Source: Pseudomonas petrae (lineage in GTDB: Bacteria > Pseudomonadota > Gammaproteobacteria > Pseudomonadales > Pseudomonadaceae). From it: 64,000 nt of DNA. The stretch spans positions 62,001 through 126,000 of the forward strand of contig NZ_JAKJXE010000011.1 in the NCBI RefSeq assembly GCF_021728295.1, in the 5' to 3' direction. Below are positions 1 to 64,000 of this stretch, piece by piece (position 1 is the stretch's first letter; every line of letters starts with the position of its first letter). The notes beneath the pieces were generated by a model that did not search any database, was not told the DNA's origin, and saw only the letters and a program-made list of their open reading frames with translations. The translations under genes and the position numbers were made by a program.

Positions 1-3
1 GCG

Positions 4-816
4 TCACGCCGCAGCGTTGTTGGCAGCGGGCGCGCGATGGTAGGCAAGCCAGATCAGCACCAGGCCGCCAATGATCATCGGCAGGCTGAGGATCTGCCCC
101 ATGGTGACCCAGCCCCAGGCCAGATAACCCAGCTGGGCGTCCGGCACGCGGACGAACTCCACCACGAAGCGGAAGATGCCGTAGAACAGCGCGAACATGC
201 CGGAAACGGCCATGGTCGGACGCGGCTTGCGGGAGAACAAATAGAGAATGACGAACAGTGCCACGCCTTCCAGCGCGAACTGGTAGAGCTGTGACGGATG
301 GCGCGGCAGTTGCGCAGGATCGCTGTAGGGCGGGAACACCATGGCCCAGGGCAGATCAGTCGGTTTGCCCCACAGTTCGGCGTTGATGAAGTTACCGATG
401 CGCCCGGCACCCAGACCAATCGGCACCATGGGCGCGATGAAGTCCATGAGCTGGAAGAACGACTTGCCGTTGCGCTTGCCGAACCAGTACGTCGCGATCA
501 TCACGCCGATGATGCCGCCGTGGAACGCCATGCCGCCCTTCCACACTTCAAAGATCAGCAGCGGGTTGGCGATGTAGTTGGGCAGATCGTAGAACAGCAC
601 GTAGCCGAGACGCCCACCGACGATGACGCCCATGGCGACCCAGAAAATCATGTCCGAGAGCTTTTCTTTGGTCCACGTCGGGTCAAAGCGATTCAGGCGA
701 CGGGATGCCAGGTACCAGGCACTGCCGATACCGACCAGATACATCAGGCCGTACCAGTGAATTTGCAGCGGACCGATGGCCACGGCTACCGGGTCAATCT
801 GCGGGTAAGGCAGCAT
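4..816 (-). CDS. lgt: Prolipoprotein diacylglyceryl transferase
   Basis: Inner-membrane enzyme that moves diacylglycerol from phosphatidylglycerol onto the lipobox cysteine of prolipoproteins, the first step of lipoprotein maturation. The 270-residue protein has about seven hydrophobic segments and the Lgt signature [13 protein letters not shown], plus the conserved GGMAFHGG segment. Length is normal for the family. It begins with an ATG at 816 and ends three bases inside the window edge, so it is complete. In Pseudomonas thyA usually follows, but that would lie outside the window. A divergent gap separates it from the NRDE-family gene. Confidence 0.97.
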
Positions 817-1082
817 TGCGACTCCTTGAAATAGAAGCGCTCATTGAGCGACGAAGCGGAACTATGCGGCGGCGGCAGCAGGTAGTGCCACCCAATAATG
901 ATGAAATCTGGTGCAAGAGCGACCGCGTTGCTAAACCCGCACACCGACGATGTCGCCACGCCTGACGCGGACATCTCTCAAAAACAGTGCGGCATGTTAC
1001 CGGACCGCGCCGATCCGCTCTAGCCGCGTGCGATGGATGTCGGCGTGCGGGGTGGGTAAAGTGGCGCAAAAAGGAGTCATCC
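817..1082. other. Divergent intergenic region
   Basis: This 266-base gap between the divergent lgt and NRDE genes must hold both promoters. I see no gene or strong repeat in it. A clear AGGAG ribosome site lies just ahead of 1083. Confidence 0.5.
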
Positions 1083-1841
1083 ATGTGCCTTATCGTCTTC
1101 GCCTGGCGGCCGTCGCACCCTCAGCCGCTGGTTCTGGCGGCCAATCGTGACGAGTTCTACGCGCGCCCTACTCTGCCGCTGGCACAGTGGGAAGACGCGC
1201 CACAGATTTACGCCGGGCGCGATCTTGAGGCGGGCGGGACGTGGCTGGGGGTTAATGCTGATGGACGTTTTGCTGCTCTCACCAATATCCGCGAGCCGGG
1301 TAAAACGCCTGGCCGCCGCTCACGGGGCGAACTGGTTGCTGGCTTCTTGAGCAAAGAGTCACCCCACGATGTATCGATTGACGACTATTTGCGTGAAATT
1401 GCTGCGCGATCGGAGGAGTACGGGGGGTTCAATTTGCTGTTGGGTGATCGTCAGCAGTTGCACTTCCTCAATGCGAACGACCCGACACCCCGCCGCCTGG
1501 AAGCAGGCGTTTACGGAGTGTCCAACGCCGGACTCGACACGCCGTGGCCGAAGCTGGTGAAAGCCAAAGCCGCCCTGTCCGAACAACTGCACAATCCTGA
1601 TCCCGAAGCGCTGTTTGGCTTTCTCATCGATCACGCGCCTGCGCCTGATGCCGAACTGCCGAACACCGGCGTTGGGCTGGCGACGGAGAAATTGCTGTCG
1701 AGCGTGTTCATCGCCAGTCCCAATTACGGCACGCGGGCGAGCACGGTGTTGCTGGTTAATGCAGACGGCAGCCGGCGCCTGATCGAGCGCAGCTTTGGGC
1801 CGTATGGCGGGAGATTGGGAGAGGTGGACCTGCAGGTTTAG
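1083..1841 (+). CDS. NRDE (TANGO2-like) family protein
   Basis: A 252-residue protein of the NRDE/TANGO2 family (DUF833). The sequence starts MCLIVFAW, with a cysteine at position 2 that could become the N-terminal residue, as in Ntn-hydrolase folds, and carries the name-giving NRDE motif at residues 21-24. An in-frame start exists upstream at 987, but ATG 1083 has an AGGAG site and gives the family N-terminus. The biochemical role of bacterial members is not established. Eukaryotic TANGO2 has been linked to haem and lipid handling, which should not be assumed here. It is a single gene, with a REPIN just after its stop. Confidence 0.88.
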   Translation: MCLIVFAWRPSHPQPLVLAANRDEFYARPTLPLAQWEDAPQIYAGRDLEAGGTWLGVNADGRFAALTNIREPGKTPGRRSRGELVAGFLSKESPHDVSIDDYLREIAARSEEYGGFNLLLGDRQQLHFLNANDPTPRRLEAGVYGVSNAGLDTPWPKLVKAKAALSEQLHNPDPEALFGFLIDHAPAPDAELPNTGVGLATEKLLSSVFIASPNYGTRASTVLLVNADGSRRLIERSFGPYGGRLGEVDLQV

Positions 1842-1858
1842 CCTGCATCAGGGTTTTA

Positions 1859-1951
1859 GTGGGACCGGCTTTAGCCGGGAAAGCGTCTTGTGTCACACCC
1901 AACATCTTAGGGTGTTCAAGCCGGCCTCTTCCCGGCTAAAGCCGGTCCCAC
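1859..1951. repeat. REPIN, GTGGGACCGGC type
   Basis: Two inverted copies of the roughly 23-bp REP core GTGGGACCGGCTTTAGCCGG, pointing at each other about 45 bp apart, sit between the NRDE gene and ptsP. This is the same family as the two tandem arrays near 21 and 43 kb. Confidence 0.9.
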
Positions 1952-1974
1952 TAAGAGCAGCGCAGCGCCAGCCG

Positions 1975-4254
1975 TCAATGCCCTTTCACAGACCCCGGAT
2001 TGATCATCCGCGACAGGCCCAGATTCCTCAGCGCCAGCTGCAACGAGCTGCTGATCACTTGCGGGTTGTCGTTCTTCATCAGTTGGGCCAACAGGTCCTT
2101 GGCCATGCTCAGGTTGATCTGACGCAGCATCCACTTCACTTTCGGCAAGTTGGTCGCGTTCATCGACAGGCTGTCGAAACCCATCGCCATCAGCAGCACC
2201 GCCGCCGCAGGATCACCGGCCATTTCGCCGCAGATGCTCACCGGCTTGCCTTCGGCGTGGGCATCGCGCACCACGCTCTGCAAGGCCTGGAGCACGGCCG
2301 GGTGCAAGTAGTCGTACAAATCCGCCACGCGCGGGTTGTTACGGTCGACCGCCAGCAGATACTGGGTCAAGTCGTTGGAACCGACAGACAGGAAATCCAC
2401 CTGACGCGCCAGCTCACGGGTCTGATAGACCGCTGCCGGCACTTCAATCATCACGCCCACCGGCGGCATCGGCACGTCCGTGCCTTCATCGCGCACTTCG
2501 CCCCACGCCCGGTGGATCAGGTGCAGCGCCTCTTCGGTTTCGTGGGTGCCGGAGATCATCGGCAGCAGGATCCGCAGGTTGTTCAGGCCTTCGCTGGCCT
2601 TGAGCATGGCGCGGGTCTGCACCAGGAAGATTTCCGGGTGATCCAGCGTCACGCGAATGCCGCGCCAGCCGAGGAACGGGTTGTCTTCCTTGATCGGGAA
2701 GTACGACAGCGACTTGTCGCCGCCGATGTCCAGCGTTCGCATCGTCACCGGTAACGGGTGAAACGCCGCCAATTGCTCGCGGTAAATGGCGAGCTGTTCC
2801 TTTTCGCTCGGGAACCGCTGCTGAATCATGAACGGCACTTCGGTGCGGTACAGGCCAACGCCTTCCGCGCCCCGCTGTTGCGCGCGGGCCACGTCCGCCA
2901 GCAGCCCGGTGTTGACCCACAGCGGCATGCGGTGGCCGTCGAGGGTCACGCAGGGCAATTCGCGCAGCGCATCGAGGCCTTGGGAGAGCTGACGCTCCTC
3001 CTCGACCACGACGGAATACTGTTTGATCAAAATCTCTGACGGGTTGGTGAAGACCTCGCCGTGGTAGCCGTCGACGATCAGCTGGATACCGTCGACTTTC
3101 GAGTACGGCAGGTCCACCACGCCCATGACCGTGGGAATTCCCATGGCGCGGGCCAGAATGGCGACGTGGGAGTTACCCGAGCCGAGTACCGAAATCAGCC
3201 CCACCAACTTGCCTTCCGGCACCTCGCCGAGCATGGCAGGCGACAGCTCTTCGCTGACCAGAATGGTGTTGTCGGGATAGACCAGTGTTTGCTGACGCGC
3301 TTCCTGAAGGTACGCGAGCAGGCGGCGACCGAGGTCTTTAACGTCCGATGCGCGCTCACGCAGGTAGGCGTCGTCCATCAGCTCGAAGCGTTTAACGTGC
3401 TCGTTGACCACCGAGCGCAATGCGCCCTGGGCCCACTGGCCGGTCTTGATGACGTTGGTGACTTCACTGCCCAGCGACGCATCGTCGAGCATCATCAAGT
3501 AAACATCGAACAACGCGCGCTCTTCAGGACGCAATTGCGTCGCCAACTTCGCCGAAAGCGTGCGCATGTCGTTGCGCACGCCTTCAAGCGCAGTCTGGAA
3601 CAGTTTAAGTTCAGCGGTGATATCAGAGACAGTTTTGTCGGGGACGACTTCGAGGTCGGCCGGCGGCAACATGACCAGCGCGGTACCGACGGCTGCACCC
3701 GGCGAGCCTGGCACACCGACGAAGCGGGCTTCCTGAATGCCCTTGCCCTGCCGGCCCAGCCCTCGAATGGAGCCAGTAGCCTCTGCGTGAGCGATAACGC
3801 CCGCGAGCTGCGCGCTCATCGTCACAAGGAAGGCTTCTTCGCCCTCGTCGAACTGACGGCGCTCCTTTTGCTGGATGACCAATACGCCCACAACCCTGCG
3901 GTGGTGGATGATCGGCGCACCGAGGAAGGACGCGTAGCGCTCTTCGCCGGTTTCAGCAAAGTAGCGATAGCGGGGGTGATCAGCGGCGTTTTCGAGGTTA
4001 AGCGGTTCTTCACGCGTACCGACCAGACCCACGAGCCCCTCGTTCGGGGCCATGCTGACTTTGCCGATGGAGCGCTTGTTCAGGCCTTCGGTGGCCATCA
4101 GCACGAAGCGGTTCGTTTCGGTGTCGAGCAGATAGACCGAGCACACCTGGCTGCTCATGGCCTCTTTTACGCGCAACACAATAATGCCCAACGCCGCCTT
4201 GAGATCCTTGGCGGAGTTAACTTCCTGGACGATCTTGCGCAGCGTATTGAGCAT
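1975..4254 (-). CDS. ptsP: Phosphoenolpyruvate-protein phosphotransferase, nitrogen PTS (EI-Ntr)
   Basis: First enzyme of the nitrogen-related PTS. It autophosphorylates from PEP and passes phosphate to NPr and then EIIA-Ntr, linking carbon/nitrogen state to potassium and stress responses. The 759-residue protein has an N-terminal GAF domain (about residues 17-160), an EI N-terminal region, the swivelling phosphohistidine segment GSGNSHVAILARAMG with the active His at about 363, and a C-terminal PEP-binding barrel with SICGEMAGDP. This is the EI-Ntr architecture rather than that of sugar EI, which lacks GAF. It lies 21 bases after rppH, the usual rppH-ptsP operon of Pseudomonas. Confidence 0.97.
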   Translation of the reverse strand: MLNTLRKIVQEVNSAKDLKAALGIIVLRVKEAMSSQVCSVYLLDTETNRFVLMATEGLNKRSIGKVSMAPNEGLVGLVGTREEPLNLENAADHPRYRYFAETGEERYASFLGAPIIHHRRVVGVLVIQQKERRQFDEGEEAFLVTMSAQLAGVIAHAEATGSIRGLGRQGKGIQEARFVGVPGSPGAAVGTALVMLPPADLEVVPDKTVSDITAELKLFQTALEGVRNDMRTLSAKLATQLRPEERALFDVYLMMLDDASLGSEVTNVIKTGQWAQGALRSVVNEHVKRFELMDDAYLRERASDVKDLGRRLLAYLQEARQQTLVYPDNTILVSEELSPAMLGEVPEGKLVGLISVLGSGNSHVAILARAMGIPTVMGVVDLPYSKVDGIQLIVDGYHGEVFTNPSEILIKQYSVVVEEERQLSQGLDALRELPCVTLDGHRMPLWVNTGLLADVARAQQRGAEGVGLYRTEVPFMIQQRFPSEKEQLAIYREQLAAFHPLPVTMRTLDIGGDKSLSYFPIKEDNPFLGWRGIRVTLDHPEIFLVQTRAMLKASEGLNNLRILLPMISGTHETEEALHLIHRAWGEVRDEGTDVPMPPVGVMIEVPAAVYQTRELARQVDFLSVGSNDLTQYLLAVDRNNPRVADLYDYLHPAVLQALQSVVRDAHAEGKPVSICGEMAGDPAAAVLLMAMGFDSLSMNATNLPKVKWMLRQINLSMAKDLLAQLMKNDNPQVISSSLQLALRNLGLSRMINPGSVKGH

Positions 4255-4275
4255 GGCTCGGGGTCGAACTCCGTG

Positions 4276-4755
4276 TCAGTCGCGCGCCAACAGGCGCGGG
4301 GCAAGCTCTTTGAGTGCGCGGCGATATACCTCGCGCTTGAATGTCACCACCTGGCCCAACGGGTACCAATAACTGACCCAACGCCAGCCATCGAACTCCG
4401 GTTTGCCGGTCAAATCCATCCGCACCCGCTGCTCGTTGGAGATCAGGCGCAGGAGAAACCATTTTTGCTTCTGGCCGATGCACAGCGGCTGGCTGTGGGT
4501 ACGGACCAATCGTTGCGGCAGACGATAGCGCAACCAACCCCGGGTGCAGGCAAGAATTTCAACATCATGCCGTTCCAGCCCGACTTCTTCATTCAATTCA
4601 CGGTAAAGCGCGTCTTCCGGCGTCTCCTGAGGGTTGATACCCCCCTGCGGAAACTGCCAGGCATCTTGATTGATGCGCCGAGCCCATAAGACCTGGCCAG
4701 CATCATTTGTCAGAATTATCCCGACATTAGGGCGAAAACCATCGGGGTCGATCAC
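4276..4755 (-). CDS. rppH: RNA pyrophosphohydrolase, Nudix family
   Basis: Removes pyrophosphate from the 5' triphosphate end of mRNA, which triggers RNase E-dependent decay. The Nudix box is complete ([20 protein letters not shown] followed by VGL). The start chosen is GTG at 4755, preceded by GAGGT at good spacing, which gives the family N-terminus (M)[11 protein letters not shown] and 159 residues, normal for the family. The longer frame from 4815 adds 20 residues not seen in RppH. Its promoter should lie in the 166-base divergent gap shared with the HAD phosphatase. The stop is 21 bases before ptsP. Confidence 0.95.
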
Positions 4756-4921
4756 GGCTACAACCTCGCAAACGCATGTCGGCGCATTGTTCCACAAAGA
4801 TCGTGAAGGCAGCAACGAGGCTGGGACAGCTTATCGTGACAACTGCATTAATAGATGCGATCTCTCGGGCAAACCTCGTATTCTTGTGCTCTTTTTTCTG
4901 ATATTTCAGCGAGTAAAGCCC

Positions 4922-5578
4922 ATGCGCCTGGCCCTGTTCGACCTCGACAACACCCTTCTCGGCGGCGACAGCGACCACGCCTGGGGCGATTACCTGTGCG
5001 AGCGCGGCATCCTGGACGGCGCTGCCTACAAGGCACGCAACGATGCTTTCTATCAGGACTATCTGGCCGGCACGCTGAACCTGACCGACTACCTGAATTT
5101 CAGCCTGGAGATTCTGGGCCGCACTGACACGGCGCAGCTCGACGAATGGCATCGGGAATTCATGCGCGACTGCATCGAGCCGTTGATCTTGCCGAAGGCC
5201 TTGGCCCTCATCGCCAAACACCGCGACGCTGGCGACAAGCTGGTGGTGATCACGGCGACCAACCGTTTCGTCACGGCGCCGATCGTGGCCCGGCTGGGCA
5301 TCGACACGTTGCTGGCGACCGAGTGCGAAATCGTCGATGGCCGCTACACCGGGCGCACCACTGATGTGCCGTGCTTCCGCGAGGGCAAGGTGACCCGCCT
5401 GAATCGCTGGATCGAAGAGAACGGCTTCAACCTGGACGACAGCTGGTTCTACAGCGATTCGATGAACGATTTACCGCTGCTGGAGCAGGTGGCTAATCCG
5501 GTCGCGGTCGATCCTGATGAAAAGCTGCGCGCCGAGGCCACCCGTCGCGGCTGGCCGGTGATTTCACTGCGCGACTGA
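4922..5578 (+). CDS. HAD-IB family hydrolase (SerB-like phosphatase)
   Basis: A 218-residue haloacid-dehalogenase phosphatase of subfamily IB. Visible motifs are the nucleophile loop DLDNT at residues 7-11, motif II VITATN, and the Mg-binding [11 protein letters not shown] motif near the C-terminus. Members include phosphoserine phosphatase-like and histidinol-phosphate phosphatase enzymes. Gamma-proteobacteria with a short HisB need a separate histidinol phosphatase, so this gene is a candidate, but nothing in the sequence fixes its substrate. ATG 4922 opens directly into the catalytic motif. The ribosome site is weak. Divergent from rppH. Confidence 0.9.
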
Positions 5579-5584
5579 AAACCC

Positions 5585-5646
5585 TTCGCGGGTAAGCTCA
5601 TTTCTACAAGTCACCGCAGCCTCTGTAGGAGCGCGCTTGCCCGCGA
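5585..5646. repeat. Degenerate REP pair, GCGCGCTTGCCCGCG type
   Basis: A clean core GTAGGAGCGCGCTTGCCCGC (from 5625) is preceded by a decayed inverted copy (TTCGCGGGTAAGCTC... from 5585). The two copies face away from each other, unlike the head-to-head pairs elsewhere in the window. Confidence 0.65.
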
Positions 5647-5706
5647 AAAAATGGATCAGGCAAGCCCAATCCATGGTCTGCCTCTGGTGTCACTGGGAAA
5701 TGAGGT

Positions 5707-6135
5707 TCAAACCGGTTTGGCACCCATCAGACCGGCAATCGCCACGAAGCAGACGACGCTGAAGATAGCCAGCGCCAGGGTGAAGCGGGAGTTGCCGACG
5801 ATGAGCGGCCGGCGCAGACGGTTGACCCGCACCGCCAGCCAGGCCCAGCTAAAGGCGCCGAAGAGATACAGCACACTCGCCGCCAGCAGCCAGGTCTGTC
5901 CCAGTGGCCAGCCGGCGTAGTGGACCAGCCACCAACCGCTGATCGGCAGGGTCAGCAGGCACACGCCCATCAGCACCCAGGCGAATGCCCACGGCCGCTG
6001 CATCGCGCGATTTTGCACCGTCGTATCGCCCGCCCGACGGCCGCGCACGATCCACACGATCAGCCCCAGCGCGCAGATGAAGAGCAGCACCGTGCTGACG
6101 ACGTGCAGAATTTTCAGTGCAGCGAAGTGTTCCAT
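5707..6135 (-). CDS. DUF2269-like small integral membrane protein
   Basis: A 142-residue protein with four hydrophobic segments (about residues 5-29, 50-72, 79-99 and 117-138) and almost no soluble part. It resembles DUF2269-type membrane proteins of Pseudomonas, whose role is unknown. Short basic loops such as RGRRAG and RVNRLRRP fit an inner-membrane topology. It stands alone, flanked by REP elements on both sides. The start at 6135 is the only convincing ATG before the first membrane segment. Confidence 0.75.
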   Translation of the reverse strand: MEHFAALKILHVVSTVLLFICALGLIVWIVRGRRAGDTTVQNRAMQRPWAFAWVLMGVCLLTLPISGWWLVHYAGWPLGQTWLLAASVLYLFGAFSWAWLAVRVNRLRRPLIVGNSRFTLALAIFSVVCFVAIAGLMGAKPV

Positions 6136-6208
6136 TGTGTTCGTGTCCCTGTGGCTGGCGGTGTTTGAAGATTAGCAGCCGGCTGCGTGTTGCCGCCGCT
6201 GTTGATCC

Positions 6209-6346
6209 TGTAGGCGCGTGGCTTGCCCCGCGATCTGTCGCGAAGCGGCAGCCCATGGGCGACCTTGCTGTTTCAGTTCGGAGACCGCATGCACCGGGTT
6301 GCTGCAGGTTCCCGGCAGATCGCGGGGCAAGCCGCGCTCCTACAGG
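6209..6346. repeat. REPIN, variant GCGTGGCTTGCCCCGCG type
   Basis: Inverted pair with arms GTAGGCGCGTGGCTTGCCCC and its complement CGGGGCAAGCCGCGCTCCTA, about 90 bp apart. The core differs from the common GCGCGCTTGCCCGCG family by CC in place of C and a TGG insertion, so this looks like a subfamily. Confidence 0.75.
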
Positions 6347-6390
6347 TCCGGGCATGAACCGCTGAAGTCAGCAGTGTCAGTCTTCGGAGC

Positions 6391-7905
6391 TCACCCCAAA
6401 AAAAGCTTGTACGCCGGGTTCTTGGTTTCATCCCAATACGGGTACCCAATCTCTGCCAACGCCTGCGGCACCAGATGCCGTTCATCCTCCGGCACCACCA
6501 GGCCTGCCACCACACGCCCGTCTGCCGCGCCATGGTTGCGGTAGTGGAACATCGAAATATTCCATTTCCCGCCCAGCTTGTTGAGGAAGTTGAACAGCGC
6601 ACCCGGACGCTCCGGAAACTCAAACCGCAGCACCACCTCATCGCTGACCCGCTCAGAATGCCCACCGACCATGTGCCGCAGGTGCAGCTTGGCCAGCTCG
6701 TTGTCGGTCAGGTCGAGCACCGGAAAACCCTGCTCCGTCAGGCTCTCGATCAGGGCTTTGCGCGGGTCTGTGTCGGGGTGGGTCTGCACGCCGACGAAGA
6801 TGTGTGCCTCGCGGTCGGTGTGGTAGCGGTAATTGAATTCGGTGATCTGCCGTTTGCCGATGGCCTCGCAGAAGGCTTTGAAGCTGCCCGGCTGTTCCGG
6901 AATGGTCACGGCAATGATCGCCTCGCGGCCTTCGCCCAGCTCAGCGCGTTCGGCGACGTGGCGCAGGCGGTCGAAATTGACGTTGGCGCCAGAATCGATG
7001 GCGACAAACGTCTGCCCGGTGACTTCGTACTGTTCGGTGTACTTCTTGATCCCGGCCACGCCCAGGGCGCCGGATGGCTCGGTGATCGAGCGGGTGTCGT
7101 CGTAGATGTCCTTGATTGCCGCGCAGATTTCATCGGTGCTGACGGTGATCACCTCGTCGACGTAATCCTTGCAGATCTCGAAGGTGTACTGCCCGATCTG
7201 CGCCACCGCCACGCCATCGGCGAACAGCCCTACTTGCTGCAACACCACGCGCTCGCCGTAAGCCATGGCCTGTTGCAGGCAGTTGGAATCGTCCGGCTCG
7301 ACGCCGATGACCTTGATATCCGGGCGCAGGTATTTCACGTACGCCGCAATGCCGGCGATCAGCCCGCCGCCACCGACTGGGACAAATATCGCGTCCAGCG
7401 GGCCCTGATGCTGACGCAGGATTTCCATCGCCACCGTGCCTTGCCCGGCAATGGTGTCAGGGTCGTCGTAAGGGTGGACGTAGACGTAGCCGTGTTCCTC
7501 AACCAGCTTCAGCGAATACGCCAGCGCTTCGGGAAAAGAGTCGCCATGCAGTACGACTTTTCCGCCCCGGGAGCGCACGCCTTCGACCTTGATCTCGGGG
7601 GTGGTCTTCGGCATCACGATGGTCGCCGACACGCCCAGCGTCTTCGCCGCCAGCGCCAGGCCTTGGGCATGATTGCCCGCCGAGGCTGTCACCACGCCCC
7701 GCGCCAGTTCTTCCGGGCTTAGCTGCGCCAGCTTGTTGTACGCGCCGCGGATCTTGAAGGAGAACACCGGCTGCAAGTCTTCGCGCTTGAGCAGCACGTT
7801 GTTGCCCAGGCGCTCGGACAGTCGCCGAGCAGCGTGCAGCGGGGTTTCCACGGCGACGTCATAAACGCGGGAGGTGAGGATCTTTTTGACGTAGTGCTCG
7901 AGCAT
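6391..7905 (-). CDS. ilvA: Threonine ammonia-lyase, biosynthetic
   Basis: PLP enzyme that deaminates threonine to 2-oxobutanoate, the committed step to isoleucine. The 504 residues comprise a catalytic domain (about 1-320) with the PLP lysine at K51 in SFKIRGA, and two C-terminal ACT-like regulatory repeats (about 330-500; e.g. [14 protein letters not shown] and [16 protein letters not shown]) that bind isoleucine/valine in the long biosynthetic form. The short catabolic form lacks them. It is divergent from rpiA with a REPIN in the gap, an arrangement also found in other pseudomonads. Confidence 0.97.
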
Positions 7906-8040
7906 CGGGGAAGAATCGCTGGCGAAGGGGCAAGACCCGGAAGTCTACCCCTCGCCCCGGCGCACGACCACATCAAGACTCAGGCTTTGACGACGGCATG
8001 TCGCTATACTGCCGGCCCTCGGACCTATCGCTATTCCCTG

Positions 8041-8128
8041 TCAGAGCGCGCTAGCCCGCGATGGTATTACCGCTGTCACCGATTCGTCGCTGACACACCG
8101 CCTTCGCGGGCAAGCGCGCTCCTACAGG
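8041..8128. repeat. REPIN, GCGCGCTTGCCCGCG type
   Basis: Head-to-head pair of 22-bp cores in the ilvA-rpiA divergent gap. The left copy has one substitution (GCGCGCTAGCCCGCG). The right arm ends 29 bp ahead of the rpiA start, so the element lies between the likely promoters and the coding sequence. Confidence 0.85.
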
Positions 8129-8157
8129 TCGTCATTCTTAACCGGAGCCCACCTCGC

Positions 8158-8829
8158 ATGACCCAGGATCAACTCAAACAGGCCGTTGCCCAGGCCGCTG
8201 TCGATTTCATCCTTCCGAAACTCGACGACAAAAGCGTCGTGGGCGTGGGCACCGGCTCTACCGCCAATTGCTTCATCGACGCCCTGGCCCTGCACAAAGG
8301 CGCGTTCGACGGCGCAGTCGCAAGCTCCGACGCAACGGCTGCGCGCCTCAAGGGCCACGGCATTCCGGTGTATGAGCTGAACACGGTCAGCGATCTGGAG
8401 TTTTACGTCGACGGCGCCGATGAAAGCGACGAGCACCTGAACCTGATCAAAGGCGGCGGCGCAGCCCTGACCCGCGAGAAAATCGTCGCCGCCGTGGCCA
8501 AAACCTTCATCTGCATCGCTGACGCCAGCAAGCTGGTGCCGGTGCTGGGCGCGTTTCCCCTGCCGGTCGAAGTGATCCCGATGGCCCGCAGCCACGTGGC
8601 CCGCGAGCTGGTGAAGCTGGGCGGCGACCCGGTCTACCGCGAGGGCGTGCTGACGGACAACGGCAACATCATCCTCGATGTGCACAACATGAACATCACC
8701 AACCCGGTGGAAGTGGAAGCGCAGATCAATAACATCGTCGGCGTCGTCACCAACGGCCTGTTCGCCGCGCGCCCGGCGGATCTGCTGCTGCTGGGTACAC
8801 AAGAAGGCGTGAAGACCCTCAAGCGTTGA
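8158..8829 (+). CDS. rpiA: Ribose-5-phosphate isomerase A
   Basis: Interconverts ribose 5-phosphate and ribulose 5-phosphate in the non-oxidative pentose phosphate pathway. The 223-residue protein shows the family motifs in order: phosphate loop [21 protein letters not shown], catalytic DGADESD and [14 protein letters not shown] 8158 gives the usual MTQDQLKQ N-terminus. The frame is open further upstream through the REPIN, but that extension is repeat DNA and is not coding. Convergent with the SdiA-regulated-type gene downstream. Confidence 0.97.
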
Positions 8830-8871
8830 TTGTTGCGGGGCAAGGCAAATCCTTGTGGAGATGCCTGGCCC

Positions 8872-9783
8872 TTAGCGCTTCTTGAACGCATAAAACAGGT
8901 TCGGCTCGCTCACGACGTACAACGTGCCGTCGTCCCCCATGGCGATGCCCTCAGCCTGGGGCGCACTTTTGCTCAAGCCCATGCTGCCCTTGGTCAGTGA
9001 CACGTTGGCGACTGGCTTGCCTTCAGTGTCCAGCTCGAGAATCTGCCGTGACTCATCCGACAGCGCCAGCAAATGCCCGCTTCGTTCATCGAATTGCAGG
9101 CTGGAAAGGTCGCGCACGAACAGGCCCGCATCCCGCTGCTTGCTGGATGTCACTTCAAGGATGTTTGGAGAATGGGTTCCCGCGTCAGGAAAGCCGCGCA
9201 CTTCGATGATCTGCACCGGTCGCCGCTCTTTGGCGACGAACAGGCGGCGGCTCTGATTATCGTAGGCCAGGCCTTCGAAGCCATTGTTGCCGCCGGCATC
9301 GATGCCCAGGGTCAGCTGCTCGGCATCGGCGGCGTCGAGGAATGTCGTGTCGTCATCCACATGAACCTTGATCAGCCGCTGACTGTGCTCGTCGCTGATG
9401 ACGTAAATCCCGGAACTGATGTACTCGACCGCTTCGGCATCCCCGAACCCGGCCAGGGGAATTCGTCTGAGAATCCGCCCTTCGAGGCTGAGTTCGACCA
9501 GCTCGGGGTCTTTGTTGGTGACGGTGAAGAGGGTTTTGCGCTGCGGATCGAAGCTGAGCGCCGAGACGTTGTCTTCCAGGCCGTCGATCGCCCGCGCCTC
9601 AATCTCGACCTCATAGGCGTCAAGGCCCAGTGCCTGGGCGTCGCTGGACTGCCAGAACACGTACCAGTTAAACCAGAGCCGCTCGATGACCCGGTATTCG
9701 CGCGCCACGAAAAAGGACGCGGTCAGTATCAACAGGACAACTAACGTGAGCACGACGCTCTGGAATGGGGTGACACGACGCAT
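8872..9783 (-). CDS. SdiA-regulated (YjiK-type) beta-propeller protein, copy 1
   Basis: A 303-residue membrane-anchored protein: one N-terminal hydrophobic segment (about residues 8-25), then a periplasmic domain of the SdiA-regulated/YjiK family, expected to be a six-bladed propeller. Family-like segments include LSALSFDPQRKTLFTVTNKD, EGLAYD, DLSSLQFDERSGHLLALSDE and AEGIAMGDDGTLYVVSEPNL. The role is unknown. It is followed in tandem by a diverged paralogue with the same fold and the same C-terminus (SEPNLFYAFK). Confidence 0.85.
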   Translation of the reverse strand: MRRVTPFQSVVLTLVVLLILTASFFVAREYRVIERLWFNWYVFWQSSDAQALGLDAYEVEIEARAIDGLEDNVSALSFDPQRKTLFTVTNKDPELVELSLEGRILRRIPLAGFGDAEAVEYISSGIYVISDEHSQRLIKVHVDDDTTFLDAADAEQLTLGIDAGGNNGFEGLAYDNQSRRLFVAKERRPVQIIEVRGFPDAGTHSPNILEVTSSKQRDAGLFVRDLSSLQFDERSGHLLALSDESRQILELDTEGKPVANVSLTKGSMGLSKSAPQAEGIAMGDDGTLYVVSEPNLFYAFKKR

Positions 9784-9922
9784 GCAGGGGGCTCGACTTC
9801 AGTGGGGCGGCTTTAATAGCACCGTATTCTGAAGCCAAACTGAAAGCGATGTGACATCTCGTTCGGGCCTTGCGGGGCCTGGACGAGCCCCGGCAGACGA
9901 TCGAGGCGAAGCCAGCCGAGGT

Positions 9923-10843
9923 TTACTGCCGCTTGAAGGCGTAAAACAGGTTGGGCTCGCTGACCATGTAAATGGTACCGTTCTCGTCCATCGCCACCCC
10001 TTCGGCGCGCGGAATGGTCTGGCTCAGGCCGTTGAAACCGCGCAGCAGCGTCATGAAGCTGACTTGATTACCCTTGCCGTCCAGCTCCAGCAGCATGTGC
10101 GACTCGGCGGACAGCACCAGCAGATGCCCGGTCTTCTGGTCCGCATACAGGGACGACAGATTGCGCACGATCAGGTTGTCGTTGATCAGCTTGCGCTTCT
10201 CGCCCCTCACCTCGCTGCTGCCATCGGCCTTCCAGCTGTACAACGCCGGCGGACGCTCTTCGCCAAACAGGAACTGCTGATCCCGAGGGTCCCAGGCGAT
10301 GCCTTCGAAGGCTTTGTTCTGATCCTTCGAGGGGCCCAGGTCGTACTTGGGGAAGTCGGCGATGTTGAGGGTTTTGGTTTCAGGGGTGACGTGGACGATG
10401 GTCATCAGGTGCTGACGCTCATCGACGATGGCAATCAGACCGTTACCCAGAACGGCTACGCCCTCGGGGTTGCCCCAGCCCTGGAGCGGGATCTTGCGAA
10501 TGACGTCGCCGGTCAGCGTGATCTCGGAAAGGAAGGGGTTCTTGCCCATTACCGAATACAGAGTTTTGCTTGCCGGGTCGTAGGACAGGTCCGAGGCCTC
10601 GTCCTTTTCCATGCCGGCCAGCGGCTTGGCGTCGATATCGACCTTGTAATCCGGCAGCCAGATGCCCGCCGCGCGCTCGGCCGGCGTGACGTTGCGTTCG
10701 CGCAGCCATAACAGGCCGCGATCGTCCCAGTGCCAGGCCAGCGACAGACCGGCGAGGATCACCAACGCCGCGATGAGCAGCCACCACCAACGGAAACGCA
10801 GACGGCTTTTACGGTGTGTTAGCGGTGGGGCGTTATCGACCAT
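9923..10843 (-). CDS. SdiA-regulated (YjiK-type) beta-propeller protein, copy 2
   Basis: A 306-residue paralogue of the adjacent gene, with one N-terminal membrane segment (about residues 20-40) after a basic stretch (HRKSRLRFRWWW), and the same propeller motifs (DLSYDPASKTLYSVMGKN, EGVAMDENGTIYMVSEPNLF). I start it at ATG 10843, which has an AGGA site. A longer reading from TTG 10864 is possible but unsupported. The two copies probably arose by tandem duplication and now differ over much of their length. Function unknown. Confidence 0.83.
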   Translation of the reverse strand: MVDNAPPLTHRKSRLRFRWWWLLIAALVILAGLSLAWHWDDRGLLWLRERNVTPAERAAGIWLPDYKVDIDAKPLAGMEKDEASDLSYDPASKTLYSVMGKNPFLSEITLTGDVIRKIPLQGWGNPEGVAVLGNGLIAIVDERQHLMTIVHVTPETKTLNIADFPKYDLGPSKDQNKAFEGIAWDPRDQQFLFGEERPPALYSWKADGSSEVRGEKRKLINDNLIVRNLSSLYADQKTGHLLVLSAESHMLLELDGKGNQVSFMTLLRGFNGLSQTIPRAEGVAMDENGTIYMVSEPNLFYAFKRQ

Positions 10844-10965
10844 CAAGGCAATCCTGTAAGGCAACTATCGGCACAGCGGCAAGGCGCTGCGGTCGGCGGG
10901 GGATTATCCGGATCCCATGTGAAAAAAACGGCAAGCCGCACGAACCGGTCAGACTCTTCGCTCAA

Positions 10966-10995
10966 GAAAAAGGCCACCTTCTTAGGGGCGGCCTT
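10966..10995 (-). terminator. Rho-independent terminator after the FAH gene
   Basis: On the minus strand a 9-bp stem (AAGGCCGCC pairing with GGTGGCCTT, one G-T pair, 8-base loop) is followed by a T run, about 20 bases past the stop of the FAH-family gene. Confidence 0.85.
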
Positions 10996-11015
10996 AATCT
11001 TGGTCCCGGCTCAGA

Positions 11016-11681
11016 TCAGCGCACGTCGCTTTCGAAACGGCTCTGGCCAGTCAGCTCCAGCACGATCTCATCGCCGACGATGAACGGACCTACGCCTGCG
11101 GGCGTGCCGGTCATGATCAGGTCACCGGCCTGCAGCGAGAACTGCGACGCCATGTGCTGGATCATCGGCACGATCGGGTTGAGCATGTGGCTGCTGTTGC
11201 CGTCCTGGCGGACTTCGCCGTTGATGGTCAGGCGGATGGCGATGTCGGTCAGATCGGGGTAAGCGTCAGCCGATACGAACGGCGCGATCACCGCTGCGCC
11301 GTCGAACGACTTGGCGATCTCCCATGGCAGGCCTTTCTCCTTCAGCTTCGACTGCACGTCGCGCAGCGTCAGGTCCAGGCCCGGGGCGAATCCGGAGATC
11401 GCATCGAGGACTTCTTCACGACTGGGCTTCTTGCTCAGCGGCTTGCCGATCAGCACGACGATCTCGGCTTCGTAGTGCACCGAACCCCGGTCCTGAGGAA
11501 TGCTGAAACCACCCTCGATCCCGACCACGCAGCTGCCCGGCTTGATGAACAGGAGCGGTTCAGTGGGGACCGGGTTGTCCAGCTCCTTGGCGTGCTCGGC
11601 ATAATTGCGGCCGATGCAGACAACTTTACCGAGCGGAAAGTGAACCTTGGTGCCGTCCACGTACTTGTGCTGATAGCTCAT
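11016..11681 (-). CDS. Fumarylacetoacetate hydrolase family protein
   Basis: A 221-residue protein of the FAH superfamily, which cleaves or decarboxylates acylpyruvates, fumarylpyruvate or oxaloacetate depending on the member. It shows metal-site motif HYEAEIVVLIGKPL, FAPGLDLTLRD and GTPAGVGP. The size is that of the small YcgM-like members rather than true fumarylacetoacetase. AGGAG precedes ATG 11681. It lies 38 bases after the D-2-hydroxyglutarate dehydrogenase gene, likely in one transcript, so a role in disposal of 2-oxo/2-hydroxy acids is plausible, but the substrate is not determined. Confidence 0.88.
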   Translation of the reverse strand: MSYQHKYVDGTKVHFPLGKVVCIGRNYAEHAKELDNPVPTEPLLFIKPGSCVVGIEGGFSIPQDRGSVHYEAEIVVLIGKPLSKKPSREEVLDAISGFAPGLDLTLRDVQSKLKEKGLPWEIAKSFDGAAVIAPFVSADAYPDLTDIAIRLTINGEVRQDGNSSHMLNPIVPMIQHMASQFSLQAGDLIMTGTPAGVGPFIVGDEIVLELTGQSRFESDVR

Positions 11682-11719
11682 GAGCGCTCCTGAAAAGCTT
11701 GTTGTAATGGGGGAACCGC

Positions 11720-13114
11720 TTACACCGCGAAAATTTTGCCGGGGTTCATGATGCCGTTCGGGTCGAACACTGCTTTAACGGCTTTCATGTATTCGATTTC
11801 CACCGGCGACCGGCTGTAGTGCAGGTAGTCACGCTTGGTCATACCGACGCCGTGTTCTGCGGAAATCGATCCGTTGTACTTTTGCACGATCTCGAACACC
11901 CACTTGTTCACCGTTGCGCACTTGGCAAAGAACTCGTCCTTGCTCAGGTTTTCCGGCTTGAGGATGTTCAGGTGCAGGTTGCCGTCGCCAATGTGACCGA
12001 ACCAGACGATTTCGAAATCCGGGTAATGCTGGCCAACGATCGCGTCGACCTCAGCGAGAAACGCCGGGACCTTCGAAACGGTGACCGAGATGTCGTTTTT
12101 GTACGGCGTGAAGTGCGAGATGGTTTCAGAAATGTATTCGCGCAGTTTCCACAGATTCTGCAGTTGCTGTTCGCTCTGACTCATCACGCCATCCAGCACC
12201 CAGCCCTGCTCGACACAGTGCTCGAAAGTTTCCAGCGCGTGGTTGGCCACTTCTTCGGTGGTCGCTTCGAATTCCAGCAGAGCGTAAAACGGGCATTCGG
12301 TCTCGAACGGGGACGGCACGTCACCGCGCGCCATGACCTTGGCCAGCGCCTTGTCCGAGAAGAACTCGAATGCGGTCAGGTCCAGCTTGCTCTGGAAAGC
12401 GTGCAGCACCGGCATGATGGCGTTGAAATCGGTGGTCCCGAGAACCATCGCGGTGAGGTTTTTCGGCGCGCGGTCCAGTCGCATGGTCGCCTCGACCACG
12501 AACCCCAGCGTGCCTTCGGCGCCAATGAACAGCTGACGCATGTCGTAGCCGGTGGCGTTTTTGATGAGGTCTTTGTTCAGTTCGAGCAGGTCGCCCTTGC
12601 CGGTGACCACCTTGAGTCCCGCGACCCAGTTGCGGGTCATGCCGTAGCGGATCACTTTGATCCCGCCGGCGTTGGTGCCGATGTTGCCGCCGATATTGCT
12701 CGAGCCTGACGACGCGAAGTCCACCGGATAATACAAGCCGTTTTCTTCGGCGAGATTCTGCAGCTGTTTGGTGACAACACCCGGCTGGCAGATGGCAGTG
12801 CGATCCGTCAGGTTGAGTTCGAGCACCTGGTTCATGTAATCGAAGGAGACGACCACCTCACCGTTGGCGGCAACGGCCGCGGCAGACAACCCGGTGCGGC
12901 CGCCCGACGGGACCAGCGCAACCTGGCGCTCATTGGCCCAGCGCACGATTGCCTGAACCTGTTCGGTGGTCTTGGGAAAGACGATGGCGGTGGGCGCCGG
13001 GGCGAAATGTTTGGTCCAGTCCTTGCCGTAGGTTTCGAGGGAATCGGCGTCGGTCAGGACCTTGCCAGGGTCAACCAGGGTCTTCAGCTCATCTATCAGC
13101 GCAGGATGGGTCAT
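11720..13114 (-). CDS. FAD-binding oxidoreductase, probable D-2-hydroxyglutarate dehydrogenase
   Basis: A 464-residue flavoprotein of the FAD_binding_4 / FAD-oxidase_C (GlcD, D2HGDH) type. The FAD region has VPSGGRTGLS and SSGSSNIGGNIGTNAGG, and the C-terminal domain has HIGDGNLHLN and SAEHGVGMTKR. In P. stutzeri and P. aeruginosa the orthologue next to serA oxidises D-2-hydroxyglutarate, which SerA makes from 2-oxoglutarate, back to 2-oxoglutarate. The divergent position next to serA here supports the same job. Start 13114 (GAGAG site) gives the usual length. ATG 13144 would add ten residues. Confidence 0.88.
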   Translation of the reverse strand: MTHPALIDELKTLVDPGKVLTDADSLETYGKDWTKHFAPAPTAIVFPKTTEQVQAIVRWANERQVALVPSGGRTGLSAAAVAANGEVVVSFDYMNQVLELNLTDRTAICQPGVVTKQLQNLAEENGLYYPVDFASSGSSNIGGNIGTNAGGIKVIRYGMTRNWVAGLKVVTGKGDLLELNKDLIKNATGYDMRQLFIGAEGTLGFVVEATMRLDRAPKNLTAMVLGTTDFNAIMPVLHAFQSKLDLTAFEFFSDKALAKVMARGDVPSPFETECPFYALLEFEATTEEVANHALETFEHCVEQGWVLDGVMSQSEQQLQNLWKLREYISETISHFTPYKNDISVTVSKVPAFLAEVDAIVGQHYPDFEIVWFGHIGDGNLHLNILKPENLSKDEFFAKCATVNKWVFEIVQKYNGSISAEHGVGMTKRDYLHYSRSPVEIEYMKAVKAVFDPNGIMNPGKIFAV

Positions 13115-13284
13115 CAACAGAACTCTCGAACAATTCATGGTCATCCTGAGAACGGCTCACGTCCAGGAATGGGGTGTTTCGCGGGGTGCATATGCTAGCA
13201 TACGCCCCCCGCCAATCGAGCTTTCGGCCGATTTGCGCGCGCTTCACTTACTGCCATTTCTCTCCGGGACACAGGTTTACGCAG

Positions 13285-14514
13285 ATGAGCAAGACTTCCC
13301 TCGACAAGAGCAAGATCAAGTTCCTTCTTCTCGAAGGCGTCCACCAGTCCGCGGTCGACGTCCTCAAGGCCGCCGGTTACACCAGCATTGAGTACCACAC
13401 CAAGTCTTTGCCGGAAGCCGAACTGAAGGAAAAGATTGCCGACGCTCATTTCATCGGTATTCGTTCCCGCACCCAACTGACTGAAGAACTGTTCGACAGC
13501 GCCAAGAAACTGGTCGCGGTCGGCTGTTTCTGCATCGGTACCAATCAGGTTGACCTGAACGCAGCCCGCGAGCGCGGCATCGCTGTGTTCAACGCCCCTT
13601 ACTCCAACACCCGTTCGGTGGCGGAGCTGGTGCTGGCCGAGGCCATCCTGCTGCTGCGCGGTATCCCGGAGAAGAACGCTTCCTGCCATCGCGGTGGCTG
13701 GATCAAGAGCGCGGCCAACTCGTTCGAGATTCGTGGCAAGAAGCTCGGCATCATCGGCTACGGCTCGATCGGCACTCAGTTGTCGGTCCTGGCTGAAGGC
13801 CTGGGCATGCAGGTGTACTTCTACGACACCCTGACCAAGCTGCCGCTGGGCAACGCCACTCAGGTGTCCAGCCTCAACGAGCTGCTGGGCATGTCCGACA
13901 TCGTTACCCTGCACGTTCCGGAAACCAACGAAACCCAGTGGATGATCGGCGAGAAAGAAATTCGCACGATGAAGAAGGGCGCCATCCTGATCAACGCGGC
14001 GCGCGGCACGGTGGTCGAACTCGACGCACTGGCTGATGCGATCAAGGATCAGCACCTGATCGGCGCGGCCATCGACGTGTTCCCGGTTGAGCCACGCTCC
14101 AACGACGACGTGTTCGAAAGCCCGCTGCGCGGCCTGGACAACGTGATCCTGACCCCGCACATCGGCGGCTCGACCGCTGAAGCCCAGGCCAACATCGGTC
14201 TGGAAGTGGCAGAGAAACTGGTCAAGTACAGCGACAACGGTACGTCGGTTTCTTCCGTCAACTTCCCGGAAGTGGCCCTGCCGGCTCACCCTGGCAAGCA
14301 CCGCCTGCTGCACATCCACGAGAACATCCCGGGCGTGCTGATGGAGATCAACAAGGTCTTCGCTGAAAACGGCATCAACATCTCCGGTCAGTTCCTGCAG
14401 ACCAACGAGAAAGTCGGCTACGTGGTCATCGACGTCGACGCCGAGTACTCCGATCTGGCGCAAGAGAAACTGCAGCACATCAAAGGCACCATTCGTAGCC
14501 GCGTTCTGTTCTAG
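13285..14514 (+). CDS. serA: D-3-phosphoglycerate dehydrogenase
   Basis: Oxidises 3-phosphoglycerate to 3-phosphohydroxypyruvate, the first step of serine synthesis. It can also reduce 2-oxoglutarate to D-2-hydroxyglutarate, which explains the neighbouring dehydrogenase. The 409-residue protein has a substrate domain, a Rossmann domain with GYGSIGTQL, the catalytic segments NAARGTVVE and LTPHIGGSTAEAQA, and a C-terminal ACT domain (about 338-409) that binds serine for feedback control. ATG 13285 gives the family N-terminus MSKTSLDKSKIKF. A strong terminator follows. Confidence 0.98.
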   Translation: MSKTSLDKSKIKFLLLEGVHQSAVDVLKAAGYTSIEYHTKSLPEAELKEKIADAHFIGIRSRTQLTEELFDSAKKLVAVGCFCIGTNQVDLNAARERGIAVFNAPYSNTRSVAELVLAEAILLLRGIPEKNASCHRGGWIKSAANSFEIRGKKLGIIGYGSIGTQLSVLAEGLGMQVYFYDTLTKLPLGNATQVSSLNELLGMSDIVTLHVPETNETQWMIGEKEIRTMKKGAILINAARGTVVELDALADAIKDQHLIGAAIDVFPVEPRSNDDVFESPLRGLDNVILTPHIGGSTAEAQANIGLEVAEKLVKYSDNGTSVSSVNFPEVALPAHPGKHRLLHIHENIPGVLMEINKVFAENGINISGQFLQTNEKVGYVVIDVDAEYSDLAQEKLQHIKGTIRSRVLF

Positions 14515-14533
14515 GACGGTAGTTCGGGGTGAT

Positions 14534-14563
14534 AAAAAGGAGACCTTCGGGTCTCCTTTTTTT
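14534..14563 (+). terminator. Rho-independent terminator of serA
   Basis: Perfect 12-bp stem AAAAAGGAGACC with a TTCG tetraloop and its complement, ending in a T run, 20 bases after the serA stop. Confidence 0.95.
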
Positions 14564-14630
14564 GTCCGCTGCGCGCTCGCACCTTCCTTCGCGGTGAGTC
14601 ATTCAACATGGATGGCACAGACAGATCGCA

Positions 14631-14654
14631 TTCGCGGGCAAGCGCGCTCCTGCA
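14631..14654. repeat. Single REP, GCGCGCTTGCCCGCG type
   Basis: One core (TTCGCGGGCAAGCGCGCTCC) without a clear partner, downstream of the serA terminator. Confidence 0.75.
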
Positions 14655-14697
14655 CTGGGATTGCGCCGACACGGCTATATGCGGCCAACCCCAATCC

Positions 14698-14784
14698 GTA
14701 GGGGCCGGCTTGCTGGCGAAGCGGTGTTTTCATGCACCATTGATGCATCTGGTCTGACGCCTTCGCCAGCAAGCCGGCTCCTGC
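14698..14784. repeat. REPIN, CCGGCTTGCTGGCGAAG type
   Basis: Head-to-head pair with arms GTAGGGGCCGGCTTGCTGGC and CGCCAGCAAGCCGGCTCCTG. This is the second REP family of the window. Confidence 0.85.
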
Positions 14785-14854
14785 GAATCTCACGCCAGCC
14801 ATTGGACGACGGACTCCCACACCATCCATGGCATCTGCGGATGCGCGATACGCC

Positions 14855-15292
14855 TTATTTCACCGTGATGGTGATTTTCTGCGACTCGACCGGCGGGTTC
14901 AGCGGGACGTGGTTCTTGTCGCCGACCAGCAGCTGCAGGGTGTGCTGACCCGGCGTCAGATTCAGCTCGGTTTCGGTCTGGCCTTTGCCGAAGTGGCGGA
15001 TGTTGTCGGTGTTCGGCAGCGGCGCGTTCATGTCGGGCTGATCCTTGACGTCGATCAGCAGGTGGTGATGACCGGTGTCCGGGACGTCAACGCCGGCCGG
15101 GGCGACGCCCATGCCCTTGAGGCCGAACTGCACCTTGAATGCGCCGTTGACGGTCGCGCCATCCTTCGGCGAGATGATGTAAACCTCGGCGCCTGCAGGC
15201 GATGCCGTGCGTGGCATGTCGGCGGCTTGGGCCAGCAAGCTCGCCCCCAGCAGCAGTCCGGTCAGGGCAGTTCTCGCAAATAACGTCTTCAT
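14855..15292 (-). CDS. DUF4399 periplasmic protein
   Basis: A 145-residue exported protein: a signal peptide (residues 1-23, cut after LLAQA) followed by one DUF4399 domain with the hallmark segment DTGHHHLLIDV and ISPKDGATV. The clustered histidines suggest metal binding, but no function is established for the family. It is a single gene between a REPIN and the 2OG oxygenase gene. ATG 15292 is followed by a good signal sequence (MKTLFARTALTGLLLG). Confidence 0.88.
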   Translation of the reverse strand: MKTLFARTALTGLLLGASLLAQAADMPRTASPAGAEVYIISPKDGATVNGAFKVQFGLKGMGVAPAGVDVPDTGHHHLLIDVKDQPDMNAPLPNTDNIRHFGKGQTETELNLTPGQHTLQLLVGDKNHVPLNPPVESQKITITVK

Positions 15293-15472
15293 GATCTCTC
15301 CGTTTTTATCGATGCGCGATTGGCGGGCTCGGGGATTGAAGCCTGTTCATCCCGACAGACAACCGCTCAGGAACGACCTTTACCTTAGCTGCGGTTGGCC
15401 GCGAAGTATTTCGCTGAGTGGTTTGATGTAGAAGATTTCATGTTGGACCGATGCAGACGGACAGGAAGCCAG

Positions 15473-16120
15473 TTACAACTCGAATGGTTCATTCCCACGC
15501 CGCCTGAACCATCCGGTCAGCGACAGTCGCTCGCGGGTCGAGGGCATGACTTCGTGGGGCATGTCGCCCGAGAGGAACACCACCAGGCAACCGCCCGTCG
15601 GCTGCACGTCATACTCGACGCCGTCCTTGAGGTACATCCGCAACTGGCCGCCATGCTCCGGCAACCAGCCGTCATTGAGGTAGACGACCGCCGAGACCAT
15701 GCGTTTGTCATCATCGCGAAAGCGATCCACATGCTTGCGATAGAAGGCCCCCGGCGGATAGAGCGCGAAGTGGCTCTCGTAATCCTCAAGGCCCAGAAAC
15801 AGGCCCCGGTTCAGCGCCTGACGCAGGCTCTCCATCAGGTCCAGATAGCGATCGCACGGCTCGGCCTGCCCCGCTTCCAGCCACTGAATGTGATCGCCGC
15901 GAATCCCCTCGCGAACCTCTTGCGCCGGACCGCGCCCCACCGCAGCAGGCGCCAGCTCACCCTGAACGGCACGCGTGCGGCACTCAAGGGCCAGCTCGCG
16001 GGTCAGGGTGTCGGGCAGGAAGATGTTCTGCTGCGACCAGCCACGCTCGGCCAGATCGTCGACGATTCGCAACAGCAGGGGGTGATCAGGGGATATGCGC
16101 ATGGCGCGCATAGTATCCAT
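15473..16120 (-). CDS. 2-oxoglutarate/Fe(II)-dependent dioxygenase, SM-20/prolyl hydroxylase type
   Basis: A 215-residue dioxygenase of the SM-20/EGL-9 prolyl-hydroxylase group. The iron ligands are visible as HVD in YRKHVDRFRDD and the distal His in MPHEVMPSTRERLSLTGW, where the arginine would hold 2-oxoglutarate. A close P. putida family member hydroxylates elongation factor EF-Tu, so a protein target is likely, though not shown here. Starts at 16120, 16111 and 16102 are all possible and none has a clear ribosome site. Divergent from the DUF2059 gene. Confidence 0.85.
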   Translation of the reverse strand: MDTMRAMRISPDHPLLLRIVDDLAERGWSQQNIFLPDTLTRELALECRTRAVQGELAPAAVGRGPAQEVREGIRGDHIQWLEAGQAEPCDRYLDLMESLRQALNRGLFLGLEDYESHFALYPPGAFYRKHVDRFRDDDKRMVSAVVYLNDGWLPEHGGQLRMYLKDGVEYDVQPTGGCLVVFLSGDMPHEVMPSTRERLSLTGWFRRRGNEPFEL

Positions 16121-16306
16121 ACGCCGATTAATCCGACAGGGCCTGCAGTCCGGCGAATGAGGAATATTTTTGCGGGTTTGAATACGCCTGGCGGTTTTGC
16201 CCGATCACTGATCGAACCCACGGTTTTTAGCGGGGTCTGGCAAGTGTTAACTCGACAAATCCCCGCTGCCCCACCGAGAATGGCGGCCTGCCGACAGGAG
16301 TCTCTA

Positions 16307-17047
16307 ATGCGCCGTCTGTTTTTCCTGCTGTTGATGTTCTGCACTGTGCCCGCTTGGGCAGACGGCCACGATCAGCTGTACAAGCTCGCCGGCTGGCCGG
16401 AACAACGCGCTCATTTTGTCGATGCCTTGAAAGCCGCTCAGCAGCGTTACCGCAACAGCCTTCCGCCCGCCGTATTCGACGCTCTGGTGAGCAACAGCAA
16501 TCAGCGTTTCGCTCCGCAGGCGATGGACCAGCGCGGGGAGCAAATGCTGCGCCAGACGCTGCAGGACCCGAATCCTGCGCTGCAGTTTTTCCAGTCGCCG
16601 CTGGGCAGCAAGATCGTCAATGCCGAACTCACTGCGACGCGCCCGGACCAACTGGCTAAAAACGCTCAAGGCCTGCCGCACATCCAGGCGGACGACAACC
16701 GTCTGCTGATCATCGGCCATCTGGCCAACGCCCTCCCCGCCAAGGAAGCCGGCGCCGAGGTCAGCATGGCCATTGCTGGGGTCGCCGCCGACAGCCTGAG
16801 TTCAATGATTCCAGGCCTGATGGGCGGCGGAACGACCCAGGCGATGCTCGACAGTCAGCGTCAGCGGCTCATGGGGCAGATCGGCAAGGACGTGAACAAC
16901 ACGCTGCTTTATGTGTACCGCGACCTGTCGGACGGCGAGCTGGACGAATTCGCCACCTTCGCCGAGTCCAACGAAGGCAAGGCCTATTACAAGGCAGCGC
17001 TGGCAGCTGTTCGCGCGGGATTGGCGGTTGGGCAGACTGTCAAATGA
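16307..17047 (+). CDS. DUF2059 periplasmic protein
   Basis: A 246-residue exported protein with a signal peptide (about residues 1-18, cut after VPAWA) and a helical C-terminal DUF2059 region (about 170-240: MLDSQRQRLMGQIGKDVNN, FATFAESNEGKAYYKAA). The function is unknown. ATG 16307 follows a strong AGGAG site. The frame is open far upstream, but that stretch overlaps the divergent oxygenase gene and is not coding. A REPIN follows six bases after the stop. Confidence 0.85.
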   Translation: MRRLFFLLLMFCTVPAWADGHDQLYKLAGWPEQRAHFVDALKAAQQRYRNSLPPAVFDALVSNSNQRFAPQAMDQRGEQMLRQTLQDPNPALQFFQSPLGSKIVNAELTATRPDQLAKNAQGLPHIQADDNRLLIIGHLANALPAKEAGAEVSMAIAGVAADSLSSMIPGLMGGGTTQAMLDSQRQRLMGQIGKDVNNTLLYVYRDLSDGELDEFATFAESNEGKAYYKAALAAVRAGLAVGQTVK

Positions 17048-17052
17048 CGTCA

Positions 17053-17145
17053 GTGGGACCGGCTTCAGCCGGGAAGGGGACTGTTTGAACACCCTCCATC
17101 TTTCGGTCTGACGACTCAAGCCTTCCCGGCTAAAGCCAGTCCCAC
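17053..17145. repeat. REPIN, GTGGGACCGGC type
   Basis: Head-to-head pair between the convergent DUF2059 and alpha/beta hydrolase genes. The right arm carries one substitution (GCCAGTCCCAC). Confidence 0.88.
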
Positions 17146-17187
17146 ATTCGTTATGTCAGTACGCAAGCCTGCCCTGCCCTTCGAGCC

Positions 17188-18129
17188 CTACCGCATACGC
17201 TGCGTCAGAAACTCAAAAAACCGCGCGCGTAACTCGGGTGACTCGTTGACCAGATGGTGCCGCGCTTCGTGCAGCATGAAGATCTGCGGCTCATCGAACT
17301 TGTCCTTGAGCACCGGCAGATTATGTTTCCAGTCCACGGTCATGTCCGACTCACCCTGCACGATCAGCGGGCTGCGGCGGCTGCGCGGTGCGCGCTCTAT
17401 GCGCTCGATCCACTTGGCCAGCGCGCCCACCCAGACTGTCGGCAAGCGCCGCGGCTGCAACGGATCCGCCAGCAGGAAAGGCAGAAAGGTCGAGGCGTTT
17501 GAGTTTTCGCTGAATCGCCTGTCAATGGCTTTGACGAAGCCGCGCAGCAGGTAATAGCTGAGTTTCGACAGGGCCCAGCCACGCGGCCGCACCAGTGGCG
17601 CCAGCAGGATGGTCTGACCCTGCGCCGGGCTGGCGTCGCCGCGGTGAAGCAAGTGGTCAATGACAATCGCGCCGCCGGTGCTTTGCCCGCACAGGTGCCA
17701 CGGCTGCGGCAGGTTGAGGCTTTCGGCTTCGACAAAAAGTCGATCCAGCACGGCCTGATACTCCGCGAAGTCGGTAATGCTTGCCCGCGCTCCACTGGAC
17801 AATCCATGGCCCGGCAAGTCGCAGGCAATCACCGCCAGCCCAAGCCCCAGCGCCCAGTCGATGACGTGACGGTACAGCCCGACGTGATCGTAAAAGCCGT
17901 GCATCAGCACCAGCGTGCCGACCGGCTGTTCGGGCATCCACAGCTGCGTGACGATGTCGTAACCGCCCACTTCAAAGCGCCCGATCCGGCTGCTGATCAA
18001 GCCATTCGGGCCAAGCGCGTTCAAACCATAGAAACGCTGATAAGCCTGCGCCTCTTCAGATGGCGCTTGCGACACGCTTAGCGGCAACAGCTCAGCACGC
18101 AGGTGATCGGGATCGAACGTGTCAGACAT
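17188..18129 (-). CDS. Alpha/beta hydrolase, lysophospholipase/monoacylglycerol lipase-like
   Basis: A 313-residue hydrolase of the serine aminopeptidase S33 / Hydrolase_4 type. The nucleophile elbow is GQSTGG with Ser150, the oxyanion segment is MHGFYDHVGLY, DLPGHGLSSG follows strand 4, and the catalytic His is in LHEARHHLVNE near the C-terminus. There is no signal peptide, so it is probably cytoplasmic. Relatives act on lysophospholipids or monoacylglycerols, but the substrate cannot be read from the sequence. Divergent from the AHL acylase gene across a 165-base gap. Confidence 0.87.
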   Translation of the reverse strand: MSDTFDPDHLRAELLPLSVSQAPSEEAQAYQRFYGLNALGPNGLISSRIGRFEVGGYDIVTQLWMPEQPVGTLVLMHGFYDHVGLYRHVIDWALGLGLAVIACDLPGHGLSSGARASITDFAEYQAVLDRLFVEAESLNLPQPWHLCGQSTGGAIVIDHLLHRGDASPAQGQTILLAPLVRPRGWALSKLSYYLLRGFVKAIDRRFSENSNASTFLPFLLADPLQPRRLPTVWVGALAKWIERIERAPRSRRSPLIVQGESDMTVDWKHNLPVLKDKFDEPQIFMLHEARHHLVNESPELRARFFEFLTQRMR

Positions 18130-18294
18130 CGGAATTCCAGATGAGGGTGTGTAGGAAGCGGCCGCACGGAAGTGTCATCTGTCCGCTGCGGCGTGGCAAG
18201 TTACGCTGCCTAAATCCGTGGGCGGTCCGTCTACCCAGTCGCGAGACAAATCTGTAGCCTGCAAAACCTTCACGATTCTCATTTGAGCCCCCGG

Positions 18295-20712
18295 ATGAAA
18301 CGCAGTCTTTACGTCGTCGCCGCATTGTTGATGCTCATCGGGGGCGCGGGCGCCTGGTACATCCACGGCAAGCAGCCGGTCCGCGATGGCGAGATGAGCC
18401 TGACGGGGCTGCAGGCCCCGGTTACCGTGCGTTACGACGAGCGCGGCGTGCCGCATATCCGTGCCGATAACCAGGACGATCTGTACCGCGCTCTGGGCTA
18501 TGTCCACGCTCAGGACCGCCTGTTCCAGATGGAAATCCTGCGCAGGCTGGCGCGCGGCGAGCTGGCTGAAGTCCTTGGCCCCAAGCTGGTCAACACCGAC
18601 AAGCTGTTCCGCAGCCTGCGCATACGCGAGCACGCCGATGCCTACGTCGCGCGCCAGGACAAAAACACGCCGGCGTGGAAGGCGCTTCAAGCGTATCTGG
18701 ACGGCATCAATCAATATCAGGCGACCCATCCCAAACCGATCGAGTTCGACGTTCTGGGCATTCGCGAGCGGCCGTTCACGGCGCAAGACACCCTCAGCGT
18801 CGGCGGATATCTGGCGTACAGCTTCGCGGCGGCGTTTCGCACTGAGCCGCTGATGACCTATGTGCGGGATCAACTGGGCCCGGAATACCTGAAAATCTTC
18901 GATCTGGACTGGCAGCCAAAAGGCGCGCTCGGGCAATCTTCCGGGGGCAGTCAAACGTCTGCGCTGACGAGCAACGACTGGAAAGGCCTCAATGACCTGG
19001 CGCTGCTCAGCCAGCAGGCGCTTGAGAAAGCCGGCCTGCCGCAGTTCGAGGGCAGCAATGCCTGGGCGGTGTCCGGCAGCCGCACCCAGAGTGGCAAACC
19101 GCTGCTGGCGGGTGATCCGCACATTCGTTTCTCGGTGCCGGCGGTCTGGTACGAAGCCCAGCTGACCGCGCCGGGTTTTGAGCTGTACGGGCATTTTCAG
19201 GCCCTCAACCCCTTCGCGTTGCTCGGCCATAATCTCGACTTTGGCTGGAGCCTGACCATGTTCCAGAACGATGATCTGGACCTGATCGCTGAAAAGACCA
19301 ACCCCGATAATCCCAATCAAGTCTGGTACCACGGCGCCTGGGTGGACATGACGTCCCGCACCGAGCAAATCGAGGTCAAGGGTGAATCCCCCGTCATGCT
19401 CACCCTGCGGCAGTCACCCCATGGCCCGATCGTCAACGACGCGCTGGGTGGTAATGGGGCGCAACAGCCGAGCGATACGCCAATTGCGATGTGGTGGTCG
19501 TTCCTTGAGTCGGACAACCCGATCCTGCAGGGCTTTTACGAAGCCAACCGCGCTGACACGCTGGAGAAGATGCGTAGCGCCGCCGAGAAGATTCAGTCGC
19601 CGGGCCTGAACGTTGTCTACGCCAACGCCAGGGGCGATATCGGCTGGTGGGCTGCCGCGCAACTGCCGAAGCGGCCTGCGGGGGTCAATCCGACGTTCAT
19701 TCTCGATGGCAGCTCTGAGCAGGCTGACAAGAACGGCTTCTACCCCTTCACTGCTAACCCGCAGGAAGAAAACCCGGCGCGGGGTTATATCGTCTCGGCG
19801 AACTTCCAGCCGGTGTCGCCTACGGGGATGGAGATTCCGGGCTATTACAACCTCGCCGAGCGCGGTCGCCAGTTAAATCGCCAGTTGAGCGACGACAAGG
19901 TGAAATGGAATCTGGAGAACAGCAAGGCGCTGCAGCTTGGCACTCGGACGGATTACGCCGCGCAGATTCTCACGCAGCTGATTCCGGTGCTGCGCCGCGT
20001 GGTGAATGAGCCGGAGGAGCACGATCTGCTTGAGCGCCTGGCAGCCTGGAACGGTGACTACTCCGTGGATTCGGTGGGGGCGACGCTGTTCAATCAGTTC
20101 CTGTTCGACCTGACCGATCAGGTTTTCCATGACGAGCTGAGCAACGGGCTGTTCACCACGCTGCTGTCGACCCGCCTCATTGACATGGCCCTGCCGCGAC
20201 TGGCGGCAGACGCCGATTCGCCGTGGTGGAACAATCGTAATTCTCGAGAGCCCGAAAGCCGCGACAACACGGTGAAGGTCGCCTGGCATGCAGCGGTCTC
20301 GCACCTCACATCGCTGTACGGGCAGACCCCCGATGAATGGACGTGGGGCAAGGCGCACACGCTGACCCATGAACATCCGTTGGGCAAACAGCCGCCGCTG
20401 GACATGCTGTTCAATGTCGGGCCATTCGCGGCGCCCGGTACCCATGAGGTGCCGAACAACCTGTCAGCGAGCATGGGTCCCGCGCCGTGGCCGGTGACTT
20501 ACGGGCCATCGACGCGCCGCCTCCTTGATTTCGCCGACCCGGCCCATGCGCTGGGGATCAACCCGGTGGGCCAGAGCGGCGTGCTGTTCGACAAGCACTA
20601 CGCCGATCAGGCGCAGCGTTACGTCAACGGCGAGTACGTGCCGGAGCGGTTCACTGAAGGGGATGTGGTGGGGAACAGCAAGGAAGTGTTGAGGCTGGTG
20701 CCGGGGCGTTAA
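18295..20712 (+). CDS. hacB: Penicillin-acylase family N-acyl-homoserine-lactone acylase (HacB-like)
   Basis: An 805-residue Ntn hydrolase of the penicillin acylase family. It has an N-terminal signal/anchor segment, an alpha chain, then Gly-Ser at EGSNAWAV, where self-cleavage would make Ser254 the catalytic N-terminus of the beta chain. The position beside the spu operon matches PA0305 of P. aeruginosa (HacB), which degrades acyl-homoserine lactone quorum signals, and HacB of P. syringae. A periplasmic quorum-quenching role is therefore likely but not proven. I start it at ATG 18295. TTG 18283 is an alternative. The ribosome site is weak. Confidence 0.88.
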   Translation: MKRSLYVVAALLMLIGGAGAWYIHGKQPVRDGEMSLTGLQAPVTVRYDERGVPHIRADNQDDLYRALGYVHAQDRLFQMEILRRLARGELAEVLGPKLVNTDKLFRSLRIREHADAYVARQDKNTPAWKALQAYLDGINQYQATHPKPIEFDVLGIRERPFTAQDTLSVGGYLAYSFAAAFRTEPLMTYVRDQLGPEYLKIFDLDWQPKGALGQSSGGSQTSALTSNDWKGLNDLALLSQQALEKAGLPQFEGSNAWAVSGSRTQSGKPLLAGDPHIRFSVPAVWYEAQLTAPGFELYGHFQALNPFALLGHNLDFGWSLTMFQNDDLDLIAEKTNPDNPNQVWYHGAWVDMTSRTEQIEVKGESPVMLTLRQSPHGPIVNDALGGNGAQQPSDTPIAMWWSFLESDNPILQGFYEANRADTLEKMRSAAEKIQSPGLNVVYANARGDIGWWAAAQLPKRPAGVNPTFILDGSSEQADKNGFYPFTANPQEENPARGYIVSANFQPVSPTGMEIPGYYNLAERGRQLNRQLSDDKVKWNLENSKALQLGTRTDYAAQILTQLIPVLRRVVNEPEEHDLLERLAAWNGDYSVDSVGATLFNQFLFDLTDQVFHDELSNGLFTTLLSTRLIDMALPRLAADADSPWWNNRNSREPESRDNTVKVAWHAAVSHLTSLYGQTPDEWTWGKAHTLTHEHPLGKQPPLDMLFNVGPFAAPGTHEVPNNLSASMGPAPWPVTYGPSTRRLLDFADPAHALGINPVGQSGVLFDKHYADQAQRYVNGEYVPERFTEGDVVGNSKEVLRLVPGR

Positions 20713-20727
20713 CCCCGTCAGAGCTTT

Positions 20728-21226
20728 GGGACTTGGCTGAAGTCCCCACATGTGGGACCTGCCGGAACGCCAACTTGTAGGACCGGCTTTAGCCGGGAAA
20801 GCGCCGGACGTCACACCGCAGAATTTACTGTGCACATGCGGGCCTCTTCCCGGCTGAAGCCGGTCCCACTAACAGCATCGCGTGCATTCAGTGGGACTGG
20901 CTGGAGTCCCAGCTTGTGGAACCTGCCGGAACGCCAACTTGTGGGACCGGCTTTAGCCGGGAAGGCGTCAGGCGTCACACCTCAGAATTTACAGCGCACA
21001 CACCGGCCTCTTCCCGGCTGAAGCCGGTCCCACTAACAGCATCGCGTGCATTCAGTGGGGCTGGCTGGAGTCCCAGCTTGTGGGACCTGCCGGAACGCCA
21101 ACTTGTGGGACCGGCTTTAGCCGGGAAGGCGTCGGACGTTACACCGCAGAATTAACAGCGCGCACACCGGCCTCTTCCCGGCTAAAGCCGGTCCCACTAA
21201 CAGCATCGCGTGCATTCAGTGGGGCC
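20728..21226. repeat. Tandem array: three 164-bp REPIN-containing units
   Basis: Three direct repeats with an exact 164-bp period (matching points at 20752, 20916 and 21080) and the beginning of a fourth copy at 21220. Each unit holds a head-to-head pair of GTGGGACCGGC cores plus a third short TGGCTGGAGTCCCA segment. The copies differ by a few substitutions. It separates hacB from spuH, which converge here. Confidence 0.92.
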
Positions 21227-21248
21227 ATCCCACTGAAACTGCGCTGGA

Positions 21249-22139
21249 TCAAACCGACTCCACTACCTTCGCACGGCGTATGTCCGGCTGTTTCCAGCCG
21301 TCTGCCGCAGCTTCTTCGATGGCTTGCTGGATCGCGCGTTTGCGGTTGTTTTCTGCGCGGCGGCTGAAGAACCAGACCAGGAAGGTCGCAATCGACACCG
21401 CCAGCAGAATCAAGCTGGCAATTGCGTTGATCTCAGGCTTCACGCCCAGGCGCACCGCCGAGAACACTTCCATCGGCAGGGTCGTCGAGCCCGGGCCGGA
21501 GACGAAGCTCGCCAGTACCAGGTCGTCCAGCGACAGCGCGAAGGACATCATCGCCCCCGCTGCCAGAGATGGCGCGATCATCGGGATAGTGATCAGGAAG
21601 AACACCTTCCACGGCCGCGCACCCAGGTCCATTGCCGCTTCTTCGATGGACATGTCCAGCTCACGCAGGCGCGCCGACACCACCACCGCCACATACGCCG
21701 AACAGAAAGTCGTGTGAGCGATCCAGATGGTGACGATGCCACGCTCCTCGGGCCAGCCGAGCAACTGCGCCATCGCCACGAACAGCAGCAACAGCGACAG
21801 CCCGGTGATCACTTCAGGCATCACCAGTGGCGCGGTGACCAGACCGCCGAAGAACGTCTTGCCCTTGAAGCGGGTGATCCGCGTCAGCACGAAGGCCGCC
21901 ATGGTGCCCAGCGCCACCGCCGCAATCGAGGTGTACAGCGCGATTTCCAGCGAGCGCATGACCGCGCTCATCAGTTGGGTGTTGTCGAGCAGCCCAACGT
22001 ACCACTTCACCGACCAGCCACCCCAGACCGTTACCAGTTTGGAGGCGTTGAACGAGTAGATCACCAGAATGACCATGGGCGCGTAAATGAAGATCAGGCC
22101 CAGTACCAACATCAGGTTCGAGAATCGGAAGCCTCTCAT
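21249..22139 (-). CDS. spuH: Polyamine ABC transporter permease
   Basis: Second inner-membrane permease (PotI type) of the putrescine/spermidine ABC importer. The 296 residues hold six hydrophobic segments and the binding-protein-dependent permease loop [21 protein letters not shown]. It is the last gene of the spuBCDEFGH transcript. Its ATG overlaps the spuG stop in an ATGA tetranucleotide, so the two permeases are translationally coupled. The tandem REPIN array begins just past its stop and could protect the 3' end of the long mRNA. Confidence 0.94.
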
Positions 22140-23056
22140 GCCCTGCCCTCCAGCTCTTTGGCCTGACTGCGGTTGAACAGAATGATGGGCACGATGAGGA
22201 TCAGCAGCATCACCACCGCCAGCGACGACGCTACCGGCCAGTCACGGTTGTTGAAGAATTCCTGCCACAGCACTTTACCGATCATCAGCGTCTCGGGGCC
22301 GCCCAGCAATTCGGGGATGACGAACTCGCCCACCACCGGAATGAACACCAGCATGCAGCCGGCGATGATGCCGTTCTTGGACAGCGGCACGGTGATTTTC
22401 CAGAAGCTGTTGAAGGTGCTTGAGCCCAGGTCCGACGCGGCTTCCAGCAGGCTTTGATCGTGCTTCACCAGATTCGCGTACAGCGGCAGGATCATGAACG
22501 GCAGATACGAATAGACCACCCCGATGTACACCGCGAGGTTGGTATTGAGTATCTGCAACGGCTCGCTGATCACGCCCAGCCACATCAGGAAAGCATTGAG
22601 CAGACCGTTGTTGCTGAGGATGCCCATCCACGCATAAACGCGGATCAGGATCGCGGTCCATGTCGGCATCATGATCAGCAGCAACAGCACCGTCTGCATC
22701 TCTTTGCGGGCGATGGAGATGCCATAAGCCATCGGATAGCCGATCAACAGGCACAGCACGGTGCTGATGAACGCCATCTTCAACGAACCCAGATACGCCG
22801 AGATGTACAGGTCGTCACTGGTCAGCAGCGCGTAGTTGGCGAAGTTGAGCACGATGTCGAGCTTCTGCTCAACGAAGGTGAATATCTCGGTGTACGGCGG
22901 GATCGCTACGTCCGCTTCAGCGAAGCTGATCTTGATAACAATCAGAAACGGCAGCGCAAAAAACAGGAACAGCCACAGGAACGGCACGCCGATAACAGCT
23001 TGGCGGCCGGTGGGTTTTATTCGATTGAAAGCCCGTTTTATTTTTCGGATTTTCAT
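22136..23056 (-). CDS. spuG: Polyamine ABC transporter permease
   Basis: First permease (PotH type) of the polyamine importer, with 306 residues and six predicted membrane segments. The coupling loop to the ATPase reads EAASDLGSSTFNSFWKITVP. ATG 23056 overlaps the spuF stop (ATGA), so it is translationally coupled upstream and again downstream to spuH. The frame extends 11 codons further up inside spuF, but the basic MKIRKIKRAF start is typical of PotH. Confidence 0.94.
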   Translation of the reverse strand: MKIRKIKRAFNRIKPTGRQAVIGVPFLWLFLFFALPFLIVIKISFAEADVAIPPYTEIFTFVEQKLDIVLNFANYALLTSDDLYISAYLGSLKMAFISTVLCLLIGYPMAYGISIARKEMQTVLLLLIMMPTWTAILIRVYAWMGILSNNGLLNAFLMWLGVISEPLQILNTNLAVYIGVVYSYLPFMILPLYANLVKHDQSLLEAASDLGSSTFNSFWKITVPLSKNGIIAGCMLVFIPVVGEFVIPELLGGPETLMIGKVLWQEFFNNRDWPVASSLAVVMLLILIVPIILFNRSQAKELEGRA

Positions 23057-24195
23057 GAGCGCAGCACCACGCCGCTGTCGTCTTCCCACCAGACGAAGAC
23101 TTCGTCGTCCCAGGTCGGACGCGTGCCCTGGCGCTCGGCGTTGGCGACAAACGACTGCACCAGCTTGCCCGACGGCAGCTTCACGTAGAACACCGAGTGA
23201 CCGCCCAGATAGGCGATGTCGTGGACCTTGCCGCGAGACCAGTTGTGCTCGAACGACGGCTGCTCGGTGGTCACCAGCAGTTTTTCAGGACGCAACGCGT
23301 AGGTAATGCGCTTGTCTTCCACCGACGTGGTGACGCCGTGGCCGACATAGATCTTGCGTTCGAGCTCAGGACTGCTGATCAGCGCGTGACCTTCCATGTC
23401 TTCGATGACTTCGCCGTCGAACAGGTTGACGTTGCCGATGAACTCGCACACCAGGCGGCTGGTGGGCGTTTCGTAGATATCGATCGGGCTGCCGATCTGC
23501 GCGATCCAGCCCAGGTGCATGATCGCGATGCGCTCGGCCATGGTCATGGCTTCTTCCTGGTCGTGGGTCACCATCACGCAGGTCACGCCAACGCGCTCGA
23601 TGATCTCCACCAGCTCCAGTTGCATCTGCGAACGCAGTTTTTTGTCCAGTGCGCCCATGGGTTCGTCGAGCAGCAGCAACTTCGGCTTCTTCGCCAGCGA
23701 ACGCGCCAGTGCCACACGCTGGCGTTGTCCGCCCGACAACTGATGGGGCTTGCGCTTGGCGTACTGGGTCATCTGCACCAGCTTGAGCATCTCGGCCACG
23801 CGGGCTTCGACTTCGGCCTTGGGCAGCTTGTCCTGCTTGAGGCCAAAGGCAATGTTGTCCGCCACGGTCATGTGCGGGAACAATGCGTAGGACTGGAACA
23901 TCATGTTGATGGGACGTTCGTACGGCGGCATGTCAGTGATGTCGACGCCGTCGAGGTAAATGCGCCCTTCGGTCGGGCGTTCGAAGCCGGCGAGCATGCG
24001 CAGCAGGGTGGATTTCCCCGAGCCGGAGCCGCCAAGCAGGGCGAAGATTTCTCCCTTGTTGATCTGCAGAGACACGTCGTCCACAGCAATCGTCTCATCG
24101 AACTTTTTCGTGACCCGATCGATTTTGACCAGCACCTGTTTCGGTTGCTGACCACCCTCAAGGGATTTCTTGTAGGCGCCGGAGGCAACTGCCAT
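23053..24195 (-). CDS. spuF: Polyamine ABC transporter ATP-binding protein
   Basis: ATPase (PotG type) that powers polyamine import. The 380 residues contain Walker A GGSGSGKST, the ABC signature LSGGQRQRVALARSLA, Walker B LLLDEPMGALD, the H-loop MVTHDQEEA, and a C-terminal TOBE-type domain (about 300-380) normal for PotG/PotA. ATG 24195 has a GGGAG site. A longer reading from 24246 would run through the intercistronic hairpin and is rejected. It is followed by the two permease genes with stop/start overlaps. Confidence 0.95.
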   Translation of the reverse strand: MAVASGAYKKSLEGGQQPKQVLVKIDRVTKKFDETIAVDDVSLQINKGEIFALLGGSGSGKSTLLRMLAGFERPTEGRIYLDGVDITDMPPYERPINMMFQSYALFPHMTVADNIAFGLKQDKLPKAEVEARVAEMLKLVQMTQYAKRKPHQLSGGQRQRVALARSLAKKPKLLLLDEPMGALDKKLRSQMQLELVEIIERVGVTCVMVTHDQEEAMTMAERIAIMHLGWIAQIGSPIDIYETPTSRLVCEFIGNVNLFDGEVIEDMEGHALISSPELERKIYVGHGVTTSVEDKRITYALRPEKLLVTTEQPSFEHNWSRGKVHDIAYLGGHSVFYVKLPSGKLVQSFVANAERQGTRPTWDDEVFVWWEDDSGVVLRS

Positions 24196-24217
24196 GGGTG
24201 AAACTCCCAACTGTTTT

Positions 24218-24244
24218 TGCGCCCGGCCAATGCGGCCGGGCGCC
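24218..24244 (-). other. Intercistronic hairpin between spuE and spuF
   Basis: An inverted repeat (GCGCCCGGCC, GCATT region, GGCCGGGCGC) lies in the 56-base gap between the spuE stop and spuF start. On the transcribed strand it is followed by CAAAAACAG rather than a T run, so it is not a normal terminator. It may protect the upstream binding-protein mRNA from 3' exonucleases, giving more SpuD/SpuE than transporter subunits. Confidence 0.7.
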
Positions 24245-24251
24245 AAGGTCT

Positions 24252-25361
<1,110 letters not shown>

Positions 25362-25492
25362 TTAGTAGGTGGGCCTGTTGCCCGTACCGATGACAGTAAC
25401 GACTGCCTGTGACCCATCCGGCGCGCAACTTACCTTCGATAAACCCTTCTCGCAAAAAAACTTTTTGTGAATGCCATCACGAAGCGTGAACG

Positions 25493-25580
25493 GTAGGAGC
25501 GCGCCTGCCCGCGATGACTTGGGCACATACGACATTGATGTCGGCCGAGACACCGTAATCGCGGGCAAGCGCGCTCCTAC
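25493..25580. repeat. REPIN inside the spu operon, GCGCGCTTGCCCGCG type
   Basis: Head-to-head pair (left core has GCGCGCCTGCCCGCG) in the 270-base gap between spuD and spuE, inside one likely transcript, where its RNA form would be a large hairpin. Confidence 0.87.
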
Positions 25581-25616
25581 GGGGTGCGTCGTACAGGACG
25601 ACGCACCCGGTCAGGC

Positions 25617-26714
25617 TTATTTACCCGATTTGATGTTGGTCCAGCTGCGCGTCATCAAACGCTGGGTCGCCGCAGGCAAGTCAGCGATGGCGTACAACTT
25701 GGCCAGAACGTCCGCCGGCGGGTAAACGCCCGGGTCAGACGTGATGTCCTTGTCGACGAACTCGGTTGCCGCCTTGTTGCCGTTCGGGAAGTGAACGGAG
25801 TTGGTGATTTCAGCCATCACTTTCGGTTGCAGGATGAAGTTCATGAACTTGTAGGCGCCTTCGACGTTTTCGGCATCTTTCGGGATGGCGACCATGTCGT
25901 AGAAGCTGCCTGCACCTTCTTTCGGAATGTTGTAGCTGACTTTGACCTTGCCGCCCGCTTCTTCAGCACGCGCCTTGGCCTGGTAGACGTCACCCGAGTA
26001 ACCCACGGCTACGCAGATGTTGCCGTTGGCCAGGTCCGAAATGTACTTGGACGAGTGGAAGTAGGTGATCGAAGGACGAATCTTCTTGAACAGATCCTCG
26101 GCCTTCTGGATGTCTTCCTTCTTCTGGCTGTCGGTCGGCAGGCCCAGGTAATGCAACGCCACCGGCAGCATTTCGGTCGGCGAGTCGAGGAAGCTGATAC
26201 CGCAGCCTTTCAGCTTGGCGGCGTTTTCTGGCTTGAACAGCAGATCCCAAGAATTGACCGGTGCATCTGCGCCCAAGGCGGCTTTGACCTTCTCGGCGTT
26301 GAAGCCGATGCCGATCGAGCCCCACATGTACGGGAACGCGTGCTTGTTGTCCGGGTCGCTGATGGACACGGCTTTCAACAAGGCAGGGTCGAGGTTTTTG
26401 TAATTTGGCAGCTTGGACTTGTCCAGCTCCTGGTAGACGCCGGCCTTGATCTGCTTGGCCAGGAAGTTGTTCGACGGAACGACGACGTCGTAGCCCGACT
26501 TACCGGCCAGCAACTTCGCTTCCAGGGTCTCGTTGCTGTCGAACACGTCGTACACCACTTTGATGCCCGACTCTTTTTCGAAGTCGGCGATGGTGTTCGG
26601 AGCGATGTAGTCGGACCAGTTATAAACGTGGAGGACTTTGTCATCGGCGTGTGCAGCAGCGGCCACTGCGCCCATGAGGGACAAGGCCAGGAGGGTTTTG
26701 CCAAATTTCTTCAT
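25617..26714 (-). CDS. spuD: Polyamine ABC transporter substrate-binding protein (SpuD position)
   Basis: Periplasmic PotF-type binding protein, 365 residues with a signal peptide (about 1-23, cut after AAAAHA), then [15 protein letters not shown] and [20 protein letters not shown]. By order it matches SpuD, the putrescine-preferring protein. ATG 26714 has a GGAG site and yields a proper signal sequence ([15 protein letters not shown]). The longer open frame from 26771 is rejected. It is one of two tandem binding-protein genes feeding the same SpuFGH transporter. Confidence 0.88.
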
Positions 26715-26786
26715 TCGTACGGCTCCAGTGTTTTTATGTAAGCGGCGTCTAGACGGCGGACAGTCTGGCAATTTCCCGGTAAAAAT

Positions 26787-28151
26787 TCAGCCCTGCAATG
26801 ACTCAAGCGTCAGGTCCAGGCACTTGCGCGCCTTTTCGATCAGCTCGTCGATCTCGGCGAAGGTAATCACCAGCGGCGGCGAGATGATCATGGTGTCGCC
26901 CACAGCCCGCATGATCAGGCCATTGTTGAAGCAGAAAGTGCGGCAAATCATGCCTGCGCCTTTGCCGACATAACGCTCCCGAGTGGCCTTGTCTTTCACC
27001 AGTTCGATCGCGCCCAGCATGCCGACGCCCCGCACTTCACCCACCAGCGGGTGATCGCTCAGCTCGCGCAGACGCTTTTGCAAATAGGGTGCCGTTTCGG
27101 ACTTCACCCGTTCGACGATCTTTTCTTCACTCAGAATGCGGATGTTCTCCAGCCCCACTGCCGCCGCCACCGGGTGACCCGAGTAGGTGAAACCGTGGTT
27201 GAAGTCGCCGCCCTCGTTCAACACCTTGACCACTTCATCGTGCACGATGACCCCACCCATGGGGATGTAGCCCGAGGTCAGGCCTTTGGCAATGGTCATC
27301 AGGTCTGGCTTGAGGCCATAGAAATCGCTGCCGAACCATTCCCCGGTGCGGCCAAAGCCACAGATCACTTCATCGGCCACAAAGAGGATGTCGTACTTGG
27401 CGAGGATCTCTTTGATTTTCGGCCAGTAGGTGTCGGGCGGAACGATGACACCGCCGGCGCCCTGAATCGGCTCGGCGATGAACGCGCCGACGTTGTCCAC
27501 GCCCAGTTCGAGAATTTTCTTCTCCAGCTGTTCGGCCGCCCAGACGCCGAATTCGTCGGGCGTCATGTCGCCGCCTTCACCGAACCAGTACGGCTGCGGA
27601 ATGTGCACGATGCCCGGAATCGGCAAGTCGCCCTGTTCGTGCATGTAGGTCATGCCGCCCAGGCTGGCACCTGCGACGGTCGAGCCGTGGTAACCGTTGA
27701 CGCGGCTGATGATGACTTTCTTGCTCGGCTGGCCCTTGATCGCCCAGTAGTGACGCACCAGGCGCAGTACCGTGTCGTTGCCCTCGGAGCCGGACCCGGT
27801 GAAGAACACGTGGTTCATGCCCTCGGGGGCGATGTCGGAAATCGCCTTGGCCAGTTTCAATGCCGGCGGGTGAGCGGTCTGGAAGAACAGGTTGTAATAA
27901 GGCAGCTCACGCATCTGTTTGCTGGCAGCGTCGGCGAGTTCTTCGCGACCGTACCCGATGGCGACACACCAGAGCCCGGCCATGCCGTCGAGGATCTTGT
28001 TGCCTTCGCTGTCCCAAAGATAAACGCCCTTGGCGTTAGTGATAATGCGCGGACCTTTCTCTTTCAGCTGCTTGAAATCGCTGAACGGCGCCAGGTGATG
28101 ATCACTGCTGAGGGCTTGCCATTCGCGGGTTTGCGGGTTGTTGGAACTCAT
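26787..28151 (-). CDS. spuC: Putrescine/polyamine-pyruvate aminotransferase
   Basis: Class III PLP aminotransferase that moves an amino group from putrescine (and cadaverine) to pyruvate, giving 4-aminobutyraldehyde and alanine. The 454 residues show the PLP-site signature FVADEVICGFGRTG (Asp260) and the Schiff-base lysine K289 in LMTIAKGLTSGY. Lies between spuB and spuD in the polyamine operon, 80 bases after spuB, so the imported amine meets two catabolic routes: transamination here and gamma-glutamylation by SpuB/SpuI. Confidence 0.95.
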   Translation of the reverse strand: MSSNNPQTREWQALSSDHHLAPFSDFKQLKEKGPRIITNAKGVYLWDSEGNKILDGMAGLWCVAIGYGREELADAASKQMRELPYYNLFFQTAHPPALKLAKAISDIAPEGMNHVFFTGSGSEGNDTVLRLVRHYWAIKGQPSKKVIISRVNGYHGSTVAGASLGGMTYMHEQGDLPIPGIVHIPQPYWFGEGGDMTPDEFGVWAAEQLEKKILELGVDNVGAFIAEPIQGAGGVIVPPDTYWPKIKEILAKYDILFVADEVICGFGRTGEWFGSDFYGLKPDLMTIAKGLTSGYIPMGGVIVHDEVVKVLNEGGDFNHGFTYSGHPVAAAVGLENIRILSEEKIVERVKSETAPYLQKRLRELSDHPLVGEVRGVGMLGAIELVKDKATRERYVGKGAGMICRTFCFNNGLIMRAVGDTMIISPPLVITFAEIDELIEKARKCLDLTLESLQG

Positions 28152-28231
28152 GAATCACTCCATTGTGGTATCGCGTGTGGGGCGCCGTCATCCGCTCGGG
28201 ATTCACTCGGATCTGGCGACGCCCCGTGACG

Positions 28232-29590
28232 TCAGACGGCAAAGAGCAGGAATTCCCGCTCCCACGAACTGATCACACGCTTGAAGTTCTCGTGCTCGGC
28301 GCGCTTGACCGCGACGTAGCCGGTGATGAATTTCTTCCCGAGGTACTTTTCGACCGTCTTGCTGTTTTCCATGCGCTCCAGCGCGTCTTCGATGGTCAAC
28401 GGCAAGCGCAGGTTGCGGCGTTCGTAGCCGCGACCGACCACTGGGGCGCTGGGGTTGAGGCCCTCGACCATGCCGATGAAGCCGCACAACAGGCTGGCGG
28501 CGATGGCCAGATACGGGTTGGCATCGGCGCCGGGCAGGCGGTTTTCCACGCGACGGTTCTGCGGGCCGGCATCCGGAACGCGCAGGCCAACGGTGCGGTT
28601 TTCTTCGCCCCATTCCACGTTCACCGGCGCGGAAGTGTCCGGCAGGAAGCGGCGGAACGAGTTGACGTTGGGTGCGAACAGCGGCAACAGCTCGGGGATC
28701 AGCTTTTGCAGACCGCCGATGTGTTGCAGGAACAGCTGACTCATCGAGCCGTCTTCATTGGAGAAGATGTTCTTGCCGGTCTCGATATCGATGATGCTCT
28801 GGTGCAAGTGCATCGCACTGCCAGGCTCACCGGTCATGGGCTTGGCCATGAAGGTCGCGGCCACATCGTGCTTGAGGGCGGCTTCGCGCATGGTGCGCTT
28901 GAACACCAGAATCTGATCCGCCAGAGACAGCGCGTCGCCGTGGCGGAAGTTGATTTCCATCTGCGCGGTGCCGTCTTCGTGAATCAGCGTGTCCAGGTCG
29001 AGATTTTGCAGTTCGCACCAGTCGTAGACGTCTTCGAACAAGGGGTCGAATTCGTTGGCGGCTTCGATGGAGAACGACTGACGACCGGTTTCCGGACGCC
29101 CCGAGCGCCCCACCGGTGGCTGCAGCGGGTAGTCGGGGTCGTCGCTGCGCTTGGTCAGATAGAACTCCATCTCCGGCGCCACAATGGGCTGCCAGCCCTG
29201 GTCGGCGTAGAGCTTGAGGACTTTCTTGAGGACGTTGCGCGGGGACAGCTCGATGGGGTTGCCTTGCTTGTCGTAGGTGTCGTGAATCACCTGCGCAGTC
29301 GGCTCGATGGCCCAGGGCACCAGAAACACCGCGCTCTGGTCAGGACGGCAGAACATGTCGATGTCTGCAGGGTCCAGCAATCCGTAGTAGATGTCGTCTT
29401 CGACGTAATCGCCCGTCACGGTCTGGAGCAGTACGCTTTCCGGCAAGCGCATGCCCTTTTCAGCAATGAACTTGTTGGTCGGTGAAATCTTGCCCCGTGT
29501 GATACCGGTGAGGTCGGCGATCATGCATTCGACTTCGGTAATCCTGTGTTCTTTCAACCAATCGGTGAGCTGGTCGAGGTTGGTACTCAT
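28232..29590 (-). CDS. spuB: Glutamine-synthetase-like gamma-glutamylpolyamine synthetase
   Basis: A 452-residue glutamine synthetase homologue of the PuuA type, which ligates glutamate to putrescine or other polyamines with ATP. Key segments are the beta-Grasp N-terminus, EMEFYL and EDGTAQMEINFRHG (metal ligands), SAMHLHQSI, the ATP-site block NSFRRFLPDTSAPVNVEWG and ENRLPGADANPYL. The true GS adenylylation loop is absent. First gene of the minus-strand spu transcript. It faces its paralogue spuI across a 649-base divergent gap. Confidence 0.93.
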   Translation of the reverse strand: MSTNLDQLTDWLKEHRITEVECMIADLTGITRGKISPTNKFIAEKGMRLPESVLLQTVTGDYVEDDIYYGLLDPADIDMFCRPDQSAVFLVPWAIEPTAQVIHDTYDKQGNPIELSPRNVLKKVLKLYADQGWQPIVAPEMEFYLTKRSDDPDYPLQPPVGRSGRPETGRQSFSIEAANEFDPLFEDVYDWCELQNLDLDTLIHEDGTAQMEINFRHGDALSLADQILVFKRTMREAALKHDVAATFMAKPMTGEPGSAMHLHQSIIDIETGKNIFSNEDGSMSQLFLQHIGGLQKLIPELLPLFAPNVNSFRRFLPDTSAPVNVEWGEENRTVGLRVPDAGPQNRRVENRLPGADANPYLAIAASLLCGFIGMVEGLNPSAPVVGRGYERRNLRLPLTIEDALERMENSKTVEKYLGKKFITGYVAVKRAEHENFKRVISSWEREFLLFAV

Positions 29591-30239
29591 AAATACCTCA
29601 GGGTTTTAATTCCTGGTCGCCGTCATGGCGGTCAGGCGTTCTTTGAAGCGCTGGCGTTACGGTTGCGTGTTTAGTTCAGGCATCGCCAAAATGCCTGGAC
29701 GACTCAAAGATAGTCGGGGTTGTGCAAAACGCGCGGCGGCGGAGGCCGCAGAAAACCTGGGCCGGGTAGTCAGCGGAAGCAAAAGACGCGCCCGCTGGAA
29801 CCGCTGCGCGGATAAAGAGTAAGGTGTCGAGGTGCTGCGCAGAGGCACGCGCAGTGCCCGGCGCGCTGGCTGGGCCGCTACACTGAAAGCGTGTGATGTG
29901 AAAAGCAGGTGCCCGAATGGCTGAGTGCAGGCGGTGAGGCCGATCAGCGGAAGGCGAAGCATGAGACCCCCGGTATTATTGCTGTTATGGGTTGCAATCG
30001 AGCTTAGCGTTGTTCATTTTTTTCCACAACACGCCCGTAAAAAATAAAACACGCCCTGCTCAAACCCGCAGCTTGCATGACGTTCGGCGCACAACATTTG
30101 CCCTAAAGTGCGGCGAAAATGGCTTTTTGGCGCCCTTTTAGGGCAAATCAGGGCTCCCTTGACTTCGTCTGGCCTTTCGGATTGACTGAAACCCGTAATG
30201 CTCGATGATTGATATTTTCAACAACAAAGGTGTTGCATC
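29591..30239. other. Divergent spuB-spuI control region with no gene
   Basis: In P. aeruginosa the amidotransferase gene spuA lies next to spuB at this locus. Here I find no such reading frame and no trace of one. The stretch must hold the two divergent promoters. Its right part is less GC-rich and contains the inverted repeat at 30096-30148. A minus-strand frame at 29657-29962 has arginine/alanine-rich shadow composition and no ribosome site. Confidence 0.6.
30096..30148. promoter_or_regulatory. Perfect 12-bp inverted repeat upstream of spuI
   Basis: ATTTGCCCTAAA at 30096-30107 and its exact complement TTTAGGGCAAAT at 30137-30148 are separated by 29 bp, with arm centres 41 bp apart, about four helical turns. 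The element lies about 90 bp ahead of the spuI start. It looks like a paired operator, and a polyamine-responsive repressor such as PauR would be the obvious candidate. As RNA it could also form a hairpin in the spuI leader. Confidence 0.6.
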
Positions 30240-31616
30240 ATGTCGGTACCCCCGCGTGCCGTTCAGCTCAACGAAGCGAACGCGTTCCTTAAGGAACATC
30301 CTGAGGTTCTATACGTTGACCTTCTGATTGCAGATATGAATGGCGTGGTGCGCGGCAAGCGCATCGAACGCACCAGCCTTCATAAGGTTTACGAAAAAGG
30401 CATCAACCTCCCAGCTTCCCTATTCGCACTGGATATCAACGGCTCGACGGTGGAAAGCACCGGCCTGGGTCTGGACATCGGTGACGCTGACCGAATCTGC
30501 TATCCAATCCCCGACACTCTCTGCAATGAGCCCTGGCAGAAGCGTCCTACCGCACAACTTCTGATGACCATGCACGAGCTGGAAGGCACGCCCTTCTTCG
30601 CGGATCCGCGCGAAGTGCTGCGCCAGGTTGTCAGCAAGTTCGACGAGATGGGCCTGACCATCTGCGCTGCATTCGAGCTTGAGTTCTACCTGATCGATCA
30701 GGAAAACGTGAACGGCCGTCCGCAACCCCCGCGCTCGCCGATCTCCGGCAAACGTCCGCACTCGACACAGGTTTACCTGATCGATGACCTGGACGAGTAC
30801 GTCGACTGCCTCCAGGACATTCTGGAAGGTGCGAAAGAGCAAGGCATTCCGGCCGACGCGATCGTTAAGGAAAGTGCCCCGGCGCAGTTCGAAGTGAACC
30901 TGCACCACACTGCCGACGCGCTGAAAGCCTGTGATTACGCGGTGCTGCTCAAGCGTTTGATCAAGAACATCGCCTACGACCATGAGATGGACACCACTTT
31001 CATGGCCAAGCCTTATCCAGGCCAGGCGGGTAACGGTCTGCACGTGCACATTTCGATTCTCGATCGCGATGGCAAAAACATCTTCACCAGCGAGGATCCC
31101 GAGCAGAACGCCGCATTGCGTCATGCGATCGGCGGTGTGCTCGAGACCCTACCCGCGCAGATGGCGTTCCTTTGCCCGAACGTCAATTCGTATCGCAGGT
31201 TTGGTGCTCAGTTCTACGTTCCAAACTCGCCGTGCTGGGGCTTGGATAACCGGACCGTGGCCGTGCGCGTACCTACCGGGACGGCCGATTCGGTGCGTAT
31301 CGAGCATCGGGTTGCCGGTGCGGATGCCAACCCGTATCTGTTGATGGCAGCGGTGCTGGCAGGCATTCACCACGGCCTGACCAACCAGATCGAGCCCGGT
31401 CCGCCCGTGGAAGGCAACTCCTACGAGCAGAACGAGCAGAGCCTGCCGAACAACCTGCGTGATGCACTGCGCGAGCTGGACGACAGCGAAGTCATGGCTA
31501 AGTACATCGATCCGAAGTACATCGATATCTTTGTTGCGTGCAAGGAAAGTGAGCTGGAGGAGTTCGAGCACTCCATCTCCGACCTTGAATACAACTGGTA
31601 TCTGCACACGGTTTGA
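30240..31616 (+). CDS. spuI: Glutamine-synthetase-like gamma-glutamylpolyamine synthetase
   Basis: A 458-residue second PuuA-type ligase, a paralogue of SpuB. Key segments are AFELEFYLID, ESAPAQFEVNLHH, GNGLHVHISIL, CPNVNSYRRFGAQFYVPN and EHRVAGADANPYL. In P. aeruginosa the six ligases PauA1-7 share out putrescine, cadaverine, spermidine, spermine and diaminopropane, and SpuI is PauA1-like, so a substrate different from SpuB is expected. Single-gene transcript with its own terminator. The start at 30240 overlaps no other gene and follows AACAAAGGTGTTGC, with AAAGGTG as ribosome site. Confidence 0.93.
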   Translation: MSVPPRAVQLNEANAFLKEHPEVLYVDLLIADMNGVVRGKRIERTSLHKVYEKGINLPASLFALDINGSTVESTGLGLDIGDADRICYPIPDTLCNEPWQKRPTAQLLMTMHELEGTPFFADPREVLRQVVSKFDEMGLTICAAFELEFYLIDQENVNGRPQPPRSPISGKRPHSTQVYLIDDLDEYVDCLQDILEGAKEQGIPADAIVKESAPAQFEVNLHHTADALKACDYAVLLKRLIKNIAYDHEMDTTFMAKPYPGQAGNGLHVHISILDRDGKNIFTSEDPEQNAALRHAIGGVLETLPAQMAFLCPNVNSYRRFGAQFYVPNSPCWGLDNRTVAVRVPTGTADSVRIEHRVAGADANPYLLMAAVLAGIHHGLTNQIEPGPPVEGNSYEQNEQSLPNNLRDALRELDDSEVMAKYIDPKYIDIFVACKESELEEFEHSISDLEYNWYLHTV

Positions 31617-31633
31617 TGCCTGCGTGAGTTAAG

Positions 31634-31670
31634 AAAACGCCACCTTTTCGAGAGAATCGGTGGCGTTTTT
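31634..31670 (+). terminator. Rho-independent terminator of spuI
   Basis: 11-bp stem (AAAACGCCACC and GGTGGCGTTTT) with a 14-base loop and a T run, 17 bases after the spuI stop. Confidence 0.92.
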
Positions 31671-31695
31671 CATTCATGAGCTGCGCGGACACCCT

Positions 31696-31719
31696 GTGGG
31701 ACCGGCTTCAGCCGGGAAG
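31696..31719. repeat. Single REP, GTGGGACCGGC type
   Basis: One core (GTGGGACCGGCTTCAGCCGG) in the leader of the TetR-type gene. A weak remnant of the partner (CTCCCGGCTGCCACTG) follows at once, as if a REPIN had collapsed. Confidence 0.75.
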
Positions 31720-31774
31720 GCAATCTCCCGGCTGCCACTGTAGAATGCCCGCGGCCCCGACCGAGAGAGCACTG

Positions 31775-32419
31775 ATGACCCGCCTTGCCACACCCCGCAA
31801 ACCTCGTGCACGCAGTCAGGCGCGGATCGACTCGATCCTCGATGCCGCACGCGCGCTGCTGGCCTCGGACGGCGTGGCGAGCCTTTCCATCTACAGCGTC
31901 GCCGAGCGCGCCGAGATACCGCCCTCTTCGGTGTATCACTTCTTCGCCAGCGTTCCGGCGCTGCTCGAAGCGCTGACGGCCGATGTCCACGAGGCGTTTC
32001 GCGAAAGCCTGCAGCAGCCCATCGATCATGATCAGTTGAACCAGTGGCGTGACCTGTCCCATGTGGTGGAATCGCGCATGCTCGCGATCTACAGCGACGA
32101 CGCTGCCGCGCGGCAGTTGATCCTCGCCCAGCACGGTTTGACTGAAGTCACCCAGGCGGATCGTCAGCACGACATTGAACTGGGCAACCTCATGCACGCG
32201 CTGTTCGCCCGGCATTTTCAACTGCCGACGCTGCCCGATGATGTTGAGGTGTTTGCCCTGGCGCTGGAATTGGCCGATCGGGTGTATGCGCGCTCGGTGC
32301 AACTGCACAACGCGATTACCCCGCGCATGGCCGAGGAAGGATTGCGGGTGTTTGATGCGTATCTGGGGTTGTACTTGCCGCCGTTTTTGCCGAAGCGATC
32401 ACAACATCTGCCCTGCTAA
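31775..32419 (+). CDS. TetR/AcrR family transcriptional regulator
   Basis: A 214-residue regulator: a basic N-terminus, a TetR helix-turn-helix (about residues 15-60: ARIDSILDAARALLASDGVA, AERAEIPPSSVYHFFAS) and a helical ligand-binding domain. The target is unknown. It sits after spuI but is separated from it by a terminator and a REP, so it is its own unit. Control of the polyamine genes, or of something distant, is equally possible. I start at ATG 31775 (GAGAG site). ATG 31745 would add ten residues. Confidence 0.9.
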   Translation: MTRLATPRKPRARSQARIDSILDAARALLASDGVASLSIYSVAERAEIPPSSVYHFFASVPALLEALTADVHEAFRESLQQPIDHDQLNQWRDLSHVVESRMLAIYSDDAAARQLILAQHGLTEVTQADRQHDIELGNLMHALFARHFQLPTLPDDVEVFALALELADRVYARSVQLHNAITPRMAEEGLRVFDAYLGLYLPPFLPKRSQHLPC

Positions 32420-32450
32420 ACGACGCAGACGCTGAGCATTCACCGGATCC

Positions 32451-32537
32451 GTAGGAGCCGGCTTGCTGGCGAATGCGTTTCAACAGTCAGCACTGATGTA
32501 CCTGACACACCGTGTTCGCCAGCAAGCCGGCTCCTAC
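32451..32537. repeat. REPIN, CCGGCTTGCTGGCGAA type
   Basis: Head-to-head pair just after the TetR-type gene. A second REPIN of a different family begins 46 bp later. Confidence 0.87.
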
Positions 32538-32582
32538 AGATTCGAGGTCAACGCAGACCTGGGGTTTGGATCGAGATCCATT

Positions 32583-32669
32583 GTAGGAGCGCGCTTGCCC
32601 GCGATTGCGGTGGGTCAATTAAATAATCCGTGACTGACACTCCACATTCGCGGGCAAGCGCGCTCCTAC
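32583..32669. repeat. REPIN, GCGCGCTTGCCCGCG type
   Basis: Head-to-head pair filling the rest of the gap between the convergent TetR-type and ssuF genes. Two REPIN families are thus stacked back to back here. Confidence 0.87.
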
Positions 32670-32701
32670 ACGCAGGGACGTCGCTTGCTATACAGCATCG
32701 A

Positions 32702-32917
32702 TCACAACTTGGCGATCGACACCTCGGTGGATTTCACGAACGCGATCACTTCGCTGCCGACGACCAGTTCCAGCTCTTTGACGGAGCGGGTGGTGATAAC
32801 GGAGGTAACGACACCCGACGCGGTCTGCACGTCGATTTCGGACAATACGTCGCCGAAGACGATTTCCTTGATGGTGCCTTTGAACTGGTTACGCACGTTG
32901 ATGGCTTTGATAGTCAT
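32702..32917 (-). CDS. ssuF: Mop-domain (TOBE) protein SsuF
   Basis: A 71-residue single Mop/TOBE domain protein (MTIKAINVRNQFKGTIKEI..., SVITTRSVKELEL), the molybdopterin/oxyanion-binding fold. In P. putida the last gene of the ssu operon (ssuF) encodes such a protein and is needed for growth on sulfate esters and sulfonates, though its ligand is not settled. It keeps that position here, 51 bases after ssuB. The ribosome site AGGAAG precedes ATG 32917. Confidence 0.92.
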   Translation of the reverse strand: MTIKAINVRNQFKGTIKEIVFGDVLSEIDVQTASGVVTSVITTRSVKELELVVGSEVIAFVKSTEVSIAKL

Positions 32918-32968
32918 GGTAAGGCTTCCTTTGTGAGATCAGTTCCGGGGGCAAGATTGCCTCTGGAG

Positions 32969-33778
32969 TTAGTTGGCCCAACGCAGTTGCGTGGGCAGCG
33001 GTGAAGTCGGTTCGGGTTCGGGCGGGGTGCCTGGCAACGACAACACGCGGTTGAGCACTTCGGTTTCCAGCGCGGCCAGTCGGTAAGAGCCGCGCGCCCT
33101 CGGACGGGCCAGATCAACCTGCAGATCAAGACCAATGCGGCCCTCTTCGATCAGCAAGACCCGGTCGGCAATGGCGACGGCCTCGCTGACGTCGTGGGTC
33201 ACCAGCAATACGGTGAAGCCGTGCTTCTTCCACAGGTTTTCGATCAGCTGCTGCATCTCGATTCGGGTCAGGGCATCCAGCGCGCCAAGGGGCTCGTCGA
33301 GCAACAACAAGCGCGGCTGGTGAATCAGCGCACGCGCCAGCGCCAGGCGTAGTTTCTGACCACCCGATAACGCCGCCGGCCATTCATTGGCGCGCTCGGC
33401 CAAACCCACTGCTTCCAGCGCTTCCAGCGCTTTGCCACGCCAGTCGCCGCCGAGGCCAAGGCCGACGTTGTCGATGATCTTTTTCCAGGGCAGCAAACGT
33501 GCTTCCTGGAACATCAGTCGCGTGTCTTCCCGCGCATCCGCCAACGAGCCGTTACCGGCCAGCAGTTGGCCACTCGACGGTTGATCGAGTCCTGCCAGCA
33601 GGCGCAGCAAGGTGCTCTTGCCGCAGCCGCTTCGGCCCACGACAGCGACGAACTGGCCGGCCGGGATGTGCAGATCGATGTCTTTCAGTACTTCCCGCGA
33701 GCCGAACGTCTTTTTCAGCTTGCGGACCTGCAAGGGAATCCCGCGCAACAGGTTTGCCGGTTGTTGGAGATTGCTCAT
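32969..33778 (-). CDS. ssuB: Aliphatic sulfonate ABC transporter ATP-binding protein
   Basis: ATPase of the alkanesulfonate importer. The 269 residues contain Walker [10 protein letters not shown], signature [15 protein letters not shown], Walker [12 protein letters not shown] and H-loop [13 protein letters not shown], with the short C-terminus normal for SsuB. ATG 33778 overlaps the ssuC stop (ATGA), so the two are translationally coupled. Sulfate-starvation control is expected from the family but no regulator site was identified. Confidence 0.94.
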
Positions 33779-34563
33779 TGCGCGCCACCTTTAGCCACTT
33801 GATACGCCGGGTGCCACCGCAGGCAGACCCGTTCCAGACCACGCGCCGCGAGGTCTGCCAATTTGCCGAGTACGGCGTAGAGCACGATCGCCAGTACCAC
33901 GACGTCGGTCTGCAGAAACTCCCGGGCGTTCATCGCCAGATAACCGATGCCCGAGCTGGCCGAGATGGTTTCCGCGACGATCAGGGTCAGCCACATGAAG
34001 CCCAGCGCGAACCGCACGCCGACCAGAATCGATGGCATCGCGCCCGGCAGAATCACATGGCGGAACAGTCCGAAGCCGCTCAAACCGTAGCTGCGGGACA
34101 TTTCCACCAGCGCCGGGTCGATGTTGCGAATGCCGTGGTACGTGTTCAGGTAAATCGGGAAGAGCGTGCCCAGCGCGACCAGAAATATCTTGGCGGTCTC
34201 GTCGATGCCGAACCACAGAATGACCAGCGGGATCAGCGCCAGATGCGGCACGTTACGGATCATCTGCACGGAGCTGTCGAGCAGCCGTTCGCCCCATTTC
34301 GACAGCCCGGTGATGAAGCCCAATGCCAAGCCGATCCCGCCGCCGATGGCGAAGCCGATGCCGGCACGCCAGCCACTGATTGCCAGATGGGTCCAGATTT
34401 CACCGCTGCGTACCAGCGTGACGCCGGCCTCAATCACAGCGCTCGGCGCCGGCAGAATGCGGGTCGACAGCCAGCCCGCGCTGACCGCCAGCTGCCATAT
34501 CGCCAACAACAAGACCGGTAGCAACCAGGGCGCCAGTCTGTGGGTGATTCTTTCGACGCTCAT
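33775..34563 (-). CDS. ssuC: Aliphatic sulfonate ABC transporter permease
   Basis: A 262-residue permease with six membrane segments and the permease loop [23 protein letters not shown] 34563 has a strong AAGGAG site. The upstream ATG 34581 lacks one. It follows ssuA after only 27 bases. In P. putida and E. coli ssuD, the sulfonate monooxygenase, sits between these two genes, and here there is no room for it. Confidence 0.94.
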
Positions 34564-34590
34564 GGAGTTGTCTCCTTCCAATTGCCGGGC

Positions 34591-35556
34591 TTACTGCGCT
34601 TTCGCGACAGCAGCGGGTGGCGTCCAGATCACATCAGCGATGCGCAACGGTTTAGGGATCAGCTTGAGCTGGTAGAAGGTGTCGGCGATTTTCTGTTGTG
34701 CCGCGACGGTCTCAGGCGTGATGAACAAAGCACCGTAGCCCTGACGCTTCACCGACGTGCGGGTGATGTCTTCCGGCAGGCCGAGCAGCGGCGCGACCTG
34801 TTTGGTCACCTCTTCCGGGTTGGCCTTGGACCATTCGCCGACGGCGCGCACTTCTTCAACCAGGGTCTGAATCACCTTGGGATGCTGCTGCGCATAGGGT
34901 TTGGTCGCCAGGTAGAACTGGTTGTTGTCGACGATGCCTTTGCCGTCGCGCAGGGTCTTGGCCTGAAGTTGCTGCTCGGCGGCAGCCTGGTAAGGATCCC
35001 AGATCACCCAGGCATCGACGCTGCCGCGCTCGAAGGCTGCACGCGCATCGGCGGGCGGCAGGAAAACGGTCTGGATATCGGTGTACTTCAAGCCGGCTTC
35101 TTCCAGCGCGCGCACCAGCAGGTAATGCACGTTGGAGCCTTTGTTGAGGACGACTTTCTTGCCTTTGAGGTCTTTGACCGAAGTGATCGGCGAATCCTTG
35201 GGCACCAGAATCGCTTCGCTGGTGGGCGCTGGCGGCTCGGAGGCGACGTACAGCAGGTCAGCGCCGGCGGCCTGGGCAAACACGGGCGGGGTTTCGCCAG
35301 TCACACCAAAGTCGATCGAGCCCACGTTCAGGCCTTCGAGCAACTGCGGGCCACCGGGAAACTCAGTCCATTGGACCTGCACACCTTGATCGGCGAGTTT
35401 TTTCTCGAGCGAGCCTTTGGCCTTGAGCAACACCAGCGTGCCGTATTTCTGGTAACCGATGCGCAAGGTATCGGCCTGGGCCTGAGTAAGGACGCCGAAG
35501 GAAACCGCCGCAGCAAACAGAGCGACCAGGCCTCGACGCAAAATAACGGTGCGCAT
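34591..35556 (-). CDS. ssuA: Aliphatic sulfonate-binding periplasmic protein
   Basis: A 321-residue periplasmic binding protein with a signal peptide (about 1-26, cut after TQAQA), then LRIGYQKYGTLVLLKAKGSL, typical of SsuA, and the PPADARAAFERGSVDAWVIW segment common to sulfonate/nitrate/taurine binders. ATG 35556 follows AAGGAG. First gene of the ssuACBF transcript here. ssuE, expected upstream, is absent: the 361 bases up to the lsfA terminator hold only a mixed REPIN. Confidence 0.93.
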   Translation of the reverse strand: MRTVILRRGLVALFAAAVSFGVLTQAQADTLRIGYQKYGTLVLLKAKGSLEKKLADQGVQVQWTEFPGGPQLLEGLNVGSIDFGVTGETPPVFAQAAGADLLYVASEPPAPTSEAILVPKDSPITSVKDLKGKKVVLNKGSNVHYLLVRALEEAGLKYTDIQTVFLPPADARAAFERGSVDAWVIWDPYQAAAEQQLQAKTLRDGKGIVDNNQFYLATKPYAQQHPKVIQTLVEEVRAVGEWSKANPEEVTKQVAPLLGLPEDITRTSVKRQGYGALFITPETVAAQQKIADTFYQLKLIPKPLRIADVIWTPPAAVAKAQ

Positions 35557-35760
35557 GGCACGCTCCTTTGCTGTGTAGCTAACAGGTGGCACCTGCTCGT
35601 CCGATGGCGGACCAGTAAGGCGGGAAGGGATTCATTGCCGGCGATCTTGCCAGGACGGAAAGACCATAGCAGGGGATGGTTATTCTCTAAAATCATATTT
35701 ATTCATTTGGTTAGCACCAAAATGAATATAAGAATTGCCGTGGTCCGACACCCCTACCCT

Positions 35761-35884
35761 GTAAGAGCGCGCTTGCCCGCGAAGACGTTAGATAGGCCAC
35801 GATCAGGCTGATCGGCCCACCGCAATCTCCAGACGCCGGGTGGTGTAGCGCAAAGAGCGTGTTCGCCAGCAAGCCGGCGTCTAC
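35761..35884. repeat. Mixed REPIN made of two REP families
   Basis: The left arm is of the GCGCGCTTGCCCGCG family (GTAAGAGCGCGCTTGCCCGC) and the right arm of the CGCCAGCAAGCCGGC family. The pairing is head to head like the others but the arms are not complementary along the core. It lies between lsfA and ssuA, where ssuE would be expected. Confidence 0.75.
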
Positions 35885-35915
35885 AGAATGCGAATCGACG
35901 ATCACTGAAGCCTGC

Positions 35916-35942
35916 AAAAAAAAAGGGCCGATAAATCGGCCC
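35916..35942 (-). terminator. Rho-independent terminator of lsfA
   Basis: On the minus strand GGGCCGAT, a TT loop and ATCGGCCC are followed by nine T, 26 bases past the lsfA stop. Confidence 0.93.
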
Positions 35943-35967
35943 GAATGTCGTGGTTGAAACCGGTGTA

Positions 35968-36606
35968 TCAGCGATTCGGCTGTGGCGTCAGGCGCAGGTA
36001 CGGCGTAACGGCTGTATAGCCTTTGGGGAAGCGCTCCTTGATCTCTGCTTCGTCCTTGATCGACGGCACGATCACGACGTCTTCGCCGTCCTTCCAGTTT
36101 GCCGGCGTGGCGACTTTGTAGTTGTCGGTCAGCTGCAGCGAGTCGATCACCCGCAGGATTTCGTGGAAGTTGCGCCCGGTGCTGGCCGGGTAGGTAATGG
36201 TCAGGCGGACCTTCTTGTTCGGGTCTATCACGAACAGCGAACGCACCGTCAGCGTTTCGCTGGCATTGGGGTGAATCAAATCGTAAAGCTGGGAGACCTT
36301 GCGGTCTTCGTCCGCCAAAATCGGGAAATTCACGACGGTGTTCTGCGTGGAGTTGATGTCGCCGATCCACTTTGTGTGAGATTCGGCCGAGTCTACGGAC
36401 AAGGCAATCGCCTTGACATTGCGCTTGTCGAATTCGTCTTTGAGTTTTGCGGTGAAGCCCAGCTCGGTGGTGCAGACGGGCGTGAAGTCGGCGGGGTGCG
36501 AAAACAGTACCGCCCATTTCCCATCCAGCCACTCGTGAAACTTGATAGGTCCTTCGCTGGAGTCCTGTTCGAAGTCAGGTGCGATGTCGCCGAGTTTAAG
36601 GCCCAT
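35968..36606 (-). CDS. lsfA: 1-Cys peroxiredoxin, sulfate-starvation type
   Basis: A 212-residue Prx6-type peroxidase that reduces hydroperoxides. The peroxidatic cysteine is Cys45 in DFTPVCTTEL, and the long C-terminal domain of 1-Cys enzymes is present. LsfA was found in P. putida as a protein induced when sulfate is scarce, upstream of ssu genes, and in P. aeruginosa it affects oxidative defence and virulence. ATG 36606 has an AAGGA site and gives the family start MGLKLGDIAPDF. It is separated from ssuA by a terminator. Confidence 0.95.
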   Translation of the reverse strand: MGLKLGDIAPDFEQDSSEGPIKFHEWLDGKWAVLFSHPADFTPVCTTELGFTAKLKDEFDKRNVKAIALSVDSAESHTKWIGDINSTQNTVVNFPILADEDRKVSQLYDLIHPNASETLTVRSLFVIDPNKKVRLTITYPASTGRNFHEILRVIDSLQLTDNYKVATPANWKDGEDVVIVPSIKDEAEIKERFPKGYTAVTPYLRLTPQPNR

Positions 36607-36706
36607 ACGTTCGTATTCCTTCGGTGATGAGTTATTGATCAACTGTGCATCCCAGCATCTGAAAACAAAAGGATCGATTGGTGCTGGATGACTTTGTTTC
36701 AGGCAT

Positions 36707-36730
36707 AAAAAAGCCCCGCCGAAGCGGGGC
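36707..36730 (-). terminator. Rho-independent terminator of the porin gene
   Basis: 7-bp GC stem (GCCCCGC and GCGGGGC) with a four-base loop, followed on the minus strand by six T. The plus strand also has a short T run. Confidence 0.9.
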
Positions 36731-36749
36731 TCTTTTCAACACATCACGC

Positions 36750-38132
36750 TTATTTGAAGGCGTAGGTGTAGTTGAGGACCACACGAGTCTGGTCAGTGTC
36801 TTGCTGAGTAGCATACAGATCGGAATCGGAACGCAGGCTGGCGCGACGTACTGTAACGCCGAAGCCTTTCATGAAGCCGTCCTGGAACACGTAGTCGACA
36901 CGCATGTCACGTTCCCACTCCGAACCACGACCCAGCGCTGCGTTCTGCAGACGAATCTGGTCGCCATACAGGTAAGCAATGGCAGCTTTCAGACCAGGAA
37001 CGCCGAGGCGTGCGAAGTCATACGAGTACTGACCGAACTTGGTCTGCTCACCTGTGCGGGTGAAGTTGGTGATCATGCTGTCGGTGAACAGATAAACGCT
37101 GTTACCGCCTTCACCTTCGTTACGACCGTTAGCAGCGTTGTTGCGGGTGACGTTGCCGTTGCTGATGATCGGCATGGCGCCGTCGTCGCTCACAGACTGG
37201 TAACCCAACAGGAATGCGTTGCCGCCCAGGGTGTAGGTGAACATCGCAGTCCAGGTGTTGTTATCAACTTCGCCCTGGCCGTCTTTGCTGTAGCCGTTGG
37301 CGAAGCGGTAACCGTTGTTGACTTGCTGATGAGCATTTGCACCGTCGGAGGTGCTGTGGAAGTAACGCAGGTCGGTCTTGAACGACTGGTCTTCCGCGAT
37401 CGGCAGAATGTGGACCAGACCCAGGAAGTGCTGCTTATAGTAGTCTTCCAGGTTTGCGTAGTAGTACTGAACGGTCAGGTCTTTGGTGACTTTGTAGTCG
37501 CCGCCAGCGAACTGGAAGTTGTTCGAACCTTTGTAACCACCGGCCAGGGACATGTCAGCGTAGTTGCTGGACGCACGACCGGCAGCCTGGGTCAGCTTAC
37601 CGGCGGTCAGTGTCAGGCCGTCGATTTCCTTGGAAGTGACGATGCCACCCTCGAAGGTTTGCGGCAGCAGACGACCATCGTTCGATACCAGGATCGGCAG
37701 GTTAGGCTGCAGCGCGTTACCGACTTTCAGCTCGGTCTTCGACAGTTTGACCTTGGCGTTTGCACCGGCACGCGCCCAGTCAGCGACCGGCGTACCGTCG
37801 GAAGTAGTCGGGGAAACGGTGTTCGCCGTGGTGCCGTTAGCAGCACGGTTGTCGATACCGCCGCCCAGGTTGATGCCCCACATGCCTTGAACGTCGAGAC
37901 CGAAGCCAACGGTACCCGGGGTGTAGCCCGAGATGAAGTTGAACAGGAAACCCTGGGTGGTCTGACGCTGATCCTGCGCTTTACCGGTGGCTGGGTTTTC
38001 GCGAGGATCTTGTTCGAAATAAAGAGTACGGGAACTGAGTGTCGCTTTGCTGTCATCCAGGAAACCGGCTGCACCAGCCTGAGTAGCCAAGACACCTGCG
38101 TATACGGCCAAGGCCAGGGTGGACTTCTTCAT
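36750..38132 (-). CDS. oprE: OprD-family outer-membrane porin, OprE-like
   Basis: A 460-residue OprD-family barrel: a signal peptide (about 1-21, cut after TQAGA), then GFLDDSKATLSSRTLYFEQD, the N-terminal signature of the group, and many alternating strands. The sequence ends YTYAFK, so the usual terminal aromatic is followed by one lysine. OprE (PA0291) lies near the spu genes in P. aeruginosa, and the position agrees. Substrate unknown. Between ssu and tau it could admit sulfonates, but this is inference. Codon use and length are normal. Confidence 0.87.
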   Translation of the reverse strand: MKKSTLALAVYAGVLATQAGAAGFLDDSKATLSSRTLYFEQDPRENPATGKAQDQRQTTQGFLFNFISGYTPGTVGFGLDVQGMWGINLGGGIDNRAANGTTANTVSPTTSDGTPVADWARAGANAKVKLSKTELKVGNALQPNLPILVSNDGRLLPQTFEGGIVTSKEIDGLTLTAGKLTQAAGRASSNYADMSLAGGYKGSNNFQFAGGDYKVTKDLTVQYYYANLEDYYKQHFLGLVHILPIAEDQSFKTDLRYFHSTSDGANAHQQVNNGYRFANGYSKDGQGEVDNNTWTAMFTYTLGGNAFLLGYQSVSDDGAMPIISNGNVTRNNAANGRNEGEGGNSVYLFTDSMITNFTRTGEQTKFGQYSYDFARLGVPGLKAAIAYLYGDQIRLQNAALGRGSEWERDMRVDYVFQDGFMKGFGVTVRRASLRSDSDLYATQQDTDQTRVVLNYTYAFK

Positions 38133-38924
38133 TGTGTATCGCTCCTCATGAATCTAATTTTTGTAGTTCCCGGGCCAGAGCCTAAGGCTCAAAACCGAGG
38201 ATGCGCGATTAGCGCCGGACCTGACTCGGCGAGTCAATGGCCCCAAGACTAATTGACTAGACCGCGTTACAGCTGGCTGCAAGGTAGGGTAAATCCCTTA
38301 AACCTAAAAAGACTTGTTAGACCTGCTTTTATGCCAAGCAGTTATATGTCACAAGCCGTTTCAGCCGTCCGTTGCGGAGTGTATCGGCCCTAATCCCTAA
38401 TTCCCAAAACATATTTCAATGCCGCTCGTCAGATCGATATGTTTAGCGGTGTCGTGCGACCGGAACTTGACCGGCAAGTCACGGTCATCCTGCGAAACTG
38501 GGTGAGAATTGCCTTTCTAACCACCTGAAATACATCATGTTTCTTTACTGGTAGTCGCAAATATTGCAGTTGTCACCCTGCTCCCCGTCTGTTTTGTGAC
38601 GAAGCCAGCGAAAACCTCATCGGCGAGAACGCCATGTCAAAATTCGTCCCTGCACCGTCTAACCATCCAGATCGGTCCTCGAGAAACGCCCCATCCCTGC
38701 GGATACATCGTTGAACGGGCGTCGCGATCGTATTTACAAATTGTGACGATTCGATGAACCGTCTATGAGATCAGTGCTTTTGTTCTGGAAATGCGACGCT
38801 ATCAAGCCCGCGCGTATGGAAATTAACGCTAAGCAAATTCCAAAAGGTTATTTATTTCGACGTTCTTAGATCATTTACGCTCTCCGGCATTCGAAGGCGG
38901 TGTGCCTTTCTACGGAGCGTCACC
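38133..38924. other. Long divergent intergenic region without a gene
   Basis: About 790 bases separate the porin and tauA, clearly less GC-rich than the flanks between about 38280 and 38880. I see no convincing reading frame, RNA gene or repeat. Both promoters must lie here, probably with sites for sulfur regulators of the CysB/Cbl type, but I cannot place them. Confidence 0.5.
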
Positions 38925-39902
38925 ATGAAATTGCTCAAACCCCTATGCGTCCTGGCCGCCTTGTCGCTCGCCGGCTCCACGCTCTTCGCCCAGGCCGCAG
39001 ACTTTACGGTCGCCTACCAGACCACCGTGGATCCGGCGAAGGTCGCTCAGGCCGATGGCGACTATGAAAAGGCGACGGGCTCGAAGATTTCATGGCGTAA
39101 ATTCGATAACGGCGCGGACGTGATCACGGCGATCGCGTCGGGTGACGTCCAGATCGGCTATCTCGGCTCCAGCCCTCTCACCGCGGCGGCAACGCGCAAA
39201 GTACCGGTGGAAACTTTCCTGATTGCCACCCAGATCGGCGCTGCCGAGGCGCTGGTTGCGCGTAATGGCTCCGGTATCAACGGCCCACAGGATCTGATCG
39301 GCAAGAAGATCGCCGTGCCGTTCGTTTCGACCGGCCACTACAGCCTGCTCGCCGCCCTGAAGTACTGGAAGATCGACCCGGCGAAAGTGACCATTCTCAA
39401 TCTCGCCCCACCGGCGATTGCGGCGGCGTGGAAGCGCGGTGACATCGACGCCACCTACGTATGGGACCCAGCGCTCGGCGTCGCCAAGGAGACAGGCAAA
39501 GTGCTGATCACTTCGGGCGAGCTGGCAAAAGTCGGCGCGCCGACCTTTGATGCGTGGATCGTGCGCAAGGACTTCGCCGACAAACATCCTGAGGTTGTCA
39601 AAGCCTTCGCCAAAACCACCCTCGACGCCTACGCCGCCTACCGCAAGGATCCTGCGGCCTGGCTGGCCGATGCCGGCAACGTCGACAAGCTGGTGAAACT
39701 GTCCGGCGCCAAACCTGGTGACATCCCCGGCCTGTTGCAGGGCAACGTTTACCCGCTGGCGGCTGATCAGGTGACAGAACTGGGCGCGCCGACCACCGAG
39801 GCCATCACCAAGACCGCAGCGTTCCTCAAGGAACAAGGCAAGGTCGACGCCGTGCTGGCCGATTACACCCCCTACGTGAGCGCCAAGTTCGTCACCCAGT
39901 AA
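38925..39902 (+). CDS. tauA: Taurine-binding periplasmic protein
   Basis: A 325-residue periplasmic binding protein of the taurine importer: signal peptide (about 1-24, cut after FAQA), then DFTVAYQTTVDPAKVAQADG and IGYLGSSPLTAAATR, characteristic of TauA. GGAG lies ahead of ATG 38925. It heads the tauABCD cluster, although a REPIN and a 273-base gap separate it from tauB, which may lower expression of the later genes relative to the binding protein. Confidence 0.95.
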   Translation: MKLLKPLCVLAALSLAGSTLFAQAADFTVAYQTTVDPAKVAQADGDYEKATGSKISWRKFDNGADVITAIASGDVQIGYLGSSPLTAAATRKVPVETFLIATQIGAAEALVARNGSGINGPQDLIGKKIAVPFVSTGHYSLLAALKYWKIDPAKVTILNLAPPAIAAAWKRGDIDATYVWDPALGVAKETGKVLITSGELAKVGAPTFDAWIVRKDFADKHPEVVKAFAKTTLDAYAAYRKDPAAWLADAGNVDKLVKLSGAKPGDIPGLLQGNVYPLAADQVTELGAPTTEAITKTAAFLKEQGKVDAVLADYTPYVSAKFVTQ

Positions 39903-39991
39903 TCCGGCCGAAGCCCGGACATGAGGGCGATACCGCCACGCATCCCACGGCCTGTTCGCCTTTTACACATGCCCACGGCGCGCCAAAATCT

Positions 39992-40077
39992 GTAGGAGCC
40001 GGCTTGCTGGCGAAGGCGCCAGGTCAGTCCCCTCGTAGCGATTGAGAGGTCGGGTTCGCCAGCAAGCCGGCTCCTAC
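39992..40077. repeat. REPIN between tauA and tauB, CCGGCTTGCTGGCGAA type
   Basis: Head-to-head pair (arms GTAGGAGCCGGCTTGCTGGC and complement) in the tauA-tauB gap. Confidence 0.88.
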
Positions 40078-40175
40078 AAAATGAATTTAACGACGCACCA
40101 AAGAATGCGAGAAATCACTCAACGCGCCGTTATCCACTCACCGCTCATGCACATCTATAAAGCGGGGTACATGCC

Positions 40176-40967
40176 ATGGCCTTGTTACAGCTGGAGCGCA
40201 TCAGCGCACAGTATCCCGGTGCGGCCGAGCCGGTGCTGTCGGATATTTCCCTGACCCTCGGTCCGCAGCAACTGCTGGTTGCCCTGGGCCCATCCGGCAG
40301 TGGCAAGACGTCGTTGCTCAACCTGATTGCCGGGTTCGTCGCGCCAAGCGCAGGCCGCATTACCCTTGATGGCGTGCCAGTGAGCGGGCCCAGCGCCGAA
40401 CGCGGCGTGGTGTTTCAGGATGACGCTCTGCTGCCTTGGCAGGATGTGCTGGCCAACGTCGCATTCGGGCTGGAGCTGGCGGGCGTTCCCCGTGAAAAGC
40501 GCGAGGCAAAGGCGCGCGACATGCTGGCGCTGGTCGATCTCGCCGGCTTCGAGAAGCGGCGTATCTGGGAATTGTCCGGCGGGCAGAAACAACGTGTGGG
40601 CCTCGCCCGCGCATTGGCGGCCGATCCACGCGTGCTGCTGATGGACGAGCCATTCGGCGCGCTGGACGCCTTCACCCGCGAACAGATGCAAGAGCTGCTG
40701 CTGCAGGTCTGGCAACGCAGCGCCAAGCCGGTCTTCCTTATCACCCACGACATTGAAGAAGCGGTGTTCCTGTCGACCGATCTGATTCTGCTTGCGCCCA
40801 ACCCCGGTCACATCGTCGAGCACCTGAAGCTCGACTTCGGTCAGCGCTACAGCGCGGGTGAATCGGCTCGTGCCATCAAGTCCGACCCTCGCTTCATCGA
40901 AACCCGCGAGCACGTGTTGGCGCGGGTATTTTCCCAACGGCAAGGCGTTCGGGAGCAACGGGCATGA
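40176..40967 (+). CDS. tauB: Taurine ABC transporter ATP-binding protein
   Basis: ATPase of the taurine importer, 263 residues: Walker [10 protein letters not shown], signature [17 protein letters not shown], Walker [12 protein letters not shown] and H-loop [14 protein letters not shown] 40176 is used. Another ATG five bases upstream is out of frame. Its stop overlaps the tauC start in ATGA, giving coupled translation of ATPase and permease. Confidence 0.95.
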
Positions 40968-41809
40968 GTCTTTATCAATCGCCGGAACCATTGCTCACTC
41001 GCGTGCCGGTGAAAACCGCGCGCCTTCAGCCTTCTTCTTTCTATGTGAGCACGCGCGCAATCAGCGTGCTGACCCTCGCCGTTTTGCTGGGCGGTTGGTG
41101 GGTGGTCACCGCCCTTGAATGGGTAGAACCGCTGTTTCTGCCGCCGCCTTCCGCTGTGCTGGAAAAAGCCTGGTTGTTGATGACCAAGGGATACATGGAC
41201 TCCACGCTCTGGCAGCACTTGGGGGCGAGTTTGCAACGCATCGGTCTGGCGCTGTTCTTCGCCGTGCTGACGGCCATTCCCGTCGGCATCGCCATTGGTC
41301 ATAACCGAATCGCGCGAGGGATTTTCGACCCGCTGATCGAGTTCTACCGCCCAGTGCCGCCGCTGGCCTACCTGCCATTGATTGTGATCTGGTGCGGCAT
41401 TGGCGAATTCTCCAAGGTCCTGCTGATTTATCTGGCGATCTTCGCGCCGATCGCCATCGCCACCGCAACCGGTGTGCGCACGGTCGACAGCGCAAAACTG
41501 CGCGCGGCTCAGTCTTTGGGCGCCAGCCGCTGGCAGCTCATCCGCCACGTCATCCTGCCCAGCGCCCTGCCCGACATTCTCACTGGCGTGCGCATCGGCC
41601 TCGGCGTGGGTTGGTCGACGCTGGTGGCCGCCGAGTTGATCGCCGCCACCAGTGGCCTGGGTTTCATGGTCCAGTCCGCCGCGCAATTTCTGGTAACCGA
41701 CGTGGTGGTGTTGGGAATTCTGGTCATCGCCCTGATCGCCTTCGCGCTGGAAATGGGCCTGCGCGCGCTGCAACGCAAGCTCGTGCCCTGGCACGGCCAG
41801 AACCACTGA
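40964..41809 (+). CDS. tauC: Taurine ABC transporter permease
   Basis: A 281-residue permease with six hydrophobic segments after a 35-residue cytoplasmic N-terminus, and the coupling loop [20 protein letters not shown]. Start overlaps tauB (ATGA). tauD follows 58 bases later. Confidence 0.95.
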
Positions 41810-41867
41810 ATTAGAGACCTTATTACTGACTACGCCGACACCTCGGCGCCGAACACACGAGACCACC

Positions 41868-42701
41868 ATGAGCATCGACATCCACCCGCTCAGCCCGGCA
41901 TTGGGCGCACAGATCAGCAGCGTTGACCTGAGCCGCGACCTGAACGGCGAACAACGCGACGTCATTGAACGGGCGCTGCTTGATCATCAGGTGCTGTTCT
42001 TTCGCGATCAGCCGATCACGCCGCAGCAACAAGCGCGATTCGCCGCCAACTTTGGTGACCTGCACATTCATCCGATCTACCCCAACGTGCCAGAACAGCC
42101 TGAAGTGCTGATTCTCGATACCGCGGTCACCGACGTGCGCGACAACGCCATCTGGCACACGGATGTCACCTTTCTGCCGACGCCTGCGCTGGGGGCGGTG
42201 CTCAGCGCCAAGCAGGTGCCGGCTTACGGTGGCGACACGTTGTGGGCGAGCGGAATTGCTTCGTTCGAAGCGCTCTCCCGGCCGATGCAGACGTTGCTCG
42301 ACGGCTTGACCGCAACCCATGACTTCACCCGGTCATTCCCGCTGGAGCGTTTTGGCAGCACGGCGGAAGACCTCGCCCGCTGGGAGGAGACTCGCCGCAA
42401 AAATCCGCCGCTGTCGCACCCGGTCATTCGCACGCACCCGGTCAGCGGTCGCAAGGCGCTGTTCGTCAACGACGGTTTCACCACCCGGATCAATGAACTG
42501 GAAGCGGCAGAGAGTGAGGCAGTCCTGAAATTGCTGTTCGCCCATGGCACGCGGCCGGAGTTCACCTTGCGCTGGCGCTGGCAGGCGAACGACGTGGCGA
42601 TGTGGGACAACCGCGTGACACAGCATTACGCGGTCGACGATTACCGCCCGCAGCGCCGCGTGATGCATCGCGCGACGATCCTGGGTGATGCGCCGTTTTG
42701 A
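41868..42701 (+). CDS. tauD: Taurine dioxygenase
   Basis: 2-Oxoglutarate/Fe(II) dioxygenase that oxidises taurine to sulfite and aminoacetaldehyde so the cell can use its sulfur. The 277-residue protein has iron ligands His97 and Asp99 (WHTDVTF) and His253 (NRVTQHYAV), with the 2-oxoglutarate arginine in DYRPQRR just after. Normal length (277 to 283). Last gene of tauABCD. Its 3' end is followed after 21 bases by the large 136-bp tandem array. Confidence 0.95.
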
Positions 42702-42722
42702 TAAGAGGCCGGCAGGCGCGCT

Positions 42723-43934
42723 GATGCTTTTAGTGGGACCGGCTTCAGCCGGGAAGAGGCCGCTAGGTGCGCTATAGACTTGCAGCGTACCGACTGACGC
42801 CTTCCCGGCTAAAGCCGGTCCCACAATTTAGGGTTCAGCGAGCCCACTGCATGCACGCGATGCTTTTAGTGGGACCGGCTTCAGCCGGGAAAAGGCCGCT
42901 AGGTGCGCTATAGACTTGCGGCGTAACGCCTGACGCCTTCCCGGCTAAAGCCGGTCCCACAACTTAGGGTTCAGCGAGCCCACTGCATGCACGCGATGCT
43001 TTTAGTGGGACCGGCTTCAGCCGGGAAGAGGCCGCTGGGTGCGCTATAGACTTGCGGCGCAACGCCTGACGCCTTCCCGGCTAAAGCCGGTCCCACAATT
43101 TAGGTTTCAGCGAGCCCACTGCATGCACGCGATGCTTTTAGTGGGACCGGCTTTAGCCGGGAAGAGGCCGCTGGGTGCGCTATAGACTTGCGGCGCAACG
43201 CCTGACGCCTTCCCGGCTAAAGCCGGTCCCACAATTTAGGGTTCAGCGAGCCCACTGCATGCACGCGATGCTTTTAGTGGGACCGGCTTCAGCCGGGAAG
43301 AAGCCGCTGGGTGCACTGTAGATTTGCGGTGTAGCACCTGACGCTTTCCCGGCTAAAGCCGGTCCCACAATTTAGAGATCAGCGAGCCCACTGCATGCAC
43401 GCGATGCTTTTAGTGGGACCGGCTTCAGCCGGGAAAAGGCCGCTGGGTGCGCTATAGACTTGCGGCGTAACGCCTGACGCCTTCCCGGCTAAAGCCGGTA
43501 CCACAATTTAGGGTTCAGCGAGCCCACTGCATGCACGCGATGCTTTTAGTGGGACCGGCTTCAGCCGGGAAGAGGCCGCTGGGTGCGCTATAGACTTGCG
43601 GCGTAACGCCTGACGCCTTGCCGGCTAAAGCCGGTCCCACAATTTAGGGTTCAGCAAGCCCGCTGCATGCACGCGATGCTTTTAGTGGGACCGGCTTCAG
43701 CCGGGAAGAAGCCGCTGGGTGCACTGTAGATTTGCGGTGTAGCACCTGACGCTTTCCCGGCTAAAGCCGGTCCCACAATTTAGGGTTCAGCGAGCCCACT
43801 GCATGCACGCGATGCTTTTAGTGGGACCGGCTTCAGCCGGGAAGAGGCCGCTAGGTGCGCTATAAACTTGCGGCGTAACGCCTGACGCCTTCCCGGCTAA
43901 AGCCGGTCCCACAATTTAGAGATCAGCGAGCCCA
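42723..43934. repeat. Tandem array of nine 136-bp REPIN units
   Basis: Nine direct copies with an exact 136-bp period, starting at 42723, 42859, 42995, 43131, 43267, 43403, 43539, 43675 and 43811, the last cut short at 43934. Each copy has a head-to-head pair GTGGGACCGGCTTCAGCCGG ... CCGGCTAAAGCCGGTCCCAC and the linker GCGAGCCCACTGCATGCACG. No insertion or deletion occurs between copies. Copies 5 and 8 share a private set of substitutions, and copies 3 and 4 share another, which points to block duplication. No gene is present. Confidence 0.95.
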
Positions 43935-44271
43935 AAGACCGTCCATGTACCCAGCTGTACAAATGCCGGCGAGCTGAAGAGCAACCTTGTCGCTGCTTTA
44001 GGGCGTGCATCACTTTGGTTACTCGGCGCCTTCGGATGCGCGAATAGCGTGCAAAAAGTGCTCACCAAACATTCAACTCCGAAAGGCGATTCGAACCTCA
44101 GCTCAATGAAGGCAGTGAAATGGCGCGGTCCACAAGGCCCTAAACCCGGCGCCTGCAAGACATTACGAATATTCCTACGGACATTTCCTAAAACTGGCAC
44201 GCACGCTGCAATAGGTTATACATCACCAGTTTTGGGGACCTTGGTACAGGCAGGCCGGGGATTCCCCTCTT
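43935..44271. other. Lower-GC intergenic segment at an apparent synteny break
   Basis: About 340 bases without a supported gene between the REPIN array and the small membrane protein. Short frames exist on both strands (44049-44291 plus, 43916-44200 minus) but lack ribosome sites and recognisable content, and the latter runs into the repeat. Confidence 0.5.
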
Positions 44272-44685
44272 TTATTCCTCTCGGAGACTGACCTCCAGTC
44301 TCCAGCGCCCGTCCTGGGTTGCACCGCGCCAGTCGCCGTGCAGAGGACGGGCCGCCAGCAGGTTCAGCAACAATCCCTTATCGCTTCGTTGCACCCTCCA
44401 GCGCACGTCTTTGCCGTTGAGCTTCAGCTCGCCTTTCTGCGCCTGACCCTGGGCGTTGAACAGCAACGCCACCGCGCCATCGATGTGTTCGCCATGGAGC
44501 TGCGGCTCGCGGTTGAACCACACGGCAACGCCGTCAGGTAACGCTTCAATGCTTTGCAGCTGAATGGGGTCCGGGGTCGTCACGCGGCCGATCATCAGCC
44601 CGACCATCACACCAACGATCGCCACCGAGCCCAGAAACTTGAGCCATAGCTTCGGTCTGGGGTCTTCTTCAGGGGTAGAATGCAT
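44272..44685 (-). CDS. Conserved hypothetical single-pass membrane protein
   Basis: A 137-residue protein with one membrane segment (about residues 17-42: LWLKFLGSVAIVGVMVGLMI) and a soluble, probably periplasmic, beta-rich C-terminal part. It matches in position the small unknown gene beside trmL in P. aeruginosa (PA5126 as I recall). Start 44685 has AAAGGA at close spacing. ATG 44712 would overlap the trmL start codon on the other strand. Function unknown. Confidence 0.75.
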   Translation of the reverse strand: MHSTPEEDPRPKLWLKFLGSVAIVGVMVGLMIGRVTTPDPIQLQSIEALPDGVAVWFNREPQLHGEHIDGAVALLFNAQGQAQKGELKLNGKDVRWRVQRSDKGLLLNLLAARPLHGDWRGATQDGRWRLEVSLREE

Positions 44686-44710
44686 CCCGTCCTTTCGTTC
44701 GGAGCCGTGC

Positions 44711-45166
44711 ATGTTTCACGTGATCCTTTTTCAACCAGAAATTCCGCCGAATACCGGCAACATCATCAGGCTCTGCGCCAACAGCGGCTGCAGCCTGCAT
44801 TTGATCGAGCCGCTGGGCTTCGAGCTGGATGACAAGCGCCTGCGTCGAGCCGGCCTTGATTACCACGAATACGCCACGCTGCATCGTCACGCCGACCTGC
44901 CGAGCTGCCTTGAAAGCATCGGCCATCCGCGGCTGTTCGCTTTTACCACAAAGGGCTCGCGGGTTTTCCACGATGCGCAGTTCGAGGAGGGTGATGCGTT
45001 CCTCTTCGGCCCGGAAAGCCGAGGCCTCCCGCCGGAGGTGCTGGACCCGTTGTCAAGCGACCAACGCCTGCGCCTGCCGATGCGCGAAGGCTGCCGCAGT
45101 CTGAATCTGTCGAATACTGTGGCGGTTGCAGTGTATGAGGGTTGGCGGCAGTTGGGGTTCCGATAG
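44711..45166 (+). CDS. trmL: tRNA (cytidine/uridine-2'-O)-methyltransferase
   Basis: SPOUT-family enzyme that methylates the ribose of nucleotide 34 in tRNA-Leu isoacceptors. The 151-residue protein contains the trefoil-knot motifs PEIPPNTGNIIRLCANSG, LFGPESRGLP and SLNLSNTVAVAVYE. GGAG precedes ATG 44711. The start is only 25 bases from that of the divergent membrane protein, so the promoters overlap or lie inside the opposite gene. Confidence 0.95.
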   Translation: MFHVILFQPEIPPNTGNIIRLCANSGCSLHLIEPLGFELDDKRLRRAGLDYHEYATLHRHADLPSCLESIGHPRLFAFTTKGSRVFHDAQFEEGDAFLFGPESRGLPPEVLDPLSSDQRLRLPMREGCRSLNLSNTVAVAVYEGWRQLGFR

Positions 45167-45217
45167 ATGGTCAAGCCCTCGGCTAAACCGGGGGCTCGCA
45201 CGATAGCTATAAAACAC

Positions 45218-45979
45218 TCAGGCCGGGGTGCCTGTAACTTTCAACTTCCGCATTTCGGAATAGTACTCTTTGTATTCACCCCCTTGCCCAAAACTCCATC
45301 TGCACCCGACGAATACTTCCTCACCTATTAAGTCGCGCAAATATCTCTTTGCCATTGTGATATTTAACGCCCCCCGGCTCCTGCCAGAATTCTCATAAAA
45401 CGCCACAGGCGTTACCGAGAAAGTCAAATTGCCGGCGACTATCACTGGGGCTACGGTACCCGATCTACCGCCAGGTGCTTCCTGACTAAAAACCAGATAC
45501 GTTTGAGTCGTCGCGTCCAGATCGAACTCCGCCTTGTCAGGAACAATGTTGGCGCACTTCAAAGGAGGCAGTTGGTCATTTATCAACAATATTACTCTAT
45601 CTACCCCATAGGCCTTAAAACTTCCCTCAACCACCTTGGCTCTGAAGGTTGTAACCTTGTTGATTAACGAGGTAGTCTTCTCCTTGCTGAGCTCAAGTGC
45701 GATATCCTCGGTGAGTACACTAATTGCTGTATCTGTGTCTTCAATCGCGAACTCATGCGGGTCGGCGACAAAGCTGTCACCTGAGTCTGGCTGGAACTCA
45801 ACGCTCACTTTCCCTCGAGGATGATTAACTAACGACTCACCCTTCAACCAACCAAAACTCAGCTTTCCTTCCTGTAGGCTCTGATAGTTAATATGGCCTG
45901 TATTTGTATAAAACTGAAAACCTGGATTACTGCACTCACCTACGTTACCGTCAACCGCGCCATCTCTCTCACTGTTCAT
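45218..45979 (-). CDS. Hypothetical protein of a low-GC two-gene cassette (soluble partner)
   Basis: A 253-residue protein I do not recognise. It has no signal peptide or membrane segment; it is polar, with predicted mixed alpha/beta content, and contains the segments NPGFQFYTNTGHINYQSLQ, FVGCRWSFGQGGEYKEYYS and two cysteine-bearing stretches. Base composition is visibly lower in GC than its neighbours and rare AT-rich codons are frequent, which suggests acquisition by transfer. Its ATG overlaps the stop of the small membrane gene (ATGA), so the two are probably co-translated. Effector/immunity, phage-defence or surface roles are all open. Confidence 0.6.
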   Translation of the reverse strand: MNSERDGAVDGNVGECSNPGFQFYTNTGHINYQSLQEGKLSFGWLKGESLVNHPRGKVSVEFQPDSGDSFVADPHEFAIEDTDTAISVLTEDIALELSKEKTTSLINKVTTFRAKVVEGSFKAYGVDRVILLINDQLPPLKCANIVPDKAEFDLDATTQTYLVFSQEAPGGRSGTVAPVIVAGNLTFSVTPVAFYENSGRSRGALNITMAKRYLRDLIGEEVFVGCRWSFGQGGEYKEYYSEMRKLKVTGTPA

Positions 45980-46227
45980 AACCGTTCATCCATGTGACTG
46001 TTTAGGGGGGGCAGAAAAACCCTGCCCTCCCTAATAGTAAAAGAGGTCATCAACAATACAAGCGTCCTTAAAGACCAAATCGAAATAAACCGGTCAACTG
46101 TAATTGCGACTAACCAGAAACCTGGAAACACCGTGGTAATTAATTCGAATACCTGAGAATGCCGGCAAATAGATAACCAGGCCGTCGTCATCCAGCCGAG
46201 AACAAACGCCCACAAAAAAGCGCCCAT
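45976..46227 (-). CDS. Hypothetical small membrane protein of the same cassette
   Basis: An 83-residue hydrophobic protein with two or three membrane segments (about residues 2-20, 28-50 and 52-66) and a polar tail, SHMDERL. Unrecognised. ATG 46227 lies in the loop of the secB terminator hairpin and has no ribosome site. A start at ATG 46191 would remove 12 residues but also lacks one, so the true start is uncertain. Low GC and the ATGA overlap with the next gene support a genuine two-gene unit transcribed by read-through from secB or from an unseen promoter. Confidence 0.45.
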   Translation of the reverse strand: MGAFLWAFVLGWMTTAWLSICRHSQVFELITTVFPGFWLVAITVDRFISIWSLRTLVLLMTSFTIREGRVFLPPLNSHMDERL

Positions 46228-46242
46228 CACAGGCGCTTTTTT
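46214..46242 (-). terminator. Rho-independent terminator of secB
   Basis: 11-bp stem (AAAAAAGCGCC and GGCGCTTTTTT) with a 7-base loop, 17 bases past the secB stop. It could act in both directions. The loop contains the first ATG of the downstream small membrane gene. Confidence 0.92.
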
Positions 46243-46258
46243 ATTGCAGCGACAACGC

Positions 46259-46759
46259 TTACTGAACGGTAGGCGTTGGCGTTGGCGTTTCGCCGCTTTC
46301 CTGCATGCGTTGCAGTTCTTGCGCGTACAGGGCGTCGAAGTTCACCGGGGCCAGCATCAGCGCAGGGAACGAACCACGGACAACCAGGCTGTCGATGGTT
46401 TCGCGAGCGTACGGGAAGAGGATGTTCGGGCAGAACGCGCCCAGGGTGTGGCTCATCGAGCTGGCATCCAGGCCTTTGATCAGGAAGATACCGGCTTGCT
46501 GGACTTCAGCGATGAAGGCGATTTCGTCGCCATTCTTCACTTCGACCGACAGGGTCAGCACGACTTCGTAGAAGTCATTTTCCAGCTGCTTCTGGCGGGT
46601 GTTCAGGTCCAGGCTGACGCTCGGGGTCCATTCCTGACGGAAGATCGCCGGGCTTTTTGGCGCTTCGAACGACAGGTCGCGAACGTAGATGCGTTGCAGG
46701 GAAAACTGCGGTGCTTCTTCTTCGTTGGAAATGGCGCCGTTATTCGGTTGATCAGTCAT
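46259..46759 (-). CDS. secB: Protein-export chaperone SecB
   Basis: Tetrameric cytoplasmic chaperone that keeps preproteins unfolded and hands them to SecA. The 166 residues start [20 protein letters not shown] and carry the family blocks [38 protein letters not shown]-like region and [16 protein letters not shown] 46759 has an AAGGA site. The frame upstream to 46804 is not part of the gene. Third gene of rhodanese-grxC-secB, the usual order. Confidence 0.97.
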
Positions 46760-46835
46760 CTCAAATCCTTGCATTGAGGTCTTGTAGGCTTCCGGGCTGT
46801 GCAAAAAACCATCGTTTCCACATCCCGGTTCGAAT

Positions 46836-47090
46836 TCAGGCGCTCAGCAGCTTATCCAGCTTGCCGGCGCGCTCCAGAGCGAACAGGTCATCGCAACCGC
46901 CAACATGGACCGAGCCGATCCAGATCTGCGGAACCGAGGTACGCCCGGATTTCTTGGTCATTTCAGCGCGAATCTGTGGCTTGCCGTCGACCTTGATCTC
47001 TTGGAAGCCAACGCCCTTGCCCGCCAGCAGCGACTTGGCGCGGGAGCAATATGGGCAATAATCGCTGGAATAGACGACGACGTCGGTCAT
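46836..47090 (-). CDS. grxC: Glutaredoxin 3
   Basis: An 84-residue dithiol glutaredoxin with active site CPYC at residues 12-15, the cis-Pro segment TSVPQIWIG and the glutathione-binding GGCDDL. Cytoplasmic disulfide reductant. It lies one base after the rhodanese-type gene, and 76 bases ahead of secB. Confidence 0.97.
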
Positions 47091-47091
47091 T

Positions 47092-47508
47092 TCACTTCAC
47101 CAGCGGCAGGTTGTCACCGCGCCACGACGAAATACCACCGGACAGCTTGGCGGCGTTGAAGCCCGCTTTCAGCAGTTCGCGTGCGGTATGGCCGGCGTGC
47201 TGGCCGGCGGCGTCAACGATGATCAGGGTTTTAGGCTTGAATTTCTCCAGCTCCGCAGTGCGGGTCAGGATTTTGTCCTGGGGGAAATTCACGGCGCCGA
47301 CGATGTGGCCGGCAGTGAAATCTTTCTTGGCGCGGACGTCGATGACAACGGCTTCATCGCGGTTGACCAGGGTGGTCAGTTCGCCGGTGCTCAGGCTGCG
47401 GCCACCTTTGCTAAGCTCCGTTGCGATCAGCAGGCCCAGCAGGATGACGAAAGCACCCGTCAGCAAATAGTGATTCGTGGCAAATTCAATCAGGTGAGCA
47501 ACCATCAT
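47092..47508 (-). CDS. Rhodanese-like membrane-anchored protein without a catalytic cysteine
   Basis: A 138-residue protein: one N-terminal membrane segment (about residues 13-31, LLTGAFVILLGLLIATEL) and one rhodanese domain (VVIDVRAKKDFTAGHIVGAVNFP; GGISSWRGDNLPLV). In the active loop, where CxxGxR is expected, the sequence reads VDAAGQHAGHTARELL. The whole protein has no cysteine, so sulfur transfer in the usual way is excluded. It resembles YibN of E. coli, which also precedes grxC-secB. A structural or binding role is more likely. Confidence 0.9.
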   Translation of the reverse strand: MMVAHLIEFATNHYLLTGAFVILLGLLIATELSKGGRSLSTGELTTLVNRDEAVVIDVRAKKDFTAGHIVGAVNFPQDKILTRTAELEKFKPKTLIIVDAAGQHAGHTARELLKAGFNAAKLSGGISSWRGDNLPLVK

Positions 47509-47666
47509 CAGGTTCCAGGGCGTTAAAATGTCGGCCAGTATACACAGCCCCCAAGGTGGGCCAAAGCCCGTACGGCAGTGACGCCGTTTAGCTTGTCGCT
47601 GATTTGAACTTGTCCCTAAACTGTCGATCTTTTTTCTACTTCACCTATTAGCCAAGAGTGGGATTT

Positions 47667-49202
47667 ATGACTACCACGCCTAAACCTTTGGTTCTGATCA
47701 TCCTGGACGGCTTCGGTCACAGCGACAGCCACCACGGCAACGCGGTCTACGCAGCGAAGATGCCGGCCTTCGATCGCTTGTACCAGACCATGCCAAACGG
47801 CTTGATCTCAGGGTCCGGCATGGATGTCGGTCTGCCTGACGGGCAGATGGGCAACTCCGAAGTCGGCCATATGAACCTGGGTGCCGGCCGCGTGGTGTAT
47901 CAGGACTTCACCCGCGTGACCAAAGCGATCCGCGACGGCGAGTTTTTCGAAAACCCCGCCATCTGTAAAGCAGTCGATCAAGCGGTCGGCGCCGGCAAGG
48001 CCGTGCATATCCTCGGCCTGTTGTCCGACGGCGGCGTTCACAGCCATGAAGATCACCTGGTAGCGATGGTCGAGCTGGCCGCCAAGCGCGGCGCCGACAA
48101 GATCTACCTGCACGCCTTCCTAGATGGCCGCGACACGCCACCGCGCAGCGCCCATCAATACCTTGAGACCATGGAAGCGGCCTACGCGCGCCTGGGCAAA
48201 GGTCGCACTGCCACGATCATTGGCCGTTACTTCGCCATGGACCGCGACAATCGCTGGGACCGGGTCGAATCCGCCTACAACCTGATCGTCGACGGCATCT
48301 CGGAATTCCACGCTGACAACGCCAAGGCCGCGCTGGACGCCGCTTATGAGCGTGGCGAAAACGACGAATTCGTCAAAGCCACCAGCATCGGCGCGCCGGT
48401 GACAGTCGAAGACGGCGATGCAGTGGTGTTCATGAATTTCCGCTCCGACCGTGCCCGCGAACTGACCCGCGTATTCGTCGAAGACGATTTCGCGGACTTC
48501 GCCCGTCGCCGTCAGGCCAAACTGGCCGGCTTCGTCACGCTGACCAAGTATGCGGCCAGCATCGACGCACCGGCGGCGTTCGAAAAAGCCGGCCTGCACA
48601 ACGTGCTCGGCGAATACCTGTCGAACAACGGCAAAACGCAGCTGCGCATCGCCGAGACCGAGAAGTACGCCCACGTGACATTCTTCTTCTCGGGCGGCCG
48701 TGAAGAACCGTTTCCCGGCGAAGAACGCATCCTGATCCCTTCACCGAAAGTGGCCACTTACGACCTGCAGCCAGAAATGAGCGCGCCGGAAGTCACCGAC
48801 AGAATCGTCGACGCCATCGAGCATCAGCGTTACGACGTGATCGTCGTGAACTACGCCAACGGCGACATGGTGGGCCACAGCGGGATCATGGAAGCGGCGG
48901 TCAAGGCCGTTGAATGTCTGGACGTCTGCGTCGGCCGCATTACCCAGGCGCTGGAAAAAGTCGGCGGTGAAGCGCTGATCACGGCCGACCACGGCAACGT
49001 CGAACAGATGACCAACGAGGAAACCCACCAGCCCCACACTGCGCACACCACTGAGCCGGTACCGTTCATTTATGTGGGCAAACGTGACCTGAAGGTCCGC
49101 GAAGGTGGCGTTCTGGCGGACGTTGCACCGACCATGCTCACGCTGCTCGGCATGGAAATCCCGCAAGAAATGACCGGCACGCCGATTCTGGTCGCCAAGT
49201 AA
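47667..49202 (+). CDS. gpmI: 2,3-Bisphosphoglycerate-independent phosphoglycerate mutase
   Basis: Manganese enzyme of glycolysis that interconverts 3- and 2-phosphoglycerate. The 511-residue protein has the alkaline-phosphatase core motifs [15 protein letters not shown] and [14 protein letters not shown], with the phosphorylated Ser at residue 64, and the C-terminal metal ligands [13 protein letters not shown] and [13 protein letters not shown] 47667 follows GAGTGGG. GTG 47658 is less likely. It starts a plus-strand series with its own terminator before envC, and is divergent from the rhodanese-grxC-secB operon. Confidence 0.97.
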
Positions 49203-49211
49203 GCCCCTTGA

Positions 49212-49244
49212 ACCGGTCCGCCAGTCTCTGGCGGGCCGGTTTTG
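49212..49244 (+). terminator. Rho-independent terminator of gpmI
   Basis: Long stem AACCGGTCCGCCAG / CTGGCGGGCCGGTT (one G-T pair), a three-base loop and four T, directly after the gpmI stop. Confidence 0.92.
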
Positions 49245-49340
49245 TATGAAATCTCTGACGGCCACGTCGTCCGAGCGTTTTTTTTGCAGCCACCGCCGGG
49301 CATACTAGGCCCGTCTTCACTCCTGGTATCGCCCAACCTC

Positions 49341-50663
49341 ATGCTTCGCGCCCTGATCACCCTCGCTTTGATTTGCCTGCTCAATCCGGCCTTCGCCGAC
49401 GATGATCGCGCACAAACGCAGAAACAGCTGGATGCCACGCGTCAGGACATCACCGAACTGAAGAAAGCGCTGGGCCAGTTGCAGGAAGAAAAGTCCGGCG
49501 TCCAGAAAGACCTGCGCTCCACTGAAACTCAGATGGGCAAGCTGGAAAAGCAGGTGGAGGCCCTGCAAAAGGAACTAAAAAAGAGTGAAAGCGAGCTGCA
49601 ACGGCTCGACCAGGAGAAAAAAAAACTCCAGAGCGCACGCGTTGAACAACAACGATTGATCGCCATCCAGGCCCGCGCTGCTTACCAGAGCGGCCGCCAG
49701 GAATACCTCAAATTGCTGCTCAATCAGCAGAACCCCGAAAAATTCGCCCGCACCCTCACCTATTACGATTACTTGAGCCAGGCCCGCCTGGAGCAGTTGC
49801 GCAACTTCAATGAAACCCTGCGCCAGCTGGCCGGCGTCGAGAAAGACATCGACCTGCAGCAAGCGCAACTCCTGGTGCAGAAGAGTTCGCTGGATGACCA
49901 GAAAGCCCAGCTCGATACCGTTCGCCAGGAACGTCAGGTGGCGCTGGCCAAGCTGAATCAGGACTACAAGGTTCGCGACCAGAAGCTGCAGTCGCGGCAG
50001 CAGGATCAAGCCGACCTGACCAAGGTCCTCAAGACTATCGAAGAAACCCTCGCCCGCCAGGCCCGCGAAGCCGAAGAGGCCCGTCAGAAAGCGCTGTTGG
50101 CGCAGCAAGAGGCCGAAAAACGGCAGCGCGAGCAGGAAGCGCTGGCGAAAAACCGTGCTAAAGACGATGCGAAGGACGACAGCGATGAGGCCCCTCGTCG
50201 CCCAACCAAAGCGCCCGGCGCGATGGTTTCCAGCGCCGGTCAGTCGTACGGCGGCGCTTTTGAGCAAGCGAAGGGAAAACTTCCTTGGCCGGTCGATGGT
50301 CGACTGTTGGCGCGATTCGGTGAAAGCCGTGGCGATGACGAACGCACCAAGTGGGATGGCGTGATGATCAGTGCGGCTGCAGGCAGCCAGGTCCGTGCGG
50401 TGCACGGTGGCCGGGTGGTGTTCGCCGACTGGTTGCGCGGCGCCGGGCTTCTGGTCATTCTCGACCACGGCAATGGTTATTTGAGTCTGTACGGTCACAA
50501 CCAGAGCCTGTTGAAAGAGGCCGGTGACGTCGTAAAAGCCGGAGAAGCGATCTCCACTGTTGGTAACAGTGGTGGTGGTCAGGACACTCCGGCGTTGTAT
50601 TTCGCTATTCGTCAGCAGGGTCGCCCTAGTGATCCGGCCCAATGGTGTCGCACTCAAGGATAA
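49341..50663 (+). CDS. envC: Murein hydrolase activator EnvC family protein
   Basis: Periplasmic activator of the amidases that split septal peptidoglycan, recruited by FtsEX. The 440 residues include a signal peptide (1-17, cut after NPAFA), two long coiled-coil stretches (about 20-110 and 165-280) and a C-terminal LytM domain (about 315-435: SAAAGSQVRAVHGGRVVFAD, YLSLYGHNQSLLK). The LytM domain lacks the first catalytic His (TKWDGVMI), which is the expected degeneracy of activators rather than a defect. ATG 49341 gives the signal sequence. Part of envC-ctpA-yibQ. Confidence 0.95.
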   Translation: MLRALITLALICLLNPAFADDDRAQTQKQLDATRQDITELKKALGQLQEEKSGVQKDLRSTETQMGKLEKQVEALQKELKKSESELQRLDQEKKKLQSARVEQQRLIAIQARAAYQSGRQEYLKLLLNQQNPEKFARTLTYYDYLSQARLEQLRNFNETLRQLAGVEKDIDLQQAQLLVQKSSLDDQKAQLDTVRQERQVALAKLNQDYKVRDQKLQSRQQDQADLTKVLKTIEETLARQAREAEEARQKALLAQQEAEKRQREQEALAKNRAKDDAKDDSDEAPRRPTKAPGAMVSSAGQSYGGAFEQAKGKLPWPVDGRLLARFGESRGDDERTKWDGVMISAAAGSQVRAVHGGRVVFADWLRGAGLLVILDHGNGYLSLYGHNQSLLKEAGDVVKAGEAISTVGNSGGGQDTPALYFAIRQQGRPSDPAQWCRTQG

Positions 50664-50693
50664 GTCGACACCTCACTCAGGAGTTCGTAAGAC

Positions 50694-52025
50694 ATGCTGT
50701 TTTCGTCCCGCCTCACCTCGCTGGCCCTGACTATCGCCGTGGTTATCGGCGCGCCTCTTGCCCAGGCTGCCGGCGCCGCACCTGCTGCTGCGCCCGCCGC
50801 CACTGCGCCCGCCAACGCCGCGAACGTCAAGGCGCCGCTGCCGCTCGACGAGCTGCGCACCTTCGCCGAGGTCATGGACCGGATCAAAGCCGCGTACGTC
50901 GAACCCGTGGATGACAAGACCCTGCTGGAAAACGCCATCAAGGGCATGCTCAGCAATCTCGATCCGCACTCCGCTTATCTGGGCCCGGAAGATTTCCAGG
51001 AACTGCAGGAAAGCACCAGCGGCGAGTTCGGCGGGCTGGGTATCGAAGTGGGCGTCGAAGACGGCTTTGTAAAAGTCGTCTCCCCCATCGATGACACCCC
51101 TGCGTCCAAGGCCGGCATCGAGGCAGGTGATTTGATCGTGAAGATCAACGGCACGCCGACCCAAGGCCAGACGATGCAGGAAGCCGTGGACAAGATGCGC
51201 GGCAAGATCGGCGAGAAAATCACGCTCACCCTGGTCCGTGACGGCGGCACCCCGTTCGACGTGACGCTGGCGCGCGCGACCATTCAGGTCAAGAGCGTGA
51301 AAGCGCAGATGCTGGAGCCGGGTTACGGCTACATCCGCATCACCCAGTTCCAGGTCAAGACCGGTGAGGAAGTCGGCAAGGCCCTGGCCAAGCTGCGCAA
51401 GGACAACGGCAAGAAGATGAGCGGCCTGATCCTCGACCTGCGCAACAACCCAGGCGGTGTGTTGCAGGCGGCAGTTGAAGTGGCTGACCACTTCCTGACC
51501 AAGGGGCTGATCGTTTACACCAAAGGGCGCATCGCCAACTCCGAGCTGCGCTTCTCGGCAGACCCGGCCGACGCCAGCGAGGGCGTGCCTCTCGTTGTGC
51601 TGATCAACGGCGGCAGCGCCTCGGCGTCGGAGATCGTCGCCGGCGCCTTGCAAGACCAGAAGCGCGGCATCCTGATGGGCACCGATACGTTCGGCAAAGG
51701 CTCGGTGCAGACCGTTCTGCCGCTGGCCAACGACCGCGCGCTGAAGATCACCACGGCGTTGTATTACACGCCGAACGGACGTTCGATTCAGGCCCAGGGC
51801 ATCAACCCGGACATCGAGGTCAAACGCGCCAAGCTGACCGCCGAAGCCGATGGCGACAACTACAAAGAGGCCGATCTGCTCGGTCACTTGGGCAACGGCA
51901 ACGGCGGCGCGGACAAACCGACCACCAAGGCCAAGGCTGGCAAGGCACGTCCGCAGGACGACGACTACCAGATGAACCAGGGCCTCAGCTTGCTCAAGGG
52001 TTTGAGTGTCACGCGCGGCAATTGA
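50694..52025 (+). CDS. ctpA: Carboxyl-terminal processing protease, S41 family
   Basis: Periplasmic serine protease that trims peptidoglycan hydrolases and other envelope proteins. The 443 residues comprise a signal peptide (1-24), an alanine/proline linker, a PDZ domain (about 90-170) and the S41 catalytic domain. The catalytic set is Ser310 (GGSASASE), Asp321 and Lys335 (TFGKGSVQ). In P. aeruginosa CtpA with partner LbcA degrades cell-wall cross-link hydrolases, and the EnvC neighbour fits this. AGGAG precedes ATG 50694. yibQ begins one base after its stop. Confidence 0.95.
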   Translation: MLFSSRLTSLALTIAVVIGAPLAQAAGAAPAAAPAATAPANAANVKAPLPLDELRTFAEVMDRIKAAYVEPVDDKTLLENAIKGMLSNLDPHSAYLGPEDFQELQESTSGEFGGLGIEVGVEDGFVKVVSPIDDTPASKAGIEAGDLIVKINGTPTQGQTMQEAVDKMRGKIGEKITLTLVRDGGTPFDVTLARATIQVKSVKAQMLEPGYGYIRITQFQVKTGEEVGKALAKLRKDNGKKMSGLILDLRNNPGGVLQAAVEVADHFLTKGLIVYTKGRIANSELRFSADPADASEGVPLVVLINGGSASASEIVAGALQDQKRGILMGTDTFGKGSVQTVLPLANDRALKITTALYYTPNGRSIQAQGINPDIEVKRAKLTAEADGDNYKEADLLGHLGNGNGGADKPTTKAKAGKARPQDDDYQMNQGLSLLKGLSVTRGN

Positions 52026-52026
52026 G

Positions 52027-52827
52027 ATGCGCGTCTGGTTGACCGGGCTCATCTGCGCCCTTGCCGTCACAACGGGTGCTGCACACGCAGCGCCCGCCGA
52101 ATCTTCGGCGACCGGCGGCAAGGCGCCGAAGGTCGCCTATCTCAGTCTGATCATCGACGATCTCGGACAAAATCCTGAACGGGACAGCCGCGCGCTGGCC
52201 CTTCCCGGCCCCGTGACGCTGGCAATCATGCCCGACACGCCCCACGCCACCGAGTTTGCCCGTCAGGCGCACAAGGCTGGCAAGACGGTCATGCTGCACA
52301 TGCCCATGGACCCGGCGACCGGGCCGTACGCCTGGCATCCCGAACTGCCGCTGCCCGAACTCGAATCGCGCCTGAACGCCGCGCTGCTGAAAGTCCCCTA
52401 TGCCGCTGGCATCAACAATCACATGGGCAGCCGCATGACGGCCGAGCCGGTGGCCATGGGCTGGCTGGTGGGCGAGCTGCAGCGACGCCATCTGTTTCTG
52501 GTCGACAGCCGCACCAGCGCCAAAACCGTCGCGGCGGCCGAAGCGCAGAAGATTGGGCTGGCCAGTGTTTCCAGGGATGTCTTCCTCGACGACGAGCGCA
52601 CTGCGGAGGCCATCAGCGGCCAATTGCAGACGGCGATCAAACTGGCTCACAAACAGGGCTCTGCGGTGATGATCGGTCACCCCTATCCGGTGACGCTGGA
52701 TGTGCTGGAGCGCGAATTGCCCAAGCTTAAAGCTCAAGGCATCGACTGGATTGAGTTGCGCCACATGATCAGCATTCGCGGCAACGAAGCGATGGCCGGG
52801 CATGGCAAGAATGGGTTTTATCGCTAG
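52027..52827 (+). CDS. yibQ: Divergent polysaccharide deacetylase family protein (YibQ)
   Basis: A 266-residue exported protein (signal peptide about 1-23, cut after AAHA) of the divergent polysaccharide deacetylase group, DUF610. The NodB-like barrel shows LSLIIDDLGQN, TLAIMPDTPHA, MLHMPMDP and NNHMGSRMT, the possible metal ligands. Exact role unknown, but the gene always lies with envC and ctpA, so a cell-wall function is plausible. The gap to ctpA is a single base, implying coupled translation. Confidence 0.9.
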   Translation: MRVWLTGLICALAVTTGAAHAAPAESSATGGKAPKVAYLSLIIDDLGQNPERDSRALALPGPVTLAIMPDTPHATEFARQAHKAGKTVMLHMPMDPATGPYAWHPELPLPELESRLNAALLKVPYAAGINNHMGSRMTAEPVAMGWLVGELQRRHLFLVDSRTSAKTVAAAEAQKIGLASVSRDVFLDDERTAEAISGQLQTAIKLAHKQGSAVMIGHPYPVTLDVLERELPKLKAQGIDWIELRHMISIRGNEAMAGHGKNGFYR

Positions 52828-52852
52828 GCCGAAGGCGCTTCGCTAGAGGTCG

Positions 52853-53608
52853 TTAGAGGTATTTGGCGAAAATCGAATCGACCACGCCTTCTTTGCGCAG
52901 TCGATCCAGCGCGCCTTGCAGCCGGGTGACCACCGCGTCGGGTGTGTCTTTGTTGAGGGCCAGAAACAGTTCAGCGCTGTTAAAGCGCAACACGGTTTTC
53001 AATCCCGTGATGCCTTCCTGCCGCGCCAGGTACCGCCCCGCCGGATCGCCGGTGGCCCACAGATCGAGCTGACCGTCGACCAGTTTCCTGGCGTTGTCCT
53101 TGTCGCTGAGCACCGTGATCGGCTTAATGCCCTGACGCGCAAGCTCCACCGCAATGGCGTCGCCCTTGTAGGCGCCGATTCGGTAAGACCGGGCGGCCTC
53201 AAGCGTACTCAGCTGGATTGGGCTGTTAGCCCGCGCCAGCAGAATCCAGTCATCCGGGCCGATCGGTCCGACCCACTTGAAGAGCTTTTCGCGCTCGGGC
53301 AATCGCGCGGTCACGAACACGCCGTAACCGGGATTTTCCAGCGCCAGTTTGTAGATGCGATCCCAGGGGAAGCGCAGGGTCAGGTTGTAGCCGATACCGG
53401 CGCGCTTGAAGGTCTCGCGCACCACCTCAACCGCAATGCCCTTGATGTTGGCTTCCTGGGCGAAATTCTTGCCGTCGGTAGCCATGTTGTAAGGGGGGAA
53501 GTTTTCGGTCAGCAGCACCATTGAATAGGCTGGCGTATCGTCGGCCCGGACGGCTCCTGACAGCAATGTCGCGACGCTGACCAGTGCGAGAAAAACACCT
53601 TTGAACAT
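52853..53608 (-). CDS. Extracellular solute-binding protein, family 3
   Basis: A 251-residue periplasmic binding protein of SBP_bac_3 type: signal peptide (about 1-22, cut after GAVRA), then LTENFPPYNM and later GDPAGRYLARQEG. No transporter genes lie near it, so it may serve a distant permease or act as an orphan sensor. ATG 53608 with AGGTG is preferred over 53662. Convergent with yibQ and located before hisF. Confidence 0.85.
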   Translation of the reverse strand: MFKGVFLALVSVATLLSGAVRADDTPAYSMVLLTENFPPYNMATDGKNFAQEANIKGIAVEVVRETFKRAGIGYNLTLRFPWDRIYKLALENPGYGVFVTARLPEREKLFKWVGPIGPDDWILLARANSPIQLSTLEAARSYRIGAYKGDAIAVELARQGIKPITVLSDKDNARKLVDGQLDLWATGDPAGRYLARQEGITGLKTVLRFNSAELFLALNKDTPDAVVTRLQGALDRLRKEGVVDSIFAKYL

Positions 53609-53733
53609 ATCCCTGGCACCTGATCCTGACGACGGCAAAAGAGTGCCGCTAACGGCCTGCAAAGTCCAGTTCGGCGGTGGGGATGATCGTGTTCAGCGCG
53701 GACGTGCCTCGTCGCTCCGGACCACGCAGCCGT

Positions 53734-54504
53734 TTAGCGAACCACAATCCCCTGCTTCGCCATGAACGCCTTGGCTTCCGGCACGGTGTATTCGCCGAAG
53801 TGAAAAATACTCGCCGCCAGCACCGCGCTGGCATGACCCTCCAGCACGCCATCTGCCAGATGCTGCAGATTGCCGACGCCACCGGAAGCAATGACCGGGA
53901 TGCCGAGGGCATCGCTGATCGCCCGGGTCACGCCCAGGTCGAAGCCGTTCTTCATGCCGTCCTGATCCATGCTGGTCAACAGAATTTCGCCGGCACCGAG
54001 GTCTTCCATCTTCCTGGCCCACATCACCGCGTCCAGGCCAGTCGGCTTGCGACCGCCGTGGGTGAAGATTTCCCAGCGTGGGGTTTCGCCGGGCAGCGAG
54101 ACCTTCTTGGCATCGATGGCAACGACAATGCACTGCGAGCCGAAGCGGGCAGCAGCTTCACCGACGAACTCGGGGTTGAACACCGCGGCGGTATTGATCG
54201 AGACCTTGTCTGCACCGGCGTTCAACAGGTTTCGAATATCCTGAACGGTGCGCACGCCGCCACCCACCGTCAGCGGGATGAACACCTGACTGGCCATGCG
54301 CTCGACAGTGTGCAGCGTTGTGTCGCGGCCATCGACGCTGGCGGTGATGTCGAGGAAGGTAATCTCATCGGCACCCTGCTCGTCATAACGCCGGGCGATC
54401 TCGACCGGATCACCGGCGTCGCGGATGTTCTCGAACTTCACGCCCTTGACCACACGGCCGTTGTCGACGTCGAGGCAAGGGATGATGCGTTTGGCGAGGG
54501 CCAT
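53734..54504 (-). CDS. hisF: Imidazole glycerol phosphate synthase, cyclase subunit
   Basis: Combines PRFAR with ammonia from HisH to give imidazole glycerol phosphate and AICAR. A 256-residue TIM barrel with [20 protein letters not shown] (catalytic Asp), [27 protein letters not shown] and [17 protein letters not shown] 54504 has a GGAGA site. Last gene of the his group hisB-hisH-hisA-hisF. Separated from hisA by a REPIN. Confidence 0.97.
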
Positions 54505-54534
54505 GAGGGTCAATCTCCGAAATATTGGCCACCT

Positions 54535-54622
54535 GTAGGAGCGCGCTTGCCCGCGATTGCGTCAGCAGCCCCTCTATTTTGAGCGCCTGACACACCGCTA
54601 TCGCGGGCAAGCGCGCTCCTAC
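54535..54622. repeat. REPIN between hisA and hisF, GCGCGCTTGCCCGCG type
   Basis: Head-to-head pair filling nearly the whole gap, its right arm ending three bases before the hisA stop codon. Confidence 0.88.
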
Positions 54623-54625
54623 AAA

Positions 54626-55363
54626 TCAGACCGAGTACTGATCACAAAACGCCTGGGCCTCGGCCACATCCAGCGTGCCTTCATAGATCGCGCGACCGGT
54701 GATTGCGCCGATGATGCCCGGTGCCTTTGCGTCGAGCAGCGCCTTGATGTCGCCCAGGTTATGAATGCCGCCCGAGGCGATCACCGGAATGCGGGTCGCG
54801 GCGGCCAGCGCGGCGGTGAACGGGACGTTGCAGCCCTGCATCATCCCGTCTTTGGCGATATCGGTATAAACGATGGCAGAGACGCCGTCGGCTTCAAAGC
54901 GCTTGGCGAGATCGATCACCTGCACCGTGCTGACCTCAGCCCAGCCGTCGGTGGCGACGAAGCCGTCTTTGGCATCCAGGCCCACAATCACTTTGCCCGG
55001 GAACGCGCGGCAGGCTTCGGCGACGAAGTCAGGGTCCTTGACCGCCTTGGTGCCAATGATCACGTAACTCACGCCGGCTTTGACGTAGTGCTCGATGGTT
55101 TCCAGCGAGCGGATCCCGCCGCCGATCTGAATCGGGAGATTGGGGTAACGACGCGCAATCGCCGTCACGACGTCACCATTGACCGGCTGACCCTCGAACG
55201 CGCCGTTCAGGTCCACCAGATGCAAGCGACGGCAGCCGCCCTCGACCCATTTGGCAGCCATGCTTACCGGATCATCGGAGAACACGGTGGAATCTTCCAT
55301 CCGGCCCTGGCGCAGACGCACGCAGGCGCCGTCTTTAAGGTCGATCGCGGGAATAATGAGCAT
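54626..55363 (-). CDS. hisA: ProFAR isomerase
   Basis: Opens the ribose ring of ProFAR to PRFAR in histidine synthesis. The 245-residue TIM barrel shows [12 protein letters not shown] (catalytic Asp), [36 protein letters not shown] and [12 protein letters not shown] 55363 follows AAGGA. The frame upstream to 55465 runs through repeat sequence and is not coding. Confidence 0.97.
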
Positions 55364-55378
55364 TCTGTTTCCTTCGTC

Positions 55379-55445
55379 AAAAGAGCTGCCAGCTGCAAGT
55401 GGCATCTCTACTAATTCTTGCAGCTTGAGGCTTGAAGCTTCTAGC
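55379..55445. repeat. AGCTGCAAG-type dyad repeat
   Basis: An imperfect inverted repeat of GAGCTGCCAGCTGCAAG and CTTGCAGC...TAGCTGCTC with an internal AGCTTGAGGCTTGAAGCTT lies between hisA and the DUF2164 gene. Elements of this look are common between Pseudomonas genes. It overlaps the last codons of the DUF2164 gene. Confidence 0.6.
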
Positions 55446-55701
55446 TGCTCTTCTCCAACGCCCACAAGTCGCTTTCGATGCTTTCGAAACGCTCCTTGAG
55501 GTGCGTCTGAACATCGAAGATCGCCCGGTTGTAGTAATGCGGCGCGATCTCGCGGGTGAACAATTCCAGAATTTCAGCCGCTTCGAACGAACCCAGCTCC
55601 AGCTCGAAACGGTCTTCCATGAACCGCTTGATCGTGTGGCACGCCTCGCTCTCCTGCTCGGGAGTGAGGGTCAGAATCGGCGGTTTGGTCTTCTTGCTCA
55701 T
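55441..55701 (-). CDS. DUF2164 family protein
   Basis: An 86-residue acidic protein of the DUF2164 family ([37 protein letters not shown]). Function unknown. It overlaps the hisH stop by one base (TAATG), so it is translated with hisH and sits inside the his operon between hisH and hisA, as in other pseudomonads. Confidence 0.9.
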
Positions 55702-56339
55702 TACCTACGGCCGTCCCACGCCGCGAAGTTCTGCAGCAACTGCAGGCCATGGGTGTGGCTCTTCTCGGGGTGGAATTGCACGGCGAAGCGCGAGCCATCA
55801 GCCAATGCGGCGGCGAAGTCACGACCGTAGTGGCCGCGACCGACGATCTGCTGCTGGTTCGGCGATTCGATGTAGTAGCTGTGTACGAAATAGAACCGCG
55901 CCATGTCCGGAATGTTGGCCCACAGCGGGTGATCCACGGCCTGCGCCACTTCGTTCCAGCCCATGTGCGGGACTTTCAGGTGCTCGCCGTCTTCGTGAAG
56001 ATCCTTGCCGAAGAAGCGCACCTGACCGGGCAATACGCCGATGCAATCGACGCCGCCACTCTCTTCGCTGCGCTCCATCAGCGCCTGCATGCCTACGCAT
56101 ATGCCGAGAAACGGACGGTCCTGACTGACTTCACGCACCAGGGTATCGAAGCCCAGGCGGCGAATTTCCGCCATGCAGTCGCGAATCGCGCCGACACCGG
56201 GAAACACGACACGGTCAGCTTCACGGATGACGTCGGCATCGCTGGTGATCAGCACGCGACCTGCGCCGACGTGCTCCAGCGCTTTGGCCACCGAGTGCAG
56301 ATTGCCCATGCCATAGTCGATTACGGCAACGGTCTGCAT
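55701..56339 (-). CDS. hisH: Imidazole glycerol phosphate synthase, glutaminase subunit
   Basis: Class I amidotransferase that supplies ammonia to HisF. The 212-residue protein shows the nucleophile elbow [10 protein letters not shown] with the catalytic Cys, and the His-x-Glu pair in VQFHPEKSH. Its ATG overlaps the hisB stop by one base (TAATG), and its own stop overlaps the DUF2164 start in the same manner. Confidence 0.97.
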
Positions 56340-56932
56340 TACAGCACGCCTTTGGTCGACGGCATCTGGCCAGCCATGCGGTCGTCGAGCTCTACTGCCA
56401 TACGTAATGCACGGCCGAACGCCTTGAAGACGGTTTCGATCTGGTGGTGGGTGTTGTGGCCGCGCAGGTTGTCGATGTGCAGCGTGACATTGGCGTGGTT
56501 GACGAAGCCCTGGAAGAACTCCTGGAACAGGTCCACATCAAAGCCGCCCACGGTAGCGCGGGTGTACGGGACGTGCATTTGCAGGCCAGGCCGACCGGAG
56601 AAGTCGATGACCACGCGCGACAGCGCTTCATCCAGCGGGACGTAGGCGTGGCCGTAGCGACGGATGCCCTTTTTGTCGCCGATGGCTTTGCTGAACGCCT
56701 GACCCAGCGTGATGCCGACGTCTTCCACGGTGTGGTGATCGTCGATATGCAGGTCGCCTTTGCATTCGATGTCCAGATCGATCAGCCCGTGACGGGCGAT
56801 CTGGTCGAGCATGTGTTCAAGAAAAGGAACGCCGATATCGAATCGGGACTTTCCTGTGCCATCCAGGTTGATCGAGGCTTTGATCTGGGTTTCCAGGGTG
56901 TCGCGCTCGACGAACACCATACGTTCGGCCAT
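56339..56932 (-). CDS. hisB: Imidazoleglycerol-phosphate dehydratase
   Basis: Dehydrates imidazole glycerol phosphate to imidazole acetol phosphate. A 197-residue monofunctional enzyme with duplicated manganese-binding histidine motifs [23 protein letters not shown] and HNTHHQIE. It lacks the N-terminal phosphatase half of the E. coli bifunctional HisB, so a separate histidinol phosphatase is needed. ATG 56932 with GGAG starts the his transcript. The open frame upstream to 57340 crosses a REPIN and is not coding. Confidence 0.97.
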
Positions 56933-57087
56933 CACCAGCTCCGCAAAATCATTGGGCGAAAAGGCGGCCATTATAGGCGTGTGGCGGGGAAACAGAAACA
57001 TGAAGCGAGCAATGCCAGACCGAGGGGAATGCGGGGCCACATGCGTTAGACATGTGCGTACAAGCCAGTACAAGCCGCCGCCAAACT

Positions 57088-57174
57088 GTAGGAGCGCGCT
57101 TGCCCGCGATGACGGTGTGCCAGGCAATACATGCGTGGCAGACGAATCGCAATCGCGGGCAAGCGCGCTCCTAC
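57088..57174. repeat. REPIN, GCGCGCTTGCCCGCG type
   Basis: Head-to-head pair upstream of hisB, between it and the OFA transporter stop. Confidence 0.88.
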
Positions 57175-57222
57175 AAGGTGCGGGGTCGGTCTGACGATGG
57201 TCAGGCCGACACCGCCAGGGTT

Positions 57223-58884
57223 TTAGTGAAACAACACCGCAGTTTTCTGCAGAGTGATCCACACGCCCCACGCCAACGGAATGCCTACTGCCAGCCAGGC
57301 CAGAATCGCCAGTGGCTTGGTGCCTGGGTCCGCTCTCCATTCCAGCGAAGTGCTGTGATCAGCGCCGGCATCGTGACCGATGGCTTGTTCAGCCTTCAAT
57401 TGCTCGTCGGTCATGAAGTATTTGTCGGCCACCGGACGCACCAGCAGGTTGCAGATGAAGCCCAGCACCAGCAGACCCGCGAGGATGTACAAGGTGATGT
57501 CGTAAGCATCGGCGCGTGCAACGCCGTGGCTCAGTTGGTACTCACGCAGGTAGTTCACGAGCACAGGGCCAAGCACGCCAGCGGCAGCCCAGGCGGTCAG
57601 CAGGCGACCGTGGATCGCGCCCACCATTTGCGTACCGAACAGGTCGGCCAGGTAAGCCGGAACGGTCGCGAAACCGCCGCCGTACATCGACAGCACGACG
57701 CAGAACGCCGCCACGAACAGCGCAACGCTGCCCAAGTGACCCAGGGTCGGTACCGACGCGTAGAGCAGGAAGCCCAGCGCGAAGAAAACGAAGTAGGTGG
57801 CTTTACGGCCGATGTAGTCCGAGAACGATGCCCAGAAGAAACGACCGCCGATGTTGAACAAGCTCAGCAGACCGGTGAAGCCCGCTGCGATGGCCGCGAT
57901 GGCCGCCAGTTGCGAGGGCTCCAGCTGGTTGAAGGCTTGATCGGTGCCCAGCAGCTTGCCACCGAACACTTCCTGCAGCAGGGGCGAAGCCATGCCAAGG
58001 ATACCGATACCTGCCGAAACGTTCAGGCACAGCACCAGCCAGACCAGACGGAATTGTGGAGTCTTCCACGCAACGCTAACGTGCACGTGGCGGTTGGTGA
58101 TCATCGCGCTGTTGGCTTTCTTCGCCGGAGCGGTCCAGCCTTCAGGTTTCCAGCCGGTCGGCGGAACGCGATAGGACAGTGCGCCGCCGATCATGAAGAC
58201 GAAGTAAATCACCGCCATGACCACGAAGCTCTGCCAGACACCAACGCTGTCAGGCGTGGCGAAGTGGCTCATCAGTGCGGTTGCCAGCGGAGCGCCTACC
58301 ATCGCGCCACCGCCGAAACCCATGATCGCCATGCCGGTCGCCATGCCGCGCTTGTCCGGGAACCACTTGATCAGCGTCGAGACCGGCGAGATATAACCCA
58401 GGCCAAGACCGATACCGCCGATCACGCCCGAGCCGATCCACATCAGCCAGATCTGGTGCGTATAAACGCCCAGCGCCGAGATCAGCAGACCACCACACCA
58501 GCACAGTGCCGATACAACACCGGCCTTGCGCGGGCCTGCGTGTTCCAGCCAGCCGCCCCAGATGGCTGCGGAGCAACCCAGGAAAATGAAGAACAGGGTG
58601 TAGATCCAGCCGAGCATGGAGATCGGCCAATCACAGCTGGACGAAATGACTTGCTCGAAGAAACCCATGTCAGCCGGGCAGGCGACAGCGGTCTTGATGC
58701 CGACTGCCTTGGACAGCGGCAGCCAGAACACCGAGAAGCCGTAGGCCATGCCGATACACAGGTGGATTGCCAATGCAGCTGGCGGAACCAGCCAACGGTT
58801 GAAACCGCTTTTGGCGATAATGCGCTCTTTGGACAAGAACGCAGGCTGAGCGGCAGTACCGCCCAGAGCAGTGCTCGTAGTCAT
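57223..58884 (-). CDS. OFA-family MFS transporter
   Basis: A 553-residue major-facilitator protein of the oxalate/formate antiporter family: about twelve membrane segments, a large periplasmic loop between segments 1 and 2 containing [18 protein letters not shown], the cytoplasmic motif [12 protein letters not shown] after segment 4, and a long C-terminal extension ending in one further membrane segment. OFA members move monocarboxylates such as oxalate, formate, lactate or pyruvate. The substrate here is unknown. A hairpin without T run (57185-57210) lies after the stop. It stands alone between hisB and the AsmA-type gene. Confidence 0.9.
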
Positions 58885-59215
58885 TTTATTGTTGCCCCCA
58901 ATTTATAGTTGTATCCCGCAAGAACAGCGACATCGCTCCGCCACCACTCTTAAAGCACGCAGGCCTCGGTGGTTTATCGGCAGAACATCTCTTTACGTGA
59001 CAATTCGACGCAGCAAGGCTGGCGAGTGGCGCGAGATTACCATTTGCCGCTGAAAAGAAAGCACTCTGCTACTACCTTTTTCGTGCCGTCTGTCACCGTA
59101 CAGGACGCCTGCCGATTCGATCGGCGACGTCGGTGGCGATCCAAAACCCGGTGCTTGCGTGAGAACGCTATACTCGCGGGCTAAATTTTGAACGACTCGA
59201 CACAAGGACTCGCCC
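58885..59215. other. Divergent intergenic region
   Basis: 331 bases between the OFA transporter and the AsmA-type gene, holding both promoters. No gene, RNA or repeat was recognised. The short frames on either strand have no ribosome site. Confidence 0.5.
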
Positions 59216-61444
59216 ATGAAAGCGTTCGGCAAAATCCTGGGGCTCACCCTTCTCGGGCTGTTGCTGATCATCGTGGCTCTTGGCTTTGCCCTGACCCATC
59301 TGTTTGATCCCAACGACTACAAAGACGAGATTCGAAAACTGGTTCGCGATCGCGCCCATGTCGAGCTGACGCTCAATGGCGACATCGGCTGGAGCCTGTT
59401 TCCGTGGCTGGGCCTGGAGCTGCACGACGCCAGCGTCGCCACCTTGAGCGAGCCTTCAAAACCCTTCGCCGACCTGCAAATGCTTGGGCTGTCCGTGCGC
59501 GTGCTGCCGCTGTTGCGCAAGGAAGTGCAGATGAGCGACGTGCGGGTCGAGGGCCTGAACCTGACGCTGACCCGCGACGAAAACGGCCACGGCAACTGGG
59601 AAGACATCGGCAAGGTGCCGACTGCCCCAGTCAATCCTGCCCAGCCGCCGGCCACGCCGAATGCGCCGGCCGATACCGCGTCGGCCAAGCCCGACAAGCC
59701 GTGGCAGCCGCTCAAGCTGGACATCGACAGCCTGACCGTGAACAACGCGCGCATCGATTTCAACGATATTCCCAAGGCCCGGCAGTTCACCGCCGAGAGC
59801 ATCCAGCTGAGCACCGGCCCGATCCACAACGCGACCGATATCCCGCTGAAACTGACCGCGTTCCTCAGCACCAATCAACCCGTCGTGCGCACCAAAACCG
59901 AACTGACCGGCAAGCTGCGTTTCGACCGCGCACTCAAGCGTTATCAGCTTGATGACATGCGCTTCTCCGGCGATGTGACGGGCGATCCGCTGCAGGGCAA
60001 GACGCTGACGTTCTCGGCCCAGGGCCAGTTGCTGGCAGACATGTCCGCCAACGTGGCGGAATGGACCAATCTGAAGCTGTCCGCCAACCAACTGCGCGCC
60101 ATCGGCGAGCTGCATGTGCGTGATCTGGACAAGACCCCGCAGCTCACGGGCGGCATTTCGATTGCCCAGTTCAACCTGCGCGACTTCCTCGACAACATCG
60201 GCCAGCCTGCGCCGACCCTTGGCGATGGCAGCCTGAACAAACTGGAACTGGTCACCCGCATCGCGGCAACGCCCAACAGCGTCTCGCTGGATGACCTCAC
60301 GGTGAAACTCGACGACAGCACCATCACCGGCCACGTCGCGGTGGAAGACTTCGCCAAGCAGTCCCTTCGTCTTCAACTCAAGGCTGATACGTTCAACGCC
60401 GACCGTTATCGCATGCCCGAGGGCGAACAAGCCAAGGGCGCGGGCGCTGCTCGCAGAGCCGAAGTTCAGGGCGCCGAGGCCGAAGCCATGGTGGCCTCGG
60501 GCACCTCGCCACTGCCGAACCAGCCGACCCAAGGTGCATGGAGTGACGCGAAGCTGCTGCCGCTCGAGCGCCTGCGCAAACTGGATGTCGACGCTGATCT
60601 GAGCTTCGGCAAGCTGACCCTTGAAAAACTGCCGATCCAGAATGCGGCGCTGAAGACTTCAGCGCTCGATGGCGTGATCACGGTCAACAGCCTGCGCGGC
60701 GATTTGTACAACGGCAATTTCGAGGTCAAAGGCGATCTCGACGCGCGCCCCGAAATGCCATTGGCGAGCGTTCAGACGCGCATTGCCAAGGTGCCGGTGG
60801 AGCATTTCATTCAGAGCCAGGGCACCACGCCGCCTCTGCGCGGCCTGCTCAACCTCAACAGCGATGTGACCGCCAAAGGCAATAGCGAGAAGGCGCTGGT
60901 CGAGAGCCTTAACGGTACCGCCAGTTTTGCGCTGAACGACGGCGTGCTGGTCAACGCCAACCTCGAACAGCAGCTCTGCCGTGGCATCTCGACGCTCAAC
61001 CGCAAGAGCTTGAGTGGCGAGCCACGCGGCAAGGACACGCCGTTCCAGCAGTTGAATGGCAACCTGGTGTTCCGCAATGGCGTGGCCAGCAACCCGGACC
61101 TGAAAGTCCGCACGCCGGGCCTGACCGTCAACGGCGATGGCGACATCGACCTGCGCGTCATGGGCATGAACTACCGCGTTGGCGTGATTATCGAAGGCGA
61201 CAAGGGCGACATGCCGGACCCCGCCTGCGAGGTGAACTCGCGCTTTGTCGGCATCGAATGGCCATTGCTCTGCCGTGGCCCGCTGGAAATGGGCGCCAAG
61301 GCCTGTCGTCTGGATAACGACGGCCTGGGCAAGGTCGCCACGAAGCTGGCAGGCGACCGGATTGGCGACAAGATCGATGAAAAGCTGGGGGACAAGGTCA
61401 GTCCCGAGCTCAAGGATGCGATCAAGGGATTGTTCAAGCGTTAA
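59216..61444 (+). CDS. AsmA family protein
   Basis: A 742-residue protein with an N-terminal membrane anchor (about residues 5-27) and the AsmA N-terminal domain (YKDEIRKLVRDRAHVELTLN, SVRVLPLLRKEVQMSDVRVE) followed by beta-rich repeats and a C-terminal AsmA_2-like part (about 490-640). Members form bridge-like grooves thought to carry phospholipids between inner and outer membranes, or affect outer-membrane assembly. It precedes mutY after a REPIN with a near-perfect palindrome. Start ATG 59216. Confidence 0.92.
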   Translation: MKAFGKILGLTLLGLLLIIVALGFALTHLFDPNDYKDEIRKLVRDRAHVELTLNGDIGWSLFPWLGLELHDASVATLSEPSKPFADLQMLGLSVRVLPLLRKEVQMSDVRVEGLNLTLTRDENGHGNWEDIGKVPTAPVNPAQPPATPNAPADTASAKPDKPWQPLKLDIDSLTVNNARIDFNDIPKARQFTAESIQLSTGPIHNATDIPLKLTAFLSTNQPVVRTKTELTGKLRFDRALKRYQLDDMRFSGDVTGDPLQGKTLTFSAQGQLLADMSANVAEWTNLKLSANQLRAIGELHVRDLDKTPQLTGGISIAQFNLRDFLDNIGQPAPTLGDGSLNKLELVTRIAATPNSVSLDDLTVKLDDSTITGHVAVEDFAKQSLRLQLKADTFNADRYRMPEGEQAKGAGAARRAEVQGAEAEAMVASGTSPLPNQPTQGAWSDAKLLPLERLRKLDVDADLSFGKLTLEKLPIQNAALKTSALDGVITVNSLRGDLYNGNFEVKGDLDARPEMPLASVQTRIAKVPVEHFIQSQGTTPPLRGLLNLNSDVTAKGNSEKALVESLNGTASFALNDGVLVNANLEQQLCRGISTLNRKSLSGEPRGKDTPFQQLNGNLVFRNGVASNPDLKVRTPGLTVNGDGDIDLRVMGMNYRVGVIIEGDKGDMPDPACEVNSRFVGIEWPLLCRGPLEMGAKACRLDNDGLGKVATKLAGDRIGDKIDEKLGDKVSPELKDAIKGLFKR

Positions 61445-61474
61445 CTTCGACGGGACAGCGCGCCGCAAGTAGCT

Positions 61475-61570
61475 GTAGGAGCTGGCGGAGGTTACGACGG
61501 TGGCGAACGCACTGTGTCAGTACCTCATGAGGTGCTGACACAGTGCCTTCGCCAGCAAGCCGGCTCCTAC
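61475..61570. repeat. REPIN with a long internal palindrome
   Basis: CCGGCTTGCTGGCGAA family. The right arm is intact and the left arm diverged (GTAGGAGCTGGCGGAGGTTA). The middle, 61501-61554, is a 54-bp near-perfect palindrome (arms begin TGGCGAAC and end TTCGCCA; 61509-61546 has one mismatched pair). Lies between the AsmA-type gene and mutY. Confidence 0.85.
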
Positions 61571-61615
61571 GGATCAGGATCCCCCTAACTTTCTCTTTGA
61601 TCACCGGAACCCTTG

Positions 61616-62683
61616 ATGCAACCCGAGCAGTTCTCCTCCGCCGTTCTCGACTGGTACGACCGCCACGGCCGTCACGATCTTCCCTGGCAACACGACATCA
61701 CCCCATACCGCGTGTGGGTGTCGGAAATCATGCTGCAGCAAACCCAGGTCAGCACCGTGCTTGGCTATTTCGACACCTTCATGGAAGCGCTGCCCACTGT
61801 GCAGGCTCTGGCCGAAGCGCCGGAAGATGAGGTCCTGCATCTGTGGACCGGGCTGGGTTACTACACCCGCGCGCGCAACCTGCAAAAAGCCGCGAAAATC
61901 GTGGTGGCCGAGCACGGCGGTGAATTCCCCCGCGACGTGGAAAAGCTCGTCGCGCTGCCCGGTATCGGCCTCTCGACGGCAGGCGCGATTGCCAGCATCA
62001 GCATGGGCCTGCGCGCGCCGATCCTCGATGGCAACGTCAAGCGCGTGCTCGCCCGCTTCACCGCCCAGGAAGGCTATCCCGGCGAGCCCAAAGTGGCGAA
62101 GCAGATGTGGGCCACGGCTGAGCGCTACACGCCGCACAGCCGGGTCAACCACTACACCCAGGCGATGATGGATCTGGGTGCCACGCTCTGCACCCGGACC
62201 AAACCCAGCTGCCTGCTCTGCCCCCTTGAGCGCGGCTGCGAGGCGCACATGCTCGGCCAGGAAACCCGCTATCCAATCCCTAAACCGCGCAAGGTCGTGC
62301 CGCAAAAACGCACCTTGATGCCGATCTTCGCCAACCACGAAGGCGCGATTCTGCTGTATCGCCGCCCTTCGACCGGGCTGTGGGGCGGGCTGTGGAGCCT
62401 GCCGGAACTGGACGACTTCAACGACATGCAACACTTGGCCAATCAGCACGCCCTTGAGCTGGGCGAGCATCAAGCCTTGCCGGGCCTGATCCACACGTTC
62501 AGCCACTTTCAGCTGAGCATCGAGCCCTGGTTGGTCCGGGTCCGTGAGTCCGCCCATCACGTGGCCGAGGACGACTGGCTCTGGTATAACCTCGCCACCC
62601 CGCCGCGCCTGGGCCTTGCCGCCCCGGTGAAGAAATTGCTGAAACACGCAGCCGACGTATTGAATGCAGGAGAGTCCTCATGA
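61616..62683 (+). CDS. mutY: Adenine DNA glycosylase
   Basis: Removes adenine mispaired with 8-oxoguanine. The 355-residue enzyme has catalytic Glu37 ([10 protein letters not shown]), the helix-hairpin-helix [12 protein letters not shown], catalytic Asp138 (LDGNVKRV), a [4Fe-4S] ligand set C-x6-C-x2-C-x5-C in [17 protein letters not shown], and a C-terminal Nudix-like 8-oxoG recognition domain (about 230-350). ATG 61616 is used, since the TTG three bases upstream has no advantage. Overlaps yggX by four bases. Confidence 0.97.
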
Positions 62684-62952
62684 CCCGCACCGTGATGTGC
62701 CGCAAATACAAAGAAGAATTGCCTGGCCTGGACCGTCCGCCGTATCCGGGCGCCAAAGGTGAAGACATCTACAACCATGTCTCGCAGAAGGCTTGGGCCG
62801 ACTGGCAGAAACACCAGACCCTGCTGATCAATGAGCGCCGCCTGAACATGATGAACGCCGAAGATCGCAAATTCCTGCAGACCGAGATGGACAAATACCT
62901 GTCCGGCGAGGAATACGCCAAGGCCGACGGCTACGTTCCCCCTGCCGAATAA
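62680..62952 (+). CDS. yggX: Oxidative damage protection protein, Fe(2+)-trafficking
   Basis: A 90-residue YggX protein ([20 protein letters not shown], the conserved Cys7 in TVMCRKY). It protects iron-sulfur enzymes against superoxide and is linked to iron trafficking. Start overlaps the mutY stop (ATGA), so an Fe-S repair enzyme and an iron-protection protein are made together. Confidence 0.97.
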
Positions 62953-63015
62953 CCCTTGGAAGACAGTGTTCGTCGTAAGCGGAGGAAATAATTCAGATTT
63001 TTTTCGACGCCGTGC

Positions 63016-63044
63016 TTGACGACCTTCTGAAAAACACGTTTAAT
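63016..63044 (+). promoter_or_regulatory. Sigma-70 promoter of tRNA-Phe
   Basis: TTGACG at 63016-63021, exactly 17 bp, then TTTAAT at 63039-63044. A GC-rich discriminator (GCGCCCC) follows, the feature associated with stringent control of stable RNA promoters. Transcription would start about 63051, just before the mature tRNA. Confidence 0.85.
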
Positions 63045-63054
63045 GCGCCCCGTT

Positions 63055-63130
63055 GCCCAGATAGCTCAGTCGGTAGAGCAGGGGATTGAAAATCCCCGTG
63101 TCGGCGGTTCGATTCCGTCTCTGGGCACCA
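63055..63130 (+). tRNA. tRNA-Phe (GAA anticodon)
   Basis: A 76-nt cloverleaf with CCA encoded: acceptor GCCCAGA pairs with TCTGGGC, D-arm GCTCAGTCGGTAGAGC, anticodon stem GGGGA/TCCCC with loop TTGAAAA (anticodon GAA at 63088-63090), a five-base variable loop GTGTC, and T-arm GGCGG-TTCGATT-CCGTC. It follows yggX, as in P. aeruginosa. Confidence 0.98.
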
Positions 63131-63175
63131 CCTTTCGTTTTCAGGTGATGCCAAGCACACCCGAATGCACACAAG

Positions 63176-63199
63176 AAGCCCGCCTCGTGCGGGCTTTTT
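63176..63199 (+). terminator. Rho-independent terminator of tRNA-Phe
   Basis: AAGCCCGC, five-base loop, GCGGGCTT and a T run, 45 bases after the tRNA. Confidence 0.92.
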
Positions 63200-63374
63200 G
63201 CTTTCCATGGTTCCCCACCGTTCCATGTAAGCCCGGCTAGACGTGAATGGATTCGTGAGCTCAGAGCCGTATATGCGTGAAGACGCCCAGGTGGTGGCCG
63301 ACGTCTCCGACAAACGCGCGCGTGTCGTCGCTTAAATCGCTCGATTGGAGGTATGGGAGCAGATCGCCGGGCTA

Positions 63375-63791
63375 TCAATCATGCTTGTTTTTCTTGTGTC
63401 CATGTCGCTTGCCGTGAGATCGATTGTCGCCGCCGTCATCTGCCAGGTTGCTACCCACTGCGCCTCCAGCAGCGCCGCCTAAGCCGGCACCTATGGTTGA
63501 CCCTGTTGAGCCACCCAACTGGTTACCAATTACAGACCCCCCCGCTGATCCCAGCCCCCCGCCGATAGCCGCTTCGGTCTTGCTTCCTCTTTTCGCGCCT
63601 AAAGCTCCGCCAGCGGCTCCGCCGACACCAGCACCAACCGCCGCGCCGGTGCTTCCACCCATTTGCTGTCCAATGACATTCCCAAGCGCACCGCCTATGC
63701 CTCCGCCCACTGCGGATGTTCCATCCCCAGCCGCCAGCGCGCATTGAGCGCCAAGCATTCCTAAAAGTAGTACCGGTATAGTTATTCGCAT
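63375..63791 (-). CDS. Glycine-zipper outer-membrane-like protein
   Basis: A 138-residue exported protein: signal peptide (about 1-20, cut after AALA), then two long glycine-rich repeats (e.g. GGGIGGALGNVIGQQMGG and GGGLGSAGGSVIGNQLGG) with spaced GxxxG motifs that pack transmembrane helices, and a basic histidine-rich tail (HGKRHGHKKNKHD). Related to glycine-zipper 2TM proteins. Role unknown. The stretch after the tRNA often carries strain-specific DNA, so it may belong to a variable segment. ATG 63791 gives the signal peptide. The longer frame to 63881 is rejected. Confidence 0.85.
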   Translation of the reverse strand: MRITIPVLLLGMLGAQCALAAGDGTSAVGGGIGGALGNVIGQQMGGSTGAAVGAGVGGAAGGALGAKRGSKTEAAIGGGLGSAGGSVIGNQLGGSTGSTIGAGLGGAAGGAVGSNLADDGGDNRSHGKRHGHKKNKHD

Positions 63792-64000
63792 GGATTCAAT
63801 CTCAAGTGGGTGAAGTAGCCTCTCGGAGAAGCATCGAGCAGGACTAAAACAACGGTGCTGGACTGGGCTAGGGAGATTCAACTCTGAGTATGTCCAGCGG
63901 GACGCTCATGCCCATACACATCGGCTGCCGTGGATAAATCTTGATAGGGTAGAACTACTGGCGGGTGGCCAGCGCCGGGATGGACAGGCACAAAAGATTC

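What the first reader, a model, noticed from the sequence alone, without database searches (positions are those of the whole stretch)
42723..43934. Nine-copy tandem array of 136-bp REPIN units after tauD
REPINs are normally dispersed single pairs. Here nine complete units repeat with an exact 136-bp period and no indels. Copies 5 (43267) and 8 (43675) share a private set of substitutions (GAAGAAGCCGCTGGGTGCAC ... GTAGCACCTGACGCTTT) but differ in the linker, while copy 9 shares the copy 5 linker end (AGAGATCAG). That pattern indicates block duplication by unequal exchange followed by divergence. The array lies at the end of an operon and next to a synteny break, and could act as an RNA stabiliser, a gyrase/IHF site or a recombination hot spot.
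Basis: seen in the sequence. Interest (0 to 1): 0.72.

Follow-up and report, generated by a model that had tools for sequence, protein, structure and literature searches.

The report
Tandem REPIN array after taurine genes
Nine head-to-tail copies of a known bacterial hairpin repeat sit behind a taurine-use gene; the same genome carries more than twenty similar arrays, so this one is an ordinary example, though most arrays with a long spacer share that spacer sequence.

Summary
Window 42723-43934 holds eight full 136-bp units and a ninth cut at 124 bp, without indels. Each unit is a REPIN (two inverted REPs) plus a 44-nt linker. Copies 5 and 8 do share eight private states.

The special status fails. 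The unit has 277 matches in the same draft genome. TRF finds REP-unit arrays at 27 places (20 picked as clustered, two in the window, five in an 800-kb sample), one longer at 11.6 copies. Arrays also occur in a single-contig relative and in P. graminis DSM 11363, there up to 9.3 copies. A RAYT gene lies beside one array. This is the tandem REPIN cluster or BIME already in print.

New here: at the orthologous site five relatives lack this REP, four closer ones hold one unit, about 1.5 units, or half a REPIN. "Block duplication" is not supported; the copies look like a recombination mosaic. The long linker is homologous at 16 of 18 loci, which suggests that REPIN plus linker spread as one unit.

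The parts
42723..42858 (+). unit 1 (136 bp): REPIN at unit positions 11-102, then the first part of the linker
42859..42994 (+). unit 2
42995..43130 (+). unit 3
43131..43266 (+). unit 4
43267..43402 (+). unit 5, carries the variant loop shared with unit 8 and the AGAGATCAG linker end shared with unit 9
43403..43538 (+). unit 6
43539..43674 (+). unit 7
43675..43810 (+). unit 8, variant loop as in unit 5
43811..43934 (+). unit 9, 124 of 136 bp; REPIN complete, linker cut at CAGCGAGCCCA
42825..42868 (+). first of eight internal 44-nt linkers; homologous to the linkers of unlinked arrays
41868..42701 (+). tauD (PF02668); its stop codon ends 21 bp before the array
44272..44712 (-). small conserved gene of unknown function (no Pfam hit at E 0.01), convergent with tauD across the array
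44714..45166 (+). SpoU-family methylase gene (PF00588), called trmL here from recall

Best explanation
This is a BIME-like tandem REPIN array: non-autonomous repeats, most likely mobilised by the genome's RAYT (TnpA-REP) transposase. They landed after tauD within the P. graminis group, and copy number then rose and fell by recombination or slippage between near-identical units, with gene conversion shuffling variants among copies. Shown: the unit anatomy; many sister arrays in the same genome; a RAYT gene beside one of them; alleles without this REP and with half, one, about one and a half, and nine units at the orthologous site; a mosaic pattern of variants; homologous linkers at unlinked arrays. 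Inferred: that RAYT did the moving, that recombination or slippage changed the copy number, and any effect on tauD RNA. A host function is not needed to explain it. If there is one, the likeliest is a chain of strong hairpins in the tauD 3' UTR that slows 3' exonucleases or marks the transcript end between convergent genes.
For: 277 matches of the unit in the genome. REP core 954 times with at most one mismatch, 0 for the reversed control. TRF arrays in 20 of 20 places picked as clustered, two in the window and five in a contiguous 800-kb sample. RAYT hit to NF047646 (E 5.3e-41) 34 bp from an array. Orthologous-site alleles. 17 incompatible site pairs among 22 biallelic sites. By a crude gene caller 0 of 22 arrays lies in a divergent gap, against 88 of 384 gaps in the sample.
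Against: No transposition or excision was observed. The draft assembly could have the copy number wrong: three contigs end inside such arrays (C17, C19, C10) and C9 has two REPINs starting 70 bp from its end. The gene caller was crude and misread the neighbour of this very array. Recurrent mutation could make some of the incompatible pairs.
Confidence: 0.88

Rival explanations
1. A selected regulatory element: the nine hairpins act as a dedicated 3' RNA stabiliser or transcription barrier for the tau operon.
For: The array starts 21 bp after the tauD stop; strong RNA hairpins; 0 of 22 arrays lie in divergent gaps. In 17 of 29 other genus loci an inverted repeat with arms of 24 bp or more, many of them REP-like and of other sequence, also lies within 250 bp after tauD (no shuffled control), so hairpins at this place recur.
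Against: At the orthologous site this REP is absent, single or broken in relatives that keep tauD, and four of five that lack it have no inverted repeat of 11 bp or more there. The same arrangement follows many unrelated genes. Avoidance of promoters gives the same 3'-end bias without a function.
Confidence: 0.08
2. Assembly artefact: the true locus has fewer or more units.
For: 36-contig draft; three contigs end inside such arrays; contig ends C17 and C10 carry the same linker.
Against: Units differ at 23 positions and both flanks match those of relatives. Arrays of up to 4.1 copies occur in a single-contig relative genome.
Confidence: 0.1
3. Block duplication of several units by unequal exchange made copies 5 and 8.
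For: Copies 5 and 8 differ at two positions only.
Against: Units beside 5 and 8 are not more alike than average; lag-1 and lag-3 permutation tests give 0.60 and 0.14; the shared states all lie within 44 bp, chance 0.0013, as a copied tract would.
Confidence: 0.15

Closest known systems
Tandem REPIN clusters of P. fluorescens SBW25 (Bertels and Rainey 2011, PMC3116915; passages seen)
   Same: [quoted passage not shown] 16 such clusters; some beside RAYT genes; also tandem arrays of up to 12 REPs
   Different: Largest REPIN cluster there four REPINs plus one REP; here nine REPINs (18 REPs), another REP sequence and a 44-nt linker
BIME-2 and related BIMEs (PMC2817692, PMC8266576, PMC6379681; passages seen)
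   Same: REPs in alternating orientation, regular spacing, basic modules head to tail, length differs between strains, RAYT-associated
   Different: In Stenotrophomonas the inter-REP segments are said to show no homology with each other; here the long linker is homologous at 16 of 18 loci. Gyrase binding untested here
GTAG-tagged REP dimers (PMC3733652; passages and section 14 seen)
   Same: [quoted passage not shown] TT and HH dimers with typical spacers
   Different: TT spacers are said to be variable as a rule of thumb; here the TT spacer (the linker) is conserved in most long-linker arrays examined

Membership tests
REPIN | Two inverted REPs that form one hairpin | tested here: met
   inverted REP pairs; long hairpin, 0 of 200 shuffles fold as well
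REPIN | High copy number, mostly extragenic | tested here: met
   954 REP cores; 24 of 26 clusters not inside a called gene in an 800-kb sample
REPIN | Cognate RAYT gene in the genome, near such REPs | tested here: met
   NF047646 hit at L223:3420-3893 beside an array of the same REP; that it is the cognate one is inferred from position
REPIN | Mobilised by RAYT | not testable with these tools
   needs excision or transposition data
BIME-2-like tandem array | REPs in alternating orientation, head-to-tail modules | tested here: met
   18 REPs alternating + and - at spacings 64 and 72
BIME-2-like tandem array | Length polymorphism between strains | tested here: met
BIME-2-like tandem array | Strong DNA gyrase binding | not testable with these tools
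   reported for E. coli BIME-2 (PMC6379681)
BIME-1 (IHF-binding) | IHF site in the inter-REP sequence | tested here: not met
   strict consensus WATCARNNNNTTR (recalled) absent from the array; one match in the whole window, at 10433. Weaker sites not tested

The most novel reading that the evidence does not exclude
In this Pseudomonas lineage the spreading entity is not the bare REPIN but a composite: REPIN plus a 44-nt linker that contains an eroded third REP arm. Arrays at unlinked sites descend from array units copied with their linker, not from local duplication of single REPINs. The 12 nt at the junctions of this array match the family linker, yet are absent at both outer edges and in the one-unit allele, so one-unit and half-unit alleles may be shrunken arrays instead of ancestors.
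Probability: 0.35. Interest if true: 0.45.

Novelty: new member of a known kind. Interest (0 to 1): 0.22.

Why it matters
As a single locus it matters little: tandem REPIN/BIME arrays are described. What is useful is the allele series at one site (no such REP, half, one, about one and a half, nine units) and the shared linker at unlinked arrays. Together they allow a test of whether arrays grow in place from single REPINs or travel as composite units. The arrays are also likely trouble spots for draft assemblies in this group.

Tried and rejected
Higher-order periodicity: TRF reports 2- or 3-unit super-periods in some other arrays, but order-permutation tests for lag 3 were not significant in the 13 arrays tested (lowest 0.055); dropped. 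Lag 1 reached p <= 0.05 in four of 13.

Import of the copy 5/8 loop from elsewhere in the genome: no match other than copies 5 and 8 with up to 3 mismatches in 48 bp. Some of its states are common in other REPINs of the sample (position 57 T in 123 of 148, 49 A in 101 of 148, 64 T in 91 of 148; automatic alignment, so approximate). Four of eight (36, 52, 57, 64) are seen in relatives at the orthologous site by direct reading, so it may be an older variant. The alignment misplaced at least two relative rows (position 57 of L082 second copy and of G020), so I rely on direct reading there. Unsettled.

Promoter and terminator scans of the region: none found. Rfam at gathering threshold: nothing at the array. 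Conserved structure in the linker: none predicted. Short linkers (9 loci, including two contig ends that are probably one array): mean pairwise score 4.44 against 3.83 shuffled, highest shuffle 4.31, a weak excess partly due to that shared pair.

Rows dropped: the linker model was built from 16 of 18 long linkers; L049 and L176 do not align and are counted as misses. The model hits (103 in G000, 40 in G020) partly overlap REP arms and only 150 candidates per genome were scored, so I do not use them as a count of linkers.

Full report
Observation. TRF finds one array at 42723-43934 with period 136, 8.9 copies, 94% matches and no indels. Cutting by 136 gives eight full units and a last unit of 124 bp. 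There are 23 variable positions. Copies 5 and 8 share eight private states, all in unit positions 36-79, and differ from each other only at 110 and 112, where copy 5 agrees with copy 9. Each unit is GATGCTTTTA, then a REPIN (unit positions 11-102), then 34 bp; REPIN end to next REPIN start is a 44-nt linker. The REPIN folds into a long hairpin: RNA -63.9 to -67.3 kcal/mol for three units against shuffle means of about -33 to -37.

Setting. Upstream are tauC (BPD_transp_1) and tauD (PF02668). The tauD stop ends at 42701, 21 bp before the array. Downstream, 44272-44712 (-) is a small gene without a Pfam hit, and 44714-45166 (+) a SpoU-family methylase (the name trmL is recalled). The array therefore lies between convergent genes. 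My crude gene caller missed the small gene and called this site co-oriented.

Is it unusual in its genome? No. The unit has 277 matches in the draft genome of 5.85 Mb in 36 contigs. The REP core occurs 954 times with up to one mismatch, and never when the pattern is read backwards. I fetched 20 places that one search showed as clustered. TRF reports tandem arrays in 20 of 20, with top copy numbers 11.6 (period 139), 7.9 (136), 7.9 (113) and 6.7 (140). To have a less selected sample I read 800 kb of contig C1: 83 REPs in 26 clusters (2 of one REP, 11 of two, 6 of three, 7 of four or more) and five REP-unit arrays by TRF. The window holds a second array at 20727-21223. That makes 27 places with TRF arrays, though the C17 and C10 contig ends may be one array. 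The window array is second by copy number.

Other genomes. Of 11 stretches picked from matches in relatives, 9 have REP-unit arrays by TRF: four of six in G020, a single-contig genome (138 x 3.2, 139 x 3.1, 113 x 4.1, 310 x 1.9), two of two in CFBP 13711, one of one in P. graminis WP_8, two of two in P. graminis DSM 11363, one of them 143 x 9.3. DSM 11363, which I recall as the type strain, has no tauD at the orthologous place, so that array is at another locus.

Mover. PF01797 has three matches in the genome. One of them (L223:3420-3893, minus strand) is a REP-associated tyrosine transposase by NCBIfam (NF047646, E 5.3e-41), 34 bp from an array of about five units (4.9 by TRF) with the same REP. 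RAYT genes beside REPIN clusters are reported for SBW25 (PMC3116915), and one third of RAYT genes are said to be directly associated with BIMEs in PMC2817692.

Orthologous site. A scan with the small neighbouring gene gave the best 80 of 111 loci; with G020 that is 81 tested. tauD is directly adjacent in nine. Of these, five have no such REP in the gap at up to three mismatches (L085, L088, L092, L093, L135); L088 has a different inverted repeat there, and in the other four no inverted repeat of 11 bp or more was found within 250 bp after tauD. Four have it: one complete REPIN in L086 (Pseudomonas sp. CFBP 13711), about one and a half units with the same junction in L082 (P. graminis WP_8), and half a REPIN in L083 (P. 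graminis UASWS1507) and in G020. The other 72 loci, among them P. graminis DSM 11363, show no tauD hit; in four of these (L100, L132, L154, L158) only 196 to 733 bp were held on that side, so they could not show it. In 29 genus loci other than the window's own, only G020 has this REP after tauD at up to five mismatches. So within what I examined this REP sits here only in the graminis group, and its length varies. Other inverted repeats do occur here: 17 of the 29 have one with arms of 24 bp or more within 250 bp after tauD, many resembling REPs of other families (no shuffled control). The end of tauD is thus a recurrent place for such repeats, which fits ordinary REPIN behaviour but would also fit a 3'-end role.

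Direction of change. Whether one unit is ancestral is open: the junction in the window and in L082 holds about 12 nt (CTGCATGCACGC in the window) that match the linkers of unlinked arrays but are absent at both outer edges of the array and in the one-unit allele. Simple duplication of the one-unit allele would not by itself make them.

Copies 5 and 8. A block duplication predicts that their neighbours also match. They do not: copies 4 and 7 differ at 5 sites and 6 and 9 at 6, against a mean of 5.24 over the 21 pairs of ordinary copies. The eight shared states fall within 44 bp, which eight random sites do with probability 0.0013. Seventeen pairs of 22 biallelic sites show all four combinations; they are not independent, since most join the 5/8 block to sites 110 and 112. 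This points to exchange or conversion among copies. Recurrent mutation is not excluded. Lag tests for this array: lag 1 p 0.60, lag 3 p 0.14.

Linkers. One linker per locus was taken from 18 loci with long linkers. Of 153 pairs, 92 score above the 99th percentile of shuffled linkers, where about 1.5 are expected; 16 of 18 loci take part, L049 and L176 do not. The mean local score is 13.9 against 6.36 (SD 0.11) in 200 shuffles. The stretch CAGCCAGTCCCAC of the linker consensus resembles the end of the REP right arm (AAGCCGGTCCCAC); this is my reading of the sequence. Isolated REPINs: of ten, the left part of the linker is found at p <= 0.01 in one and at p <= 0.05 in three; for the whole linker two reach p <= 0.01. 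Of seven REPINs with a lone REP nearby, three reach p <= 0.01 for the left part. Of 33 array groups 18 do, but 16 linkers had served to make the consensus, so most of that is circular; modal flanks were used, so some arrays (L045, L061, L177) were judged on an outer edge. The contrast between arrays and isolated REPINs therefore rests on small numbers; the homology between arrays does not. It differs from Stenotrophomonas BIMEs, whose inter-REP segments are said to show no homology with each other (PMC2817692), and from the rule of thumb that TT spacers are variable (PMC3733652). In the papers of which I saw passages this linker is not mentioned. My searches were by words, not by its sequence, and the library lacks most subscription papers; one BIME paper I asked for is not held.

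Gene context. Of 22 arrays, by a crude ORF caller, 11 are convergent, 11 co-oriented, 0 divergent. In the 800-kb sample 88 of 384 gaps of 60 bp or more are divergent, and 4 of 26 REP clusters lie in divergent gaps, but none of the seven clusters with four or more REPs. With a 22.9% base rate, 0 of 22 has a probability near 0.003 (my arithmetic). This fits either selection against insertions near promoters or a 3'-end role.

Function. No promoter-like or terminator-like site was found and no strict IHF consensus in the array. Gyrase cleavage is enriched in E. coli BIME-2 (PMC6379681), which cannot be carried over without a test. In an E. coli mutation-accumulation experiment five copies of a six-REPIN tandem cluster were deleted in one line (PMC8049555), which shows that such arrays shrink in real time.

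Verdict. A correct observation of an ordinary kind of object: a long example of a tandem REPIN or BIME array in a genome rich in them. The added points worth keeping are the allele series at the tauD site and the shared linker.

Noticed in passing
window 20727-21223: A second REPIN array, period 164, 3.0 copies, opposite orientation, with a longer linker that seems to carry eroded REP pieces and has the same linker core.
   Followed up: partly
L223:2592-3893 (G000 contig C4, 125591-126892): A RAYT gene sits 34 bp from a REPIN array of about five units, with further REPs on its other side.
   Followed up: partly
L014-L041, first 250 bp after tauD: Seventeen of 29 other Pseudomonas loci carry an inverted repeat with arms of 24 bp or more just after tauD, many looking like REP pairs of other families. 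Whether this gene end is a preferred target was not tested against other genes.
   Followed up: partly
L044 (end of contig C17) and L046 (end of contig C10): The two contig ends carry REPIN arrays with the same linker, probably one array broken by the assembly.
   Followed up: no
L053 (G000:C35:261954-263570): The longest array seen in this genome: 139 bp x 11.6, also read by TRF as a 415-bp three-unit repeat.
   Followed up: partly
G000:C1:377053-378039 and 409023-409626: Tandem repeats of 111 bp and 217 bp without REPs; nature not examined.
   Followed up: no
window 29966-30146: Pseudomonas sRNA P1 (RF00623), 149.8 bits; a tRNA at 63055-63127.
   Followed up: no
L084 (P. graminis DSM 11363): This strain has the small neighbouring gene but no tauD within the 5 kb read, so the tau operon at this place is not fixed in the species as named.
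   Followed up: no
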